A stretch of 64,000 bases of DNA. It comes from Halorubrum sp. DM2 (lineage in GTDB: Archaea > Halobacteriota > Halobacteria > Halobacteriales > Haloferacaceae). Location of the stretch: assembly GCF_901686465.1 (NCBI RefSeq), contig NZ_LR594487.1, forward strand, positions 2,387,020 through 2,451,019. The letters are read 5' to 3'. A program made the position numbers and the translations under genes. A model generated the notes under the pieces. It was not told where the DNA came from and ran no database searches. It saw only the letters and a program-made list of their open reading frames with translations. This document shows, piece by piece, positions 1 through 64,000 of the stretch (positions are counted from its first letter, which is position 1; each line of letters starts with the position of its first letter).

Positions 1-1828
1 GGACGGCACCGTCCGGGAACACGGCAGCCGCCGGCACTACTGTTTCAACTCCGACGCCTACCGCGAGGAGACGGAGCGGATCGTCGAGCGGATCACCGAG
101 CGGTACGCCGACTCGCCGCACGTCGCCGGCTGGCAGACGGACAACGAGTTCGGCTGTCACCGCACGGTCCGCTGTTACTGCGACGACTGCGCCGAGGCCT
201 TCCGGTCGTGGCTGGCGGACCGGTACGGCGACGTCGACGGCCTCAACGAGGCGTGGGGGAACGCGTTCTGGAGCCAGCAGTACGGCTCCTTCGAGGAGGT
301 CGACCCGCCCGGCCCGACCCCCGCGGAGCATCACCCCTCGCGGCTGTTGGCGTACGCGCGCTTCGCCAGCGACTCCGTCGTCGAGTACAACCGCCTCCAC
401 GCGGACCTGATACGCGAGGCGGACGCCGACTGGTTCGTCACCCACAACTTCATGGGGCGGTTCCCGACGCTGAACGCCTACGACGTGAGCGCCGACCTCG
501 ACCGCGTCGCGTGGGACTCGTACCCCACGGGGTTCGTTCAGGACCGCTTCGACGGGGAGGCGTCGCCGGACCAGCTTCGCGCCGGGGACCCGGATCAGGT
601 CGGGATGGACCACGACCTCTACCGGAGCGCGCTCGACCGCCCGTTCTGGGTGATGGAACAGCAGCCCGGCGACGTCAACTGGCCGCCGCACTGCCCGCAG
701 CCCGGCGAGGGCGCGATGCGGCTGTGGGCCCACCACGCCGCCGCCCACGGGGCCGACGCCGTCCTCTACTTCCGGTGGCGGCGCTGCCTCGAAGGCCAAG
801 AGCAGTACCACGCCGGACTCCGGAAGGCGGACGGCTCGCCCGACCGCGGGTACGAGGACGCCCAGCGCGCGGCCGCGGAGTTCGCGGCGCTCGGCGGCGC
901 GGGCCACGTCGACGCCCCGGTGGCGGTCGTGTTCGACTACGACTCGCTGTGGGCGCTCGACGCCCAGCCGCACGCCCCCGACTTCGACTACTGGGCGCTA
1001 CAGGAGGCGTTCTACGGTGCCGTCCGTCGCCGCGGCGTTCAGGTGGACGTGGTCCCGCCGAGCGCCGACCTCTCCGGGTACGCGGCCGTCGTCGCGCCCG
1101 CGCTCCACCTCGTCACCGACGGGACCGCCGACCGCCTGACCGACTACGTCGACGGCGGCGGACAGCTCCTCTTGGGCCCGCGAACCGGCGTGAAGGACGC
1201 GGAGAACAAGCTCCGACCGGCGGCCCAACCCGGCCCGCTGGCCGACCTCGTCGGCGCGACCGTCGACCAGCACGAATCGCTCCCGCGACGCCTCGACACG
1301 GCCGTCCGCCCCGTCGACGGCTCCGCCGCGGACGCCGCCGACGGCGAGACCCCCGCCTTCCCGTTCCGGACTTGGGCCGAGTGGCTCGCCCCCGACGCCG
1401 CCGAACCCCGGTACGCGTACGACGTGGACGGCCCGGGCGACGGCCGACCGGCGGTCGTCGCCAACGAGGTCGGCGACGGCGCGGTCACCTACTGCGGAGT
1501 GTGGCCCGAGTCGGACCTCGCGGACGCGCTCGCGTCGGACCTGCTCGCGCGCGCCGGCGTCCGGCGCGCCGACCCGCTCCCGGACGGCGTCCGCGTCGGA
1601 CACCGCGACGGCCGCACGTGGGTGACAAACTTCACGAGCGACCGGGTCCGGCTCCCCGACCTCGACCCGAACGCGCTCGCGGTCGACGACGCGGACCGAG
1701 ACGCCGTGGAGGCGGAGTCGGGCGGCTCCGGAGACGGAGCGGTCGCGGACGGCGTCGTCGTCGGCCCGTACGGCGTCGCCGTCGTCGAGGGCGACCGCGT
1801 CGACGGGTTGCGGGCGACTCGGTCGTAG
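1..1828 (+). CDS. bgaH: Beta-galactosidase, GH42 (5' end outside window)
   Basis: Cytoplasmic glycoside hydrolase releasing galactose from beta-galactosides such as lactose. Only the C-terminal ~608 codons are visible; the reading frame is open from base 2, so the start lies upstream. GH42 hallmarks are present: the acid/base Glu in the QTDNEFG motif (codon 146-148) and the nucleophile Glu in FWVMEQQPG (codon 656-658). The A4-type beta-galactosidase fold, a trimerisation-like middle domain (about 900-1500) and a short C-terminal beta domain follow. It converges on the SDR/dgoD/ABC operon, which points to use of galactose through galactonate. Halophilic GH42 enzymes of this type are known from Haloferax and Halorubrum. 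Confidence 0.93.
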   Translation, partial: DGTVREHGSRRHYCFNSDAYREETERIVERITERYADSPHVAGWQTDNEFGCHRTVRCYCDDCAEAFRSWLADRYGDVDGLNEAWGNAFWSQQYGSFEEVDPPGPTPAEHHPSRLLAYARFASDSVVEYNRLHADLIREADADWFVTHNFMGRFPTLNAYDVSADLDRVAWDSYPTGFVQDRFDGEASPDQLRAGDPDQVGMDHDLYRSALDRPFWVMEQQPGDVNWPPHCPQPGEGAMRLWAHHAAAHGADAVLYFRWRRCLEGQEQYHAGLRKADGSPDRGYEDAQRAAAEFAALGGAGHVDAPVAVVFDYDSLWALDAQPHAPDFDYWALQEAFYGAVRRRGVQVDVVPPSADLSGYAAVVAPALHLVTDGTADRLTDYVDGGGQLLLGPRTGVKDAENKLRPAAQPGPLADLVGATVDQHESLPRRLDTAVRPVDGSAADAADGETPAFPFRTWAEWLAPDAAEPRYAYDVDGPGDGRPAVVANEVGDGAVTYCGVWPESDLADALASDLLARAGVRRADPLPDGVRVGHRDGRTWVTNFTSDRVRLPDLDPNALAVDDADRDAVEAESGGSGDGAVADGVVVGPYGVAVVEGDRVDGLRATRS

Positions 1829-1853
1829 GCTGAAAAGCCCCGGCAAAAACACG

Positions 1854-1921
1854 GACAACTGCGTCCGGCGAAAGCGCCGACAGCTGCGCTAGCCGACAGC
1901 TGCGCCCGCTGACAGCTGCGC
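1854..1921. repeat. 16-bp tandem repeat between convergent genes
   Basis: Three in-register copies of GACAGCTGCGC start at 1879, 1895 and 1911, exactly 16 bp apart, and a degenerate copy (GACAACTGCGT) starts at 1854. The array fills the gap between the convergent beta-galactosidase and SDR genes. Each unit contains CAGCTG. Function unknown; it could arise by slippage or act in 3'-end formation. Confidence 0.7.
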
Positions 1922-1928
1922 CCGCCGG

Positions 1929-2780
1929 CTACTCCGAGCGCTCTCGCGCCCGATAGTCGGGCAGGACGTCGTCTTGCATCACCGCGCCGCGGCCGCCGTC
2001 GACGAGCAGCGCCGCCCCCGTGACGAAGGCCGCGTCCTCGCTCGCGAGGAAAGAGACGGCTCCGGCGACGTCGGCCGGCGTGCCGATCCGCCCGGTCGGG
2101 TGGATCGACTCGACCTCCTCGAGTCGTCCCTCGGGAAGCTCCTCGCGGGTCCGCTCGACCTCGACCCAGCCGGGGACGACCGTGTTCACCCGGACGCGGG
2201 GACCGAAGTCCACCGCGAGCGACCGCGTCATGCCGTTGATCCCCGCCTTCACCGCGTTGTACGGGAAGTGCGCGGGCATCGTCGCGTACGCGTGGTTCGA
2301 CGAGACGTTCACGATCGCCCCGCGGTCCATGTGTTCCAGGGCGGCCCGCGCGGCGAGCCAGTACGCCCTGAAGTCGGTCTCAACGACGAACTCCCAGTCG
2401 TCGAGCGTCGCCTCGTCCGCGGTCGTCTCCGTCTGGACGCCGGCGTTGTTCACCAGCACGTCGACCGACCCGTAGCGCTCGGCGGCCGCCTCCGCCAGCG
2501 CGGCCACGTCGTCGGGGTCGCGCATGTCCGCGCGGACGAACGTCGCCTCGCCGGTCGCCCGGTCGTCGTCCGCGTCCTCGCTCCGCTCCGAGATCCGCTC
2601 GGCGACGGCCTCGCCGGCCGCCTCCGAGCGGCCGCTGACCACGACGTTGGCCCCCTCGGCGGCGAGCCGCTCCGCGACGCCGGCACCGATCCCGCGGGTC
2701 GACCCCGTGACGATCGCGGTCTGCCCGGCGAACCGCCCGGGGGCCGCGTGTTCGGTCGGCGACTCGTGTCGGCGGGTCAT
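1929..2780 (-). CDS. SDR-family oxidoreductase, candidate galactose/sugar dehydrogenase
   Basis: A 283-residue classical short-chain dehydrogenase/reductase. It has the N-terminal Rossmann motif TGSTRGIG (about residues 26-33), the NNAG motif, the Ser of NVSS and the catalytic Tyr/Lys in YNAVK, and it ends in the usual LLVDGG region. It is the last gene of the minus-strand operon SBP-permease-permease-ATPase-dgoD-SDR, 64 nt behind dgoD. Inference from context: it may oxidise galactose (or another aldose) to the lactone/galactonate used by DgoD. Family membership is certain; the substrate is not, because the family is very broad. The first ~17 residues look like a disordered extension, so a later start is possible. 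Confidence 0.85.
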   Translation of the reverse strand: MTRRHESPTEHAAPGRFAGQTAIVTGSTRGIGAGVAERLAAEGANVVVSGRSEAAGEAVAERISERSEDADDDRATGEATFVRADMRDPDDVAALAEAAAERYGSVDVLVNNAGVQTETTADEATLDDWEFVVETDFRAYWLAARAALEHMDRGAIVNVSSNHAYATMPAHFPYNAVKAGINGMTRSLAVDFGPRVRVNTVVPGWVEVERTREELPEGRLEEVESIHPTGRIGTPADVAGAVSFLASEDAAFVTGAALLVDGGRGAVMQDDVLPDYRARERSE

Positions 2781-2844
2781 CGACCCGCCCCGCGCCGGCG
2801 GACCATCGACTTGCGCCCGCGTCGCGTTCGCGTCGCCATCCGGA

Positions 2845-3993
<1,149 letters not shown>

Positions 3994-3997
3994 CCTG

Positions 3998-5119
<1,122 letters not shown>

Positions 5120-5122
5120 TGG

Positions 5123-5959
5123 TTACTCTTTGAGCGACCCCGCGAGGATGCCGCTGACGAACTGTTTCTGTAGCACTAAGAACAACACGACCATCGGCAC
5201 GATGGCGAGCGTCGCCGCCACCATGATCTGGTCGTAGTAGATCCGCTGGAACCCGGTCAGCTGCGCCAGTCCGATGGGGATCGTGTACATGTCCGCCGAC
5301 TCTAAGATCACGAGCGGGTACAGGAACAGGTCCCACTGGAACAGGAACAGGATGATCGCCAGCGCGGCCAGCGACGACCGCATGGTCGGTAAGGCGATCC
5401 GGTAGAAGATCTGGAACTCGGTCGCCCCGTCCATCCGAGCGGACTCCAGTAACGCGTCCGGGATCGACTTCATGTTCTGCCGCATGAGGAAGATCCCGAT
5501 GGGGTTCGCCGCCCACGGGAGGATGATCGCCCGGAACGTGTTCGTCCACTCCAGTTGCGCCATCAGCAGGAACAGCGGGATGACGAGCAGCTGGATCGGC
5601 AACACGAGCGTCGCCAAGATCGCGTAGAAGATCGGCTCCTTGTACTTGAACTCGTACTTGGCGAACGCGAAGCCGGCCATCGAACACAACACCAGCGACA
5701 GCAGCGTGTAGACGACGGCGATGAAGACGCTGTTCCGGATCGTCCGAAGGAAGTCGAGCCGCTCCTGTAGCGCCGCGAAGTTGTCGAGGAACGCGGTCCC
5801 GGGTATCAGCCGCGGCGGGAACTGGAGGAACTGCTCCTGCGGGAGCGTCGACGCCACCAGCATCCAGTACAGCGGCACCATCATCACCACGACCATCGTG
5901 ATGACGAACGCGTACGTGAGGAACCGCCAGACTGCGTCCTTGCGTCGTTGCTCGCGCAT
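5123..5959 (-). CDS. CUT1 sugar ABC transporter permease (MalG-like)
   Basis: Inner-membrane permease of 278 residues with six predicted hydrophobic segments. The EAA loop that contacts the ATPase is visible as LLESARMDGATEFQIFYRIALP. The first membrane segment (about 12-34) and the short C-terminal tail match MalG/ThuG-type subunits. Its ATG overlaps the stop of the upstream permease (ATGA junction at 5959), indicating translational coupling. It pairs with the 356-residue MalF-like subunit. Confidence 0.93.
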   Translation of the reverse strand: MREQRRKDAVWRFLTYAFVITMVVVMMVPLYWMLVASTLPQEQFLQFPPRLIPGTAFLDNFAALQERLDFLRTIRNSVFIAVVYTLLSLVLCSMAGFAFAKYEFKYKEPIFYAILATLVLPIQLLVIPLFLLMAQLEWTNTFRAIILPWAANPIGIFLMRQNMKSIPDALLESARMDGATEFQIFYRIALPTMRSSLAALAIILFLFQWDLFLYPLVILESADMYTIPIGLAQLTGFQRIYYDQIMVAATLAIVPMVVLFLVLQKQFVSGILAGSLKE

Positions 5960-7029
5960 CAGTCCTCACCCCCGAGCTTGATCTGGAGGATCGAGAAGAC
6001 GCTGACGACCGCCACGAAGACGACCGTGAGCGCGCTCGCGTAGCCGAGGTTGAAGTTGACGAACGCCTGCCGGTAGATGTACTGGACGATGGTTATCGTC
6101 GAGTTCGTCGGGCCGCCGCCGGTGATGACGTACGGCTCGGCGAACAGCTTGAACGTCCCGATCGTCGACAGCACGACCACGAACAGCAACACCGGCTTGA
6201 GCTGCGGGAGCGTGACGTACCGGAACTTCTCCCACCGGTTCGCGCCGTCGATCTCGGCCGCCTCGTACAGCTGCTGTGGAATCGTCTGGAGTCCGGCGAG
6301 GAGGATGATCATGTTGTACCCCGTCCACCGCCACGTCACCGCGGCGATGATCGTGTTCCGGGCCCAGAACTCGCTCGTCAGCCACGGTACCGGGCCGAGT
6401 CCGACGCCGGAGAGGACGTAGTTGAGGAACCCCAACTGCTCGTTGAAAAGCAGGAGGAACACCGTCGAGTACGCCACGAGGTTCGCCGAGACCGGCAGCG
6501 CGATCGCGGTGCGGAACACCCCTTTGAACCGCATGAACGACGCGTTCAGCGCGAGCGCGAGCGCGAGCGCCAGTCCGATCATCAGCGGGACCTGTATCGC
6601 GAGGATGTACGAGGTGTTGAACATCGACTGCCAGAACAGGTCGTTGCCCAGCAGTCGGACGTAGTTCCCGGCCCCGACGAAGCTCAGCTGCGCGATCTGC
6701 GGGATCTCGACGTACACCGGACCGAGGTCGATCCAGAACAGCGAGCCCTCGCCGACGCTCTGGTACTCGAAGAAGGACAGGTACAGCGTGTACGCCACCG
6801 GGAAGGCCAAAAACAGGCCGAACAGCACGAAGAATGGCGCGATGAACAGGTACGCGACCCGCGGCAGCGTCGGAACCGCCGCCGTCAGGTCCTGTCTGGC
6901 GAACCGCACTCGGTCCCATCCCGGCCGCGCCGCCCGCCTGATCTGTCTCGTGGTGCGTCGTACCCTCGTCCGGGCGCGGCGGCGATACGTCTCTCCGACG
7001 CGCTCGTCCGTCTCGTCAGAAGTGGCCAT
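5959..7029 (-). CDS. CUT1 sugar ABC transporter permease (MalF-like)
   Basis: A 356-residue permease. A basic cytoplasmic N-terminus of ~65 residues (Arg-rich, residues 10-50) precedes the first membrane helix; the remaining helices include the EAA motif region LYEAAEIDGANRWEKFRYV. It lies 18 nt downstream of the binding-protein gene and overlaps the next permease. It forms the transmembrane heterodimer with the MalG-like subunit. The Arg-rich tail is longer than in many MalF-type subunits; an internal start is possible, but the ATG used is the only one in the tail. Confidence 0.92.
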   Translation of the reverse strand: MATSDETDERVGETYRRRARTRVRRTTRQIRRAARPGWDRVRFARQDLTAAVPTLPRVAYLFIAPFFVLFGLFLAFPVAYTLYLSFFEYQSVGEGSLFWIDLGPVYVEIPQIAQLSFVGAGNYVRLLGNDLFWQSMFNTSYILAIQVPLMIGLALALALALNASFMRFKGVFRTAIALPVSANLVAYSTVFLLLFNEQLGFLNYVLSGVGLGPVPWLTSEFWARNTIIAAVTWRWTGYNMIILLAGLQTIPQQLYEAAEIDGANRWEKFRYVTLPQLKPVLLFVVVLSTIGTFKLFAEPYVITGGGPTNSTITIVQYIYRQAFVNFNLGYASALTVVFVAVVSVFSILQIKLGGED

Positions 7030-7047
7030 TCGATCGGTCCCTCCGGA

Positions 7048-8445
7048 TTACGCGAGGTCCCGATCGGTGTTCTCGGCGACGGTCTCGGCGGCCGCCTGAA
7101 CGGCCTCCTCCGGCGACTGCTCGCCGTTGATCATCCGCTGAAGCTCGGTCTCGATGGCCTGTGAGACCTCCGGCGTGTCCGCGGTGAACCGGTATCCCGG
7201 CGAGTCCTGTGCGACCTCGGCGAAGAGCGCTCTCGCGGGCTGCCCGTCGTAGAAGTCGAGCTCCTCGTCGAACACCGGGTCGTCGTAGACGGTCTCCAGC
7301 GCCGGGAAGAGCCCGTACTCGTCGTACATCGCCAGCTGCATCTCCTCGGTCGCCAGCGAGTACTCCATGTAGTCCCACCCGCGCGCCTGCGCCTCGTCGG
7401 ACACCTGATCGGCGATCATGAGGTTGGAGCCGCCCCAGTTCGACGCCCGCGGGCCGCCCGACTCCAGCGCGGGGATCTTGAAGACGCCCCAGTCGCCCGC
7501 GGTGTCGGGGAGTTCGGCGCGCAGCGTCCCCTCCATCCACGCCGCCGAGGGGAGCGACGCGATGGTCGCGTCGCCGTAGGCGCTGAACCAGGCGGACGTC
7601 CACCCCTCGATGTTGGCCGCGATGTCGGCGTCGTATATCTCCTTGATGTTGCGGGCCACGCGGAGCGACTTCTCGTTGTGGATGTTCACCTCGCCGCTCT
7701 CGAGGAACGGCTCGCCGGACAGCTGGCGGAACTGGTACCGCCAGACGCCGGAGAGGTCTCCCTCGGGGAGGTTGAGCATGTACTGGTCGTCCGGGAGCTT
7801 CTGCCCCTCCTCGATGAAGTCCTCCCACGTCTCGATGTTGTCCGGGTCGATGTCGTGTTCGTCGTACACCGACCGCCGGTAGTAGACGGCCGTCGGCCCG
7901 GTGTCCCACGGGAGCGCGTAGATGTCGCCGTCGACGGTGAGCGCCTCCCACTTCCCGGAGACGAAGTCCTCCTTGACTCCGGACTCTTCGATCTCGTCGG
8001 TGAGCGGCGCGATGGAGCCCGTGTCGATGAACGAGGGGCCGTCGACGGACTCCAGCATGGCGACCGCCGGCGCGCCGGAGCCGGAGAGGAGGTTCGTCTG
8101 GAGCCGGTCTTTCATCGCCGACCGGCCGAACTCCTCGACCGCGATCGTCGCGTCGTTCTCGGACTCGTACTCGTCGGCGGTGATCGTCAGCGCCCGCGCG
8201 GCGACGTCCCATCCCCACACGTCGATCTCGGACGCCATGTTGTTGCCGCCGTCGCTCCCGTCACCGCCGTCGTCGCCGTCCATCCCGTCGTCGCCGTCGC
8301 CGCCGTCGCCGCCGTCGCCCCCGTCGGTCCCGTCCCCGGGATCGCCGGTTCCGGCACACCCTGCGAGCCCCGCGAGCCCCGCGATTCCCGCGCCTTTGAT
8401 CAGCCGGCGTCGCCCGTATCGTGCGTAGTCTGGTTTGTTAGTCAT
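7048..8445 (-). CDS. Extracellular sugar-binding lipoprotein of ABC transporter
   Basis: A 465-residue solute-binding protein, first gene of the sugar operon. The N-terminus has a twin-arginine signal (YGRRRLIKGAGIAG) ending in a lipobox LAGC, so the mature protein is probably lipid-anchored outside the cell. A Gly/Asp-rich flexible linker (about residues 31-70) follows, then a type 1 extracellular solute-binding domain (EIDVWGWDVAARALT onward). The ligand is inferred to be galactose or a beta-galactoside. Transcription probably starts from the TATA-like ATATATAAA at about 8480-8488, reading leftward. Confidence 0.93.
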   Translation of the reverse strand: MTNKPDYARYGRRRLIKGAGIAGLAGLAGCAGTGDPGDGTDGGDGGDGGDGDDGMDGDDGGDGSDGGNNMASEIDVWGWDVAARALTITADEYESENDATIAVEEFGRSAMKDRLQTNLLSGSGAPAVAMLESVDGPSFIDTGSIAPLTDEIEESGVKEDFVSGKWEALTVDGDIYALPWDTGPTAVYYRRSVYDEHDIDPDNIETWEDFIEEGQKLPDDQYMLNLPEGDLSGVWRYQFRQLSGEPFLESGEVNIHNEKSLRVARNIKEIYDADIAANIEGWTSAWFSAYGDATIASLPSAAWMEGTLRAELPDTAGDWGVFKIPALESGGPRASNWGGSNLMIADQVSDEAQARGWDYMEYSLATEEMQLAMYDEYGLFPALETVYDDPVFDEELDFYDGQPARALFAEVAQDSPGYRFTADTPEVSQAIETELQRMINGEQSPEEAVQAAAETVAENTDRDLA

Positions 8446-8724
8446 GATCGTCCCTGACTATCGGTCTCTTTCATCACAAATATATAAAACTACCGTGCGT
8501 GAGTGCTAAAATCGTCTCAGAACCACGATTTGAACGTTTCCTTGGGGTGAACAGATTTCTATTATATACTCTTTTGACCTGTCCAACCCGATTTGGTACA
8601 AATTCCACTTTGAAAGTATTTCATTTATAATATATTTATTCGGTTTTATGCACCGTGTCACGCTGTCGTTCTCTCATACTAAACAAATGTTATACGGCTG
8701 TCGGTCATACCGCTCTACGAAACG
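8446..8724. promoter_or_regulatory. AT-rich divergent promoter region, sugar operon / iclR
   Basis: This 279-nt intergenic stretch is far more AT-rich than its surroundings. It carries the minus-strand TATA (8480-8488) for the ABC operon and a TTATAC element near 8690 about 30 nt ahead of the iclR ATG, consistent with a leaderless iclR transcript. Runs such as CATTTATAATATATTTATTC (about 8629-8642) give more than one potential TATA. The IclR product is the obvious candidate to bind here, but I could not define an operator confidently. Confidence 0.6.
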
Positions 8725-9471
8725 ATGGGGGACACGGACACCGTCGCCGTTCAGGCGACCGCGACGTCTTTCCGGATCGTCGAAGAGCTGTACGACCGCG
8801 ACGGCGGCGGCGTCACCGAACTAGCGGACGCGCTCGACGTCTCGAAAAGCGCGGTACACAACCACCTCTCGACGCTCTGTGACCTCGGATACGTGAAAAA
8901 CGTCGGGGGAACCTACGAACTCACCCACCAGTTCCTCCGGATCGGGTTCGGAACGAGAGAACGGAACCCGGTCTACCACGCCGCGCGGAGCGAGATTCGC
9001 ATGCTCGCGCGGAACACCGGTGCCGTCGCGAACCTCGTGGTGCCCGAAGACGCCGAGGCCGTCTACCTCCACCGGATCGGTACCCGAGACCACCCTGTCG
9101 CGGTGGGCGACGGCGTCCGCCTCCACGCCGCCGCCGCCGGCAAGGCGATCCTGGCGTCCCGGTCGCGGGAGCGGGTCGACGAGTACGTCTCCCGCCATGG
9201 TCTCGACCGGGAGACTGACCGGACCGTGACGGACCCGGCGACGCTCCGCTCCGAACTCCGGTCGATCAGGGACAGAAACATCGCCTTCGACCGCGGCGAG
9301 TTGGACGAGAACTGGCAGTGCGTCGCCTCCCCGATCGTCGTCGACGGCGACCCTGTGGGCGCGGTCAGCGTCTCCGGTCCGTCCGACGAGATGCAGGGGA
9401 AGCGGTTAGAAGAGGACACGGCCGGACTCGTCTCCAGCGCCGCGAAGACGATCGAACTCGAACTGCTGTAA
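8725..9471 (+). CDS. IclR-family transcriptional regulator of the galactose cluster
   Basis: A 248-residue regulator with an N-terminal winged helix-turn-helix (about residues 10-75; recognition region VSKSAVHNHLSTLCDLGYV) and a C-terminal IclR effector-binding domain (about 80-245; core LHAAAAGKAILA). It is divergent from the sugar operon and 56 nt upstream of the KDPGal aldolase gene. In Haloferax volcanii an IclR-like activator, GacR, controls De Ley-Doudoroff genes. By position this gene is a plausible counterpart, but orthology is not proven here. Confidence 0.92.
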   Translation: MGDTDTVAVQATATSFRIVEELYDRDGGGVTELADALDVSKSAVHNHLSTLCDLGYVKNVGGTYELTHQFLRIGFGTRERNPVYHAARSEIRMLARNTGAVANLVVPEDAEAVYLHRIGTRDHPVAVGDGVRLHAAAAGKAILASRSRERVDEYVSRHGLDRETDRTVTDPATLRSELRSIRDRNIAFDRGELDENWQCVASPIVVDGDPVGAVSVSGPSDEMQGKRLEEDTAGLVSSAAKTIELELL

Positions 9472-9527
9472 CGCGTCGCGCTCTCCGACTCGGTCCGATT
9501 TAAGACCCCTCGGGGGGAGATACCACC

Positions 9528-10166
9528 ATGCGAACTGACCGATTCGACCGGATCACGGACGGCGGCGTGATCGCGATCCTCCGCGGCGTAGCGCGCGACG
9601 ACGCGGTGGCGGTCGCGGATGCCGTCGTCGACGCCGGTGTGACGGCCCTAGAGGTAACCGCGGACACGCCGAACGCGACCTCGTCAATCGAGGCGATATC
9701 CGACCGCGTCGACGACGCGCTGGTCGGCGCTGGAACCGTCCTCGACCCGGAGACGGCGCGAGCGGCACAGCTCGCGGGCGCGGAGTTCCTCGTGACGCCG
9801 ACGGTGAACGCGGACGTCATCGAGGCGGCGAACCGCTACGGAACGCCGGTCGTGGTCGGCGCGTACACCCCGACCGAGGCGCTCGAAGCCTATCAGGCCG
9901 GTGCCGACGCGGTGAAGGTGTTCCCCGCGAAGACCGGCGGTCCCGACCACGTCGGGGCGATCGGCGGCCCGCTCCCCCAGATCCCGCTCGTCCCGACAGG
10001 CGGCGTCGGCGCGGAGAACGCCGGGGAGTACGTCCGGGCGGGCGCGGTCGCGGTCGGCGTCGGGAGTTCGATCGTCGACAGCGAGGCGATCGCCGACGGC
10101 GCGTTCGACGTGATCGAGTCGAACGCGCGGGCGGTTGTTGAGGCCGTCTCGGCGGCTCGGGAGTGA
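9528..10166 (+). CDS. 2-keto-3-deoxy-6-phosphogalactonate/gluconate aldolase
   Basis: A 212-residue Eda/DgoA-type class I aldolase, a single TIM barrel. The Schiff-base Lys lies in AVKVFPA, the proton-shuttling Glu in LEVTADTPNA, and the phosphate-binding glycine-rich turn in VPTGGV. It splits KDPGal (and possibly KDPG) into pyruvate and glyceraldehyde 3-phosphate. It follows iclR at 56 nt on the same strand. With dgoD, the putative sugar dehydrogenase and the beta-galactosidase it completes the pathway except for the KDGal kinase, which is not in this window. Confidence 0.93.
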   Translation: MRTDRFDRITDGGVIAILRGVARDDAVAVADAVVDAGVTALEVTADTPNATSSIEAISDRVDDALVGAGTVLDPETARAAQLAGAEFLVTPTVNADVIEAANRYGTPVVVGAYTPTEALEAYQAGADAVKVFPAKTGGPDHVGAIGGPLPQIPLVPTGGVGAENAGEYVRAGAVAVGVGSSIVDSEAIADGAFDVIESNARAVVEAVSAARE

Positions 10167-10369
10167 CTCTCGTCGGTGTCGGCGAACGCGCGGTACAGAC
10201 CGACTCCGCACAGACCCTCTGTCGACCGTGTTCTCACGGGTCGCGACGTTGTCCGGCCGTCCTCGATTCGTCCGATAGCGGCCATCTCGGGCGGCGTTGA
10301 CCGTTCTGATCTCGGTTTTCCGCTCTGCGTATCGGCGACCTGAAACCGCTCTCCTCAGACCGGACTCAG

Positions 10370-10667
10370 CGCCATGGAGGAGCGGTCTTGGTCGCGCTGA
10401 AGCAATTGTTTGGCCTGGGCTTTCTCGCTGGTGTGCATCCGCTTTGGCACGACGTACGTGACGCCCCGGTCGGCTATCGCTTCGAGAATATGCTGGCTGT
10501 CGAACTCCCGGTCCATGAACACGCGGTCAACGTCGACGAGTTCTATTGCCGAGTCGAGGAGGTCCTCGACAATCTCTGAGCGAGTGTCACCCTTCCGGAT
10601 GGGACGTGCGTCGAGAACCAGTGGTACGGAATCACCGACGAGGTGGACCGTATCCGGTGACGGGGTG
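10370..10667 (-). pseudogene. Transposase fragment (DDE/IS4-like, ISH type)
   Basis: About 100 codons resemble the interior of a haloarchaeal DDE transposase: VPLVLDARPIRKGDTRSEIV, then VFMDREFDSQHILEAI with a probable catalytic Asp, then YVVPKRMHTSEKAQAKQL. The upstream half is absent, because the similarity begins exactly where gdh ends, and the frame ends in unrelated residues at 10355. No terminal inverted repeats were found. It is a remnant marking an old insertion at the edge of the less GC-rich gdh/bat block. Confidence 0.7.
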
Positions 10668-11960
10668 CTACGGCCAGAGCCCACGCGTCTGGTGAGCTTC
10701 GGCAACTCGGGAGAGTGCAACGATGTACGCCGCGTCACGCCACGTCACGTCTCGGGCGTCGAACTCCTCGCGGACATCCTGCCACGCGGCCAGCATCTCC
10801 GTTTCGAGTTCGTCGTTGACACGCTCTAGCGACCACGACCGCCGATTGATGTCTTGGAGCCACTCGAAGTAGCTCACCGTCACACCGCCAGCGTTCGCCA
10901 AAATGTCCGGGATCACCGGAACATCTCGCTCAGCAAATATCTCGCTTGCTGTAGTCGTCGTCGGCCCGTTTGCCCCTTCAACAATCATCTCCGCTGCAAT
11001 ATCGTCGGCGTTGTCCGCCGTCAGGACATTCCCGATCGCAGCCGGAATGAGTACGTCAACATCGAGTTTCAGTAGTTCCTCGTTCGTAACGGCCTCTGGA
11101 GCGTCCTGATGGGTGACTGCCTCCGGTTCCTCGTCGTGAGACGGGATCGCGTGCGTGTCGAGTCCCTCCGGATCGTAGATCCCGCCGTTGACATCGCTGA
11201 CAGCGACAACTGTCGCACCCCAGTCGTCGAGCAGGCGCGCCGCGTTCGCGGCGACACTACCGTACCCCTGTACGGCAACCGTAGTCTCCTCGGCATCTCG
11301 GTCGTAGTACTCGATAGCTTCACGGGCGACGATCGCGACGCTTCGACCGGGTGCTTCCTCTCGACCTTCGCTCCCACCGACGATCGGCGGCTTTCCGGTG
11401 ACAACGCCGGGAATCGTCTCGCCCTCCTGCATCGAATAGGCGTCCATCAGCCACGCCATCGTCTGAGGGTCCGTTCCCATGTCCGGCGCAGGAATGTCCT
11501 TCGTCGGGCCGATGGCAGACCGAATCTCGTCGGTGAACCGCCGAGTAAGTTGCTCTTTCTCGTCGTCTGTCAGTTTCTTGGGATTCACCGCGATGCCGCC
11601 TTTCGCCCCCCCGAATGGAATATCCATCACAGCGCACTTCCAGGTCATCCACATGCTGAGACCAACACACTCCTCGCGCGTGACCCCCGGGTGGTAGCGG
11701 AGCCCGCCCTTGTGCGGGCCGCGGACGCTGTCGTGTTGGGCCCGGTACCCCGTGTAGACCTCGACGTCGCCGCTCTCGCGCTCGATGGGGACGGTGACCT
11801 CGTGGACCTTCTTGGGGTATTTGAGTCGCTCGACGACATTCGGGTCGATATCGAGGTGGTCAGCAGCGTGCTGGAGCTGCCGGCGCGCAGTCTCCAGGGC
11901 GGACTCCTCCTCGGTTGGTTCTTCTTGCGGCTCGTCGGGTGTCGTTGTTGTCGAAGCCAT
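10668..11960 (-). CDS. gdhB: Glu/Leu/Phe/Val-type glutamate dehydrogenase
   Basis: A 430-residue NAD(P)-dependent dehydrogenase interconverting glutamate and 2-oxoglutarate plus ammonia. The N-terminal dimerisation/catalytic domain contains GGAKGGIAV with the substrate Lys and PAPDMGTD with the catalytic Asp; the Rossmann domain contains [12 protein letters not shown] and the adenine-side Asp in [11 protein letters not shown]. Full length for the haloarchaeal family. It is 2 nt downstream of a tiny zinc-ribbon gene. Codons use more A/T at third positions than flanking genes, suggesting a different history. Confidence 0.95.
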
Positions 11961-11962
11961 CG

Positions 11963-12106
11963 TTATTCGATCGGTGTATGTCGATTCCGCATCTCGCCGC
12001 CACAGTCAGGGCACGAGCCGGGGTTGTCCTCTGCGAGGATGATGTTTCCACATTCGAAGCACTCGTATGGCGATTCCTCGTCTGGGATCTGATCGGTATC
12101 TCTCAT
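11963..12106 (-). CDS. Small rubrerythrin-like zinc-ribbon protein (47 aa)
   Basis: A 47-codon ORF starting [20 protein letters not shown] and containing two CxxC pairs (CFEC and CPDC) around a 14-residue loop, the arrangement of a rubredoxin-type zinc ribbon. It ends 2 nt before the gdh start, so the two genes form one transcript. Similar 40-60 residue rubrerythrin-like domain proteins are common in haloarchaea; their role is not established. A TATA-like CTTATATTC on the minus strand near 12160-12170 would drive the pair. Confidence 0.75.
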
Positions 12107-12308
12107 TACTGATTGCGAGACCCAGCACCGTTAGGCGGGGTACTCTACCTACCCATAATGAGAATATAAGGAAATATCCAGTAGTTTAACACCGAACCTT
12201 GACTCGGAGGACGACGTTTACTATACAAGCATTTGGGCGATATCGATACGGTCGGAGTACTTACTAGCCAGATAGACGCTTGGCAGGTCTCCAGATACGG
12301 TAGGGTCG

Positions 12309-15182
12309 TCAGTCAGCGTGTTGTGCGGGTATCGATGTGTGATCGTCGACGAGTGCCGCGAACAATTTTCGCTGTGACGTTCTGACGTGCTGGTAGAACG
12401 CTTGCGGCGAAATATCCAGCGAGTTCGCAACAGCCTCACCGTTAGCCTTCCGCGGTGATTCAAAGAACCCACTATAGTACGCCGTCTCGAGGACTTCTAG
12501 CTGTCTGTCCGTCAGCCGGTCGAGGACGGACGCGTAGAACCCGTGTTCGGATGCCTGTTCACGGGTCTGCTTCGACACCAATTCGAGATCACCGAACCGA
12601 TCAGCCAAGAACTGGGTCACATGCCGAACTTCGATGCTCGCCGGCAGATCGACGACCAGCGTTGTACCCGCCGTCGTTGCCGTCGCACTCCGAAGGACGG
12701 CCCCGTGATCAGCTAACTCCGTCGCAAGGAATGGATCCGACAGCTGGAGTCGTAAGACACCGCCAGAATCGCCGCCACGAATCCGCTGGACATCCTCGAC
12801 AACGGTGAGCCCGTCCGTCGCGTCGACGACGGTATCGAGTGGCGCGTCATCCACGGTGACGAACACATAGTTCTCGGTAGCAGTCTGCTGGACGCCGCCG
12901 TCGTACGCCAGCGTACAGTCAGCCGCCGTAGCCAGTTGCGTGAGCACGAACGACTGGTCGCTGACCTCGTACTCGATTCGCGTCATCGACGTCGTGAGCA
13001 GCGCCTGCTTGCGCTCGGTCGCGCTGATCGCGGCAGCAATCGTCTCCCCGAGTTCCGAAACGACCGTCTGAACGGTTTCGTCGAACGCGTCGGGCGTCTC
13101 CGCGTACACGGTCAGGACACCATACGAGAGGTCGTTGTACACCAATGGAACACTCAACACGGACAGGAAGTCACGGGAGATGGCATCCTTGCGCCACGAG
13201 GCCGCATGGAGGTCAGCCGCGATATTCGAGACGTGTGTCACCTCGCCTGTCGTCGCCGTTCGACCTGCCGGCTCGACTGTCCCCTCAGAAACGTTGAACG
13301 ATTGGGTGTCAAGATACCCCTGATCGGTTCCGGCCCACGCCTGTGGCATCACCGTCTGCCCCGCGTCGTCAAGCGTGCCAATCCACGCAAACTGGAAGCG
13401 GCCGTCAGCAGTGAGGTGCTCACAGACGGTGTGATCGATCTCCTCGCGAGTCTCGGTTTCCACGAGCGCTTGGTCAATCTCCCGGATGGTCTCGTTGATG
13501 CGGTTGAGCGTGGTGAGCTGATCGTTCTGGCGCTGTAACTCGCGGTCCTGTTCGCGCAGCTGTGACTCCCGACTGATACGGTCGAGTGCCGCCTCCGCGG
13601 TCGCTGCGAGCAGATCGGTGAGCTCCCGCGTAACATCGTCGAATGCACCAACCTCAGTCGACCCGGCAACGAACACGCCGTGGTTCCCCAGTGGGATGTA
13701 CGCGGCACTCCGGATGTCGGTCGCGGGATTAGTGAGCCGGTCAGTATCGTGGACGTCCTCGAAGAACAGCACTTCGTTTTCGACGAAACTGTGGCTAGTG
13801 AGGTCACCCCCATCGGCGTGAACCGCGGGGAGTGGACCGTGCGCGTCCCGCAGTGCCTGTGAGTGGGCGACGGGTTGGAGGTGGTTGTCGTCGGCGTCGA
13901 AGAGGTAGACCGCGCTAGCGTCGAGCCCGAGAACGTCGGGCGTGTCGTCGACGACGTGCTGAGCAATCTCTTGGTGGGTTTCAGCGTACAGGAAATCCCG
14001 AGTAGTCTCTTGGAGCGTCGCTAGCGCCTGCTCGCGCTGTTTTCGCTTCGTGATGTCTCGGCAGCTGTACAGGAGCGTGCCGTCCTGAATAGAGACCTCG
14101 CGGACGTTCACCAGCAAGGTGTGTTCACGGCCGGCCTTGTCCGTCGCCGTCGTCTCGATGTTCTTCAGGACGCCCTTCTTCGCGAGTTCCTCCCGGTCAA
14201 AGAGATCCTCGCCAAGAAGATCCTCGATTGTCCCCAAGTCGCGGATTTCGTCGGCGGTGTATCCAAAGATGAAGTGGACGTTCGGACAGACATACGTGTA
14301 CTCGCTGTCCTCGTCGGTCATGAGGACGGTGTCGGTCATGTTGTTGAGCGTGACGCGGTGAAGTTCCTCTGACTGCCGGAGCTCGCGCTCAAGTTCGACA
14401 CGCTCGCTGATATCGACACTGTCGACGATGATGGAGACGAGGTCGCCGCGTTCGTCTGTGACCGGCTGGACGGAGAGCTCCAACATCCGCTCACCGTTTA
14501 ACGCTGACTGCGCGACAACGGCGTGCCCGAACCTGCCGCGCTGCGCTGTTGTAATCAGCCGGCGGATGTCGTCGCTGGTTTGCGTATCACTGGGCCACCA
14601 GGGGAGCGTCCAGAATGGGTCGCCGACAACGGCGTCAGCGTCGATGTCGATTATGTCACGAGCGGCCTGATTGACGCGCGTAAGTGTGCCGTCGGGGTCG
14701 AGTACCCAGGTTGCCGATCTGGTATCGTGGAAGATGGTGTCGAACTGTCGCGCACGCTCACGCTCGGTTGCCGACCGCTGGGCGTCTCGGAGAGCTTGTT
14801 CGGTTCGCTGTAGCGCATTAGGAACGGTTTCCTCGGGTGGGTCAGCAACGGCGATGTAGTCGGTGACACCGGCTTGGATCGCCTCACTTGCGACGACTTC
14901 GCTTCCGTCCGCTGTCCCCATTATCAGCGGAAGTGTCGTCGTTGTGTCGCGAATCTCGTGGACGAGATCGATACCGGTAGTTTCGGGGAGACTGTAGTCG
15001 GTAACGATACAGTCGACGGTGGTTTCGTGGAGTGTTTCTTGCGCGGCTGTAGCTGTCGAGACTGACTGTACAATCGCGTCATACTGGACATCGAGTTGTT
15101 CGGTGTACGCGGCTATCCACGCTGTATCGCCGCCGACGACGATAGTTGAATCGTCAAGGACACTCTTGGAGTTGGAATTCAT
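12309..15182 (-). CDS. Bat-like multidomain sensor/regulator with HTH_10
   Basis: A 957-residue cytoplasmic regulator. Order of domains: receiver-like domain (about 12-125, acceptor candidate Asp62 in CIVTDYSLP), PAS (about 150-265), PAS (about 270-385), GAF (about 395-540), GAF (about 575-725), a bacterioopsin-activator-type domain (about 735-885), and a C-terminal HTH_10 DNA-binding domain (about 890-940, GEAVANSLDISPQAFYQHV). No histidine-kinase core is visible, so it likely acts directly as a transcription factor. The target is unknown; no bacteriorhodopsin gene lies nearby. Base composition is lower in GC than average for the window. Confidence 0.9.
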   Translation of the reverse strand: MNSNSKSVLDDSTIVVGGDTAWIAAYTEQLDVQYDAIVQSVSTATAAQETLHETTVDCIVTDYSLPETTGIDLVHEIRDTTTTLPLIMGTADGSEVVASEAIQAGVTDYIAVADPPEETVPNALQRTEQALRDAQRSATERERARQFDTIFHDTRSATWVLDPDGTLTRVNQAARDIIDIDADAVVGDPFWTLPWWPSDTQTSDDIRRLITTAQRGRFGHAVVAQSALNGERMLELSVQPVTDERGDLVSIIVDSVDISERVELERELRQSEELHRVTLNNMTDTVLMTDEDSEYTYVCPNVHFIFGYTADEIRDLGTIEDLLGEDLFDREELAKKGVLKNIETTATDKAGREHTLLVNVREVSIQDGTLLYSCRDITKRKQREQALATLQETTRDFLYAETHQEIAQHVVDDTPDVLGLDASAVYLFDADDNHLQPVAHSQALRDAHGPLPAVHADGGDLTSHSFVENEVLFFEDVHDTDRLTNPATDIRSAAYIPLGNHGVFVAGSTEVGAFDDVTRELTDLLAATAEAALDRISRESQLREQDRELQRQNDQLTTLNRINETIREIDQALVETETREEIDHTVCEHLTADGRFQFAWIGTLDDAGQTVMPQAWAGTDQGYLDTQSFNVSEGTVEPAGRTATTGEVTHVSNIAADLHAASWRKDAISRDFLSVLSVPLVYNDLSYGVLTVYAETPDAFDETVQTVVSELGETIAAAISATERKQALLTTSMTRIEYEVSDQSFVLTQLATAADCTLAYDGGVQQTATENYVFVTVDDAPLDTVVDATDGLTVVEDVQRIRGGDSGGVLRLQLSDPFLATELADHGAVLRSATATTAGTTLVVDLPASIEVRHVTQFLADRFGDLELVSKQTREQASEHGFYASVLDRLTDRQLEVLETAYYSGFFESPRKANGEAVANSLDISPQAFYQHVRTSQRKLFAALVDDHTSIPAQHAD

Positions 15183-15512
15183 ATGTGGAGAGAAATACCC
15201 ATCACGAATCCGAATACAGCGCTACGTGAGGGAATCATGTTGATGACTCCTTGCTACACAGTCAAAACCCCCAATGTTTAATTTTCACCCCTTATTTAAA
15301 GAGGAAGTTTATCGTTAAACAGGCAGTGAATTCGCACTCCCGTAGGACAGTCGATTGAGGCCAGTCACGCTGAAGCAATCCGGTCCCTGTCACTATATGC
15401 GTTGAGACAGCCAGTCTCAACTACATAGACAATTTGGTATCGCGCTATGTACTATACGAGTCCTCTCACCGAACGCACGCCCCTTTTAGGATTCGCCGGA
15501 GTAAGGGCGCGT
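15183..15512. other. Intergenic region between the Bat-like gene and rio2
   Basis: This 330-nt stretch holds no convincing gene. It is AT-rich near 15270-15330 (likely promoter DNA of the leftward regulator gene) and contains a short perfect inverted repeat TTGAGAC-N5-GTCTCAA at 15402-15420. CCTTTTAGG at about 15483-15491 is the probable TATA element for rio2, placed ~25 nt ahead of its ATG. Confidence 0.5.
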
Positions 15513-16427
15513 ATGGTGCGAAACGTCGCCGGCGACATGGCGGAGCTTGACCCCGAGGACTTCTACCTCCTCTCGGGCGTCGAGCAGGGGATGCGCTTCT
15601 CGGAGTGGGTCCGCCGCGACAAGCTCCCGGACTACGCCGACCTGACGCGCGAGGAGGTCGACTACCGCATCGACCGGTGTCTCGACCGGGAGCTGATCGA
15701 GCGGAAGACGATCCAGTACGAGGGGTACCAGCTCACCTTCGAGGGGTACGACGCCCTGGCGCTCCGGACGTTCGCCGAGCGCGAGACGATAGACGGCGTG
15801 GGATCGCCGCTCGGGCTCGGCAAGGAGGGCGACGTGTACGAGGCGCAGTCGTTCCGCCCGCTCGCCTTGAAGTACCACCGCGAGGGGTACACCAACTTCC
15901 GCGAGGTGAACCGCGACCGCGAGTACACCGCCGACCGCGACCACGTCTCGTGGCTCTATACCGCCCGCAAGGCCGCCGAACGCGAGTACGAGGCGATGGA
16001 GGAACTGTACCCCGACGTGAGCGTGCCGCGACCGGTGGACCACAACCGCCACGCCATCGTGATGGAGAAGTTCGCGGGCGTCGAGCTGTCGCGCGCGTCG
16101 CTCGACCCCGAGCAGGCGGTCGGCGTCCTCGATCTAATACTCCGCGAACTCGCGACCGCCCACGACCTGGGCTGGGTCCACGCCGACGCCTCCGAACACA
16201 ACGTCGCGGTCGCGGAGAGCGGCGTCACGATCTTCGACTGGCCGCAGGCGGTGTCGGTCGACCACGAGAACGCCCGGGAGTTCCTCGAACGCGACGTCGA
16301 GAACCTCCTCCGGTACTTCGCCCGGAAGTATCCCCACGAGGTGCCCCGAGACGCCGATACCGACGGGATCGCCGCCGCTATCGCCGACGGCTCGTTCGAG
16401 ACGGTTCGGGCGTTCGGCGGCGGATAA
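15513..16427 (+). CDS. rio2: RIO-type serine/threonine kinase Rio2
   Basis: A 304-residue atypical kinase involved in small ribosomal subunit maturation. An N-terminal winged helix (about residues 8-80) precedes the RIO kinase domain: glycine loop LGKEGDVYEA, catalytic loop WVHADASEHNV (Asp and Asn), and metal-binding Asp in IFDWPQAV. The ATG at 15513 was chosen because it gives the conserved MVRNVAGDMAELDPEDFYLL start and has a TATA element ~25 nt upstream; an in-frame ATG at 15447 would add 22 unrelated residues. Confidence 0.94.
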   Translation: MVRNVAGDMAELDPEDFYLLSGVEQGMRFSEWVRRDKLPDYADLTREEVDYRIDRCLDRELIERKTIQYEGYQLTFEGYDALALRTFAERETIDGVGSPLGLGKEGDVYEAQSFRPLALKYHREGYTNFREVNRDREYTADRDHVSWLYTARKAAEREYEAMEELYPDVSVPRPVDHNRHAIVMEKFAGVELSRASLDPEQAVGVLDLILRELATAHDLGWVHADASEHNVAVAESGVTIFDWPQAVSVDHENAREFLERDVENLLRYFARKYPHEVPRDADTDGIAAAIADGSFETVRAFGGG

Positions 16428-16574
16428 ACTAAATACCGATATACAAAACCTGTTCTCGTCGGGGACGCGTCGCGGTAAGTCGCCGACGGAACGCACACAC
16501 CAGATCCACCCGTTGAGACCGTACGGCTCGCCTTCGTACCGGAGTTCGCACGGAATCGACGAACGCAGCAACCG

Positions 16575-16590
16575 TTTAGGTTCGCCTAAG
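16575..16590. promoter_or_regulatory. Candidate iron-regulator box 1
   Basis: Inverted repeat TTAGG-TTCG-CCTAA (16576-16589) located ~42-55 nt before the ATG of the first binding protein gene. It matches the architecture of the three other boxes at this locus and resembles DtxR/IdeR-type operators (TTAGG half-sites). Confidence 0.75.
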
Positions 16591-16610
16591 ATTCGAAACC
16601 GCTTTAATCC

Positions 16611-16626
16611 TTTAGGGTGGCCTAAA
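16611..16626. promoter_or_regulatory. Candidate iron-regulator box 2
   Basis: Perfect inverted repeat TTTAGG-GTGG-CCTAAA ending 4 nt before the ATG at 16631. It covers the expected transcription start of a leaderless mRNA, a position suited to repression. Confidence 0.78.
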
Positions 16627-16630
16627 CCGC

Positions 16631-17896
16631 ATGGAACGAGACGCGGACCGGCTCGCTGGCACGCGACGCGACGCGATCAGGTACTGCGGGGCCGTCGCCG
16701 GCGCGGGACTGCTCGCCGGGTGTAGCGGCACCGAGTCGACGCCGAGCGGGTCCGGATCCGGGGACGGAAACGGCTCCGTGAACGGCGGCTCCGACGGCGA
16801 CGACTCGCCGAGCGGGAGCGACGACGGAGGCTCGTACACGGCCGAGATCGCGCCGGTCGGCGAGGTCGAGTTCGACGCCGTCCCGGAGAACGTCATGGTG
16901 TACAGCCTGCTGTACGCCGACCTCGCGGTGGCGCTCGGTCACGGCGACGCGGTCAACTCCCTCGGTTTCGACGCTGACGCCGGCGGAAACACGCTGGACG
17001 CCTACTACGCGGACCTCGACGGGGTCTCCTTCGACCGCGAGGGTCTCGCGCAGCTCAACACGGGGTCGGGCGGCGGTATCTCCGTCGACCGCGAACTCCT
17101 CTACGAACTCGACTCGGATCTCCACCTCGCGGACCCGTGCCTCTTCGTCTCCTTCGACGGCTGGGACGAAGGGGACGTAGACGAGGTCCGCGACAGGATC
17201 GGCCCGTGGTTCGGTAACATCTACAGCCGCCGACGCGCGCAACCCCCGGAGCCGTGCCGCGACACGTACGAGTACTACACCCTCCCGGAGATCGGCGAGC
17301 GCGTCGCCGCCGCGTTCCGTGAGACGGAGCGGTTCGCCGCGCTCGACGCGGTCCGCGAGGGGCTGCTTGAGTCGATCCGGAGCGACCTCCCGCCCGCCGA
17401 GGAGCGCCCGACGGTCGCGACGCTGCTGTACATGGACGGGACCTACTACCCCTCGCGGACCGACGAGCCGGGGTTCGCGAACGCGCACGTGCGTCCGTTC
17501 GACGTTTCCGACGCGTTCGCCGCCGAGGATATCACCTACGAGACGGCCTACGACCACGAGCAGCTGCTGGAGGTCGACCCCGACGTCGTCCTCCACCAGT
17601 ACGGGATCGCCTCCTACTACGACGTCGGTGCCGTCCGCGAGGAGCTGGCCGACCACCCGGTCGCCGGCGAGCTCTCCGCGATCGCGAACGATCGGTTCTA
17701 CGCCTCCGGCGACCCGGTTCAGGGACCGATCATGAACCTGTTCCAGCTGGAGATGACCGCGAAGCAGCTGTTCCCCGAGCGGTTCGGCGAGTGGCCGGGG
17801 TACGAACACGGCGACGACTACCCCGACATCCCCGAAGGCGAGCGCCTGTTCGACCGCGACGAGGTCGCCTCGATCGTCAGCGGAGGGTCGGAATGA
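16631..17896 (+). CDS. Iron/siderophore-type ABC substrate-binding lipoprotein 1
   Basis: A 421-residue periplasmic-type binding protein. The N-terminus has a Tat-like signal (TRRDAIRYCGAVAGAG) with lipobox LLAGC, then a Gly/Ser/Asp-rich linker (about 35-75) and a class III (TroA/FecB-like) binding domain starting near TAEIAPVGEVEF. The conserved C-terminal block MNLFQLEMTAKQLFPERFG is shared with the paralogue at 21166. It is first in an operon with a flavoprotein, FecCD permease and ATPase. Ligand is inferred to be ferric iron chelate from family and operator boxes. Confidence 0.9.
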   Translation: MERDADRLAGTRRDAIRYCGAVAGAGLLAGCSGTESTPSGSGSGDGNGSVNGGSDGDDSPSGSDDGGSYTAEIAPVGEVEFDAVPENVMVYSLLYADLAVALGHGDAVNSLGFDADAGGNTLDAYYADLDGVSFDREGLAQLNTGSGGGISVDRELLYELDSDLHLADPCLFVSFDGWDEGDVDEVRDRIGPWFGNIYSRRRAQPPEPCRDTYEYYTLPEIGERVAAAFRETERFAALDAVREGLLESIRSDLPPAEERPTVATLLYMDGTYYPSRTDEPGFANAHVRPFDVSDAFAAEDITYETAYDHEQLLEVDPDVVLHQYGIASYYDVGAVREELADHPVAGELSAIANDRFYASGDPVQGPIMNLFQLEMTAKQLFPERFGEWPGYEHGDDYPDIPEGERLFDRDEVASIVSGGSE

Positions 17897-18900
17897 GCGG
17901 CGACGACCGCGACGTCGTCGTGGTCGGGGCCGGTCCCGCGGGCTGCGCCGCCGCGGTGTTCGCGGCGCGCGACGGCCTCGACGTCGCCGTCTTCGACCGC
18001 GGCCGGTCGTCGCTCGCGCGCTGCGCGCATCTCGGGAACTACCCCGGGTTCCCGGCCGGCATCGACGTCGGGACGCTCTCCGACCTCATGCGCGCGCAGG
18101 CGGAGCGGGCGGGCTGTGCGCTCGTCGACGACCTCGTCGAGTCCGTCGAGCGTCCCGTCGACGGCTCCGCTGATTCTGACGACTCCGATAGCTCCGACGA
18201 CCCCGATGAGTCGCGGTTCGTCGTCCGCCCGCAGGAGGGCGACCCGGTCGCGGCTCGCCGGGTGATCGCGGCGACGCGCTACGACGGGGAGTACCTCCGC
18301 GGGCTCGACGACGACGACGCGATGTTCGAGGTCCACGACCACGGCGACGAGACCCACGAGCACTTCGACCGCGAGTACGCCGACCGCGACGGAACGACTC
18401 CCGTCGACGGACTGTACGTGGCATCTCCCTCCGACGCGGACCGGCAGGCGATCACCGCCGCCGGCCGCGGCGCGCGGGTCGGCAAGCGGGTCGTCGCCGA
18501 CGCCCGGACCGACGCCGGCTGGTGGCCGGACGCGGCGGAGGGGGTCGACTGGGTCCGCCGGGAGACCGAACTCGACGACGAGTGGAGCGACCGCGACCGG
18601 TGGGTCGAGTGGTTCGACGAGCGCCACGCCGACGGCCCGGTCGATCCCGACTCGGAGCGGTTCACACGCGTCCGGGAGGCCGCGGTCGACGAGGCGCTGT
18701 CGGCGTACGTCGACGCGGACGAGGAGGCGGCCCGCGCCGCGGCCGGACACCGCGCGCTCGCGGAGCGGCTCGACCCCGAGGCGGTCGTCGACGCCCACGG
18801 GACCGACGCGCTGCTCGACGCGATGGACGACGAGGCCGTCGCGGCGTACGTCGCGGGGGACGAACCGAACGCCGACCGATCCGACGAGGCGTCGCCATGA
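17893..18900 (+). CDS. FAD-dependent oxidoreductase of iron uptake operon
   Basis: A 335-residue flavoprotein related to thioredoxin reductases: FAD-binding VVVVGAGPAGCAAAVFAA (residues 8-25), the NYPGF motif near residue 50, and a C-terminal FAD contact VDGLYVASPSD. The redox-active CxxC and a clear second NAD(P)-binding GxGxxA motif are missing, and the last ~150 residues are helical and acidic. It overlaps both neighbours by 4 nt (ATGA junctions at 17893 and 18897), so it is tightly coupled to transport. A role in reducing or releasing imported ferric chelates is an inference. Confidence 0.82.
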   Translation: MSGDDRDVVVVGAGPAGCAAAVFAARDGLDVAVFDRGRSSLARCAHLGNYPGFPAGIDVGTLSDLMRAQAERAGCALVDDLVESVERPVDGSADSDDSDSSDDPDESRFVVRPQEGDPVAARRVIAATRYDGEYLRGLDDDDAMFEVHDHGDETHEHFDREYADRDGTTPVDGLYVASPSDADRQAITAAGRGARVGKRVVADARTDAGWWPDAAEGVDWVRRETELDDEWSDRDRWVEWFDERHADGPVDPDSERFTRVREAAVDEALSAYVDADEEAARAAAGHRALAERLDPEAVVDAHGTDALLDAMDDEAVAAYVAGDEPNADRSDEASP

Positions 18901-20111
18901 ACGGCGGGGAGACGAGGACCGACGGCGGGTCCGTCGCCGACGGTGAGGGTCGGGCGATCGGCGGCGGCTCCCCCCGGCGACCGGTCGAGGGGGACCGGCT
19001 CGGGTGGCTGTTCGAGCCTCGCCTCGCTGCGGTGATCGCGGGGAGCCTCGCCCTCGTCGTCGTTGCGGGACTCGTCCAGGTGAGCTTCGGCACGTACTCG
19101 ATGACGGTCGGGCAGGCGTGGCGGGCCGTCCTCGACCCCGCCGTCCTGCTCGATCCGCGGTGGTTCCTCAACTTCCTCCTCGGCGAGGAGCTGATGCGGG
19201 CGGTCACGGGATTTCAGGGCGAACTACCGCAGCTCGCGCGCGAGACGCTCGTCGTCTGGAACATCCGGCTCCCGCGGGTGCTCGTCGCCGTCGTCGTCGG
19301 GATGAACCTCGCCGTCTCGGGCGCGATCTTTCAGGCGGTGACGCGGAACGAGCTGGCCAGCCCGTTCATCCTCGGCGTCTCCTCGGGCGCGGGGCTGATG
19401 ATCCTGCTCACGCTCGTCGTGTTCGGCGGCCTCTCGGCGTTTCTCCCCATCATCGCGGCGCTGGGCGGCTCCGTGGCGTTCCTCGTCGTCTACGCCATCG
19501 CGTGGAAGAACGGGACCAGCCCCGTGCGGCTCGTGCTCGCGGGCGTCATCGTCGGGACGGTCTTCAACAGCCTCCAGACGGGGCTGTTCTTTTTCGCCGA
19601 CGACATCGGCGTCGTCCAGTCGGCGATCCAGTGGACCACCGGCTCGCTGACGGGGACCGACTGGGAACAGGTCCGGATGGCGCTCCCGTGGACGCTCGTG
19701 GCGGTGACCCTGTCGCTCGCGGGCTCGCGGCAGCTGAACCTCCTCCTCCTCGGCGAGCAGACGGCGAAGTCGCTGGGGATGTCGATAGAGCGGGTGCGGT
19801 TCGCGCTCTCCGGCGTCGCCGTGCTGGCGGCCGCCGCCAGCATCGCGGTGGCGGGCATCGTGAGCTTCGTTGGGCTCATCGTCCCCCACGTGGTTCGGAA
19901 CCTCGTCGGTAGCGACTACAAGCGGGTGATCGTCGGCTGCCTGTTCGTCGGCCCGGCGCTGATGGTCGGTGCCGACGTCGGGGCGCGCCTCGGGATGAGC
20001 GTACTGACCGGCGCGGACGCGCAGGTCCCGGTCGGGATCGTCACCGGGCTGGTCGGCGGGCCGTACTTCCTGTACCTGATGCGTCGACAGCAGAACATGG
20101 GTGACCTCTGA
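18897..20111 (+). CDS. FecCD-family iron ABC transporter permease
   Basis: A 404-residue permease with a ~40-residue acidic cytoplasmic N-terminus followed by about ten membrane helices. Family motifs are visible: RLPRVLVAVVVGMNLAVSGA, then QAVTRNELASPFILGVSSGAG, and near the C-terminus GIVSFVGLIVPHVVRNLVG. It transports siderophore, haem or cobalamin-like ligands in this family; iron is favoured by the boxes upstream of the operon. Its ATG overlaps the oxidoreductase stop, and the ATPase starts directly after its stop. Confidence 0.94.
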   Translation: MNGGETRTDGGSVADGEGRAIGGGSPRRPVEGDRLGWLFEPRLAAVIAGSLALVVVAGLVQVSFGTYSMTVGQAWRAVLDPAVLLDPRWFLNFLLGEELMRAVTGFQGELPQLARETLVVWNIRLPRVLVAVVVGMNLAVSGAIFQAVTRNELASPFILGVSSGAGLMILLTLVVFGGLSAFLPIIAALGGSVAFLVVYAIAWKNGTSPVRLVLAGVIVGTVFNSLQTGLFFFADDIGVVQSAIQWTTGSLTGTDWEQVRMALPWTLVAVTLSLAGSRQLNLLLLGEQTAKSLGMSIERVRFALSGVAVLAAAASIAVAGIVSFVGLIVPHVVRNLVGSDYKRVIVGCLFVGPALMVGADVGARLGMSVLTGADAQVPVGIVTGLVGGPYFLYLMRRQQNMGDL

Positions 20112-21041
20112 ATGGCGACTGAACACGCGGACGCGACGGAGACGGACGAATCGAGCGGTGTAAGCGAGCCCAACGGCGCAACCGAGCCGAGCGGTACGAA
20201 CACCCCGAGCGGCGCGGACGGACCCCGCGGAACGGGCGGCGCGGGAGACGCGAGCGACCTCGACGCCGAGGACCTCGTGTTGGGCTACCCGACCGCCCCG
20301 GAACCGGTGATCGACGGCGAGTCGGTCGCGGCCGAGCCGGGCGCGGTCACCGCCCTCGTCGGCCCGAACGGCTCCGGGAAGAGCACCCTGCTGAAGGGGT
20401 TGGCGAACCAGCTCGAACCCGAGGGCGGCTCGGTACTCCTCGACGGGCGCGACGTCCACTCGATGGGGACGAAGGCGCTCGCGAAGAAGCTCGGACTGCT
20501 CTCACAGGAGAGTACGTCGCCGGGCAGCATCACCGTCGAGGATCTGGTGTATCACGGCCGCTACCCGCACCGCGGCTTCTTCGAACGGACGACCGACGAG
20601 GACGCTCGCGCAGTCGAGCGCGCCATCGACCTCGCCGGCTGCGGCCACCTGCGGGACCGGGAGGTCGGGAGCCTGAGCGGCGGGCAAAAGCAGTTGGCGT
20701 GGATCGCGATGATCTTAGCGCAGGACACCGACGTACTCCTCTTAGACGAGCCGACGACGTTCCTCGATCTCCACCACCAGATGGAGGTGATGGAGATCAT
20801 CGAGACGCTCCGCTCCGAGAGCGAGGTCACCGTCGTCGTCGTCCTCCACGACATCGAACAGGCCGCGCGGCTCGCCGACCGGGTAGTCGCGCTGAAGGAC
20901 GGCGAGATCCGAGCGCGCGGCCCGCCCGAGGAGGTCGTCACCGAGGAGCTGCTCACCGACGTGTTCCGCGTCGACGCCGAGGTCGTCGACACCGACCGCG
21001 GTCCGCGAGTGACGCCGATCCGGGCGCGACACGAGGAGTAG
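20112..21041 (+). CDS. FecE-type iron ABC transporter ATP-binding protein
   Basis: A 309-residue ATPase with Walker A GPNGSGKST, signature LSGGQKQ, Walker B VLLLDEPTTFLD and the H-loop VVLHDIEQ. The first ~50 residues are a low-complexity Ser/Gly/Thr/Glu extension (EPSGTNTPSGADGPRG), absent from most homologues, so translation might start later, although no better ATG is evident before the conserved part. It begins immediately after the permease stop and ends the operon. Confidence 0.94.
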   Translation: MATEHADATETDESSGVSEPNGATEPSGTNTPSGADGPRGTGGAGDASDLDAEDLVLGYPTAPEPVIDGESVAAEPGAVTALVGPNGSGKSTLLKGLANQLEPEGGSVLLDGRDVHSMGTKALAKKLGLLSQESTSPGSITVEDLVYHGRYPHRGFFERTTDEDARAVERAIDLAGCGHLRDREVGSLSGGQKQLAWIAMILAQDTDVLLLDEPTTFLDLHHQMEVMEIIETLRSESEVTVVVVLHDIEQAARLADRVVALKDGEIRARGPPEEVVTEELLTDVFRVDAEVVDTDRGPRVTPIRARHEE

Positions 21042-21110
21042 CCCCGCTCGGCGCGGTCAGGTTGCGGTCAGCCGGCTCGACGCGTCCGAGCGACGACCGG
21101 CTCGAATTAT

Positions 21111-21126
21111 TTTAGGTGGGCCTAAG
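21111..21126. promoter_or_regulatory. Candidate iron-regulator box 3
   Basis: Inverted repeat TTAGG-TGGG-CCTAA (21112-21125), ~40 nt before the second binding-protein ATG; same half-sites and spacer length as boxes 1, 2 and 4. Confidence 0.77.
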
Positions 21127-21144
21127 AATCGGAAGGGTTAAGTC

Positions 21145-21164
21145 TTTTTAGGTGGGCCTAAAAA
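21145..21164. promoter_or_regulatory. Candidate iron-regulator box 4
   Basis: Longest palindrome of the set: arms TTTTTAGG and CCTAAAAA around TGGG, ending 1 nt before the ATG at 21166. It overlaps the probable transcription start. Confidence 0.8.
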
Positions 21165-21165
21165 T

Positions 21166-22422
21166 ATGCCCAACCGAGACGAGGTACCAGCCGAACCGAC
21201 CCGCAGAGCGTTCGCGAAGTACGGCGGCGCGGCCGCTCTCGGCGGCCTGCTCGCCGGCTGTACCGGCGGTGGCGACGCCGCCGGCTCCGCGGACGACGGC
21301 GGCGACGGGACCGGCTCCGGCGGCGGCGATTCAGCGGGGTCCGGGGGCGACACGGACGAGGATGCCGAGACCGACAAGGTCGACGGAAGCTACACGACGT
21401 CCATCGCGCCGATGGGCGAGGTGACGTTCGAGTCGCCGCCGGAGACGGTGTTCACGCGGCTCACCCACCACGCGGATATGGCGTTCGCGCTCGGCCGGAG
21501 CGACGGGATCACCGCGATGCACGCGCCGGACTACTACGACGGGCTCTGGAACCAGTACGTCGAGCGCCTGCCGGGCGTCTCGCTCGACTGGACGGGGCTC
21601 TATTCCTCGTGGCAGCCGAGCAAGGAGAAGCTGTACGCCCTCGACAGCGACGTCCACCTCGCGGACCCGGCGTGGATCACTCAACAGGACGCGTGGAGCC
21701 GCGAGGACATCGACGAGGTCGCCGAGCGGGTCTCCCCGTGGTTCGGGAACTCCCTCTCCGACCGACACCAAGAACCGACCGACGAGTGGGCCGACGGCTA
21801 TCAGTACTACGGCCTGTGGGAACAGTTCGAGCTCGTCGCCGAGGCGTTTCAGGAGCGCGAGCGCTACGAGGCGCTCGCGGGCGTCCGCGAGGAGCTACTC
21901 GCAACGATCGACGAGAACATTCCGCCGGCGGAGGAGCGACCGAGCGCGATCATGGTCGCCGCCGCCGACATCGAGCAGATCTACGCGTACACGCTGAGCA
22001 ACCCCGGCTTCCTCACGGCGCACACCCGCCCGCTCGGGCCGCGCGACGCCTTCGAGGGGAGCATCGAGTCCGGGACCGTAATCGACTTCGAGACGATACT
22101 CGACGCCGACCCCGACGTAATCCTATACCTCGGCGGCATGGAGCCGGGGACGGACATGGCCGGCCGACGGACAGCCTTCGAGGAGGACCCCGTCGGCTCG
22201 GAGGTCACCGCGGTCAAGAACGACCGCATTCACCCGCAGGGCGCTCGGTATCAGGGACCGATCCTCAATCTCTTCCAGCTGGAGATGACCGCGAAGCAGC
22301 TGTACCCCGACGCCTTCGGCGCGTGGCCGCGGTACGAGGAGGGCCCGTACCCGGAGATCCCGGAGGCGGAGCGCCTGTTCGACCGGGGGCGCGTCGCGGA
22401 CGCCATCAACGGGGACTTGTAG
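21166..22422 (+). CDS. Iron/siderophore-type ABC substrate-binding lipoprotein 2
   Basis: A 418-residue paralogue of the binding protein at 16631. It has a signal with lipobox LLAGC (residues ~30-34), a Gly/Ser/Asp-rich linker, then the TroA/FecB-like domain starting TSIAPMGEVTFESPP. It shares LNLFQLEMTAKQLYPDAFG and EIPEAERLFDRG with its partner. It has its own promoter with two palindromic boxes rather than reading through from the ATPase gene, so one permease/ATPase pair may serve two binding proteins with different ligands. Confidence 0.9.
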   Translation: MPNRDEVPAEPTRRAFAKYGGAAALGGLLAGCTGGGDAAGSADDGGDGTGSGGGDSAGSGGDTDEDAETDKVDGSYTTSIAPMGEVTFESPPETVFTRLTHHADMAFALGRSDGITAMHAPDYYDGLWNQYVERLPGVSLDWTGLYSSWQPSKEKLYALDSDVHLADPAWITQQDAWSREDIDEVAERVSPWFGNSLSDRHQEPTDEWADGYQYYGLWEQFELVAEAFQERERYEALAGVREELLATIDENIPPAEERPSAIMVAAADIEQIYAYTLSNPGFLTAHTRPLGPRDAFEGSIESGTVIDFETILDADPDVILYLGGMEPGTDMAGRRTAFEEDPVGSEVTAVKNDRIHPQGARYQGPILNLFQLEMTAKQLYPDAFGAWPRYEEGPYPEIPEAERLFDRGRVADAINGDL

Positions 22423-22599
22423 ATGCGCGCCCGCGAGTGGGCCGTCGCGGCGACGTACGGTGACCCGACCGACTACGACGTGCCCGCCCTGCCGACGTGG
22501 CGCGTCGAGCGCGGCGAAGGTGGCGACATCGCGTTCGCCGCGGGCGACGGCGACGAGCCGTTCATCGCCGCGGCCAACCCGGTTCGGGTGCGTCGGTGA
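22423..22599 (+). CDS. Small conserved-looking protein (58 aa)
   Basis: An ORF starting at the ATG directly abutting the stop of the binding protein (22420-22422) and ending TGA at 22597-22599. The product starts MRAREWAVAATYGDPTDYD and ends in a basic stretch FIAAANPVRVRR. The abutting start implies co-translation. The short acidic beta-rich sequence has no domain I can name. The long overlapping ORF in another frame covers the same bases, so this assignment rests on spacing and haloarchaeal-like composition. Confidence 0.6.
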   Translation: MRAREWAVAATYGDPTDYDVPALPTWRVERGEGGDIAFAAGDGDEPFIAAANPVRVRR

Positions 22600-22678
22600 C
22601 CGGGATGACCGCAACCGTCCGGCTTCGCTCGCGTCCGAGGGGGACCGCGTCGAACGCCCCGCCCGTGAGGAACCCACC

Positions 22679-23827
22679 GTGATCGGAACTACGCTGCTGG
22701 ACATCGCGGACCACATCGAATCGCTCGCGGCCGCGGACGGCGAGTTCTCGCTCGTCTGCGCGCGGTACGGCGACCGCCCGGTCCCCGCCGCGGGGCTGCG
22801 GTTCGACAGCCGAGAGACCGCCCGCGCGGCCGCCCGGGCGACGGAGCAGTACCGCGACGCGCTCCGCCGATACGACCCGCAGCTTCCCTTCTACGACGTC
22901 GTCGTCAGACAGGAGTTTGTCGGGTCGCGACCCGAGGCGACGGCCGAGGGCCGCGGCCTCGACCGCTTCGTCCCCGGCCCCGACGCCAGCGCGCCGGGAG
23001 AGCTGACCGATCGCGTGGTGGAGACCGCCGGCTATCGCCCCGGCGAGAGCGGAGGAGACGCCGCCGGTGGCGACGGGAACGGCCCCGAGAGCGACACGGA
23101 CTCTAACCCCCACGAGCCGAGCCGGGCGGAGCCGTCCGGTCGCGGGTCGCACCGCGACCGCATCGAGTTCTGTCACGCCGCGGCCGCGGCGACGTTCGAG
23201 GCGCTCTCCGCCGGCGGCCACGACCGCGTCGAGTCGGCGGTGATGGACGCGTACTTCGCGTTCGCGGAGCGGCGCTCCGACCCGGACGACCTCTGTCTCT
23301 GCCTCCTCGAGGCGATGGCGACGGCGCTCGAACGCCACCTCGACCCCGAGACGCAGGCGGCGGTGCTGTCCGCGGCCGCCGAGCGGCTCCCCGACCCGGC
23401 GGAGTCGACAGCCGCCGATCGGTCGGGGTCGACCGCTTCCGATCCGCCGGAGCCATCGGCCTCCGATCGGTCGGAGCCAGCGGACCCGGTACCCGCGGCA
23501 TTCGACCGACTCGCCGCGGTCGGTCTCGTCGACGGCTACGAACGCGTCGCCCCCGAAGAGTTACCCCCCGAGTCGCGGTCTCCGACCGCGGACGGCGCGG
23601 CGGTTCGGGTCTCCGGGTACGCGTTGTCGCCGACCGACGGTCGTCTCCCGACGCTCCCGGTGGCGCTGGCGGTGACGCGACGGGACCCGCGGAGCCGGCC
23701 CGCCGGGGTCGGGCTCCTCGCGGCCGGGAGTGAGGCGATCGGCCCGGACTGGTGGTTCCGGGTCGCTCGGGACGGTCCCGTCCGCGACGGCGGCCCGGTA
23801 ACCGCGTCGATCCCCTCCGAGAAATAG
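22679..23827 (+). CDS. Conserved haloarchaeal protein of unknown function (DUF7551/7552-like)
   Basis: A 382-residue protein if the GTG at 22679 is used. This start was chosen because conserved-looking sequence begins at once (IGTTLLDIADHIESLAAADG) and the upstream frame is Pro/Arg-rich. The N-terminal ~90 residues form a compact domain (YLVCAR-like, then FDSRETARAAARATEQYR); a disordered Ser/Asp/Glu segment and a second helical domain (about 160-240, FCHAAAAATFEAL) follow, and a beta-rich C-terminus ends it. The position just behind the iron genes is suggestive, but I cannot assign a role. The DUF names come from memory. Confidence 0.7.
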   Translation: MIGTTLLDIADHIESLAAADGEFSLVCARYGDRPVPAAGLRFDSRETARAAARATEQYRDALRRYDPQLPFYDVVVRQEFVGSRPEATAEGRGLDRFVPGPDASAPGELTDRVVETAGYRPGESGGDAAGGDGNGPESDTDSNPHEPSRAEPSGRGSHRDRIEFCHAAAAATFEALSAGGHDRVESAVMDAYFAFAERRSDPDDLCLCLLEAMATALERHLDPETQAAVLSAAAERLPDPAESTAADRSGSTASDPPEPSASDRSEPADPVPAAFDRLAAVGLVDGYERVAPEELPPESRSPTADGAAVRVSGYALSPTDGRLPTLPVALAVTRRDPRSRPAGVGLLAAGSEAIGPDWWFRVARDGPVRDGGPVTASIPSEK

Positions 23828-23897
23828 TGTCGGCGGACGCACGGCGGTCGGCGCGCGTCCCGGTCGGCACGCGTCTCGACCGGCCCGCAGTCCGCCC

Positions 23898-24953
23898 CTA
23901 CTCGTCGTCCGGTTCGATCCGAACGAGGTCGGCCTCGACGTCCTCGACGAACGCGCCCTGTCCGCCAACGGTGACCTCGCCGTCGTCGGTCTCGACGACG
24001 AGCGAGTGTTCGACCGGGAACTCGTTGTTCGTCGGCTCCACCATCCCCTGTCTCGTCTCGACGACGCGGCCGACGATATCGACCGGCTCGTCGTCGTCGG
24101 TCCGCCGGCCGGCGATCGTCACTCTGGGCGGGTCCCCGGCGCGGAGCCGCAGCGTCGCCTGAAGGACGGTGTGTCTGAAGTTCGTGTACTCGGCCGGGAG
24201 CGGGGCCGAGTCGGCGACGCGGGCCTCGGTCGCGGCGGGCCAGTAGTTCCCGAGGAAGGACCCGACGATCACCGGCGCGAGCTGTTCCTGCGCGAAGGCG
24301 ATGGCCTGCCGGTCGGTCGTCGACCGACGGAGGAGCTCTGGCGGGGCGACGACGCCGGCCGCGGAGTCGACGGTGAGCAGCGTCGGCATCGCCTCGCCCC
24401 ACGTCCGCACGACGTTCGCGACCCCCGACAGGGTGGGGTCGTCCGCGTCGAGGTCCGCGTCGGAGACGACGAGCAGGACGAGGACGCCGCGGTCCACGGC
24501 GTCCGCGAGCGCCTCGCTGACCTCCGGGACCTGCCCGGCGGTGAGCGACAGCGTCACCTCGGAGTCGGCGTCTTCGAGCAGCGAGCGGACCCGCTTGAGG
24601 ACGGTGACCCGCGACTTGATCACCTCGAACTGCTCGGCCTGCCGCTCCACGCGGGAGTACCGCTCGGCCAGCCCGGGCCGCATCGCGTCGACGTCAGAGC
24701 GTAGTCGCTCTATCACCTCCTCGGGCGGGTTCGCGCGGATGGTGGTCGGCACGACGTGGTCGTTCACCTCGACGAAGCCGCGCTCTTCGAGCGACTCGCT
24801 CACGCTGTAGACGTACCGCTTCGAGACGCCCGCCGCGTCGGCGACGGTGCTGGCCTTCGCCTCGCCGTGTTCGAGCAGACTGAGATAGGTGTCGACCTCC
24901 TTGTCGGAGAGTCCGAAGCGTCGGAGGAGGTCCGTCAGCGTCCGGTCGTCCAT
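23898..24953 (-). CDS. trmB: TrmB-family sugar-responsive transcriptional regulator
   Basis: A 351-residue regulator: N-terminal winged HTH (about residues 5-75; LSDKEVDTYLSLLEHGEAKAS, VSKRYVYSVSESLEERGFV), a coiled segment (about 85-115), a phospholipase-D-like effector core (about 115-260) and a C-terminal beta domain (about 265-350) as in TrmB. In Halobacterium TrmB represses or activates central sugar metabolism according to glucose. The ATG at 24953 lies ~25 nt from the TATA-like CTTATAAG; an ATG at 24977 would sit inside that TATA element. It is adjacent to amylase and glucoamylase genes. Confidence 0.9.
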   Translation of the reverse strand: MDDRTLTDLLRRFGLSDKEVDTYLSLLEHGEAKASTVADAAGVSKRYVYSVSESLEERGFVEVNDHVVPTTIRANPPEEVIERLRSDVDAMRPGLAERYSRVERQAEQFEVIKSRVTVLKRVRSLLEDADSEVTLSLTAGQVPEVSEALADAVDRGVLVLLVVSDADLDADDPTLSGVANVVRTWGEAMPTLLTVDSAAGVVAPPELLRRSTTDRQAIAFAQEQLAPVIVGSFLGNYWPAATEARVADSAPLPAEYTNFRHTVLQATLRLRAGDPPRVTIAGRRTDDDEPVDIVGRVVETRQGMVEPTNNEFPVEHSLVVETDDGEVTVGGQGAFVEDVEADLVRIEPDDE

Positions 24954-24987
24954 ACGCGTTCCCGGTCCGAGCGGCACTTATAAGGGT

Positions 24988-25020
24988 CGGTCCGGGACCG
25001 TCCGTGCCGGTCCGGGACCG
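24988..25020. promoter_or_regulatory. Twin palindromes upstream of the trmB promoter
   Basis: Two exact copies of the palindrome CGGTCC-G-GGACCG at 24988-25000 and 25008-25020, centres 20 bp apart (two helical turns). They lie just upstream of the leftward TATA element (about 24977-24984), where an activator or autoregulator would bind. A half-site CGGTCCG is at 24963-24969. Confidence 0.6.
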
Positions 25021-25058
25021 CCCGCGTTCGCCGGTCGAGGATCGTCCCTCGCCAGCGA

Positions 25059-27461
25059 CTACCGGAGGACGGCGGCCGAGTCGACCGCGATCACGGCCCC
25101 GCCGTCGTCGCTTCCGTCCCCGCCGCGGACCGCGCCGTCACCGAACAGGTCTGCGTCGACCGAGTCGGGAACGGCGACGGTCGCCGGCTCCGCGCCGAAG
25201 TTGACGACGACGAGGAGCGCGTCGCGGTCTTCCGGGTCGGGCCCGTCGGCGTCGCCTCCCCTCGCAGGCGTCCGCTCGTAGGCGGTGACGCGCTCGGCGT
25301 CTCCCTCGACCACGCGCACGTCGGCCGCGCGACCGTCGAACGCGACCTCCCCCTCGCGGAGCAGCGGTTCGGCCTCGCGCAGCCCGACCAGTTCGCGGTG
25401 GAACTCGGTGAGGCCGTTGTCGCCGTCGTGCCACCGGATCGGACCGCGGTACGTCTCGTTGCCGCGCTCCTGTCCGGCGTAGATCATCGGCGCGCCCGGC
25501 AGCGTGAACGTCACCGCCGCGGCCGCCCGGAGGGCGTCGCGGCCGTACTCCGCGAGGTATCGGTCCTCGTCGTGGTTCTCGACGTACCGCATCTGCGAGC
25601 GGCCGCCGTCGCCGAAGCCGAGCCACTCGCCGCGGGCGAGGGCGGTCTTGACCGCGTCCGCCGGCTCCTCGCCCGCACCGACCGCGCGAAGCGTCTCGTA
25701 CAGCGAGGTGTCGTAGTGGCGGTCGAACTCTCCCTCGCCGTAGAACGGGTCGTGCGGCAGGGTCTCGTCGAGGAGCAGGACGTCCTCGGGGACGCGGTCG
25801 GCGACCTCCTTCCAGAAGCCGTGCGGGACGCCCCACGCCACGTCGGCGCGGAACCCGTCGACGACGCCGGCCCACTCGTCGACGACGTCGAGCAGCCACT
25901 CGCGGACCGCCGGGCTGTCGTAGTTGAGGTTCGGGATCCGGCCCCACTCGAAGTAGTAGTCCGGCATGTCGCCGTCGCCGAGCTGCGCCCAGTCGATCCC
26001 GGTCACGTCGAAGGCGGCGTCGGTCCGGCGGTAGTGGTCGGCGTAGGCGTCGACGCCCGCGGAGTGGAGCTGGAACGCGGGGTGATCGCGGGAGGTGTGG
26101 TTGATCACCAGATCGAATATCACCCGGATTCCGGCGTCGTGACACGTCTCGACGAGCGACTCGAACGACTCGCGGGAGCCGAGGTCGGCGGCGGTGTCGT
26201 AGTAGTCGGTGACGTGATAGCCGTGGTCCGTCGGCGAGGCGAGAACGGGCGTGAGCCAGAGCGTGTCGACGCCGAGGTGATCGAGGTACTCGACCCGGCG
26301 CTCGATCTCGCGGAACGTGGTGGGGAGCGTGTCGCCCGCGAACGACCGGACGAAGACCTCGTAGATCGTCGGCGACTCCGCCCACTCGGGCGTCGGGTTC
26401 GGATCGCTGACCGCGACGGCCTCCCCGTTCTCGGTCGCTCCCCGACCGCCCGCCTCGACCCGAACCGTCTCCGCGGCCCCGTACCGCTCGCCGTGCGGGA
26501 CCGCGTGGATCCGGACGGCGTCGTCGACGCCGTCGGCCCGGAGTTCGTCGAGCGGGACCGCAAGCGTCCGACCGTCCGCCCGCGACTCGACCGCCGCGAC
26601 CGCCTCCGGGTCGGCGTCGCGGTCGTCGACGAGGAACGTCGCGTCGAGCGCGTCCGGGTCGCCGCCGCGCTCGACCTCGTCGACCGCGGGGGCCGGTTCG
26701 ACCGCGGCGGTCAGGCGGAGCCGGGCGGTCTCGTCCGGGTCGTCGGTCCCGACGACCGTCGCGTCGAGCGAAACCCGTGGGCGACCGGGACCGGGGACCT
26801 CGCAGACGCCGTGGTGCGCCGCCGACCGGTCGTCGTCGGGGACGAAGGCGAAGCCGTGGCTCCCCGGCGGGACGCGTACCCGCGCGACCCAGTCGTCGCC
26901 GTCGCGCTCGGCCCGGTCGCGGGCGAGCCGGTTCTCGTTGAGCGGCCACAAAAGCGAGACGCGGTCGATACCGGCGTCGTCGGTTCCGTCGCCGCCGCTC
27001 TCGCCGTCGTCGGTCTCGTCGCCGCCGCTCTCACCGTCGCCGCCGGCGAGATCGGCGGCCGGAACTCGGATCTCCGTCTCGCGCCGCTCGTCGGGGAAGG
27101 CGCGCACCCGCTGGCGGTGGACGCCGTCGGGCGCGTCGAGCGCGAGCACGTAGGTGCCGGGGGCGTCGGGGACGAGGTGAACGACGGGGTCGTCGTCGCG
27201 GCTCGTCTCGCCCGCTCGAAACGCCGCGACCGAGCCGTCGGAACGGTCCGAGCGCTCCGAGCCGTTCGAGCCGTCCGCTCCGACCGTCGTCGCCGAACTC
27301 GGCGGGCCGGTCGCGTCCGGGCCGTCGCCGGCCGACAGCGCGCTGTCGCCGGGCGCGTCGCGGACGGTCCACCGGTACGTCCCGTCGGGGTCCGGGGACC
27401 GCGGCGCAAGCTCGACCGACTCGCCGACGCTCGTCGTCCGCGGGGGGCCGGGTTCGTACAC
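25059..27461 (-). CDS. GH13 alpha-amylase family glycosidase
   Basis: About 800 residues from the GTG at 27461; an ATG at 27539 would add 26 residues that look non-coding and overlap the divergent promoter. The N-terminal ~370 residues are beta-sandwich-like and very acidic, and the GH13 barrel follows: FDLVINHTSRDHP, nucleophile Asp in DGFRADVAWG (about residue 536), acid/base Glu in LLLDETLP (about 562), and transition-state Asp in VENHDED (about 630). A C-terminal beta domain closes it. No signal peptide is visible, so it is probably cytoplasmic. It is divergent from a glucoamylase, suggesting breakdown of stored or imported alpha-glucan. Confidence 0.92.
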   Translation of the reverse strand: MYEPGPPRTTSVGESVELAPRSPDPDGTYRWTVRDAPGDSALSAGDGPDATGPPSSATTVGADGSNGSERSDRSDGSVAAFRAGETSRDDDPVVHLVPDAPGTYVLALDAPDGVHRQRVRAFPDERRETEIRVPAADLAGGDGESGGDETDDGESGGDGTDDAGIDRVSLLWPLNENRLARDRAERDGDDWVARVRVPPGSHGFAFVPDDDRSAAHHGVCEVPGPGRPRVSLDATVVGTDDPDETARLRLTAAVEPAPAVDEVERGGDPDALDATFLVDDRDADPEAVAAVESRADGRTLAVPLDELRADGVDDAVRIHAVPHGERYGAAETVRVEAGGRGATENGEAVAVSDPNPTPEWAESPTIYEVFVRSFAGDTLPTTFREIERRVEYLDHLGVDTLWLTPVLASPTDHGYHVTDYYDTAADLGSRESFESLVETCHDAGIRVIFDLVINHTSRDHPAFQLHSAGVDAYADHYRRTDAAFDVTGIDWAQLGDGDMPDYYFEWGRIPNLNYDSPAVREWLLDVVDEWAGVVDGFRADVAWGVPHGFWKEVADRVPEDVLLLDETLPHDPFYGEGEFDRHYDTSLYETLRAVGAGEEPADAVKTALARGEWLGFGDGGRSQMRYVENHDEDRYLAEYGRDALRAAAAVTFTLPGAPMIYAGQERGNETYRGPIRWHDGDNGLTEFHRELVGLREAEPLLREGEVAFDGRAADVRVVEGDAERVTAYERTPARGGDADGPDPEDRDALLVVVNFGAEPATVAVPDSVDADLFGDGAVRGGDGSDDGGAVIAVDSAAVLR

Positions 27462-27565
27462 GCCCGGTCTCTCGTCTCGCCGGGGCTTGAGGGTTTCCGT
27501 TTTCGAAACTCGTGAACAAGAATTACACCAAAACTTCATACCGGGCGACCGCGTGTGTTCGCGTA

Positions 27566-29707
27566 ATGCAGCTTCGCGACGCGCTCGACGACTACAAGCG
27601 CCACGCCGGCGACGGGACGCGCTTCCCCGGCGAGCGGCGCACCGTCTCCGGCCGGTTTTCGGGCGGCGACGGGCGGCTCGTCCACGTCGGCGGCGACGGC
27701 GAACTCCGCGACTTCGGCTATCCGCTCACGGGCCAGACGGGTCTCGTCCGGTCGCGGATCGGTCTCGCCGTCGACGGCGAGGTGACGTGGCTCGACGAGG
27801 CCGACACGACCCAGCGGTACGTCGGCGACACCGCGCTGGTCGAGACGGTCCACGAGACGCCGTGGGCGACGGTGACTCGCCACGACCTCACGCTCGGCGA
27901 CGCGCACCTCACGCGCGCGACGCTCGACGTCGGCGAGGACGGCCACGCGAACGTCGACCCCGACGCCCTCTCGCTCGTCGTCTACGTCCGGTTCGCCCCC
28001 GACGGCCGCGACGACCGGGTGGGACAGCTCCGGTACGACGACGCCGTCGAGGTGTACCACGCCGACGAGCACGACTTCCTCGCGAGCGCGACCGGCTTCG
28101 CCGACCTCCGCGGCCAGCTCCCGGCCACCTTCCCCGAACTGCTCGACGAGGACCCGACCGACCTCCCCCGCGACCGCGACGGCGACCGCTACGAGGAGGA
28201 GCGCCTCTCCGGCGAGGTGATCGCCGACGTGCCCTTCGAAGACGGGGTCGCGACGGTCGCCACGCTCCTGACGGACCGGAGCGAGACCGACCGCGAGACG
28301 GCCCGCGAGCGCCTCGACGCGCTCTTCGCCGACCTCGATAGCGTCGACGCGCTCGCCGACGCGGCCGCCGACGCGCTCCCGTCGGTCCCGGAGTCGGCCC
28401 CCGCCCGCGAGTCCGTGGTCGCCGACCTGCGCGTCCTCTCGCTTCTGTCCGCGCCGTCCGGGCTCCGGATCGCGGGCCCGGACTTCGACCCGTACTACGA
28501 GCACTCCGGCGGCTACGGCTACACGTGGTTCCGCGACGACGCGGAGATATCCGGGTTCCTGCTCGGCGCGGCCGACGCGGTCGGCGTCGACCTCGACGAC
28601 CGGCACGCCCGCTCCGCGCGGATGTACGTCGCCACGCAGCGCCCGGACGGCTCGTGGCCCCACCGGGTGTGGCCCCGCGACGGCGCGCTCGCGCCCGGGT
28701 GGGCGAACGCCCGCATCGAGGACGGGCCGGACGTCGACTACCAGGCCGACCAGACGGGCAGCGTCGTCGCGTACCTCGCGCGGGCCCGCGACGCGGGCAC
28801 CGACGTCGACGGGCTCGACCAGACGCTGGTCGCCGCACTCGCGGGTCTCGACCGGACGCTCGAACCCGACGGCCGGCCGGTGGTCTGTCAGAACGCGTGG
28901 GAGGACTCCGCCGGTCGGTTCACCCACACCGCCGCGACGTTCCTCGAGGCGTACAGCGAACTCGGCCGCCACGGGGAGGGGCTGACCGTCGACGCGCTCG
29001 ACGACCCCGACGCCGTGCCCGGTGCCGCGTCGCTGCCGGACGACCTCGCCGCGCACGCCCGCGACCGGGCCCGCGAGGTGTACGAGGCGCTCGACGACCT
29101 GTGGGTGCCCGAGCGCGGCTGTTACGCGCTCCGCGAGACGGTCGACGGCGGGATCGACGACCGCCTCGACTCCGCGACGCTGGGGCTCGCGGCCGCGCAC
29201 CGCTCGTTCGACGCGCTCGGACGGGCGGGCGACGGGGGCGACGGCGAGGACGCGACCGGCGCGGTCGACGCGGAGCGTCTCGACCGCCTCGTCTCGCACG
29301 TCGAGACGGTCGTCGACGGGCTCTACCACGAGACCGACGCGATCACCGGGCTGACCCGTTACGAGGGCGACGGCTGGCGGCGCGCGGGCCAAGCGTCAGA
29401 GAAGGTGTGGACCGTCTCGACCGCGTGGGGTGCGAACGCCTGCGCGGAGCTCGCCGCGCTGCTCGCGGCGCACGACGACCCCCGCGCCGCCGATCTGGTC
29501 GAGCGCGCCCGCGACCTGCTCGCGCACGTCTCGCCCGGGGGCAGCCTCTGCGAGCCGACGACGTACCTCCCCGAGCAGTTCTTCGACGACGGAACGCCCG
29601 ACAGCGCGACGCCGCTCGGCTGGCCGCACGCGATCCGGCTGGCGACCGTCGCGCTGCTCGACGACGAACTCCCGCAGTTCGCCGACCGCGCCGCCGCGGA
29701 CGACTGA
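27566..29707 (+). CDS. GH15 glucoamylase (glucan 1,4-alpha-glucosidase)
   Basis: A 713-residue enzyme, N-terminal super-beta-sandwich (about 1-260) and C-terminal (alpha/alpha)6 barrel (about 285-700). GH15 landmarks: GYGYTWFRDDAEISG (about 318-330), RPDGSWPHRVW, and the catalytic-base motif TYLPEQFFDDG near the C-terminus. It releases glucose from the non-reducing ends of alpha-glucans. No signal peptide is visible. The ATG at 27566 was chosen because MQLRDALDDYKRHAGDG is typical of the family start; it is 104 nt from the divergent amylase GTG. Confidence 0.93.
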   Translation: MQLRDALDDYKRHAGDGTRFPGERRTVSGRFSGGDGRLVHVGGDGELRDFGYPLTGQTGLVRSRIGLAVDGEVTWLDEADTTQRYVGDTALVETVHETPWATVTRHDLTLGDAHLTRATLDVGEDGHANVDPDALSLVVYVRFAPDGRDDRVGQLRYDDAVEVYHADEHDFLASATGFADLRGQLPATFPELLDEDPTDLPRDRDGDRYEEERLSGEVIADVPFEDGVATVATLLTDRSETDRETARERLDALFADLDSVDALADAAADALPSVPESAPARESVVADLRVLSLLSAPSGLRIAGPDFDPYYEHSGGYGYTWFRDDAEISGFLLGAADAVGVDLDDRHARSARMYVATQRPDGSWPHRVWPRDGALAPGWANARIEDGPDVDYQADQTGSVVAYLARARDAGTDVDGLDQTLVAALAGLDRTLEPDGRPVVCQNAWEDSAGRFTHTAATFLEAYSELGRHGEGLTVDALDDPDAVPGAASLPDDLAAHARDRAREVYEALDDLWVPERGCYALRETVDGGIDDRLDSATLGLAAAHRSFDALGRAGDGGDGEDATGAVDAERLDRLVSHVETVVDGLYHETDAITGLTRYEGDGWRRAGQASEKVWTVSTAWGANACAELAALLAAHDDPRAADLVERARDLLAHVSPGGSLCEPTTYLPEQFFDDGTPDSATPLGWPHAIRLATVALLDDELPQFADRAAADD

Positions 29708-29740
29708 CCGAACACGGGACGGCTACTTATAAACGAACAA
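29708..29740 (+). promoter_or_regulatory. Possible promoter of repeat element copy 1
   Basis: TTATAAA at 29727-29733 lies in the 33-nt gap between the glucoamylase stop and repeat copy 1. A start ~25 nt downstream would fall just inside the repeat. Copies 2 and 3 lack an equally clear TATA. Confidence 0.35.
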
Positions 29741-30058
29741 GTGCGGTGGCGCGTGCCTCCGAGCGGTCGCCAGCGGCGACCGCGAGGAGCACCGCGCGAG
29801 GGAGTCGACCGGTCGGAGCAACGCGGAGACCGGTCGACGAGGCTGGGGAGGCGTGAGGTTGTGGTGCGGAGCTGTCGGGCGGGAATCGAAGGGGCAGTCG
29901 CCGGCGGCTTCGCCGCCGGCTGCCCGAGGCGCGTAGCGCCTCGCTGCCGCGAGGAGGAAGACGCGCGACGTAAGCACTGGAGGGAGCGAACGAAGTGAGC
30001 GACCGAAGCGCGCAACGAGCGCATCGACTCCTCGCGGCTTGGGCTTCGGCGGTCTCGG
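29741..30058 (+). repeat. Dispersed structured element, copy 1
   Basis: First of three homologous non-coding elements. Shared blocks: GTGGCGCG-GCCTCCGAGCG, GCGCGAGGGAGTC, CGACGAGGCTGGGGAGG, GAATCGAAGGGGCAG, and the terminal CTCGCGGCT-GGGCTTCGG. Hairpins: A 29764-29771/29775-29782 (CGGTCGCC/GGCGACCG), B 29804-29814/29828-29838 (11 bp), C 29946-29956/30028-30038 (11 bp). Two extra perfect hairpins lie near 29891-29940. No ORF is conserved with the other copies. Confidence 0.85.
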
Positions 30059-30170
30059 TCGTGACGAGAACGGCCGCGTATGAATGAACGTTCGGGGATT
30101 CGAAAGCAGCCGCTATCCGGTCACGACCGACGAGTCACACATACACACCGAAACCGCGAAAAGACCGGTT

Positions 30171-30359
30171 TTATCGCCACTCGTCGCGCGGAACGCAGTC
30201 GGACTCGCGGACCGTGACCCACCGGGTCGTCCGCTCGTCCGGGTCGACGTCCCGCTCGAAGAACGTCACCTCGCCGGTGCCGTCGTCGTCATCGGTCCGT
30301 TTACAGACGAGTTCCGGCGACCCGTCGCGAACACGTGCGGATGACGTGGACGTGGACAT
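30171..30359 (-). CDS. Small haloarchaeal protein (62 aa), DUF7511-like
   Basis: A 62-residue acidic protein: a short Ser/Thr-rich start, then LVCKRTDDDDGTGEVTFFER and a closing RTTRWVTVRESDCVPRDEWR. The pattern of a small beta sheet with Asp-rich turns and a conserved TTRW-T segment resembles the haloarchaeal DUF7511 family (from memory). It stands alone between repeat copy 1 and hisF. Function unknown. Confidence 0.7.
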   Translation of the reverse strand: MSTSTSSARVRDGSPELVCKRTDDDDGTGEVTFFERDVDPDERTTRWVTVRESDCVPRDEWR

Positions 30360-30443
30360 ACGTCACGATTCGCGCTCCGTCTGATAATAACTGTTGGTTT
30401 CGACCGCTGAAAAAGGAACACTACGAAGGTAGTGAACGCTCCG

Positions 30444-31262
30444 TCAGCGCCTGACCGGGACGCCGCGCTCGTCGAGGTACGCCTTCGTCTCCTCGATGGA
30501 GTAGTCGCCGAAGTGGAAGATGGAGGCCGCCAGCCCGGCGTCCGCGTTCGCCTCGGTGAACACCTCGTACATGTCCTCGGGGCTCCCGCAGCCGGAGGAG
30601 GCGATGAGGGGGGTCGACACCGCCTCGCCGACCGCCTTCATCAGGGGCACGTCGTAGCCGTCCTTCGTCCCGTCCTTGTCGATGGAGTTGACGAACAGCT
30701 CGCCCGCGCCGCGCTCCTCGGCCTCCTGCGCCCACGAGACGGCGTCGATCCCGGTGCCCTCGCGGCCGCCCTTCTTCGTGCACTCGAACCACACCGTCTC
30801 GCCGTCCTCGTCCTCGTAGAAGTGCTCGCCGGCGTCGTCGTACCGCCGCCGCGCGTCGACGGAGATGACGATGCACTGGCTGCCGAACGCGGCCGCGCCC
30901 TCGTCGATGAGTTCGGGGCGTTCGAGGGCCCCGGTCGTGATCGACACCTTGTCCGCGCCCGCCCGGAGCGTCTCCTTGATGTCCGCCTTCGTCCGGATCC
31001 CCCCGCCGACCGTCAGCGGGATGAAACACTCGTCGGCGACCGCGTTGACGACGTCGAGCATCGTCTCGCGGCCCTCCGCGCTGGCGGTGATGTCGAGGAA
31101 GACGAACTCGTCTGCCCCCGCCGCGTTGTACTTCTTCGCCAGCTCGACGGGGTCGCCGGTGTACTCCAAGTTCTCGAAGTTGACGCCGGTGTACACCGCG
31201 GCGTCGCCCTCCTCGTCGAGGTCGACGTCGATACAGGGGATAATGCGCTTCGTGAGTCCCAT
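30444..31262 (-). CDS. hisF: Imidazole glycerol phosphate synthase, cyclase subunit
   Basis: A 272-residue TIM-barrel cyclase that, with HisH, forms IGP and AICAR in histidine synthesis. Conserved: [10 protein letters not shown] with the catalytic Asp at residue 12, [16 protein letters not shown], and [10 protein letters not shown] with the second Asp; the phosphate site is in [12 protein letters not shown]. The insertion [19 protein letters not shown] and a slightly extended C-terminus are typical of haloarchaeal versions. No other his gene lies nearby. Confidence 0.96.
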
Positions 31263-31364
31263 TCGTTGCCGGAGCGTTGGCCGTCGGCCGGGTTAAAAGG
31301 CGCGGGGCGCGCTCGTCGGGGGCCGCGAACGCGCCACTACTCGTCGGGGGCCACGGACGCGACC

Positions 31365-32396
31365 TCACTCGGCGTCGTCGATCTCGGTCGTCGCCGCCTC
31401 GGTCCCGCCCGACTGTTCCCGCCTGTCGTACTTCGCGACGGCGCGGTCCGCGCGCGTCGAGACGCCGTTCGGGTTCCGCGCGGGGCTCCGGTCCCGCCGC
31501 CGCGCGACCAGTCCGTCGGAGCTCCCGCCGGTGAGGCCCAACAGCACGTCGCGGCCCGTCGCGGCCCACCGCGAGGGTGTCGACTCGCCGCGCGCCACGT
31601 CTCGGCCCGCGTCGAGCGCGTCGCCCAGGGCGTGCGACCCCGTTCGGAGGAGGACCGTCGGCCGCACGCCGTAGTTCTTCAACAGCCGGTAGGCGAGCGC
31701 TCGGTACTTCCAGCCCCACTCGTGGGCGCTCCGCCCGCCGTCGGCGGCGGTCGGGTTCGGGAGCTCCTTCCGCGCGGACAGGTCCGGTCGCCACGCCACC
31801 TCGCGGTCCATGCGCGCGAGCCGGTGGGCGGCGTCGCGCGCGCCGCCGACCCGGAGGTACTCGTCGAAGCCGTCGAGGTCGCGCAGGGCGTCCCGTCGGA
31901 AGGCGACGTTGCCGCCCTCGAAGTAGGTGACGTCTCGACCCGCGATCCGGCTGCGCTCCGGCTCGTCCGGGCCGTCGGCGTCCGTGCCCTCCGGGATCTC
32001 CGGCCCGACCCCCTCGCCGAAGTCGGTGTCGGCGGAAGGCGTCTCGCCCGGCGGGATCGGCGTCACCGGTCCCGAGACCACGGGGGCCGCGTCGAGACCG
32101 GCCGCGACCGCGTCGCGCCAGCCGGTCTCGATCCGGTTGTCGTAATCGACCAGGGCGACCGCGTCGCCCGTCGCGGCCTCGATGCCGGCGTTGCGGGCGA
32201 CGTTCACCGTCCGGTCGGAGATCTCGACTAACACGTCCACGTCGTCGCGGTCGCGAACCATGCCGGTCGTGCCGTCGGCCGAGGGACCGTTGACGACGAT
32301 CACCTCGGCGTCGGGGGCCTCGGCCGCCAGCGCGTCGAGGCAGGCGGCCAACCGGTCCCGACCGTTGAGCGTCGGGACGACGACCGAGAGGTCCAT
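31365..32396 (-). CDS. Glycosyltransferase family 2 protein
   Basis: A 343-residue GT-A fold transferase. It has the N-terminal nucleotide-sugar domain DLSVVVPTLNGRDRLAACL, the GPSADGTTG loop, NVARNAGIEAATGD, and a metal-binding acidic motif LVDYDNRI. A second half (about 170-290, GGNVAFRRDAL, GGARDAAHRLARM) fits an acceptor domain. No membrane helix is evident. The likely role is in cell-surface glycan or protein glycosylation, but the acceptor is unknown. Its promoter region is invaded by a PATE-type element. Confidence 0.88.
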   Translation of the reverse strand: MDLSVVVPTLNGRDRLAACLDALAAEAPDAEVIVVNGPSADGTTGMVRDRDDVDVLVEISDRTVNVARNAGIEAATGDAVALVDYDNRIETGWRDAVAAGLDAAPVVSGPVTPIPPGETPSADTDFGEGVGPEIPEGTDADGPDEPERSRIAGRDVTYFEGGNVAFRRDALRDLDGFDEYLRVGGARDAAHRLARMDREVAWRPDLSARKELPNPTAADGGRSAHEWGWKYRALAYRLLKNYGVRPTVLLRTGSHALGDALDAGRDVARGESTPSRWAATGRDVLLGLTGGSSDGLVARRRDRSPARNPNGVSTRADRAVAKYDRREQSGGTEAATTEIDDAE

Positions 32397-32435
32397 ACGC
32401 TCTGTTATCGGAGCGAGAGGGTAAAAAGGACTGCG

Positions 32436-32696
<261 letters not shown>

Positions 32697-32789
32697 AGGC
32701 GTCGACGCGCGAGGAGCGGACAGCGGCGGCTCGGTGGTCGGTGAATCGAAGGCGACGGAAATATGCGGAGTTCGGAGCCGGTGGGGCGG
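32697..32789. other. Remainder of 32397-32789 gap
   Basis: The gap between the glycosyltransferase start and the DUF3194 stop is filled mainly by PATE copy A. The flanks hold nothing recognisable apart from short promoter DNA for the glycosyltransferase (AGGGTAAAAAGG, about 32409-32420 on the plus strand). Confidence 0.5.
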
Positions 32790-33074
32790 CTACTCCGCGA
32801 ACAGCTCGTCGACCGCCTCGCCGGCGGTCTCGACCGCCTCCTGCGCGACCGCCTCCCGGTCTGGGTCCGCGTCCTCGGGGGCGTTGAGGTAGACGTCGAC
32901 GTCGAGGACGCCCTCCTCGAACGTGACGGTGATGTCGAGGTCCGTCACCGCCGATTGGTCGTAGTGTTTGAACACGATCCCCTCGGCCGCCTCCGCGGCG
33001 GTGCGGACGACCTCGTCGTCGTCCGGCCCGTCCGCGTCGATCGACTCTGAGGCGTCGCTCGTGTCGTCGGTCAC
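32790..33074 (-). CDS. DUF3194 family protein
   Basis: A 94-residue protein with a disordered acidic N-terminus (about 1-20), then VRTAAEAAEGIVF and a beta segment DITVTFEEGVLDVDVYL followed by a helix. It is the last gene of the minus-strand cluster rpl37ae-rpoP-pcc1-prefoldin beta-DUF3194, 4 nt behind prefoldin beta. DUF3194 typically neighbours prefoldin beta in euryarchaea; its function is not known. Confidence 0.85.
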   Translation of the reverse strand: MTDDTSDASESIDADGPDDDEVVRTAAEAAEGIVFKHYDQSAVTDLDITVTFEEGVLDVDVYLNAPEDADPDREAVAQEAVETAGEAVDELFAE

Positions 33075-33078
33075 GGCC

Positions 33079-33477
33079 TTACGCGCCGCCAGCGCCCGGG
33101 CCGCCCGGTCCCATCGGGCCGCCGCCGCCCGCGCCGCCCTGAAGCATCTGCTGGAGCTCGCTCTGAAGCTCGTCGAACTGTTCTTCGACGCGCTCCTCCT
33201 GCTTTTCGAGCTGCTCGACGCGGACTTCGAGCGACTCGACCTTGTTCTCTAAGTCGTCGTAGGCGGACTCGTAGTCCGTCTCGACGAGGACCTCGCCGAT
33301 CTCTCGGTACATCCCCGCGTCCTCGTCGACATCTTCGAGGGCGTCGAGGGCGGTCTTCGACTCGTTCAAGGCGGACTGCGCCTGCTCTTTCTGCTCGGAG
33401 ACCTGCTGGGCCGTCTCCTGAAGCTCCTGCAGCTCCTCTATCTTCTCCTGTGCCTCGGGCGGCATGTTCCCTTGCAT
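33079..33477 (-). CDS. pfdB: Prefoldin subunit beta
   Basis: A 132-residue chaperone subunit. Two long coiled-coil helices (about 5-50 and 70-112) flank a short beta hairpin segment ([15 protein letters not shown]), the prefoldin beta arrangement. A Gly/Pro-rich tail ([15 protein letters not shown]) closes it. It forms the hexameric prefoldin with alpha subunits and delivers unfolded proteins to the thermosome. It lies within the conserved pcc1/rpoP cluster. Confidence 0.95.
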
Positions 33478-33579
33478 GGACGGAACGACGCGGCCCGGAC
33501 GGAAAAACCCCCGACTTCTCCGACGACGGCCAATGCGGGCGTGACAGCCCCGGAAGAGGCCGTTATCGGTGTCTCCGCG

Positions 33580-33843
33580 CTACCCCCGATCGGGCCTCCC
33601 CCCGACGCGCTCGGCGACCGCGACGAGCCGCGACCAGCTGTTGACGCCGGCGCGGAGGGCGACGAGGTCGTCGGCGCGCACCCGGACGCGGACCGCGGTG
33701 CCGTCGCGGTCGACGGTCGCGGTCGAGCGGGCGTCGTCGATTTCGCCCACTTCGGGACCGAGCGCGTCGGCCACGACGCGAGCGCGTCGCTCGGAGGGGT
33801 AGGTAACGGAGAGGACCGTCTCGTGTGGTCGCGTCGCCGTCAC
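33580..33843 (-). CDS. pcc1: KEOPS complex subunit Pcc1
   Basis: An 87-residue protein with the Pcc1 pattern: beta strand ETVLSVTYPSERRARVVADAL, then ATVDRDGTAVRVRVRADDLVALRAGVNSWSRL. Pcc1 is the dimerising subunit of KEOPS, which makes the t6A modification at position 37 of ANN-decoding tRNAs. It sits between rpoP and prefoldin beta in the usual archaeal order. Confidence 0.9.
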   Translation of the reverse strand: MTATRPHETVLSVTYPSERRARVVADALGPEVGEIDDARSTATVDRDGTAVRVRVRADDLVALRAGVNSWSRLVAVAERVGGRPDRG

Positions 33844-33863
33844 GGTCCGGAGAGAAAGCGGCG

Positions 33864-33998
33864 TTACTCGACGTTGACTTCCTTGACGTCGCCGCCGCGT
33901 TCCTTCAGGAGGACGCGGTGGCCGCAGTACGGACAGCGCACGCCGCCGTACTCGTCGAGGGTGACGTCGCGCTTACAGCGGGAGCACTTGTAGCTCAT
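33864..33998 (-). CDS. rpoP: DNA-directed RNA polymerase subunit P
   Basis: A 44-residue zinc-binding RNA polymerase subunit (Rpb12 homologue). Two CxxC pairs, CSRC and CPYC, form the zinc site, followed by [10 protein letters not shown]. The start at 33998 gives the conserved MSYKCSRC; its stop is 20 nt from pcc1 and its start 4 nt from the rpl37ae stop. Confidence 0.95.
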
Positions 33999-34002
33999 CG
34001 TC

Positions 34003-34269
34003 CTATTCCTCGTCGGCGAGCGCGGCGCGGATGGAGCGGCGGACGGTGCGACCGCCGGGCGTCTCGGGGCGGTACGCGCCGCCCGTGAACGTCTCGCCGG
34101 TCTCCTCGTTGACCCAGATGCCGGTACCCTTGCGCGTGACGTCGTCGCCGTCGACGGTCGCGTTGCGCATCTCCGCTTCGATGTCCTGGACCCGCTTGCG
34201 CGCGACCCGGCCGTAGCGGGCACCGAATCGGCCCGCACTTCCGGTGCTTCGTGCCTTGTCCTCAGCCAT
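34003..34269 (-). CDS. rpl37ae: Ribosomal protein L37Ae (cysteine-free form)
   Basis: An 88-residue large-subunit protein recognised by [32 protein letters not shown] and [11 protein letters not shown]37Ae normally binds zinc through four cysteines flanking GTGIW; here that stretch reads [20 protein letters not shown] and the protein contains no cysteine at all, so it cannot form the zinc site. The fold is presumably kept by other contacts. It is first gene of the rpoP-pcc1-prefoldin operon. Confidence 0.93.
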
Positions 34270-34507
34270 AGTGAGTCCGTCTACCGCCAGCGCGGGTAAA
34301 AAGGCTACGAGTCGCAGCGGGCGACACGGCCGCGAGCCGCGTCGGCCCGCGCCGTCCGGCCGGGTTCGTTACCGCCGCGAGAATCCGAAGTATTTTTATT
34401 GAAGACAGAACGGCCGATACGCGACGCACGTCGGTCCTGAAACCGTCTCGATGCCGTTTCTTCGTCGTAGGGTTTTATACTGTGTATCCCCTTACAACTG
34501 TAGCTCC

Positions 34508-35956
34508 ATGTCTATCGAAGACCCTCAAGAGGCAGCGACCGCGCCCGTCGAAGTACTCCACGTCGACGACGATCCGTCGGTGCTCGATCTGACCGAATCC
34601 TTCCTCGACGCGGAGCTGGACGGGGTCGCGGTCACGACGACGACCGAGCCTGAGGGGGTGATCGACCACCTCGCGGCCGGGACGTTCCACTGCGTGATCA
34701 GCGATTACGACATGCCGGGCCGCGACGGGCTGGAGGTGCTCTGTGACGTGCGAGACGAGTACCCGGACCTCCCGTTCATCCTGTACACCGGGAAGGGGAG
34801 CGAAGAGATCGCCGCCGAGGCGATCAACGCCGGAGTCACCGGCTACCTTCAGAAGGGCGGCCCGGACCAGATCCGACGGCTCGCCAACCGGGTTGAGCAC
34901 GCGGCGGTGGAGTACCGGAGCCAGATCGAGTCCGAGCGGTACTCGACGGTTCTGAAGGCGCTCGACTACCCGATATACGTCGTCAACGAGGACGCCGAGT
35001 TCGAGTACGTCAACGAGCCGTTCGTCGATCTCACCGGGTACGACCGCGAGGAGATAATCGGGAGCTCGCCGGGGTTGATCAAGACCGAATCGGACGTGAA
35101 GAAGGCGAACGAGAAGCTCGCGGAGATCGTGTCGTCGACGGGACCGGAGAGACGGAAGTTCAGCGTCGACATCCGGTCAAAGGACGGGAAGGAAATCCCG
35201 TGTTACGACCACATGGCGGCGTTACCGTTCGACGAGGAGTTCCGGGGATCCGTCGGCATCCTCCGGGACGCCTCCGAGGAACAGCGGCGGCGCGAGGAGC
35301 TACTCCGGCAGAACGAGCGGTTAGAGGAGTTCACCTCGGTGGTGTCCCACGACCTCCGGACGCCGCTGAACAACGCCGAGGCCGCGGCGGAGTTGGCCCG
35401 ACTGGACGGCGACGAGGAACACTTCGACCGGCTCGCGTCGGAACACGAACGGATGGAGCAGATGATCCGAGACCTGCTGCGGCTCGCCCGCAACGGACGG
35501 ACGGTGTCGGAGACGGAGCCCGTCGACGTGGGTGCGGTCGCGTCGGAGGCGTGGAAGTCGTTCGGCTGTCCGACCGACGAGCTCGAACTGCCCGACGGTG
35601 AGCTGGTCGTCGAGGGCGATTCCGCCCGGGTCCGACAGCTGATCGAGAACCTTCTGCGCAACGCCGTCGACCACGGGCAGTCCCCGGTGACGGTGCGCGT
35701 CCGCGAACACGCCGGCGGGTTCCACGTCGAGGACGACGGTCCGGGGATCGACGAGGACATGGTCGACGCGGTGTTCGAGCCGGGGTTCACGACCGCGTCC
35801 GACGGCACCGGGTTCGGACTGACGATCGTCAAACGGATCGCCGACGCGCACGGGTGGGCGGTCGACGTGACGGAGAGCGACGCGGGCGGCGCTCGGTTCG
35901 AGTTCGCGGTCGACGCGAAGGCGAACGCGTCGCTCGAAGAGCCGCACGTCGTCTGA
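34508..35956 (+). CDS. Hybrid receiver-PAS-histidine kinase
   Basis: A 482-residue signal-transduction protein: receiver domain (about 14-130, acceptor Asp in CVISDYDMPG), PAS domain (about 135-255), HisKA dimerisation domain with the phosphorylatable His in SVVSHDLRTPLNNAE, and HATPase with N-box LIENLLRNAVDHG, GFHVEDDGPGID and GTGFGLTIVKRI. No membrane helix, so a cytoplasmic sensor. The ATG at 34508 lies ~30 nt after the TATA-like TTTTATACT. No partner regulator is adjacent. Confidence 0.93.
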   Translation: MSIEDPQEAATAPVEVLHVDDDPSVLDLTESFLDAELDGVAVTTTTEPEGVIDHLAAGTFHCVISDYDMPGRDGLEVLCDVRDEYPDLPFILYTGKGSEEIAAEAINAGVTGYLQKGGPDQIRRLANRVEHAAVEYRSQIESERYSTVLKALDYPIYVVNEDAEFEYVNEPFVDLTGYDREEIIGSSPGLIKTESDVKKANEKLAEIVSSTGPERRKFSVDIRSKDGKEIPCYDHMAALPFDEEFRGSVGILRDASEEQRRREELLRQNERLEEFTSVVSHDLRTPLNNAEAAAELARLDGDEEHFDRLASEHERMEQMIRDLLRLARNGRTVSETEPVDVGAVASEAWKSFGCPTDELELPDGELVVEGDSARVRQLIENLLRNAVDHGQSPVTVRVREHAGGFHVEDDGPGIDEDMVDAVFEPGFTTASDGTGFGLTIVKRIADAHGWAVDVTESDAGGARFEFAVDAKANASLEEPHVV

Positions 35957-36095
35957 TTCGGGAGTTCTGTTTTCACGATTTCGCCGGTCTGGACTCCGAT
36001 CACGCACGTCGACCGCTCTCTCCGTCGTTCGGAGATGGGGAGACGCGTCTTTCGACCGCAACACATTTCACAACTGAGTAATACTACCGAGTTGT

Positions 36096-37031
36096 ATGGA
36101 CGGATTCAACGGCTTTGCGGACGTGAGCGAGACCGACGTAACGCGGGCTATCGGTACCGAGTGGACCGACGGCTTCTTAGACTTCACTGACTCCGAGGTC
36201 ATCGTTCTCGGGGGCGGTCCCTCCGGGCTGATGGCCGCGAAGGAGCTGGCCGAGCGCGGCGTGAAGGTGATGATCGTCGAGAAGAACAACTACCTCGGCG
36301 GCGGGTTCTGGCTCGGTGGGTTCCTGATGAACACGGTGACGGTCCGCGACCCCGCACAGGAGATCCTCGACGACCTCGACGTGGACTACGAGCCGGTCGA
36401 CGACGTCGACGGCCTCTACACCGCGCCGGGGCCGGAGGCCTGCTCCGGGCTGATCAAGGCGGCCTGCGACGCCGGCGCGCGCGTCCAGAACATGACCGAG
36501 TTCACCGACCTCGTCGTCCGCGAGGACCACCGCGTCGGCGGGATCGTGATGAACTGGACGCCGGTCCACGCGCTCCCGCGCGAGATCACCTGCGTCGACC
36601 CCATCGCGGTCGAGTCCGACCTCGTCATCGACGCGACCGGACACGACGCGGTCGCGATCAGCAAGCTCGACGAGCGCGGCGTGCTCTCCGCGCCCGGCAT
36701 CGAACACGCGAAAGAGCACAACACCGGGATGGACCAGACCGGCGACGGCGAGTACGGCGCGCCCGGCCACGACTCGCCCGGCCACGACTCGATGTGGGTG
36801 GGCGAGAGCGAGGACGCCGTGGTCGAACACACCGGCGTCGTCCACGACGGCCTGATCGCCTCCGGGATGGCGGTCGCGACCGCCCATGGCCTCCCGCGGA
36901 TGGGACCGACGTTCGGCGCGATGCTCGTCTCCGGAAAGAAGGCGGCGCAGACGGCGCTCGACGAACTCGGCTCCGACGCGCCCGAGGTCGAACTATCGAC
37001 CGGCGGCGCGCCCGCCCCCGCTGACGACTGA
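36096..37031 (+). CDS. thi4: Thiazole synthase Thi4 (ADP-thiazole synthase)
   Basis: A 311-residue flavin-type protein making the thiazole half of thiamine from NAD and glycine. Visible: the NAD-binding [19 protein letters not shown] (about 35-53), [11 protein letters not shown], and C-terminal [20 protein letters not shown]. The active-site position holds Cys166 (REITCVDP), as in the Haloferax volcanii homologue, where the equivalent cysteine is required, and unlike His-type methanogen enzymes. A TATA-like TAATACT ~20 nt upstream suggests a leaderless mRNA. Confidence 0.95.
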
Positions 37032-37133
37032 GACGCGGATCGCGGTTCCGAGATCAGATCGGAACGATCGGCGAGATCCACCCCCTTCCGGCCCTCCAGC
37101 CGCTCGCTACGACGTAGTCGCTACCGATGCTCT

Positions 37134-37394
37134 GACCGAGACCGCCGAAGCCCCAGCCGCGAGGACTCGCGCACCTCGCTGCGCGCTTCAGTCGTTCGCT
37201 TCGCTCACTCCTTCCAGTGCTTACGTCGGTGTGCTTCGTCCTCGCGGCTGCCCCTTCGATTCCCGCCCCGCGACAGCACCGCACCTCACGCCTCCCCAGC
37301 CTCGTCGGTCGCCTCCGCGTTGCTCCGGCGACTGACTCCCTCGCGCGGCGCTCCTCGCGCCAATAAAAGGGCGCTCGGAGGCGCGCGCCACCGC
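37134..37394 (-). repeat. Dispersed structured element, copy 2
   Basis: Reverse-orientation copy in the thi4-pyk gap. Hairpin arms (plus coordinates): C 37154-37166/37238-37250 (13 bp, CAGCCGCGAGGAC/GTCCTCGCGGCTG), B 37308-37313/37327-37332, A 37357-37361/37370-37374 (GCGCC/GGCGC) with an AATAAAAG loop. The linking blocks CCTCCCCAGCCTCGTCG and CTGCCCCTTCGATTC are the complements of those in copies 1 and 3. The remainder of the 490-nt gap (37032-37133, 37395-37522) shows only the pyk promoter area. Confidence 0.85.
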
Positions 37395-37522
37395 GGATTT
37401 CGGTCTGCCTCGTCGCGGCGTCTGTGGGTATGACCGTCTCGTGGTCGCTGTTCCTCACGAACGTTCACTTGGGAACGATTCAATCGTGGCCCTTTTTCCG
37501 CCCCTGCGCCGAACCCGGCGGT

Positions 37523-39280
37523 ATGCGCAATGCCAAGATCGTCTGTACGATCGGTCCCGCCTCGGACGACCGGGACACGATCCGCGACCTCGCGGAGGCG
37601 GGGATGTCCGTCGTCCGACTCAACGCCAGCCACGGAACGACCGACCACCGGGAGACGGTGATCGAGCGCGCCCGGACCGTCGACGACGAGATCGACGACC
37701 CGCTCGCGGTGATGGTCGACCTGAAGGGACCGGAGGTCAGGACCGCCGAGATCGACGAACCGATCGAACTCCCGACCGACTCCGAGGTCGCCTTCGTCGA
37801 GGGCGACGACGCGACACCCGAGCGAGTCGGTCTCTCCCACTCCATCGCGGCCGCCGGATCGGGCGACACGATCCTCTTAGACGACGGCCGGATCGAGTGT
37901 CGCGTCGAACGCGTCGACGGCGAGACCGTGGTCGCAACGGTCGTCTCCGGCGGGACGCTGAAGTCGCGAAAGGGCGTGAACCTCCCGGGCGTCGCCATCG
38001 ACGTCGACCTGATCACCCCCGAGGACGAGGCCGAACTCGACCTCGCGGCGCGCACCGACGCGGACTTCGTCGCCGCCTCGTTCGTGCGCGACGCCGACGA
38101 CGTCTACCAGATCGCCGACGAGCTGGAGGCCCGCGGCGGCGACGACATCCCGATCGTCGCCAAGATCGAACGCGCCGGCGCGGTCGAGAACTTGGAGGGG
38201 ATCGTCGACGCCGCCGACGGCGTGATGGTCGCCCGCGGCGACCTCGGCGTCGAGTGCCCCCTTGAGGACGTGCCCGTGATTCAAAAGCGGATCATCCGCA
38301 GCTGCGTCAACGAGGGCGTCCCGGTCATCACCGCGACGGAGATGCTCGACTCGATGGTCTCCTCGCGGCGGCCGACCCGCGCGGAGGCCTCCGACGTGGC
38401 CAACGCCGTCCTCGACGGCACCGACGCCGTAATGCTGTCGGGCGAGACCGCGGTCGGCGACGACCCCGTGAACGTCGTCGAGACGATGGACCGGATCGTC
38501 CGGCGGGTCGAGTCCAGCGACGAGTACGCCGAGACGCGCGAACAGCGCGTCCCGACCGCGGACGAGGGGTCCCGCACGGAAGCGCTGGCGCGCTCGGCGC
38601 GCTACCTCGCGCGCGACATCGGTGCCTCGACGGTCGTCGCCGTCTCCGAGTCGGGCTTCACCGCGCGCAAGACCGCCATGTTCCGACCGGGCGTCCCGGT
38701 CGTCGCGACGACGCCGAACGACCGCGTCCGCCGGCAGCTCGCGCTCTCGTGGGGCGTCCGCCCCGTGTTGACCGAGTACGCGGACGACATGGAGGGGATC
38801 CTCGACAACGCGGTCGACGCCGCGCTCGACCGCGGCGGTGCCGCGTCCGGGGACACGCTCGTCGTCCTCTCCGGGATGCTCACCGAGTTCGAGGGGACGA
38901 ACACGACGAACACGCTGAAGGTCCACGTCGCCGCCGAGACGCTCGTGACCGGCAAGGCGGTCGTCGCCGGCCACGTCTCCGCCCCCGTCCACCGGACCGC
39001 GGACGGCGACATCGACGCGCTCCCTGACGGCTCCGTCGTCGCGCTCGGCCCCGACTTCGACGGCGAGTTCTCCGGCGACCTCGACCGGATCGCCGGCATC
39101 GTCGACGCCCGCGAGGGGATGACCGGCTACCCGGCCGTCGTCGCCCGCGAACTCGGCGTGCCGATGGTCTCCGGCGCTCGCCTGCCCGAGTCGGTCGCGG
39201 ACGGGACCGTCGTGACCCTCGACGGCGAGCGCGGCGTCGTGTACGACGGCGACGTGATCGCCGCCGCCCGGAAGCGGTAG
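37523..39280 (+). CDS. pyk: Pyruvate kinase
   Basis: A 585-residue glycolytic enzyme converting PEP and ADP to pyruvate and ATP. N-terminal KIVCTIGPASDD, LNASHGT, VDLKGPEVRT, the catalytic IVAKIERAGA and MVARGDLGVECPLEDV, and MLDSMV are all present. After the regular C-domain (to about residue 470) a ~110-residue PEP-utiliser-like swivelling domain follows (LVTGKAVVAGHVSAPV, VPMVSGARLP), as in Bacillus and other long pyruvate kinases. ATG 37523 gives the family start MRNAKIVCTIG; an upstream in-frame start would add 33 unlikely residues. Confidence 0.96.
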   Translation: MRNAKIVCTIGPASDDRDTIRDLAEAGMSVVRLNASHGTTDHRETVIERARTVDDEIDDPLAVMVDLKGPEVRTAEIDEPIELPTDSEVAFVEGDDATPERVGLSHSIAAAGSGDTILLDDGRIECRVERVDGETVVATVVSGGTLKSRKGVNLPGVAIDVDLITPEDEAELDLAARTDADFVAASFVRDADDVYQIADELEARGGDDIPIVAKIERAGAVENLEGIVDAADGVMVARGDLGVECPLEDVPVIQKRIIRSCVNEGVPVITATEMLDSMVSSRRPTRAEASDVANAVLDGTDAVMLSGETAVGDDPVNVVETMDRIVRRVESSDEYAETREQRVPTADEGSRTEALARSARYLARDIGASTVVAVSESGFTARKTAMFRPGVPVVATTPNDRVRRQLALSWGVRPVLTEYADDMEGILDNAVDAALDRGGAASGDTLVVLSGMLTEFEGTNTTNTLKVHVAAETLVTGKAVVAGHVSAPVHRTADGDIDALPDGSVVALGPDFDGEFSGDLDRIAGIVDAREGMTGYPAVVARELGVPMVSGARLPESVADGTVVTLDGERGVVYDGDVIAAARKR

Positions 39281-39355
39281 GCCCGCGTCCGCCCCGGCCG
39301 CGTCGATCCCCGCCGGCCCGCCAGCCATTTATCACGGAACCGCGTAGGTGCGTCC

Positions 39356-39649
39356 ATGAGCGACGAATCCGGCGACGGTGCCCGCGACGAGGGGCCGGCC
39401 GCCGACGCCGGCGACGACGCCCCGGTCTCGGGCGACAGGAGCCGAGCCAACGACGCCGGCGACGAGACCGACGGCGACGAGGGAGAGTGGCGCTTCGCGC
39501 TCGACGACGTCGGGCCGGACGGCGTCACCGAAGACACCGCCACGCCGGAGAGCGAGCCGATAGAGCCGGGGGACGTCACCCTCGAACACGCGGTCTTCGT
39601 CGTCCTCGGAGTCGCGCTCACGGTCGGCGTCCTAGTCGGCGGGTTCTGA
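39356..39649 (+). CDS. Small membrane-anchored acidic protein (97 aa, DUF7312-like)
   Basis: The first ~55 residues are disordered and acidic, a short conserved-looking segment WRFALDDVGPDG follows, and one C-terminal membrane helix (about residues 77-96, AVFVVLGVALTVGVLVGG) ends the protein. It resembles a haloarchaeal DUF7312-type protein (from memory). It follows pyk at 75 nt. Function unknown. Confidence 0.75.
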   Translation: MSDESGDGARDEGPAADAGDDAPVSGDRSRANDAGDETDGDEGEWRFALDDVGPDGVTEDTATPESEPIEPGDVTLEHAVFVVLGVALTVGVLVGGF

Positions 39650-39734
39650 TCGCGAGCGCCGCGGCCGCGCACCGACGCTTCGTGCCGCGACCGCGCGCAC
39701 CACCACTTATCAGGCCGCGGCCGTAGGACCGAAC

Positions 39735-40358
39735 ATGGACGCGCTCGCACAGGCCGGCCTCCTCTCGCCGGACACCCTCCCGCTCCTGTTGTTGACCGCG
39801 GGACTGCTGCTCTCGATGGCGGAGGCGCTGGCACCCGGAGCGAACTTCATCGTCGTCGGCATCGCGCTCATCGGGGCCGGACTCGGGGGGCTACTCCTGA
39901 CCTCGCTCGGCGTCGCCGGCGCGCTCCTCACGCTTTTCATGGCGCTCCTGACGCTGGCGTTCGGCGCTGCCGCCTTCTACGGGTACCACGAGTTCGACCT
40001 CTACGGCGGCAAGGGACAGCAACAGACGAGCGACAGCGACTCGCTGAAGGGGAAGACGGGGACCGTCACGGAGCGCGTGACCCCCACGGGTGGCGAGGTG
40101 AAACTCGCCGGCGGCGGGTTCAACCCCCACTACTCGGCGCGGTCGATGGACGGCGAGATCGACGAGGGCGAGGAGGTGATGGTCGTCGACCCCGGCGGGG
40201 GCAACGTCGTCACCGTGGAGTCGATGGGATACGTCGAGGACGACATCGACCGCGAGCTCGCGGCCGACCGCGCCCGGAAGGCCGCGGCGAGCGAGGCCGA
40301 CGTGGAGAGTACCGAAGAGAGCGAGGCCGACGCGGAGACCGAAGTCGAGCGGGAGTGA
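39735..40358 (+). CDS. NfeD-family membrane protein
   Basis: A 207-residue protein with two or three hydrophobic segments (about 15-30, 34-52, 58-82), a cytosolic OB-fold domain (about 100-165; LKGKTGTVTERVTPTGGEVKL, EGEEVMVVD) and a Glu/Ala-rich tail. NfeD-type proteins associate with membrane proteases and stomatins; no stomatin gene is adjacent here. The ATG is ~27 nt after the TATA-like ACTTATCAG. Confidence 0.85.
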   Translation: MDALAQAGLLSPDTLPLLLLTAGLLLSMAEALAPGANFIVVGIALIGAGLGGLLLTSLGVAGALLTLFMALLTLAFGAAAFYGYHEFDLYGGKGQQQTSDSDSLKGKTGTVTERVTPTGGEVKLAGGGFNPHYSARSMDGEIDEGEEVMVVDPGGGNVVTVESMGYVEDDIDRELAADRARKAAASEADVESTEESEADAETEVERE

Positions 40359-40431
40359 CGGGCCGACCTCGGGCCGCGGCGCGCGCCGCCGGTGAGCAAA
40401 ACACTTACCGCTCGCGTCGGGACGCTCGACC

Positions 40432-41193
40432 ATGCCCTCCCCGCTCGCCCTCCTCTCGCGACCGATCGGTAGCGTTCTCGACCGCGTCCGCGACGCCTTC
40501 GACACCCCCCGTGCCGGCGCGATCGCCGTCGCGATCCTCGTGGTCGTCACGATCGGTACCACACTCGGGATCGTCGCGCTCGGCGGAATCTTCGACGCGA
40601 CCGTCGACCAGCAGGTCACCGTCGACAACCCGGACCGCCCGCCCGAGTCGACCTGCGAGAGGTTCGGGGACGACCCCGACTCCGTGTTCGGCGAGCGGTG
40701 CGACGAGCCGGCGCGGATCGACGTCGACGCCGGGGAAGAGCTCCGAGACGCCGCGAACGGCTACCTCCACTACGGCCTGATCGGCGTGCCGGTCTGGTGG
40801 GGGATCTTCTCGCTCGCGCTCCACGTGGGCGCGCTGTTCGCCGGCGGGTCCGGCTCCGTCGGCGACACCTTCGTGATCGCCGGCTGGGCGCTCGTCGGCG
40901 AACTGCTTCGGGTGATCGCCGGCGTCGCGGCGATCTGGGTCGCCCTCTCGAACGCGGCGATCACGGGGTCGACGTTCGAGGCGATCGCGGAGGAGATAGT
41001 CGCCGCCATAACGGGCACGACCGGCCCCCTGCTCGTTGCGTCCGCGGTCGCGATAGCGGTCCAGTGGGTGATCGTCGTCGGGGGGTTAGAGGCCCACCAC
41101 GACCTCGACCGCGGGGCGGCGGCGGGCGTGGCGACGGTCTTCGCCGCCGTCGCCCTCCTGCTCGCCGTGCCCGCGAACTTCGGGAGTTTTTAA
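40432..41193 (+). CDS. YIP1-family membrane protein
   Basis: A 253-residue integral membrane protein with about five hydrophobic segments (roughly 30-50, 115-135, 143-170, 195-215, 230-250). The first extracellular loop (about 55-110) carries two cysteines (TCERFGDD, ERCDEP) that could form a disulfide. Overall layout fits YIP1-type archaeal membrane proteins. The function is unknown and no operon partner is apparent. Confidence 0.7.
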   Translation: MPSPLALLSRPIGSVLDRVRDAFDTPRAGAIAVAILVVVTIGTTLGIVALGGIFDATVDQQVTVDNPDRPPESTCERFGDDPDSVFGERCDEPARIDVDAGEELRDAANGYLHYGLIGVPVWWGIFSLALHVGALFAGGSGSVGDTFVIAGWALVGELLRVIAGVAAIWVALSNAAITGSTFEAIAEEIVAAITGTTGPLLVASAVAIAVQWVIVVGGLEAHHDLDRGAAAGVATVFAAVALLLAVPANFGSF

Positions 41194-41217
41194 GCCGACG
41201 GCGCTCGCCCTTCCGAC

Positions 41218-41829
41218 ATGATCCTGTCGGACGCCGACATCCTCGACCGGCTCGCGGAGGGCGACCTCGCGATCGAGCCGCTCGACGACGTCGATCAGCA
41301 GGTCCAGCCCGCGAGCGTCGACCTGCGGCTCGGCGAGCGATTCTTAGAGTTCCAGCGCACCAACATCCCGTGTATCCACCCGACCGAGGCGGACGAGGTC
41401 GGCGAGTACGTCACGGAGACGACCGTCCCCGAGGGCGACGAGTTCATCCTTCACCCCGGGGACTTCGTCCTCGGGACGACGGTCGAGCGCGTCGCGATCC
41501 CCGACGACCTCGTCGCGCACGTCGAGGGGCGCTCCTCGCTCGGGCGGCTCGCTATCGTGGTCCACGCGACCGCGGGGCTGTGCGACCCGGGCTACGAGGG
41601 GCAGATCACCCTCGAACTGTCGAACCTCGGGACCGCGCCGGTGGCGCTCTCGCCGGGCATGCGCGTCTCGCAGCTCACCTTCACGGAGCTGAAACGACCG
41701 GCCGACCGCCCGTACGGTGCCGAGCGCGGCTCCAAGTATCAGGGACAGGACGGCCCGCAGGCGTCGCGGATCGGCGACGATCCGGAGTTCGCAGGTGACA
41801 AGCGAAACGCCGCGGAGGGAGAGCCATGA
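41218..41829 (+). CDS. dcd: dCTP deaminase
   Basis: A 203-residue trimeric enzyme converting dCTP to dUTP (some archaeal members also cleave dUTP). Motifs: [10 protein letters not shown], the active-site GRSSLGRL and the catalytic-Glu strand [13 protein letters not shown], then [11 protein letters not shown] and the KYQGQ C-terminal lid. Its stop overlaps the ATG of the ThiN-type regulator by 4 nt, an odd pairing of nucleotide and thiamine functions. Confidence 0.95.
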
Positions 41830-42740
41830 AGTTCATCGAGGAGGTCGTCGTCGACGAGTTCCTCCCGACCGTCCGTTCGATGCTCGCGGAGGACCTCCGC
41901 GACCGGGGGTTCACCCAGTTGGAGGTCGCCGACGCGCTCGGCATCTCGCAGTCGGCGGTCTCGAAGTACGCCGCGGGCGACGTGGCCAGACACGACCGGA
42001 TCGTCGCCGACGAGCGCGTGCGCGAACTCGTCGAGCGCGTGGGCGAGGGGCTCGCGAGCGGCGATCTCACGCCGGTCGGCGCGCTCGTCGAGATCGAGGT
42101 GCTGATCCGGCAGTTGGAGGAGGGTGACCTGCTCGCGGACCTCCACGAGGAGGCGATGCCCGCCCTCGCCGACGCCGACGTGGAGTTCTCGGTCCACGAC
42201 CCGGACAGCGGCCTCCGCGAGCGCGAGCGCGTCCTCACGTCGGTCCGGCGGGGGCTCCGCACCCTGACGAACGCCTCCGGCTTTGCCGGGCTGATCCCGA
42301 ACGTCGGCGCGAACGTCGCGGAGTGTCTCGCCGACGCGGCCACGGTCGACGACGTCGCCGCGGTCCCCGGTCGGCTCGTCGACGTGAAGGGCCGGGCGAT
42401 GGTCCCCGGCGAGCCGGAGTTCGGCGTGAGCGAACACGTCGCGACGGTGTTGCTCGCGGCGCGTGAGGGGGGCGCGAACGTCCGTGGCGCGGTCAACGTG
42501 CGGTACGACCCCGAGACCGTCGAGACGCTCGCGGCCGACCACCCGACCGTCGAGTTCGACGCGGAGCGGCCGACCCGCGATGCGGTCGCCGACGCGGTCG
42601 CGGGCGTGGACCGTTCGGGGGACGAGGACGGGGAGTCGCTCGTGGTGTACCAGACGGGCGCGGTCGGCGTCGAGCCGATCGTCTACGTCCTCGCGCCGAC
42701 CGCGGCGGAGGCGGCGCGGATCGTCCGCGGTCTGCTGTGA
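41826..42740 (+). CDS. HTH-ThiN protein, probable thiamine regulator ThiR
   Basis: A 304-residue protein: N-terminal helix-turn-helix (about 20-65, [21 protein letters not shown]), a linking helical region, and a C-terminal ThiN domain (about 135-300; [27 protein letters not shown]-like [21 protein letters not shown]). The HTH-ThiN combination is that of ThiR, which controls archaeal thiamine genes in response to thiamine phosphate; a catalytic ThiN role cannot be excluded. The 4-nt overlap with dcd means translational coupling. Confidence 0.85.
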
Positions 42741-42828
42741 GTCTGGGCGAATCGTTCGCGGCCCGCTGTGAGCCGGGTCGAATCGTTCGCGGCCCGCTGT
42801 GAGTCTGGGCGAATCGCCCGCGGCCCGC
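42736..42828 (+). repeat. 31-bp tandem repeat, three copies
   Basis: Three consecutive 31-bp units (42736-42766, 42767-42797, 42798-42828) of the form TGTGAG-N4-GGTCGAATC... GCGGCCCGC, differing at only a few positions. The first unit includes the stop codon of the ThiN-type regulator, so duplication started at the gene end. No hairpin is obvious. Confidence 0.8.
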
Positions 42829-42849
42829 CGTGAGCCGCCGACACGGGTG

Positions 42850-43110
42850 CTTTTATTTTCCGCGACGACGAACGACCGTTCGTGACGCGACACCGGCGGC
42901 CCGCGATGCGGATGCGTTCCTTCTAGCGACGGGTGGACCCGTCGCGTCGGCGACGACCGGTAACGCGGTCGGCGGCGGCGCGGCGGCGAAGCCCGTCGCC
43001 TTCCCGTAGCGCCCGGGCCGCCGCCGAGACGCGAGCGACGCGCTGTGATCGACGAGACGCGAGCGAGACCGCCGACGCGAACGGACCGTTCCGCGGACGG
43101 CCCCGAACCA
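42850..43110 (+). ncRNA. Possible non-coding RNA upstream of metG
   Basis: This part of the 414-nt gap before metG has its own TATA-like TTTTATTTT (42851-42859), a palindrome ACGAACG-AC-CGTTCGT (42868-42883), a perfect 8-bp hairpin GCGACGGG-TGGA-CCCGTCGC (42926-42945) and a longer GC-rich stem around GGCGGCGGC ... GCCGCCGCC (about 42972-43026). No ORF of haloarchaeal character is present. It does not match RNase P, SRP or tRNA patterns that I can recognise. Confidence 0.35.
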
Positions 43111-43154
43111 GCGGGCTTTAGACCCGATCGACCGACACACGACATACACACCAC

Positions 43155-45317
43155 ATGAGCCACGACGACTTCCCCACCGACCGCCCGGCGGTGGTGACCT
43201 GTGGACTGCCGTACGCCAACGGCGACCTCCACATCGGTCACCTCCGCACCTACGTCGGCGGCGACGTGTACAGCCGCGCGCTCGAACGACTCGGACAGGA
43301 GACCGCGTTCGTCTCCGGCTCCGACATGCACGGCACGCCCGTCGCGGTCAACGCCGAACAGGAGGGCGTCTCGCCCGAGGACTTTGCGCTCGACTGGCAC
43401 GAGCGCTACGCCGAGACGTTCCCGAAGTTCAACGTCGAGTTCGACAACTACGGCCACACCCACGACGAGACGAACGTCGAGCTGACCCAGGAGCTCGTCC
43501 GCGACCTCGACGAGGCCGGCCACCTCTACGAGAAGGAGATCATGGTCGCGTACGACCCCGTCGACGACCAGTACCTCCCCGACCGCTACGTCGAGGGCAC
43601 CTGCCCGTACTGCGGCGCGCACGCCCGCGGCGACGAGTGTGACGAGGGGTGCCAGCGCCACCTCGAACCCGGCGAGATCGAGGACCCCGAGTCGACGATC
43701 ACCGGCAACCCCGCGGAGTACCGCGAACGCACCCACAAGTTCTTCGCGGTCTCGGAGTTCGCCGACTACCTCTCCGCGTTCCTCGACCGGCTCGAAGGGA
43801 CGCCGAACGCCCGGAACCAGCCCCGCGAGTGGATCGAGCAGGGGCTACAGGACTGGTGTATCACCCGCGACATGGACTGGGGAGTGGACTACCCCGGAGA
43901 GAATCCGCAGGATCTAGTGCTCTACGTCTGGGTCGACGCCCCGATCGAGTACATCGCCTCGACGAAGCAGTTCTCCGAGCGCGTCGGTCCCGACGCCTTC
44001 GACTGGGAGACCGCCTGGAAGGAGGGCGCGAGTGAGGAGTTCCCCGAGGGCGGCGAGATCGTCCACGTGATCGGCCGCGACATCATCCAGCACCACACGA
44101 TCTTCTGGCCCGCGATGCTGGAGGCGACCGACCACGCGGAGCCGCGCGCGGTGATGGCCAGCGGCTTCGTCACCCTCGACGGGAAGGGGTTCTCGACGAG
44201 CCGCGACCGCGCCGTCTGGGCCGACGAGTACTTAGAGGAGGGGTTCCACCCCGACCCGCTGCGCTACTACCTCGCGACCAACGGCGGGTTCCAGCAGGAC
44301 GTGGACTTCTCGTGGGAGAAGTTCGCCGAGCGCGTCAACACCGAGCTGGTGGGGACCGTCGGCAACTTCCTCTACCGCTCCCTGCTCTTCGCCCACCGCA
44401 ACTACGAGGACGGTCCCGACGCCGACGCCCCGAGCGACGACGTGGCGGCGCGGATCGACGAGGCGGTCGACGACGTCGCCGCCGCGGTCAACGACTACTC
44501 CGTCCGGGCGCTCGGCGACGCCGTCACCGACCTCGCCCGCTTCGGCAACGAGTACATCCAGCGCAACGAGCCGTGGAAGCTCGTCGACGAGGAGCCCGAC
44601 GAGGCCGAGCAGGTCATCTACGACTGCGTCGCGCTCGCGAAGGCCATCGCCGTCCTCTTCGAGCCGCTTGCCCCCGAGAAGAGCGAGCGGCTCTGGGACC
44701 AGCTCGGCGAGCCCGGCTCCGTCCACGACGCGACCGTCGAGGCGGCCGGCGAGGCCCCCGCCGGCGACCTGAGCGAGCCGACCGAGCTGTTCGAACAGAT
44801 CGAAGACGAGCGCGTCGAGGCGCTCAACGAGAAGCTCGAAGCCCGAGTCGCCGAGTCGGAGAGTGACGACGGCGACGACGCCGACAGCAGTGACGACGAG
44901 AGCGACGACAGCGACGACGAGAACGACGAGAACGACGAGAACGACGACGGCGACGCAACCCGAGACACCGACATGAGCGACATCGAACCCCTCAGCGACG
45001 ACCGCATCAGCTTCGACGAGTTCCAGGAGTTGGACCTCCGGGTCGGCCGGATCGAGGAGGCGGACGGGATCGAGGGTGCCGACGACCTCGTGAAACTCAC
45101 CGTCGACCTCGGGGCGGAGAGCCGGACGATCGTCGCGGGACTCAAGCAGCTTCACGACGTCGACGACCTGCCGGACACGAAGGTGATCGTCCTCGCGAAC
45201 ATGGAGAAGGCAGAGCTGTTCGGCGTCGAGTCGAACGGCATGGTGCTGGCCGCCGGCGAGGAGGCCGACCTCCTCACCACCTACGAGGACGCCGGGCCGG
45301 GCACGAAGGTGAAGTAG
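43155..45317 (+). CDS. metG: Methionyl-tRNA synthetase with C-terminal tRNA-binding domain
   Basis: A 720-residue class I synthetase. HIGH motif in GDLHIGHLRTY, a zinc knuckle CPYCGAHARGDECDEGC, KMSKS equivalent KGFSTSR, then an anticodon-binding helical domain (about 400-570). A ~45-residue Asp/Glu/Asn/Ser linker (about 570-612) leads to a C-terminal EMAP/Trbp111-type OB domain (about 615-720, FQELDLRVGRIEEAD). In many archaea that domain is a separate protein; here it is fused. ATG follows a TATA-like CTTTAGACC ~40 nt upstream. Confidence 0.96.
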   Translation: MSHDDFPTDRPAVVTCGLPYANGDLHIGHLRTYVGGDVYSRALERLGQETAFVSGSDMHGTPVAVNAEQEGVSPEDFALDWHERYAETFPKFNVEFDNYGHTHDETNVELTQELVRDLDEAGHLYEKEIMVAYDPVDDQYLPDRYVEGTCPYCGAHARGDECDEGCQRHLEPGEIEDPESTITGNPAEYRERTHKFFAVSEFADYLSAFLDRLEGTPNARNQPREWIEQGLQDWCITRDMDWGVDYPGENPQDLVLYVWVDAPIEYIASTKQFSERVGPDAFDWETAWKEGASEEFPEGGEIVHVIGRDIIQHHTIFWPAMLEATDHAEPRAVMASGFVTLDGKGFSTSRDRAVWADEYLEEGFHPDPLRYYLATNGGFQQDVDFSWEKFAERVNTELVGTVGNFLYRSLLFAHRNYEDGPDADAPSDDVAARIDEAVDDVAAAVNDYSVRALGDAVTDLARFGNEYIQRNEPWKLVDEEPDEAEQVIYDCVALAKAIAVLFEPLAPEKSERLWDQLGEPGSVHDATVEAAGEAPAGDLSEPTELFEQIEDERVEALNEKLEARVAESESDDGDDADSSDDESDDSDDENDENDENDDGDATRDTDMSDIEPLSDDRISFDEFQELDLRVGRIEEADGIEGADDLVKLTVDLGAESRTIVAGLKQLHDVDDLPDTKVIVLANMEKAELFGVESNGMVLAAGEEADLLTTYEDAGPGTKVK

Positions 45318-45381
45318 CGTCCCCCGCGGACCGGTCAGTTTCTCGAAGTTTTATGTCGCGGCCGGCCAACGGACGCCCGTA

Positions 45382-45588
45382 ATGGCCCTCCTTCCCCACT
45401 GGTTCGAGTCCAAGTCCTTCCAGACGCAGCTCATCCTCGTCGCGCTCGTGTGTGACCCGATCGGCTTCGGAGCCGGTTACCTGCTCGCGCCGGAGTTCGG
45501 CGTCGAGCCGGTTCTCGGCGGTGTGTACGGACTCGTCGCCGCGAGCTTCCCGATGTCGATGTTGGTGATTCGCGAGATGAACCGGTAG
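45382..45588 (+). CDS. Small membrane protein (68 aa)
   Basis: A 68-residue protein with two hydrophobic helices (about 15-36 and 42-62) linked by a short GVEPVLGG loop, starting MALLPHWFESKSFQTQ and ending VIREMNR. A TATA-like TTTTATG lies ~30 nt upstream. No family that I can name; function unknown. Confidence 0.7.
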   Translation: MALLPHWFESKSFQTQLILVALVCDPIGFGAGYLLAPEFGVEPVLGGVYGLVAASFPMSMLVIREMNR

Positions 45589-45623
45589 TCCGGCCGCGGT
45601 GCGGTCGACCGCGGACCGCCTCC

Positions 45624-46043
45624 TCAGGCGTCGAGCACTTCGATCAGGTTCCCCTCCGGGTCACTGACAAAACAGATCGTCGTCCCGCTCGACGTGGTCC
45701 GGGGCGGCGAGAGCGTCTCCACGTCGTCCGCGAGGTCCTCGTAGAACGCCTCGACATCGTCGACGCCGAGACCGAGGTGGGTCGCGCCCGGGCGGTTCAG
45801 TTCGGGATCCGTGCTTCCCTCGCCCGTCGGTTCGTAGGCGACGAGTTCGACGACCACGTCGCCGGCGTCGAGGTGCGCGAACTCGGCCGACGCGCCCTCG
45901 ACGGCGACCGCTTCGGCGAAGGCGTCGCCGCCGACGGAGAACTCGGCGACGACGTCGAGGTCGAACGTTTCCGTGTAGAAGTCGACGGCGCGGTCCAGAT
46001 CGGCGACGGTGACCCCGACGTGGTGCGCGGTTGGGTCGGACAC
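45624..46043 (-). CDS. VOC/glyoxalase-family protein
   Basis: A 139-residue protein of two beta-alpha-beta-beta-beta modules. Metal-ligand candidates include the His in AHHVGVTV and the Glu in VVVELVAY for the first half, and His in ATHLGLGV and Glu in NLIEVLDA for the second, giving the glyoxalase I/dioxygenase pattern. It could act as a lactoylglutathione lyase-like or other metal-dependent enzyme; substrate undetermined. Confidence 0.87.
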   Translation of the reverse strand: MSDPTAHHVGVTVADLDRAVDFYTETFDLDVVAEFSVGGDAFAEAVAVEGASAEFAHLDAGDVVVELVAYEPTGEGSTDPELNRPGATHLGLGVDDVEAFYEDLADDVETLSPPRTTSSGTTICFVSDPEGNLIEVLDA

Positions 46044-46082
46044 GGGTGGCCGATCGGTCGGTGTCGGGAAAACCGTGTCGAG

Positions 46083-46208
46083 TCAGAGCCCGAACAGGCG
46101 AGCGGCGAGGCCGGCGAGCACGATCAGCGCACCGAGAATGAACGTACCGGGGATCGGGAGGACGAACACGACCGCGCCGAGGACGATGAGAATTGTCGAG
46201 AGCCTCAT
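46083..46208 (-). CDS. Small hydrophobic membrane protein (41 aa)
   Basis: MRLSTILIVLGAVVFVLPIP followed by a second hydrophobic segment and LFGL at the end: two closely spaced helices with a PIPG turn. An in-frame ATG at 46220 would add MIGT. The sequence recalls the short two-helix proteins often annotated as hypothetical in haloarchaea. Function unknown. Confidence 0.65.
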   Translation of the reverse strand: MRLSTILIVLGAVVFVLPIPGTFILGALIVLAGLAARLFGL

Positions 46209-46301
46209 TGTTCCAATCATGAGGGCTCGTCGGATAGGTATTGCGCCGGGATCGCCCGCCCCACCGAAACGACCAACCGGGAGCCCCGAGAGGGTTGTCG
46301 T

Positions 46302-46979
46302 ATGTACGTGGTCGTCAACGCGGCCCAGAGCGTCGACGGGAAGCTCGCCACCCGTAGCCGGGAACAGCTCCGGATCTCCGGCCCGGAGGACTTCGACCGG
46401 GTCGATCGCGTCAGAGCGGCCGCGGACGCGGTCCTCGTCGGCGTCGGGACCGTTCTCGCCGACGACCCGCACCTCACGCTCGACGAGGAGGACCGCCGCG
46501 TCGAGCGCCTGCGGGCCGGTCGGTCCGGGGACCCAGCCCGCGTCGTGGTCGACTCCACCGGGCGCACCCCGACCGACGCCCGGATCTTGGACGACGCGGC
46601 GACGACGTATCTGCTCGTCTCGGAGGCGACCGACCGGGAACGTCGCGAGGCGCTCGCCGACGCGGGCGCGGAGGTGATCGTCGCCGGCGAGGAGCGCGTC
46701 GACATCGGGGCGGGGGTGGAGAAGCTCGCGGACCGCGGCGTCGACCGCCTGATGGTCGAGGGGGGCGGCGAGGTGATCTTCTCGTGTTTCGAGGCCGGCG
46801 TCGTCGACGAACTCCACGTCTACGTCGGCTCCATGGTCGTCGGCGGGCGCGATGCGCCCACGCTGGCGGACGGGAGCGGGTTCATCGAGGCGTTCCCCGA
46901 CCTGACGCTCACGGACGTGGAGCGGCTCGACGACGGGGTCGTCCTCTCGTACGACGTCGAGGACGACGACGGCTCGTAG
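46302..46979 (+). CDS. arfC: Diaminohydroxyphosphoribosylamino-pyrimidine reductase (riboflavin synthesis)
   Basis: A 225-residue RibD C-terminal/DHFR-like reductase: NAAQSVDGKLATRS at the start, DAVLVGVGTVLADDPHLT, and MVEGGGEVIFSCFEAGVVDEL near the C-terminus. In archaea this enzyme reduces 2,5-diamino-6-ribosylamino-pyrimidinone 5'-phosphate in riboflavin/F420 precursor synthesis. No deaminase domain is attached, consistent with the archaeal route. Confidence 0.92.
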   Translation: MYVVVNAAQSVDGKLATRSREQLRISGPEDFDRVDRVRAAADAVLVGVGTVLADDPHLTLDEEDRRVERLRAGRSGDPARVVVDSTGRTPTDARILDDAATTYLLVSEATDRERREALADAGAEVIVAGEERVDIGAGVEKLADRGVDRLMVEGGGEVIFSCFEAGVVDELHVYVGSMVVGGRDAPTLADGSGFIEAFPDLTLTDVERLDDGVVLSYDVEDDDGS

Positions 46980-47069
46980 CGGGGCCGGACGGCGGTGGAC
47001 TATCCGTGTGAACTGTAACCACGGAGATCGGGCGGTACACGGGCCGTGCCACCGGTGTACACGAAAATC

Positions 47070-47228
47070 ACCGAAGTATTTATGTATCGCCCGGGGATAG
47101 TTGCTGATACCAGAACGCCTCTGGCGCTGGTGGAATCGCACGCTGAAATGAACGGGAGTTCTTGCAGACGGCCCGACGCACCACAGCGAGCGGTCGCTAT
47201 CGCCGGAGCGGTGATGGAGAGATAACAA
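47070..47228 (+). promoter_or_regulatory. Promoter and unusually long leader of the coiled-coil gene
   Basis: TATTTATG at about 47078-47085 is a good TATA element, yet the next ATG of the coiled-coil gene is at 47229, leaving a predicted leader of ~120 nt in a genome where most leaders are absent or short. The leader has a local stem (CCAGAACGCCTCTGG, about 47111-47125). It could carry a regulatory or small RNA. Confidence 0.4.
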
Positions 47229-48152
47229 ATGGTAACGAAAGAAGAAGTCATCGAGCAGTACGACGTGGAACCGATGGACGAGGCGGACAACGTGGACCTT
47301 TCTGAGGACGACTTGGAGAACGGCTCCAAGGGGCAGCTCATCAAACGCGCCGGTCAGCTGCGAGACCGACGTAACGAGCTGAACCAGATGGCCTCCGAGC
47401 GCGCGTCCAAGCGCGACGACCTCAACGCGAAGACGCGCGAGAAGGTCGACGAGGCCCAGGAACACCGCGAGAACCGCGACGAGCTCAACGAGCAGGTCCA
47501 GGAACACAAGGACAAACGCAACGAGCTCAACGCCGAGGCCAACGAGCTGTTCGACGAGGTCGAGGAGCTCAAACAGGACCTCGAACTCGGCTCCGGCAAG
47601 TCCATCGAGGAGCTCGAAGAGGAGATCGAGGACCTGGAGTTCCGTCAGCAGACGGAGGTCCTCGACGCGGAAGACGAGCGCGAGCTGATCGAGAAGATCG
47701 ACGACAAACGCGAGAAGCTCGCCGAGAAGAAGGAGAAGGTCGACGACACGAGCGAACTCGACGACCTCGTCGAGGAGGCCGAGGAGGTCCGCTCCGAGGC
47801 GTCCCAGCACCACCAGAAGGTGACGGAGCTCGCGGACAAGGCCCAAGAGCACCACAACCAGATGATCGAGGCCTACCGCGAGGCCGACGACATCCGCGAC
47901 GAGGCCGACGAGATGCACGAGCTGTTCGTCGAGGCCCAGGAGGCGGCCGACCGCCACCACGAGGACTTCGTCCGCGTCCAGAAGCGACTGCGCGAACTCG
48001 ACAAGAAGGAGGAGGAAGAGCGTCAGGACGAGCGCGCCGAGAAGCGCGAAGAGGAGAAGGAAGAGGCCGAGGAGATCTATCAGAAGTTCAAGGAGGGCGA
48101 GACGCTCGACACCGAGGACCTGATGAAGCTCCAGAAGACCGGCCTCCTGTAA
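47229..48152 (+). CDS. COG1340-type archaeal coiled-coil protein
   Basis: A 307-residue, almost entirely helical and highly charged protein. Heptad-like coiled coil runs from about residue 40 to 290 with a short break near 110-125 (LELGSGKSIEEL). The C-terminal motif YQKFKEGETLDTEDLMKLQK is conserved-looking. This matches the archaeal COG1340 family of SMC-like coiled-coil proteins of unknown function. Confidence 0.88.
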   Translation: MVTKEEVIEQYDVEPMDEADNVDLSEDDLENGSKGQLIKRAGQLRDRRNELNQMASERASKRDDLNAKTREKVDEAQEHRENRDELNEQVQEHKDKRNELNAEANELFDEVEELKQDLELGSGKSIEELEEEIEDLEFRQQTEVLDAEDERELIEKIDDKREKLAEKKEKVDDTSELDDLVEEAEEVRSEASQHHQKVTELADKAQEHHNQMIEAYREADDIRDEADEMHELFVEAQEAADRHHEDFVRVQKRLRELDKKEEEERQDERAEKREEEKEEAEEIYQKFKEGETLDTEDLMKLQKTGLL

Positions 48153-48322
48153 GCCGGCGATTTCGACGGTTCCGACGCGGTTTTTCTGCGGCTTTTCGCA
48201 CCGAACAGCGTCGCAGCCGGCCACGGCCCCGCGCACCGATCGACTGCGGCTCCGTATGCCGGTCGACTGCGGCTCCGCACGCTAGCCACGGCTTATAAAC
48301 GCGTGCGACGCCAACCGTCGGT

Positions 48323-49258
48323 ATGGACGACGCGCCGACGAACGGACGGAAGGGGTTGCTCGTGGCTGCCGCGGTGGGCGCGGCGACGACGATCGCGGGC
48401 CGCGCGGTTCTCTCGCGGCTCACCGGCGGTCGGTTCGGCGACACCGAGACGTACAACACCGCGAAGGTGACCGTGTCGGGACCGATCCGACGGAGCCAAG
48501 CGCGACCGTCGCCGCTGTCGGGGGCGGGCGGCGCGACCGCGGACGACGTGGTCGAACAGATCGAGGCGGCCGACGAGGACGACGACGTCGAGGCGCTGCT
48601 CGTCGAACTCAACACGCCCGGCGGCGAGGTCGTGCCGAGCGACGACATCCGACGGGCCGCCGCCGAGTTCGACGGGCCGACGGTGGCGTACGCGACCGAC
48701 CTCTGCGCCTCCGGCGGCTACTGGATCGCGAGCGGCTGCGACGAGCTGTGGGCGCGGGACGCGAGCCTCGTCGGCTCCATCGGCGTCGTCGGCTCCCGCC
48801 CGAACGCGAAGGGGCTAGCCGACAAGCTCGGGATCTCCTACGAACAGTTCACGGCCGGCGAGTACAAGGACGCCGGCGTCCCGCTGAAGGAGATCGAGGA
48901 GGACGAACGGGAGTACCTCCAGGGGATCATCGACGGCTACTACGAGCAGTTCGTCGAGACCGTGAGCGAGGGCCGCGACATGGACCCCGACGAGATCAGA
49001 GACACCGAGGCCCGCGTGTACCTCGGCGACGACGCCGTCGAGATGGGCCTCGTCGACGAACTCGGCACCGAGGACGACGTGGAAGCGCGGCTCGCCGACC
49101 TGCTCGGCGCGGAGCCGGAGGTGCGCGAGTTCACTCCGGAGCGCGGGCTGGCGGAGCGGCTCGGCATCGGCGCGGAGCGCGTCGCGTTCGCGGCCGGAAG
49201 CGGCGTCGCGGGCGTGTTCGCCGACGACGGGGGCGATATCGACGTGGAGTTCCGGTAG
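48323..49258 (+). CDS. sppA: Signal peptide peptidase SppA (S49 family)
   Basis: A 311-residue membrane-anchored serine protease. An N-terminal hydrophobic segment (about 11-27) precedes the S49 domain; the nucleophile Ser lies in LCASGGYWIAS and the general-base Lys in FTAGEYKDAG. Short archaeal-type SppA with a single protease domain. It degrades cleaved signal peptides in membranes. An upstream TTATAAAC at about 48293-48300 gives a leaderless mRNA. Confidence 0.94.
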   Translation: MDDAPTNGRKGLLVAAAVGAATTIAGRAVLSRLTGGRFGDTETYNTAKVTVSGPIRRSQARPSPLSGAGGATADDVVEQIEAADEDDDVEALLVELNTPGGEVVPSDDIRRAAAEFDGPTVAYATDLCASGGYWIASGCDELWARDASLVGSIGVVGSRPNAKGLADKLGISYEQFTAGEYKDAGVPLKEIEEDEREYLQGIIDGYYEQFVETVSEGRDMDPDEIRDTEARVYLGDDAVEMGLVDELGTEDDVEARLADLLGAEPEVREFTPERGLAERLGIGAERVAFAAGSGVAGVFADDGGDIDVEFR

Positions 49259-49342
49259 CGAGAGCGCCGCGAGTCGGCGTCGCCGCCGGAGCCGGGCAGA
49301 CGACGGGGAGGATTTTTGTCCGGCCGCGGTGTGAGACGACAC

Positions 49343-50479
49343 GTGACGACGCTGGTCATCTGCGTCGACCGCTCGGGGGCGATCGGTCGCGCCACCAACG
49401 TCCCGATGCCGGTCGCGGGCTGGGAGGCCGTCCGCTCGCTGGTCACGGACGCCGGGCTGGACGACCCCGAGGACGCCAGCGTAAACTGCTTACTGGAGTC
49501 GCTGCGCGTCGCACGCGACCTCCGGGACGAGCGCGAGGAGTCGGTCGTCGCCGTCGTCTCCGCCGAGAGCGACACCGCGGTCGGGGCCGACCGGTCGATC
49601 GCGGCCCAGCTCGACGACCTCGTGGAGCGGTACGACCCGCGGGCCGCGATCGTCGTCGTCGACTCCGCGGAGGACGAACGCGTCCTTCCGGTCGTCGAGT
49701 CGCGGGTCCCCGTCGACTCGGTCGACCGCGTCGTCGTCCGGCAGGCCCGCGACATCGAGTCCACCTACTACCTGCTCAAGCAGTTCCTCGCCGACGAGCA
49801 GCTCCGGTCGACGGTGTTGGTCCCCATCGGCGTCGCGCTGCTGTTGCTGCCGGTACTCTTCGCCCGGTTCTCCGCCGGGGAGGCGCTCGCGGGCGTCGCC
49901 GGCCTGCTCGGCGCGGCGCTACTGTACAAGGGGCTCGCGATCGACCGGCGCGTGGCGGGGATGCCGGAGCGGGTCCGCGAGGCGCTGTACGCCGGGCAGG
50001 TGTCGGTCGTGACGTACGTCGTCGCCGGCGGACTTGCCCTCGTCGGCGGCTTCTTCGGCGTCCTCGCCGCGTCGGAGCTGAACCCCGGATCGCCTCGGCT
50101 CGTCGAGGTCGTGGAGTTCGCCTTCGCGGCGGTCCCGTGGTTCGCGGTCGCCGGCGTGACTGCGGCGGTGGGACGGCTGCTCGACGAGCTGATCCGCGAC
50201 GAGGGGATCCGGACGCCGTACCTCAACCTCCCGTTCGTCATCGCGGCGGTCGCGCTGGTCGTCCGCGGCTTCGCCGGCTATTTCCTCGCACAGGAGGCGG
50301 TCCGCGACCCCCTGTCCGTCTACGGAATGACGATGACTCCGGTCCAGCAGCTCGCGGCGTTCATCGTCGGCGGCATCGTCGTGTCGCTCGTCGGCGTCAA
50401 GGTCGCCAGCGACGTGGGCACGGAGACCCTCGAAGACGTCATCGACGCGGAGCGGGAGGCGGACGGGCGACGGGAGTGA
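49343..50479 (+). CDS. DUF373 family membrane protein
   Basis: A 378-residue protein. The N-terminal cytosolic domain (about 1-140) begins [14 protein letters not shown], followed by six to seven membrane helices (about 155-370). GTG at 49343 gives the family start and lies ~26 nt after GATTTTTGT; a TTG at 49316 inside that TATA-like stretch is unlikely. DUF373 is a conserved archaeal family; function not known. Confidence 0.87.
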
Positions 50480-50555
50480 GGTGTCGCCGGGGTCGGTGAG
50501 GCGGATCCCGCGTCCGACCGACCGCCTTTTGTCGGTCGCGGCCGCGTCGGGTGGC

Positions 50556-51380
50556 ATGGACGTGTACGGACTGATCGGGAACCCGGTCGGCCACTCGCTG
50601 TCGCCGCCGATACACGAGGCGGGCTACGAGGCGCTCGGACTCGACGCGCGGTACGTGACCTTCGAGCCGGACGCCGACGCCGCGGCCGCGGCGATCGAGG
50701 GCGCGGCCGACCTTGGCGTGGCGGGACTCAACGTCACGGTGCCGTTCAAGCAGGACGCGCTCGACGCAGTCGATCCGGCCCCGCTCGCCGAGCGCATCGG
50801 CGCGGTCAACACGGTCGATTACGGGCCGGTCCGCGACGGCGACGCCGACCGCCCGCGCGGCCACAACACCGACGCGGCCGGAGTGACGCGGGCGCTCGAA
50901 CACCACGACGTGACGGTCGACGGCCGCGACGCGCTCGTCGTCGGCGCGGGCGGGGCGGGGCGGGCGGCCGCGTTCGCGCTTGCCGACGCGGGCGCGACCG
51001 TTCGCGTCGCGAACCGCACCGCGGAGCGCGCGGTCGAACTGGCCGATACGGTCCCCGGCGCGACCGGCGGCGGACTCGACGACCTCGCCGACCGGGTCGC
51101 CGCGGCCGACCTGCTCGTCAACGCGACGAGCGTGGGGATGGAGTCGCCCGACGAGACGCCGGTCCCCGCCGAACACCTCCACGGCGACCTCGCGGTCCTC
51201 GACGCGGTGTACGCCCCGATCGAGACGCGCCTGCTCCGGGAGGCGGCCGACGCGGGCGCGACGACGGTCGACGGCGCGTGGATGCTGCTGTACCAGGGGG
51301 TCGAGGCGTTCGAGATCTGGACCGACGAGGAGGCCCCGATAGAGCCGATGAACGCGGCGCTGCGGGCGGAACTGGAGTAG
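50556..51380 (+). CDS. aroE: Shikimate dehydrogenase
   Basis: A 274-residue NADP-dependent enzyme of the shikimate pathway. Substrate domain: [17 protein letters not shown] and [11 protein letters not shown] with the catalytic Lys, [13 protein letters not shown]; cofactor domain: [19 protein letters not shown] and NRTAERA. ATG at 50556 gives [14 protein letters not shown]. It supplies chorismate, the substrate of the pab cluster ~2.5 kb downstream. Confidence 0.96.
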
Positions 51381-51420
51381 CGCGGCGAGGAGACGGGATC
51401 GATAGGAAACGACTGGCCTG

Positions 51421-51674
51421 CGGTGCGGTGGCGCGCGCCTCCGAGCGCCCGCTAGGGCGCGAGGAGCGTCGCGCGAGGGAGTCGGCGGCTCCCGTTGGTC
51501 GCCGCCGACGAGGCTGGGGAGGTGTGAGGTGCTGTGCGGGGCGGGGCTCGAAGGGGCAGCCGCGAGACGGACAGAGGCGACGGCAGGACCGCAAGAAGCG
51601 AGCGGAGCGAGCGACTGAGGACCGCACCGAGCGTCTGTCCGTCTCGCGGCTGGGGCTTCGGTGGTCGTCTCGTC
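51421..51674 (+). repeat. Dispersed structured element, copy 3
   Basis: Third copy, 40 nt after aroE. Hairpin A 51445-51450/51455-51460 (GCGCCC/GGGCGC), B 51481-51489/51501-51509 (GTCGGCGGC/GCCGCCGAC), C 51557-51575/51634-51652, a perfect 19-bp stem starting CAGCCGCGAG. Conserved links include CGACGAGGCTGGGGAGG (about 51507-51523) and TCGAAGGGGCAG. The rest of the 51381-51812 gap shows only a second CTGGGGCTTCGG (about 51701-51712) and an AT-rich end. Confidence 0.87.
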
Positions 51675-51812
51675 GACAGCAACCGTGTCGTGCCGAGCGC
51701 CTGGGGCTTCGGGAGCGTCCGTGTCGATCGGCGATTTATAAGGAGGCTTCAGCTATCGGTCGTTTCGGCCAGAATAACCACTAAAATCGACCGTCGACAG
51801 ATCCGAGTACGC

Positions 51813-52271
51813 TTAAAACAGCGTCGGGCTGGCGAGCAGGCCGGCGGTGACGATGAGGCCGACCGAGACCGCCGACGCGCCGTAGAGGAACGGCTTGGCG
51901 TCGCGGGCCGGCTCCCGGAGCTTCCCCGCGTCGAGCCCGTCGACCAGCTTCGAACCGGCGACCTCGACGAGACCGGTCCCGACGAACCACAGCCCCAGCA
52001 TCGTCAACACGAGGTGGCCCCGGGGTGTCCCTGTCAGCGCCTCGAAGGTGTACAGGTTCCCGGCCATGTGGCCGCCGGAGAGGACGAACGCGACCGCGCT
52101 GATCCGTGTGATCCACCGCAGGCGGCCGACGACCGAGCCGAGCGCGTCGCTACCGATGTCGCCGCGGAGCGCGGGCGGGAGAACGGCAAGGGTAACGAAG
52201 AGCACGCTGCCGACCCAGAGGACGGCGAAGCCGACGTGGACCGACCACATGACGGGATTGATAACGTCCAT
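51813..52271 (-). CDS. CopD-like four-helix membrane protein
   Basis: A 152-residue protein with four membrane helices (about 8-30, 55-75, 85-105, 128-150). A His in WSVHVGFAVLWVGS and another in SGGHMAGNLYTF are intramembrane or near-membrane, as in CopD/DUF-type redox or transport proteins. Start at 52271 gives MDVINPVMWSVHVG; an ATG at 52295 would add a basic octapeptide overlapping the TATA-like TTATAAAC. Function unproven. Confidence 0.78.
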   Translation of the reverse strand: MDVINPVMWSVHVGFAVLWVGSVLFVTLAVLPPALRGDIGSDALGSVVGRLRWITRISAVAFVLSGGHMAGNLYTFEALTGTPRGHLVLTMLGLWFVGTGLVEVAGSKLVDGLDAGKLREPARDAKPFLYGASAVSVGLIVTAGLLASPTLF

Positions 52272-52380
52272 ACCGCGGGAACGAGCCGGCCGCATTTATA
52301 AACCGGCGAGACGAGAACGGGATTGCGATCGGTTGCGCCGGAGACGGTTTTTAAATATCTCGCACGTGTAGCCGCCGGCA

Positions 52381-52947
52381 ATGGCACTACTCCAGAAGCT
52401 CAAAGAGAAGCTCGGATTCGGGAGCGGCTCCGCCGAACGCGAGTCGGCCGAGACCGAAGTGACCGTCGAGCGCGAGTCGGAACCGGCCGCCGATGCGGCC
52501 GTCTCCGAGGGTGACGACGGCGCGGACGACGCGGAGACCGACGACGCCGAAAGTGACGACGCGGAGCCGGTCGCCGCCGGGACGGAGGCCGCCGCCTCGA
52601 CCGAGTCGCTCGTCGACGAGGAGGCCGCGACCGACGACGAGGCCACCGCAACCGACGATGAGGCCGCCGCAACCGACGACGAGGCCGCCACGACCGACGA
52701 CGGGGCCGCCGAGCCGGCGGAGGCCGCGACGGGCGAGAGCGACGACGTCGCGGTCGACGACGACGACCGCGGCGCGAGCGTCGAGGAGATCAAGGGTATC
52801 GGCCCGGCGTACGCCGAGCGGCTCGCGGAGATCGACATCGAGACCGTCGACCAGCTCGCGGCCGCCGACGCCGCCAACATCGCGGAGGGCGCGAGCATCA
52901 GCGAGAAGCGCGCGGCGCGGTGGATCGACCGCGCGAACGAGTTCTGA
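52381..52947 (+). CDS. Helix-hairpin-helix protein with acidic repeat linker
   Basis: A 188-residue protein. A short N-terminal amphipathic piece MALLQKLKEKLGFGSGS is followed by ~110 residues of Glu/Asp/Ala low complexity with repeats of ATDDEA (about residues 80-110), then a C-terminal helix-hairpin-helix region IKGIGPAYAERLAEIDIET (about 137-188) of the DNA-binding or 5'-3' exonuclease-fold type. Common in haloarchaea; role unknown. Confidence 0.82.
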   Translation: MALLQKLKEKLGFGSGSAERESAETEVTVERESEPAADAAVSEGDDGADDAETDDAESDDAEPVAAGTEAAASTESLVDEEAATDDEATATDDEAAATDDEAATTDDGAAEPAEAATGESDDVAVDDDDRGASVEEIKGIGPAYAERLAEIDIETVDQLAAADAANIAEGASISEKRAARWIDRANEF

Positions 52948-53003
52948 AGCCGGGTCGTTTCGACGACCGCAACTGTTTCACCGTCTCCGCCGAACGGGGG
53001 CAC

Positions 53004-54787
53004 ATGAGTCGAACGGTACACACCGACCGGGACCGCTTCCGCGCGGTCGCCGCCGCGGCGCGGGCCGGCGCGCGGGTCCCGGTCGAGCGCCGGGTCGCCG
53101 TCGACGATCCCTTCGCGGCGTACCGCCGGGCGCGGGACGGTCCCGGCGGCGTCTTCTACGAGACCACCGGCGGCCAGTCCGGCTGGGGGTACTTCGGCGT
53201 CGACCCGGTCGAGCGGCTGACCGTCTCCGGCGAGGCGACGGTCGTCGAGTCCGGGGGCTCGGCGGGGCCGGAGCGTCCCGGCGACTACCGCCGCCCGTCG
53301 CCGTCGCTTTCCGCGCTGGAGGGCGTCCTCGACGGCGAGACGCTGGCGCGCGGCGACTGCGAGGTCCCGTACCCCTGCGGCGCGTTCGGCTGGCTCTCCT
53401 ACGACGCCGCCCGCGAGCTGGAGGACTTCCCCGCCGCCGCGCCCGAGGGGGCGGGCGCGGTCGACGACCGGGGCCTCCCGCGGCTTCAGGCGGCGCTCTT
53501 CGACCGAGTCGCGGCGTGGGAGTGCCCGACCGACGACGACGAGACCGTCCTGCGCGTGACCGCCTGCCTCCGCGTTCCCAAGGGGCTCGACGACCCGGAC
53601 GCCAACCGCGATGCCCTCGACGCGCTGTTCGACGAGGCGGCGGAGCGGGCGGGAGACCTGATAGCCCGGATCGAGCGCGGCGACCCGGACGCGGAGGACC
53701 CGCCCGACTCGACCGCCGAGCGCGCGACCTTCGAGAGCGACGTGGGGCGGGAGGGGTACGCCGACGCGGTGCGGCGCGTCAAGGAATACGTTCGGGAGGG
53801 CGACACGTTTCAGGCGAACGTCTCTCAGCGACTGACCGCCCCCGCGGCAGTCCACCCGGTCGACGCGTACGACGCGCTCCGAGCGGTGAAACCGCGCCCT
53901 ACCCCGGGCTGATCGAGTTCGGTATACGGGGGGGGGCGGTGGGACCGGAACGACGGGCCGGGAGGACGGGGCCGGGACGATAGGCCGAGTGCGAGAGACC
54001 GAGACGCTGAAACCGTCACCCGACCGGCGTCGACCTCGTGAGCGCGAGCCCCGAACTCCTTCTGGCGCGGGAGCCGACCGACGACCCAGACCGCGGCGCG
54101 CGCCTCGTCACGGAACCCATCGCCGGGACGCGCCCGCGGGGGGACGGCGACGAGGCCGACGCGGCGCTCGAAGCGGAACTGATCGGGGACGCGAAGGAGC
54201 GCGCGGAACACGCGATGTTGGTCGACCTCGAACGCAACGACCTCGGCAAGGTGTCGCGGTTCGGCACGGTCGACGTCGCGGAGTACCGCCGCGTCGACCG
54301 CTACAGCGAGGTGATGCACCTCGTGAGCCTGATCGAGGGGGAGGCCCGGCCGGACGTGGGACTGGCGGACGCGGTCGCGGCCTGCTTCCCCGGCGGGACG
54401 ATCACGGGCGCGCCGAAGCCGCGGACGATGGAGATAATCGACGAACTGGAGCCGACGCGCCGCGGTCCCTACACCGGGTCGATGTTCGCGGCCGGGTTCG
54501 ACGGGCGCGCGACGCTCTCTATCGTCATCCGCACGCTCGTCCGCCACGCCGCCGAGTACCACCTCCGCGTCGGGGCGGGGATCGTCCACGACTCCGACCC
54601 CGACGCCGAGTACGAGGAGACGCTCGCGAAGGCGCGCGCGCTGGTGAGCGCGGTCGACGAGGCGCTCGCGGCCGGCGGGATGGCGGTCGACGAGACGGTC
54701 GGAGAAGCGGACGAGGCGACCGGGGAGGCGGACGAGGCGGCCGGGGAGGCGGCCGACGGGACGGCCGAGGAGGCGGTCGAGCGATGA
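53004..54787 (+). pseudogene. pabB: Disrupted chorismate-amination component I (pabB/trpE-like)
   Basis: Reads as a component I gene from MSRTVHTDRDRFRAVAAAAR (53004). Recognisable parts: FQANVSQRL near 53810-53830, then, beyond the lesion, [38 protein letters not shown] and [18 protein letters not shown] one-base loss near 53893-53900 shifts the frame (PRPTPG then stop at 53912), and 53921-54025 holds ~105 nt of extra sequence with TAG (53981) and TGA stops before the normal frame resumes. Reading through both lesions would be required for a functional protein. Downstream pabA overlaps its stop by 4 nt. Confidence 0.85.
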
Positions 54788-55419
54788 CGGACGCCGACGC
54801 CGCCGAGGCGACGGCGGGCTGGCGACTGGGCGCGGGCGAGACCGACGCGCGCGTTCTCGTCGTCGACAACTACGACTCGTTCGCGTACAACCTCGTCCAG
54901 TACGTCGGCGAAGTCGCGGGCGCGGTGACGGTCCGGCGCAACGACGCGGTCGACCTCGCGGGGATCCGCGCGCTCGACCCCGACGGCGTCGTCGTCTCCC
55001 CCGGACCCGGAACCCCGGCTGACGCCGGCGTTTCGACCGCCGTCTTCGAACTCGACCGCCCCGTGTTTGGCGTCTGTCTCGGCCATCAGGCGCTCTGTGC
55101 GAGCCGCGGGAGCCGGGTGGGCCACGCGCCCGATGTCGTCCACGGGAAGCCGTCGACGATCACCCACGACGGTGAGGGCGTCTTCGCCGGGCTCCCCGAC
55201 CGGCTCCGCGTCGGGCGATACCACTCGCTGTGCGTCGAGCGCGAGGACCTGCCCGACGAGCTGGTCGAGACCGCCCGCACCGAGGACGAACGCGAGGTCG
55301 TGATGGGCGTGCGCCACCGAGAGAAGCCCCACGTCGGCGTCCAGTTCCATCCGGAGAGTATCCTCACCCCGCGCGGGAAGCAGATGGTACGGAACTTCGT
55401 GGCGGGGTGCGAGCGATGA
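54784..55419 (+). CDS. pabA: Glutamine amidotransferase component II (pabA/trpG-like)
   Basis: A 211-residue class I glutamine amidotransferase that supplies ammonia for chorismate amination. A ~25-residue acidic start is followed by [27 protein letters not shown], the nucleophile Cys in [10 protein letters not shown], and the His-Glu pair in [11 protein letters not shown]. Overlaps by 4 nt with both component I and the aminotransferase gene. pABA versus anthranilate cannot be decided from this gene alone; the downstream class IV aminotransferase favours pABA. Confidence 0.9.
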
Positions 55420-56411
55420 GCGACGCGACCGGGGAGGGTGACGGGCGCGAGGGAGACGACGGGCACGGGGGGGACGGCGAGCGCGAGGGAGACGGCGGAC
55501 ACGAGGAGGACGCCGACTCCCTGTACTACGTCGACGGCGACCTCGTCCCCGCGAGCGAGGCGACCGTCTCCGTCGAGGACCGCGGGTTCGCCTACGGCGA
55601 CGCCGCCTTCGAGACGATGCGCGCGTACGGCGGCGACCTCTTCCGGTGGGAGGCGCACGCCGACCGGCTCCGTGACACCTGCGAGACGCTCGGGCTGGAT
55701 CACGGGATCGCCCACGCGGACCTGAAACGACGGGTCGACGAGACGCTGGCCGCGAACGAGTTCGCGGACGCGTACGTGAAGCTCTCCATCACGCGGGGCG
55801 TTCAGCCGGGAACGCTCGATCCGGCCCCCGAGGTCGACCCGACCGTCGTCGTGATCGCGAAGCCGCTCCCGCGGGGCGGCGTCGGGAGCGAGCCGGTCCA
55901 CGACGGCCCGGCCGCGATCCAGACGACGAAGACGCGCAAGGCCGCCGACCGCGCGATCCCCGCCGCCGCGAAGACGCACAACTACCTCAACGGAATCCTC
56001 GCCCGGCTCGAACTCCGCGTGACCGGCGCGGACGAGGCCCTGATGCTCGACCCGGACGGGCACGTCGCCGAGGGGGCGACCTCGAACCTCTTTTTCGCCG
56101 ACGGGAACGCCCTGCGGACCCCTTCGCTCGACGGCCCGATCCTGCCTGGCGTCACCAGGGCGACCGTGATCGAGATCGCGAAAGCCGAGGGGATCCCGGT
56201 CGAGGAGGGGACGTACGCGCCGGACGCGGTCCGTTCGGCCGACGAGGTCTTCCTCACGAACTCGACGTGGGAGGTCCGCCCCGTCGCGACCGTCGACGGC
56301 ATCGCGGTCGACGGCGACGGCGAGGGGGTCGCCGGCCCGCTCACGACCCTCATCTCTCGGCTGTTCGACCGCCGGATCGAGGAGAACCACTACGACGGCG
56401 AGCGACTGTGA
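55416..56411 (+). CDS. pabC: Class IV aminotransferase, aminodeoxychorismate lyase-like
   Basis: A 331-residue PLP fold-type IV enzyme. A disordered Gly/Asp/Glu-rich head (about 1-34) precedes LYYVDGDLVPASEA, VEDRGFAYGDAAFETMRAYGG, the PLP Lys in AAKTHNYLNGILA, EGATSNLFFAD and LPGVTRATVIEIA. Haloarchaeal genes of this type next to component I/II are assigned to pABA synthesis, though branched-chain aminotransferase-like activity is possible. Start overlaps pabA stop (ATGA at 55416). Confidence 0.88.
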   Translation: MSDATGEGDGREGDDGHGGDGEREGDGGHEEDADSLYYVDGDLVPASEATVSVEDRGFAYGDAAFETMRAYGGDLFRWEAHADRLRDTCETLGLDHGIAHADLKRRVDETLAANEFADAYVKLSITRGVQPGTLDPAPEVDPTVVVIAKPLPRGGVGSEPVHDGPAAIQTTKTRKAADRAIPAAAKTHNYLNGILARLELRVTGADEALMLDPDGHVAEGATSNLFFADGNALRTPSLDGPILPGVTRATVIEIAKAEGIPVEEGTYAPDAVRSADEVFLTNSTWEVRPVATVDGIAVDGDGEGVAGPLTTLISRLFDRRIEENHYDGERL

Positions 56412-56519
56412 TCGGGGCAGGGGGCTGTGATCGGAGCGATCGGCGTCCGAAACGACTGACGTAGCGAGAGAGACAGGAGTCGCCCACAGCGTTATCCCGT
56501 CAGGGATCCTAAACGAGGG

Positions 56520-57119
56520 ATGGCAGACGACAAAGACGGACGCGAGAAACAGGCGGCAGACGAGGACCGGCGACAGCGCGAGCGCGACATCGAGGCGGAA
56601 CTGAGCCGCGGTGACGAGGCGGAGCCGGCGTTCGACGACGAGGCGACCGAGGCCCTCGAAGCGGCGCTCGAACCGCTGACGTTCCCCGCGACGGGACGCG
56701 AGGTCGTCGCCGCGGTTGGCGGCCGCGAGCTGGAGTCGGAGACCCGCGTGTACACCGTCGCCGACCTGATCCCCGACGCGGACCTGGAGGCGTTCGACGC
56801 GCCCGCGACGGTCCGCGACCGCGTGCGTCGGCCGGCGGTCGCAGCCGCGATGAAGCGGGTCGTCGAGGCGGCTGCCGACCTCGAGAACGCCGACTTCGGC
56901 CGGTCGCAACACGAGGCGTTCGAGCGCACCTTCCGGGCGCTGAGCGACATCGACGAACTCGACGACGAGGAGGGAGTCCGCGCCATCGCCGACTGGGTCG
57001 TCGACCGGATCAACGAGAAGGAGTCGGTTCCCGGCTCGCGAGACGTGCGCCGACAGGCGGCGAAGTACTGTCGAAAGAACGGCTACGAGGTCCGCGACGA
57101 CGAGTGGCTCGGCGTGTGA
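56520..57119 (+). CDS. Conserved haloarchaeal protein, DUF5789-like
   Basis: A 199-residue helical acidic protein. After a charged, disordered N-terminus (about 1-45) comes LTFPATGREVVAAVGGRELE and a region DLEAFDAPATVRDRVRRPAV, then a second helical part EGVRAIADWVVDRINEKESV ending RRQAAKYCRKNGYEV. The first motif recalls DUF5789/DUF2795-type families (from memory). Function unknown. Confidence 0.72.
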   Translation: MADDKDGREKQAADEDRRQRERDIEAELSRGDEAEPAFDDEATEALEAALEPLTFPATGREVVAAVGGRELESETRVYTVADLIPDADLEAFDAPATVRDRVRRPAVAAAMKRVVEAAADLENADFGRSQHEAFERTFRALSDIDELDDEEGVRAIADWVVDRINEKESVPGSRDVRRQAAKYCRKNGYEVRDDEWLGV

Positions 57120-57171
57120 GCGGCCGAGCGCGACGCATAACGTTCAAACCCGCCGCGGGCCTCGCTCGGAC

Positions 57172-57642
57172 ATGGACGAGAGCCGCCGGATCGCCGGCGT
57201 CGACGAGGTTCCCGAGGAGAGCACGCTGCTCGTGACGCTCCGACCGACCGATCCGGACGCGGTCGGCGAGGGCGAGGGTGACCTCGGGGAAGGCGAGGAC
57301 GGCGACCCCGAAGTAGAGGCGATCCTCACCCGGGCCGCCGGCGAGGTGCGCGCGTTCCGCAACTACTGTCAACACTGGACGGACGTCCGCCTCGACAAGG
57401 ACGACGGCGCGTTCGTCCGCAACGGGGAGGTGTTCTGTCAGAAGCACGGCGCGACGTTCGAGGCCGACGGCGGCTACTGTAACTTCGGTCCCTGCGAGGG
57501 GGCCGTCCTCGAGTCGGTCGCGGTGACCGTCGAGGGCGACGACGTGTTCCTCGACGACGACGCCTACGAGTTCGTCCGGCTCGGCCCCTCCGCGGGGAAG
57601 GGCGACGGCAGCGGCTCGCGGATCGACTTCACCGGGAACTGA
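57172..57642 (+). CDS. Rieske [2Fe-2S] domain protein
   Basis: A 156-residue soluble protein. Cluster ligands are visible in two blocks: Cys and His in NYCQHWTDVRL and Cys and His in VFCQKHGATF, followed by CNFGPCEGAVLESVAV, the usual proline-loop region. An acidic insertion (GEGEGDLGEGEDGD) lies before the first block. No membrane helix, so not a bc1-type subunit; probably a small Rieske ferredoxin-like electron carrier. Confidence 0.9.
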   Translation: MDESRRIAGVDEVPEESTLLVTLRPTDPDAVGEGEGDLGEGEDGDPEVEAILTRAAGEVRAFRNYCQHWTDVRLDKDDGAFVRNGEVFCQKHGATFEADGGYCNFGPCEGAVLESVAVTVEGDDVFLDDDAYEFVRLGPSAGKGDGSGSRIDFTGN

Positions 57643-57701
57643 GCCGCGCTCCCCGGGAACCGAGCCGGAAGCGGCCGACGGCGGGACGCGATCCGCCCGC
57701 C

Positions 57702-58139
57702 TCAGAAATTCGTGCGCCCGCCACCGTCCTCGCGCCCGAGCGCCTTCTGTAAGAAGTTCATCCAGCGCTTCTGGTCGGCGGCCTCCTGCCGTTTCGCCTC
57801 GGTCTCCGGGTCGGGGGCGTCTAACCCCTCCAACGCCTCTAAGGCGCGGTCGATACCGATGATTGACGCCGCCAGTTCCTCGCCCTCCTCGCGGCTCACC
57901 TCGTTCTCCTCGATCGGTTCGAGTCGGTCGAGCCGCTCGCGCCGGAGGTTGCGCTTAGCGCGGTCGACACGGTCGCGCTCGCCCGGCGGGACCGAGTCGC
58001 GGCGCTTGATCTCGAAGACGAACGAGCGCAGGTCGATCTCCTCGCCCTGGATCTCGATCGATTCCGGGATCTCGACGCCCACCGTCGAGGACTCCCGGTT
58101 GACCCGCTCTAAGAGCTGCTTCCGTTCGTACCCCTTCAC
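57702..58139 (-). CDS. Conserved haloarchaeal protein, DUF5788-like
   Basis: A 145-residue helical protein: MKGYERKQLLERVNRESSTV, then IEIQGEEIDLRSFVFEIKRR, a charged helix and a C-terminal WMNFLQKALG. Convergent with the Rieske gene and divergent from the YkgJ-type gene. Matches the pattern of DUF5788 as I remember it. Function unknown. Confidence 0.75.
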   Translation of the reverse strand: MKGYERKQLLERVNRESSTVGVEIPESIEIQGEEIDLRSFVFEIKRRDSVPPGERDRVDRAKRNLRRERLDRLEPIEENEVSREEGEELAASIIGIDRALEALEGLDAPDPETEAKRQEAADQKRWMNFLQKALGREDGGGRTNF

Positions 58140-58222
58140 GCTCGGTCGGTAGGAGACGGTCGCACTTCGCTCCTTCGCCCGGAAGGGACGACGTTAACTC
58201 CGGCGCGCCGTGAACGACACGT

Positions 58223-59029
58223 ATGGAGTCGCTCGAAGCCGAACTCGCCGCGGCCCGCGACCTCGACGTCGCGGCCCTCGCGGACGCCATCGAGTCGATC
58301 GGGTTCGAGTGTACGCGCTGTGGCGGCTGCTGTACCGGCTACGCCCCGGACGAACCGGGCGGCGCGCCGGCCGGAGCGGGGGTCGGCGAGGACGGCGACG
58401 AAGACGGGACCGGAGTCGGCAGCGCGGCGGACTGCCACGGGAGCGACGCGGCCGACGACGCCGACCGCGAGCCGCACACCGCGACCGTCTTCCCGGACGA
58501 GGTCCGCCGCGTCGCCGACGCCGCGGAAGATGCCACCGGCGAGGCGTACGACTGGCGCGACGTGGCCCGGCCGATGCCGTTCGGCCTCGACACCGACGCC
58601 GAGGGCGACCCGGTCGGCGAGACGTTCGAATGGGCGCTCGCGACCGACGACTGCGGCGACTGTACCTTCTACGAGGAGTCCGACGGGCAGGGGGCGTGTA
58701 CGGTCCACGACGCCCGACCGCTCATCTGCCGAACCTATCCGTTCAGCGTCGCGCTGGAGGGGACGAGCCAGCCGATGGGCGAGGCGGTCGACGAGGCGGG
58801 CGTCGTCCGCGCCCACGAGTGCGAGGGTCTCGGCCGCGACATCTCGCGCGAGGATGCCGAGGAGCTGGCCGCCGCGCTGAAGGAACGGGCCGTCCGCGAA
58901 CTGGAGGAGGCGATCGGCGTCCGCGACGGCTACGACCCCGGCGCGGGCGACCGCGCCGACGGCGACGTCGTCGTCTTCGACTCCGAGGGGCCGAAGGAGG
59001 CCGACGGGACCCCCGTCCGCGGAGAATAG
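58223..59029 (+). CDS. YkgJ-type cysteine-cluster protein
   Basis: A 268-residue protein with the zinc/iron-chelating cysteine pattern FECTRCGGCCTGY near residue 31, a Gly/Asp-rich insertion (about 50-85), and the second cluster DDCGDCTFYEES then ACTVHDARPLICRTYPF. These eight cysteines define the CxxCxxCC family (YkgJ/FliB-like), proposed to bind Fe-S or zinc. The C-terminal ~80 residues are helical. Biochemical role unproven. Confidence 0.87.
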   Translation: MESLEAELAAARDLDVAALADAIESIGFECTRCGGCCTGYAPDEPGGAPAGAGVGEDGDEDGTGVGSAADCHGSDAADDADREPHTATVFPDEVRRVADAAEDATGEAYDWRDVARPMPFGLDTDAEGDPVGETFEWALATDDCGDCTFYEESDGQGACTVHDARPLICRTYPFSVALEGTSQPMGEAVDEAGVVRAHECEGLGRDISREDAEELAAALKERAVRELEEAIGVRDGYDPGAGDRADGDVVVFDSEGPKEADGTPVRGE

Positions 59030-59055
59030 CGGTCAGACGCCGGATCTCCTCGCTC

Positions 59056-60003
59056 TCAGACCGCGTCCAGCGCCGCGTCCACGTCGGCGCGGATCGCCTC
59101 GCGGGCGTCCGCCTCCGGGAGCGTGAGCGGCGGGCGCACGGCCGGGTCCGGGATGAACCCGCGGTGGGCGGCCGCGACCTTCGTCGCGGGCGCGAAGCCG
59201 TGGGCGGCACAGCGGTCGAACAGCGGGGCGACCGCGCGGCGGTGGAGCGCCAGCGCCCGGTCGTCGTCGCCCTCGCGGATCGCCTCGCCGAGCGCGACGA
59301 AGACCTCCGGGATCACCTGCGAGAGCGCGTGGATCCCGCCGTCGACGCCGAGGCTCGCGCTCGGGTACAGCTGGGCGTCGACGCCCTGAAAGACGGCGAA
59401 GGAGTCGGGCGTCTCGCGGATCTTCGCTTCGAGGCCGGTGAGGTCGCCGGTCGTGTCCTTCACCCCGACGACCGACTCGCGGGCCGCCGCGTCGGCGAGC
59501 ACGTCGACGTCGACGGACTCGCCGACCGTCGCCGGGATGTCGTACAGGACGATCGGGAGCGGCGCGTCTTCGGCGACCGCCTCGACGAACGCCCGCTGAC
59601 CGTTCGGACTCGTCGATCCGTGGTAGTACGGGAGCGTGACGAGGCCGGCGTCGGCCCCGGCCGCCGCGGCGGCCGAGAGGTGCGATCGCACCCGCGAGAC
59701 CGAGGTGTCGGCCGCGCCGGCGATCACGGGAACCCGCCCGTCGGCCGCGTCGACGACGGTCTCGACGACGGTCCGTCGCTCGTCGTCGTCGAGGCTGGCG
59801 AACTCGCCGGTCGTGCCACAGGGGACCATCCCGTCGATTCCGGCGGCGACGAGCGCGTCGACGTGGCTCGCGAGCGCGTCGGTGTCGATGTCGGCGACCG
59901 CGGCATCGGCGTCGGCGTCGAACGGCGTCACGATCGGCGGCGAGACGGCGGCGTGCGGGAGATCGAGGATCGTCACACGCGACGGTTCGGCGGGCGACGA
60001 CAA
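59056..60003 (-). CDS. DHDPS/KDPG-aldolase family protein
   Basis: A 315-residue class I lyase of the DapA/NanA superfamily. Motifs: VSPPIVTPFD, CGTTGEFASL, the catalytic Tyr in VLYDIPATVG and the Schiff-base Lys in VVGVKDTTGD. Haloarchaea use members of this family both as KD(P)G aldolase of the semi-phosphorylative Entner-Doudoroff pathway and as dihydrodipicolinate synthase; the sequence alone does not separate them. No lysine genes are near, which slightly favours the sugar-acid role. Confidence 0.85.
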   Translation of the reverse strand: MSSPAEPSRVTILDLPHAAVSPPIVTPFDADADAAVADIDTDALASHVDALVAAGIDGMVPCGTTGEFASLDDDERRTVVETVVDAADGRVPVIAGAADTSVSRVRSHLSAAAAAGADAGLVTLPYYHGSTSPNGQRAFVEAVAEDAPLPIVLYDIPATVGESVDVDVLADAAARESVVGVKDTTGDLTGLEAKIRETPDSFAVFQGVDAQLYPSASLGVDGGIHALSQVIPEVFVALGEAIREGDDDRALALHRRAVAPLFDRCAAHGFAPATKVAAAHRGFIPDPAVRPPLTLPEADAREAIRADVDAALDAV

Positions 60004-60090
60004 ATGCGTTGGCCACCGCCGAGCGCGCGGCGACCGGCGGGTCCTGACTGTGTCGGCGGTACAACTATACTACCGCGCGCCCAGCCTTCG

Positions 60091-60516
60091 ATGGAGTCTA
60101 CTATGGAAATCTCCGAGAAACTCCTCTGTCTGTTCAGCGCGGAAGTCCGGGAGACCGACGACGGCGAGTTCGTCGTCGACGTGCCGAAACGAGAGATCGA
60201 CACCGGATCGCTGGAACCGGGCGAGACGTACCGCGTCGCGCTCGTCGCCCGCGACGGGTCCGGCGACGCGGGTGCTGACGACGCCGACCGCTCCGCGTCG
60301 CACGACGGCGACGGCCCGCAGCCGCCGGTCGAACCCGGCGAGATGCGGTACGTCGAGATCGAGGACCTCGGCAAGCAGGGCGACGGGATCGCCCGGGTCG
60401 AGCGCGGCTACGTCATCATCGTCCCGGACACCGAGGTCGGCGAGCGCGTGAAGATCGAAGTGACGGAAGTGAAGTCCAACTTCGCCGTCGGCGAGGTCGT
60501 CGAAGCGGCGGTCTAA
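60091..60516 (+). CDS. TRAM domain RNA-binding protein
   Basis: A 141-residue protein: N-terminal beta region EKLLCLFSAEVRETDDGEFV (about 8-27), an acidic Asp/Ser loop (about 50-80), then a TRAM domain (about 88-141, YVEIEDLGKQGDGIARVERG, GERVKIEV, FAVGEVVE). TRAM proteins bind tRNA or rRNA, and single-domain archaeal members may act as RNA chaperones. ATG 60091 lies ~25 nt after the TATA-like CTATAC; the ATG at 60103 (MEISEKLL) is the alternative. Confidence 0.88.
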   Translation: MESTMEISEKLLCLFSAEVRETDDGEFVVDVPKREIDTGSLEPGETYRVALVARDGSGDAGADDADRSASHDGDGPQPPVEPGEMRYVEIEDLGKQGDGIARVERGYVIIVPDTEVGERVKIEVTEVKSNFAVGEVVEAAV

Positions 60517-60527
60517 ACCGGGAGCCG

Positions 60528-61247
60528 TTACTTTTCGTCCGGCACTCTGGCGTCCCAGTACGACACCGACGCGACGTAGTCGCCGGGGATCGTGTTCCCG
60601 GCCAGCTCGTCGAGCGCGCGGAACGGCTTCGCGACCGCGCCCGGAAGCTCGCGGTAGAAGCCGTACGGCAGTACGAAGTCGTGTTCCTCGTTCGCGAGCG
60701 TGAGCCCCGCCTCGCCGAGCATGGCGGCGACCTGTCGCTCGGAGTAGAGCCGCGACCCCATCGGGAGCAGCCACGTGTACAGCGTCCGTAGGCTGCGGCT
60801 GTTGAACGTGTCGAAGAACACCTGATCGCGGCTGACCCGACAGAGCTCCTTCGCGAACGGGACCGGGTCGTCCATCAGGTGGAAGAATCGCATCGCGACG
60901 ACCGTGTCGAAGTGGTCGTCCGGGAACGGGAGCCGCGAGGCGTCGCCGCGGAGGAACTCGACCGCGTCGGCGTGGCCGGCCGCCGCGACCTTCTCGCGGG
61001 CCTGTTCGAGCATCTCGCGGGAGACGTCGAGTCCGACGACGTCCGCGCCCTGGTCGGCGAGCATCGTCGTGAACCGACCGGTGCCGCAGGCGACCTCCAG
61101 CACGCGGTGGCCCGGATCGACGGGACCCAGCGCGGAGAGGACGGCTTCTTTCTCCCGGCGGTCGATGAGCTGTCCCCCGCCGGAGAACCGGACGTCGTCG
61201 TACTCCTCGGCGACCTCGTCGGCCTGGTACCAGTCCTGTCCCTTCAC
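60528..61247 (-). CDS. Class I SAM-dependent methyltransferase
   Basis: A 239-residue methyltransferase with motif I VLEVACGTGRFTTMLA (about 48-63), the acidic ribose contact VVGLDVSREML, and motif III FPDDHFDTVVAMRFFH. UbiE/Methyltransf_11-like. The C-terminal half (about 140-239) would form the substrate site (GSRLYSERQVAAMLGEAGL). Substrate unknown; no quinone pathway genes are adjacent. Convergent with the TRAM gene, 12 nt apart. Confidence 0.88.
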   Translation of the reverse strand: MKGQDWYQADEVAEEYDDVRFSGGGQLIDRREKEAVLSALGPVDPGHRVLEVACGTGRFTTMLADQGADVVGLDVSREMLEQAREKVAAAGHADAVEFLRGDASRLPFPDDHFDTVVAMRFFHLMDDPVPFAKELCRVSRDQVFFDTFNSRSLRTLYTWLLPMGSRLYSERQVAAMLGEAGLTLANEEHDFVLPYGFYRELPGAVAKPFRALDELAGNTIPGDYVASVSYWDARVPDEK

Positions 61248-61344
61248 GTTGTCCGTGATGGAAGCCGGACCGACAAAACCGTACTGGATGCGGTCCGGCG
61301 TCGGTCCGTCGCGGCGGTCGGTGTCTCCGCAGTCGTCGCCGCGG

Positions 61345-61737
61345 TCACCCGCTCGTGGCGACGTTCTCGGCGGGAATTCGGATTATCACCCGCGCGCCCT
61401 CCTCCTCGTCATGGTGGGGGTACTCGTCGACGCCGAAGTAGCGGCGGGCGAGCTCGTCGATGTGTTCGCGCGCGCCCTTCTCGCTCAGTTCGGCCTCGCC
61501 GCGGACGGAGACGTAGCGGTACGGGTCGTCGGGGTCGAGCACGCTGACGCCGACCTTCGGGTTGTGACGGGCGTTCCGCTCCTTTCGCCGCCCGCGGGCG
61601 GTGTTCACGAGGACGTACTCGCGGTCCTCGTGGTCGACCCACACCGGCGTGACGTGGGGGAGGCCGTCCGGCCCGACGGTGGCGAAGTGCGCGTACGACT
61701 CGGCTTCGAGGATGTCGACGTGGGACTCGGGGATCAC
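61345..61737 (-). CDS. Pyridoxamine 5'-phosphate oxidase-like flavin/F420-binding protein
   Basis: A 130-residue split-barrel protein: SYAHFATVGPDGLPHVTPVW, REYVLVNTARGRRKERNARH and VSVLDPDDPYRYVSVRGEAEL form the PPOX/FDOR-B pattern seen in F420-dependent reductases such as those acting on nitro or quinone substrates. Cofactor (FMN or F420) cannot be settled by eye. Start MIPESHVDILEAESYAH. Confidence 0.88.
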   Translation of the reverse strand: MIPESHVDILEAESYAHFATVGPDGLPHVTPVWVDHEDREYVLVNTARGRRKERNARHNPKVGVSVLDPDDPYRYVSVRGEAELSEKGAREHIDELARRYFGVDEYPHHDEEEGARVIIRIPAENVATSG

Positions 61738-61804
61738 GCGACGAGCTACGGGCGCTCGCCGGAAAACGTGACGGGCAGATCATCGGAGGGATCCGCGCCG
61801 AAAC

Positions 61805-61830
61805 GTGATATTAACACATTATATTATCAC
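61805..61830. promoter_or_regulatory. Inverted repeat upstream of the small wHTH gene
   Basis: GTGATA at 61805-61810 and TATCAC at 61825-61830 are separated by 14 AT-rich bases (TTAACACATTATAT). It lies ~60 nt upstream of the wHTH ATG, just ahead of a TATA-like CTATATG (about 61843-61849), so it may be an operator for that regulator or for the PPOX gene. Confidence 0.4.
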
Positions 61831-61889
61831 AGGCAGATTCCCCTATATGTAGCCAACCTTTACCACTACCCGTGGGATTCGTGTGAGAC

Positions 61890-62162
61890 ATGAGTACCAG
61901 TCCCGCGGAGACCGCTGACCAAGAGCGCCTGTCGGAGTCCGAGTACCGCGACCGCCTGCGCGAACTGCCCCCGAGCGCCAAGCTCGTCGCCAAAGTGCTG
62001 GAGGGCGACGCGCCCCTCTCGCAGGGCGGCCTCGCCGAGGAGTCGCTGCTGCCGGACCGCACGGTCCGCTACGCGCTCAACCGCCTCGAAGAGGAGGGGC
62101 TCGTGGACTCGCGGTACAGCTTCAAGGACGCGCGCAAGCAGGTGTACTACCTCACCGTCTAA
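61890..62162 (+). CDS. Small winged-helix transcriptional regulator (90 aa)
   Basis: A 90-residue MarR/PadR-like DNA-binding protein: helices RDRLRELPPSAKLVAKVLEG, then GGLAEESLLPDRTVRYALNR as helix-turn-helix and LVDSRYSFKDARKQVYYL as the wing. No effector domain. Archaeal proteins of this type often act as general activators of transcription (GvpE/TFIIE-unrelated, often called MarR-type); target unknown. PATE copy B begins ~6 nt after its stop. Confidence 0.87.
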   Translation: MSTSPAETADQERLSESEYRDRLRELPPSAKLVAKVLEGDAPLSQGGLAEESLLPDRTVRYALNRLEEEGLVDSRYSFKDARKQVYYLTV

Positions 62163-62168
62163 GACCGT

Positions 62169-62980
<812 letters not shown>

Positions 62981-63116
62981 GGACTCGATTGACGGCTCCC
63001 GCACAAAAACGGCTCGGAACGGGAGACAGTACTGTGGTGGTTCCGGCGTCTAAACGGCCAAGAAGTACACGAACGTGTATCAAATGCCGGATGACGGGGT
63101 TCGCGGCCGCCACCGC

Positions 63117-64000
63117 TCACAGGTCGAGCGGGCCCGACTTCGTGAACTCGCGGAGCAGCACCGTCGCGTACGACCCGCTCGGCAGCGCGAACCCGAAGCG
63201 AGGGTCCCCGTCCGCCAAGGACACGTCGAGGTCCGTCCGGAGGAGAATCGCCCGGCGGGTCCCCTTCGAATCGAACTCGCCGGGGAGCGCGAAGTCGGCC
63301 GGCTCGATCCCGGCGTCCGCGAGGACCTCGCGCTCGATCTCTCCCGGCTCGCCGTCGCCGAGGTCGGTCTCGGTGCCGACAAGCGGCGCGGTGACGAACG
63401 CCCGCCCGCGCTCGCAGTGCCGCGAGACGACCTCGACCCGGTCGGCGTCGACCCGCTGGAGCCGGTCCGCGTCCGGCGCGTACAGCTCGTCGGGCGCGTC
63501 GCCGTCGGCGAAACAGACCACGTCGCCGGCGACGGGACGCTCGAACGGGAGCCCGCGGCGCAGCCGCTCGCTCACGATCCGGTTGAACAGGAACGACTGG
63601 GCGGCGTTGACGAACAGCCGCTGGAGGTTCGAGGGTACGGCCTCCAGCGCGTGCCACCAGTCCTCGTCGTCGGGCGGCGCGTCGGGGTCGACGCCGCGGT
63701 CGGCGAGCCGGTGGACCATCGAGCGCTCGAACCGGAGCTTGCCGGGAATCTCGTCGAGACAGGCCGCCCAGTCGCCGTCGCCCGTCCCGTCGGCGGCGGA
63801 GCGTTCGGCGTCGTCGACGCCGGCGGCGACGCCCCCGCCGGCGACGTCGGAGTCCACCCCGAACGCCGCGTCGACGCGGTCGCGCGCGGCCCGCGTGTCG
63901 TCCGGCTCCGTCGCCGCCGGGTTGCCGGCGTACAGCCGGACCGCCTCGCGGGGGTCGTTCCGGGCGATCGCGAGCCCGACGACGTGCGTGACCGGCCGCC
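63117..64000 (-). CDS. truD: tRNA pseudouridine(13) synthase TruD (5' end outside window)
   Basis: The C-terminal ~290 residues of a TruD-family enzyme that makes pseudouridine at position 13 of tRNA. Recognisable blocks: VTHVVG-like [15 protein letters not shown] at the window edge, [20 protein letters not shown], the TRUD-domain [32 protein letters not shown] and [18 protein letters not shown] at the end. The catalytic Asp and the start lie beyond base 64000. An acidic loop (about 63780-63860) interrupts the sequence. Confidence 0.92.

Follow-up and report, generated by a model that had tools for sequence, protein, structure and literature searches.

What is the three-hairpin element that recurs in the genome of the haloarchaeon Halorubrum sp. 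DM2, and does it work as RNA or as DNA? The question arises from the window analysed here, a stretch of 64 kb (64,000 nucleotides) in which the first-pass annotation described three copies of an element whose stems differ in sequence while still pairing. A sequence check located all three copies together with every stem that had been quoted (Table 1), and the differences among the stems are real, with pairing retained. Copy 1 is longer than the others because it carries a nested double-hairpin insert. However, description of the element as having three copies was a considerable understatement. An exact pattern of two conserved blocks occurs at 96 places in the genome and its reversed control at none, while covariance model R1, which represents the 5' half of the element and was trained on 26 copies, matches 141 places in the 3.45-Mb genome. 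Its counterpart for the 3' half, model R2, was trained on 33 copies and has 130 matches in the same genome. As 125 of these 130 domain III matches (including one at 2694007) lie just downstream of a same-strand R1 match over domains I-II, the element is a single unit; the remaining R2 matches comprise three that are in the usual place but inverted and two that are solitary.

Table 1. Coordinates of the three copies and their parts (window positions unless marked as genome positions)
Feature	Position	Strand	Basis or remark
Copy 1, domains I-III	29743..30049	+	R1 and R2 matches, sequence
Copy 1, R1 match over 5' half	29743-29859	+	covariance model R1
Copy 1, R2 match	genome 2416949-2417068		covariance model R2
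Copy 1, stem A CGGTCGCC/GGCGACCG	29764..29782	+	sequence
Copy 1, stem B GTCGACCGGTC/GACCGGTCGAC	29804..29838	+	sequence
Copy 1, nested double-hairpin insert TCG-hairpin-CTGCC-hairpin-CTG, between TCGAAGGGGCAG and stem C	29898..29945	+	
Copy 1, stem C GCCGCGAGGAG/CTCCTCGCGGC	29946..30038	+	sequence
Copy 2, domains I-III	37145..37394	-	R1 and R2 matches
Copy 2, R1 match over 5' half	37283-37394	-	covariance model R1
Copy 2, R2 match	genome 2424164-2424279		covariance model R2
Copy 3, core element, domains I-III	51421..51661	+	R1 and R2 matches
Copy 3, R1 match over 5' half	51425-51530	+	covariance model R1
Copy 3, R2 match	genome 2438566-2438680 (window 51547-51661)	+	covariance model R2
Copy 3, stem A GCGCCC/GGGCGC	51445..51460	+	sequence; covarying helix 2
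Copy 3, stem B GTCGGCGGC/GCCGCCGAC	51481..51509	+	sequence; covarying helix 3
Copy 3, near-invariant unpaired block GAGGCTGGGGAGG	51510..51522	+	
Copy 3, domain III: P0 (CGAAG/CTTCG), GGG/GGG internal loop, stem C (19 bp)	51547..51661	+	
Copy 3, tail repeat: ~39-nt spacer, then second CTGGGGCTTCGG	51662..51712	+	
G-rich linker of the element GAGGCTGGGGAGGCGTGAGG			

The element consists of three hairpin domains set apart by near-invariant, unpaired, G-rich linkers. Its 5' part runs from TGCGGTG through domain I and the linker GAGGGA to domain II, which is stem B, and its 3' part continues with the linker GAGGCTGGGGAGG-YGTGAGG-(TGCGGT)n-GGGGYGGG, domain III and zero to three tail units, each a spacer of about 40 nt followed by CTGGGGCTTCGG. 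Domain I is a basal helix, P1 (GGCGCGYGC...), that bears stem A, with a conserved GAG/CGAG closing the stem and a covarying Y/R pair in P1 (columns 12 and 50 of alignment A2). In domain III, basal helix P0 (CGAAG/CTTCG) is followed by an internal loop whose two sides each contain GGG, and then by the long stem C. The left end of the element, TGCGGTGGCGCG, and the right end, CTGGGGCTTCGG, are not inverted repeats of each other. Several copies depart from this plan. For example, nested double-hairpin inserts of 50-60 nt occur in copy 1 and elsewhere (L009, L027, L029, L044, L051, L094 and others) in two types, TCG-hp-CTGCC-hp-CTG and GTGGTT-hp-TCATCA-hp-AACGAC, whose own stems vary and which are seen in either orientation; the latter type is also present in a genome of another family (L286). 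Whole hairpins are also found inverted in place, as with the entire stem B of copy 3, which is reverse-complemented relative to the form in other copies, the stem B loop in L014, and domain III in L018, L026 and L088. In L001, L017 and L075, the sequence 3' of the core holds identical tail units in tandem, each about 51-63 bp long with CTGGGGCTTCGG at its end, and one type of tail spacer found in other copies includes TTTATAAA. In the L080 copy unrelated sequence, perhaps another mobile element, breaks in after GTGAGG.

The first-pass annotation took paired changes in all three stems to argue for selection on structure, and the covariation behind that argument lies far above controls. Among 93 own-genome copies, standard pairs fill 96.1% of the paired cells in domains I-II, and both partners have changed in 20 of 29 pairs. 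The covariation score of 0.324 compares with 0.116 for shuffled controls and no more than 0.069 for controls with slid partners. Domain III alone gives 94.2% standard pairs, changes on both sides in 16 of 24 pairs and a score of 0.356 (0.114 shuffled, at most 0.074 slid). Alignment A4 had been fitted to the model, but the same answer comes from A2 and A5, which are plain MAFFT alignments. When 3' arms are swapped between copies, stem B averages 5.5 instead of 10.1 uninterrupted pairs. Basal helix P0 covaries from one species to another, being CGAAG/CTTCG in 132 copies and CAAAG/CTTTG in 73, with mixed forms nearly absent and GAAAG/CTTTC in other haloarchaea. Paired changes alone nonetheless fall short of proving selection, given that copies trade stem modules and that each arm of a palindrome can serve to correct the other. 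Taken to its limit, this point yields a purely mutational account, in which palindrome arms correct each other and hairpins are copied between loci while the fold itself goes unselected. Such an artefact would fit the near absence of stem B intermediates with a single changed arm, the inverted hairpins and the shared stem repertoire; we consider it highly improbable, as both the near-invariant unpaired blocks across haloarchaeal families and the G.T bias described below would need a further cause.

Exchange of stems becomes apparent when sites are compared among species. Of the comparable sites, 13 of 17 are occupied in one relative and 12 of 15 in a second (4 and 3 being empty), comparison of these two relatives with each other gives 16 of 19 filled and 3 empty, and orientation is identical at every shared site compared. 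Stems at these fixed sites turn over. Similarity of stem A is 0.599 at orthologous and 0.572 at random sites, that of stem B is 0.686 and 0.662, and within the genome the types of stems A, B and C assort nearly independently (near linkage equilibrium), with association of modules seen only for the adjacent P1 and A. In addition, 12 stem B hairpins are identical between Halorubrum sp. DM2 and other species. Since orthologous stems are no more alike than random ones and modules assort independently, these sequence patterns are best explained by module exchange between copies, with stem sequences not inherited along with the site; gene conversion would be the probable mechanism. Empty sites also differ in their flanks and are missing the flanking spacer, so they fix neither the insertion boundaries nor the direction of change. 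Thus, as no target duplication or exact insertion junction can be defined, we only infer that the element is mobile.

Mismatches within the stems bear on whether the element acts as RNA or as DNA. On the element's + strand, non-Watson-Crick pairs are G.T rather than A.C by 82:23 when stems B and C are summed over the own and other genomes. Stem C contributes ratios of 30:6 in Halorubrum sp. DM2 and 32:8 in other genomes, and stem B ratios of 6:4 and 14:5, respectively; domains I-II alone give a weaker 27:18 in the own genome. This excess favours single-stranded RNA, and it would be accounted for by selection acting on an RNA fold or, alternatively, by mutation tied to transcription. A replication bias should cancel, because elements are equally distributed over both chromosome strands (68 and 73). 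Mutation bias may also be a source of the excess, because the one unpaired block examined varies mainly from C to T (11 of its 15 single changes, all at one position). Together with the unpaired blocks that stay near-invariant across families, the G.T excess indicates that the working fold is probably single-stranded and RNA. A site acting in DNA, as a cruciform or as G-rich single-stranded DNA for chromosome organisation or recombination, is improbable. It would be in keeping with the equal use of strands, the lack of a promoter, the random spacing on the core chromosome and the whole hairpins inverted in place, but a one-strand asymmetry of G.T over A.C is not expected of double-stranded DNA, and neither regular spacing nor strand runs are found. 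Apart from voids, spacing and strands look random, and a replication-strand or regular-spacing role is rejected. The element-free stretch of 356 kb (genome positions 1016124-1372176) has 54-60% G+C in five of six samples vs about 69% elsewhere and looks like acquired DNA; it carries one TnpB gene.

Gene context was analysed for 94 copies with a simple codon-based gene caller. All 94 are intergenic with no gene predicted inside any of them, and 83 face the 3' end of one or both neighbouring genes. Gaps that hold copies are convergent in 38 cases, tandem in 45 and divergent in 11, while 299 background gaps from a 460-kb stretch include 46 convergent, 189 tandem and 64 divergent ones, so that convergent gaps are over-represented (38/94 vs 46/299). 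The position at 3' ends and the enrichment of convergent gaps are what would be expected of a cis-acting 3' UTR, terminator or transcription-insulating RNA element. We regard this explanation as quite improbable given that the element is far more elaborate than a terminator and displays no orientation preference between tandem genes (20 sense and 25 antisense). No conserved promoter was found upstream of the 94 copies and, with TTATAA or TTTATA within 25 nt upstream of just 18 of them, a universal promoter of their own is rejected. A simple cis-acting mRNA element is therefore disfavoured by the missing promoter and the missing orientation preference alike.

Covariance models were built and searched against Halorubrum and other haloarchaeal genomes as the first-pass annotation had proposed. 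The element is present in 34 of 34 relatives of the same genus, where the counts per genome are lower bounds, and weaker relatives with similar blocks in the same order occur in other haloarchaeal families, one genome of another family having 54 matches. In a scan of named genomes, the matches listed include Halorubrum species, an uncultured archaeon and one Halobellus, and the only positives in a phylum-wide sample are haloarchaea of the same order. Searches of viral contigs, phages and plasmids returned no match to the element, and a virus or plasmid origin is rejected. Sub-types in other genera (L283-L304; G144, G159, G252) keep the 5' half and differ in their 3' parts, and some carry tandem repeats of their own, such as CTGAAGCTAGCTTC.

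The element is thus real, abundant, structured and undescribed in the literature searched. We give about an even chance to the account that it is a dispersed, non-coding, non-autonomous structured haloarchaeal repeat amplified in Halorubrum, that works as a folded + strand, most likely in RNA form, and whose modules are exchanged ectopically at fixed intergenic sites. One strand of each copy is able to fold into P1 with stem A, stem B, and P0 with stem C, and under this account a putative trans-acting factor would recognise the linkers. Hairpins would be needed merely as helices, such that any well-paired module suffices. Copies would have dispersed long ago with occasional gain or loss continuing, and ectopic exchange, perhaps provoked by the hairpins themselves in polyploid cells, would swap stems and keep the family intact. 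More tentatively, the element may constitute a new haloarchaeal class of structured RNA with more than 100 loci per Halorubrum genome, whose conserved information would reside in the unpaired linkers, with interchangeable hairpins reassorting between loci and a working fold retained at each. The element would be a high-copy structure, present throughout the genus, that annotation has apparently missed, and its copies supply a ready covariance model with which to reannotate haloarchaeal genomes. Additionally, more than 100 copies in one genome would provide a natural experiment that tests one fold with different stems, and because a copy's position is inherited and its stems are not, ectopic exchange in haloarchaea becomes open to direct measurement.

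Comparison with known families agrees with the first-pass annotation, which recognised none. Rfam gave no match at gathering thresholds in the 64-kb window and a permissive search of copy 3 gave one hit at chance level, which together reject a known RNA family; the covarying helices and conserved unpaired blocks do resemble structured RNA classes in Rfam. The idea that the copies are fragments of a known insertion sequence or of a protein gene did not hold up, as the eight IS605/TnpB loci of the genome lack element-like ends and changes in hairpin length between copies are not multiples of three. At these eight PF01385 loci, R1 scores no better than E 0.016 and R2 no better than E 0.22, with just stray single short blocks of the element present. 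Derivation from IS605/TnpB is thus rejected for Halorubrum sp. DM2, their ends being dissimilar. The omega RNA of TnpB overlaps the tnpB 3' end and the right end of the transposon; this identity is also rejected given the absence of an element match at the eight loci. The terminal inverted repeats of MITEs are likewise lacking, since the two ends are not mutual inverted repeats. Bacterial REP/BIME elements, which are mobilised by a REP-associated tyrosine transposase, are intergenic, palindromic, numerous and often located by gene 3' ends. The element shares these features of copy number, palindromes and location, but REP/BIME are much shorter and have no three-domain architecture. A search of open-access literature text with the element's blocks and haloarchaeal repeats found no description of it.

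Among haloarchaea, the palindrome-associated transposable elements (PATEs) of Haloquadratum walsbyi, heterogeneous and with more than 170 copies per genome, have palindromes close to their termini that are related to IS605 transposons, together with a target of 4-6 bp (PMC3119063). PATEs and the element are both haloarchaeal, non-coding and palindromic, both lack terminal inverted repeats, and both are targeted by small nested repeats (PMC3119063); the element is also too short for a transposase. Neither IS605-like near-terminal palindromes nor a 4-6 bp target was found in the Halorubrum element (no column exceeds 0.3 bits upstream of position -5 at its 5' end), and three covarying hairpin domains with interchangeable stems are not mentioned for PATEs in the text consulted. 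The element is not filed as a PATE because the link to IS605 ends and the target oligonucleotide are missing, although it may work like one. A purely selfish PATE- or MITE-like element, mobilised in trans via its hairpins and with no host function, its structure being a requirement of transposition, would suit the high copy number, the presence or absence at orthologous sites, the avoidance of promoters and the small nested elements, features that resemble PATEs and SMR-A (PMC3119063). We find this rather unlikely, as most sites are common to the species and yet copies have not decayed, terminal inverted repeats and a conserved target oligonucleotide are absent, and the ends are unlike those of the genome's IS605/TnpB loci. 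SMR-A small mobile repeats of Haloquadratum insert in palindromes of larger repeats and are 110 bp with terminal inverted repeats, whereas the nested inserts in the Halorubrum element are double hairpins of about 50-60 nt; SwitchRepeats are cases in which two strains carry different repeats at the same position, whereas the exchange described here involves hairpin modules within one family (PMC3119063). The best reading of this structured repeat places it nearest to the PATE/REP-like elements.

Follow-up and report, generated by a model that had tools for sequence, protein, structure and literature searches.

The closest described systems are the pab genes of other haloarchaea and the solved component I enzymes. 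In Haloferax volcanii, pabA, pabB and pabC (HVO_0709, HVO_0710 and HVO_0708) are proposed to lead from chorismate to p-aminobenzoate, and haloarchaeal pab genes are treated as candidates without experimental confirmation (PMC8305020); for Natrialba magadii, too, an operon of pabABC has been reported (PMC3403918). Judged by gene description, the same three genes occur in the stretch of DNA studied here, a 64 kb window of contig NZ_LR594487.1 from Halorubrum sp. DM2, whose closed genome is a single contig of 3,454,955 bases. Two features mark the window's pabB: it is out of frame, and it carries a genus-specific linker that is missing from the seven haloarchaeal loci of other genera that we read. 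The linker has no counterpart in two component I enzymes of solved structure, 7pi1 (aminodeoxychorismate synthase component 1) and 7qu9; an intact PabB from a relative (genome G039) can be aligned with 7pi1 along almost its entire length (E 2.6e-73), the PIAGT motif included. The literature available to us, which includes parts of PMC8305020, PMC4162585 and PMC3403918, contains no report of pabB loss in this genus that we could find.

The locus consists of four genes on the + strand: an HHH-domain gene (52381-52947, identified by its domain match), pabB (53004-54787), pabA (54784-55419) and pabC (55416-56411). The last two are assigned from domain and family matches as glutamine amidotransferase component II and a pabC-like class IV aminotransferase. 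Both are open, and they overlap as ATGA, just as the initial annotation had it when it called pabA and pabC intact and normally overlapping. The pabB gene lies in an operon with pabA and pabC, apart from the trpE-trpG pair of the same genome (C1:2930500-2931983), which is the context expected of PabB rather than TrpE. The PIAGT motif, present in all 30 same-genus PabB proteins (the window's among them), does not decide between aminodeoxychorismate and anthranilate as the product, since it is also found in 7pi1.

Inspection of pabB reveals that its two parts are written in two different frames. The 5' part (53004-53912) runs in a single frame from its start until it closes at the TGA at 53910-53912, with matches to PF04715 (28.4 bits) and to the start of the chorismate-binding domain PF00425 (27.4 bits, against a cut-off of 27). 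The 3' part (54026-54787, to its TGA) carries the larger piece of PF00425 (224 bits) and a match to TIGR01824 (292 bits), both for 54038-54784, and shares its frame with a PYPGLIEF block at 53897-53920. The switch takes place inside 53886-53920, the equivalent of V-NPAPYSGLIEF in the relatives; because the 5' part on one side and the PYPGLIEF block and 3' part on the other are in different frames, one net base is missing within 53886-53899. This agrees with the frameshift, and with the missing base near 53893-53900, that were first noticed in this gene. Overlooked at that time were two base differences in the same place. In the 33-base block before the linker, where the residues N, P, A, P, S, G and E are identical in all 39 relatives that can be read, the window has two substitutions at bases for which every one of the 39 has another letter, and a third difference that it has in common with 3 of them. 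Further on, the second frame is blocked by a TAG at 53981-53983 and a TGA at 54008-54010.

The comparison with relatives draws on 51 other genomes of the genus, in which the pabB junction could be read in 39 loci (29 + 10). In all 39 the gene is one continuous frame, with an in-frame linker of 5-33 codons between its two halves. The window's pabB has no such continuous frame, and it is thus disrupted with respect to its intact orthologues in the way that a pseudogene would be.

We lean towards a recent and real inactivation of pabB, a gene that would be dispensable in this genus. In the mechanism that we propose, the pabB of a haloarchaeal pabB-pabA-pabC operon was recently thrown out of frame, inside and just before a hypervariable linker resembling a surface loop. 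Translation from the pabB start would then stop at 53910, with the greater part of the chorismate-binding domain still to come, and this early stop would leave the cell with no working component I. The lesion would persist because PabAB is dispensable in the genus, presumably through uptake of pABA or folate. We infer, in short, that the sequence is right, the enzyme is dead and pABA comes from elsewhere. As for another component I gene acting as a substitute, a search of the genome itself with PF00425 returns TrpE, one further homologue that we infer to be of the isochorismate-synthase type, and the two pieces of the broken pabB, with no second pabB among them. Of these proteins, only TrpE might stand in for PabB. 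Replacement by a second copy is possible in principle; two relatives, G039 (L137:9210-11329) and G032 (C50:14367-21051), each carry an additional, diverged pair of pabB and pabA-like genes close to another folP-type gene, perhaps gained by transfer, and the window's genome is without such a copy.

Now we consider the fate of the same genes across the genus. Of the 51 relatives, 39 have an intact pabB, 8 have neither pabA nor pabB, 2 retain remnants and 2 are uninformative (a contig end cuts pabB in G031, and the pabC match of G041 starts at base 1 of its contig). In the 8 genomes without the pair (G001, G005, G007, G012, G013, G023, G030 and G034), searches for pabA and pabB hit nothing beyond TrpG, TrpE or the additional PF00425 protein. 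The HHH gene directly adjoins pabC in all six of the loci that we fetched (G005 and G013 fell outside this sample). In G028 (L129:5604-5867), an internal deletion has left the opening residues of pabB running in frame into the end of pabA; the join sits on GTCGAGCGC, which in the window's operon occurs as a 9-bp direct repeat, at 53082 and again at 55234. In G033 (L139:1866-2485, minus strand), the start of pabB runs in frame into pabA, which has lost, by another in-frame deletion, the stretch that in the window holds GVCLGHQ. As is likely for the window, these two genomes have lost component I in this operon and kept pabC; they differ from it in that theirs are in-frame deletions with much of pabA gone, whereas the window has a disrupted frame and an intact pabA.

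A tree of TrpE from 50 genomes, with G020 and G041 left out as partial, requires at least four switches between an intact and a non-intact state along its well-supported branches, and the deletions in relatives are independent. The tree groups the window's genome with G015, G046 and G033 (97/97), with the order inside this group not resolved, and the window's lesion and the loss in G033 might share an origin. Because the same pair is completely gone from several relatives, the window most likely presents a case of ordinary recent gene loss. Of the explanations originally offered, which included a recent loss of pABA synthesis, a recent loss of pabB function accounts best for what we see, and it agrees with pabAB having been lost repeatedly. 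If the lesion is real, it captures a cofactor pathway of haloarchaea at the first step of its loss. The genus as a whole provides a natural series (intact, frameshifted, deleted, absent) for testing PabAB as the supplier of pABA, and the same series is useful for asking what PabC does where PabAB is gone.

The main question for this reading is whether the break exists in the cell or only in the assembly. A local sequencing or assembly error, in which a G-rich patch with poor coverage was miscalled and the true gene is intact, its long linker being in frame, is quite possible, though we stop short of calling it probable. Every anomaly is confined to about 140 bp, with no visible decay beyond it, and this patch contains a run of nine Gs (53928-53936) at which a miscall would be expected; nowhere else in the 64 kb is there a G or C run of at least 8, and 72 kb from each of two relatives has none. 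Both halves of pabB also look selected, with dN/dS like that of intact relatives and few private changes: the N part has 4, including one at the break, and the C part has 1, where the relatives range over 0-7 and 0-4. Finally, when one frame change is allowed (at a penalty of 4), the linker keeps some coding likeness, as good a score being reached by 6 of 500 shuffles. The selection result can be read both ways. Relaxed selection over the gene, as expected of a pseudogene, is not seen in the window's pabB, and it would not be expected to be seen if inactivation were very recent; halves that look intact thus indicate either a young lesion or an artefact, and within our preferred reading their low dN/dS speaks for a young lesion.

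Against an error stand the substitutions that accompany the change of length in the block before the linker, the fact that the genus loses pabB anyway, and the condition of the surrounding genes. We compared about 40 kb of synteny with G039 and G015, picking ORFs by a codon-position GC filter (42 from G039 and 50 from G015, with 15 and 18 of these having no match in the window) and scoring those that matched at 65% identity or more for a match in a single frame. Single-frame matches were obtained for 26 of 27 syntenic ORFs from G039 and for 30 of 32 from G015, and no gene other than pabB shows a break against the two of them. The other multi-frame match from G015 (window 27181-29680) is apparently leader sequence upstream of a likely start, judging from the translations. 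General assembly noise is disfavoured, since pabB alone is broken against both relatives. Taken together, what we see is probably an ordinary gene inactivation, likely a recent one, to which a local sequencing error is a serious rival.

It is also conceivable that pabB works despite the break, either because slippage of the ribosome or during transcription (at the G9 run, for instance) recodes it or because its two halves are translated separately. We consider this very unlikely. Purifying selection on both halves would suit either version, and a candidate GTG start at 54038 opens the 3' part; the gene is, however, one continuous frame in every readable relative, and the break splits the chorismate-binding domain. 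The geometry of the frames rules out a single programmed shift at G9: the first frame change is upstream of both the TGA at 53910 and G9, so that slippage at G9 alone cannot join the halves.

The stretch from 53921 to 54025 deserves separate attention. The initial annotation took it as extra sequence with a TAG and a TGA in the resumed frame. The two stop codons are present as described; the sequence, however, is not extra, since all 39 intact relatives have a linker at the same spot, and no separate 105-nt insertion is needed to account for it. On the evidence of sequence comparison, we identify this stretch as the hypervariable linker of the lineage, here long and out of frame, and not as a mobile element. 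At 105 nt, or 35 codons' worth, it is the longest that we have seen, just above the range in the relatives. Linkers of the genus are rich in Gly, Asp, Ser, Glu and Ala (29 linkers counted). Scored for likeness to the relatives' linkers, the window's is unlike them in all three frames (log-odds of -26.2, -5.5 and -11.4), while the same score is positive in 16 of the 17 relatives having at least 17 linker codons. In alignments to 7pi1 and 7qu9 the linker coincides with an 11-residue gap that has a conserved segment on either side, and for this reason it is probably a surface loop. It is missing from all seven haloarchaeal pabB loci of other genera that we could use (7 of the 80 loci from a contig scan that yielded few haloarchaea), where EF leads almost directly into the next conserved segment. 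That a mobile element or some other recent 105-nt insertion broke pabB is scarcely credible: the segment has no close DNA counterpart in relatives, as an insertion might not, yet its own genome holds no second copy, the 51 other genomes give just short, weak matches in 4, and the position is that of the linker in intact genes. A hypervariable linker specific to one genus is an interesting by-product of this analysis.

A second by-product is the repeated loss of pabAB with pabC kept. All 10 genomes without a working pabAB (the 8 above together with G028 and G033) keep a pabC orthologue, at 62-90% identity, and all 10 have a strong Pterin_bind match, that is, a FolP-type gene; some Pterin_bind match is found in each of the 52 genomes. 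The retention of pabC where pabAB is gone suggests that the PabC product also does something else, and pABA in these genomes may come from another source. Three in-frame deletions lead up to pabC, one in G028 and two in G033, which hint at selection for translating pabC, three events being few. We tentatively entertain a broader version of this picture, possible but doubtful, in which the genus repeatedly sheds PabA and PabB while keeping pabC and a dihydropteroate-synthase-type gene, with remnant fusions staying in frame as far as pabC; the main function of PabC would not be that of an aminodeoxychorismate lyase, pABA would be imported or made by an unknown route, and the window's genome would stand at the first step of this process. 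Separately, in G022 a weaker Pterin_bind gene (C1:1597626-1598323) is matched in two pieces, one with an internal TAG, and is perhaps another decaying folate-related gene or else a sequence error.

Length variation in this operon is not restricted to the linker. The HHH protein contains a low-complexity, in-phase repeat with a 21-nt unit (window 52614-52711), and the start of pabC contains low-complexity, in-phase repeats with 36- and 18-nt units (window 55405-55512), from which it follows that pabB is not the only gene of this operon with variable stretches of a flexible, acidic kind.
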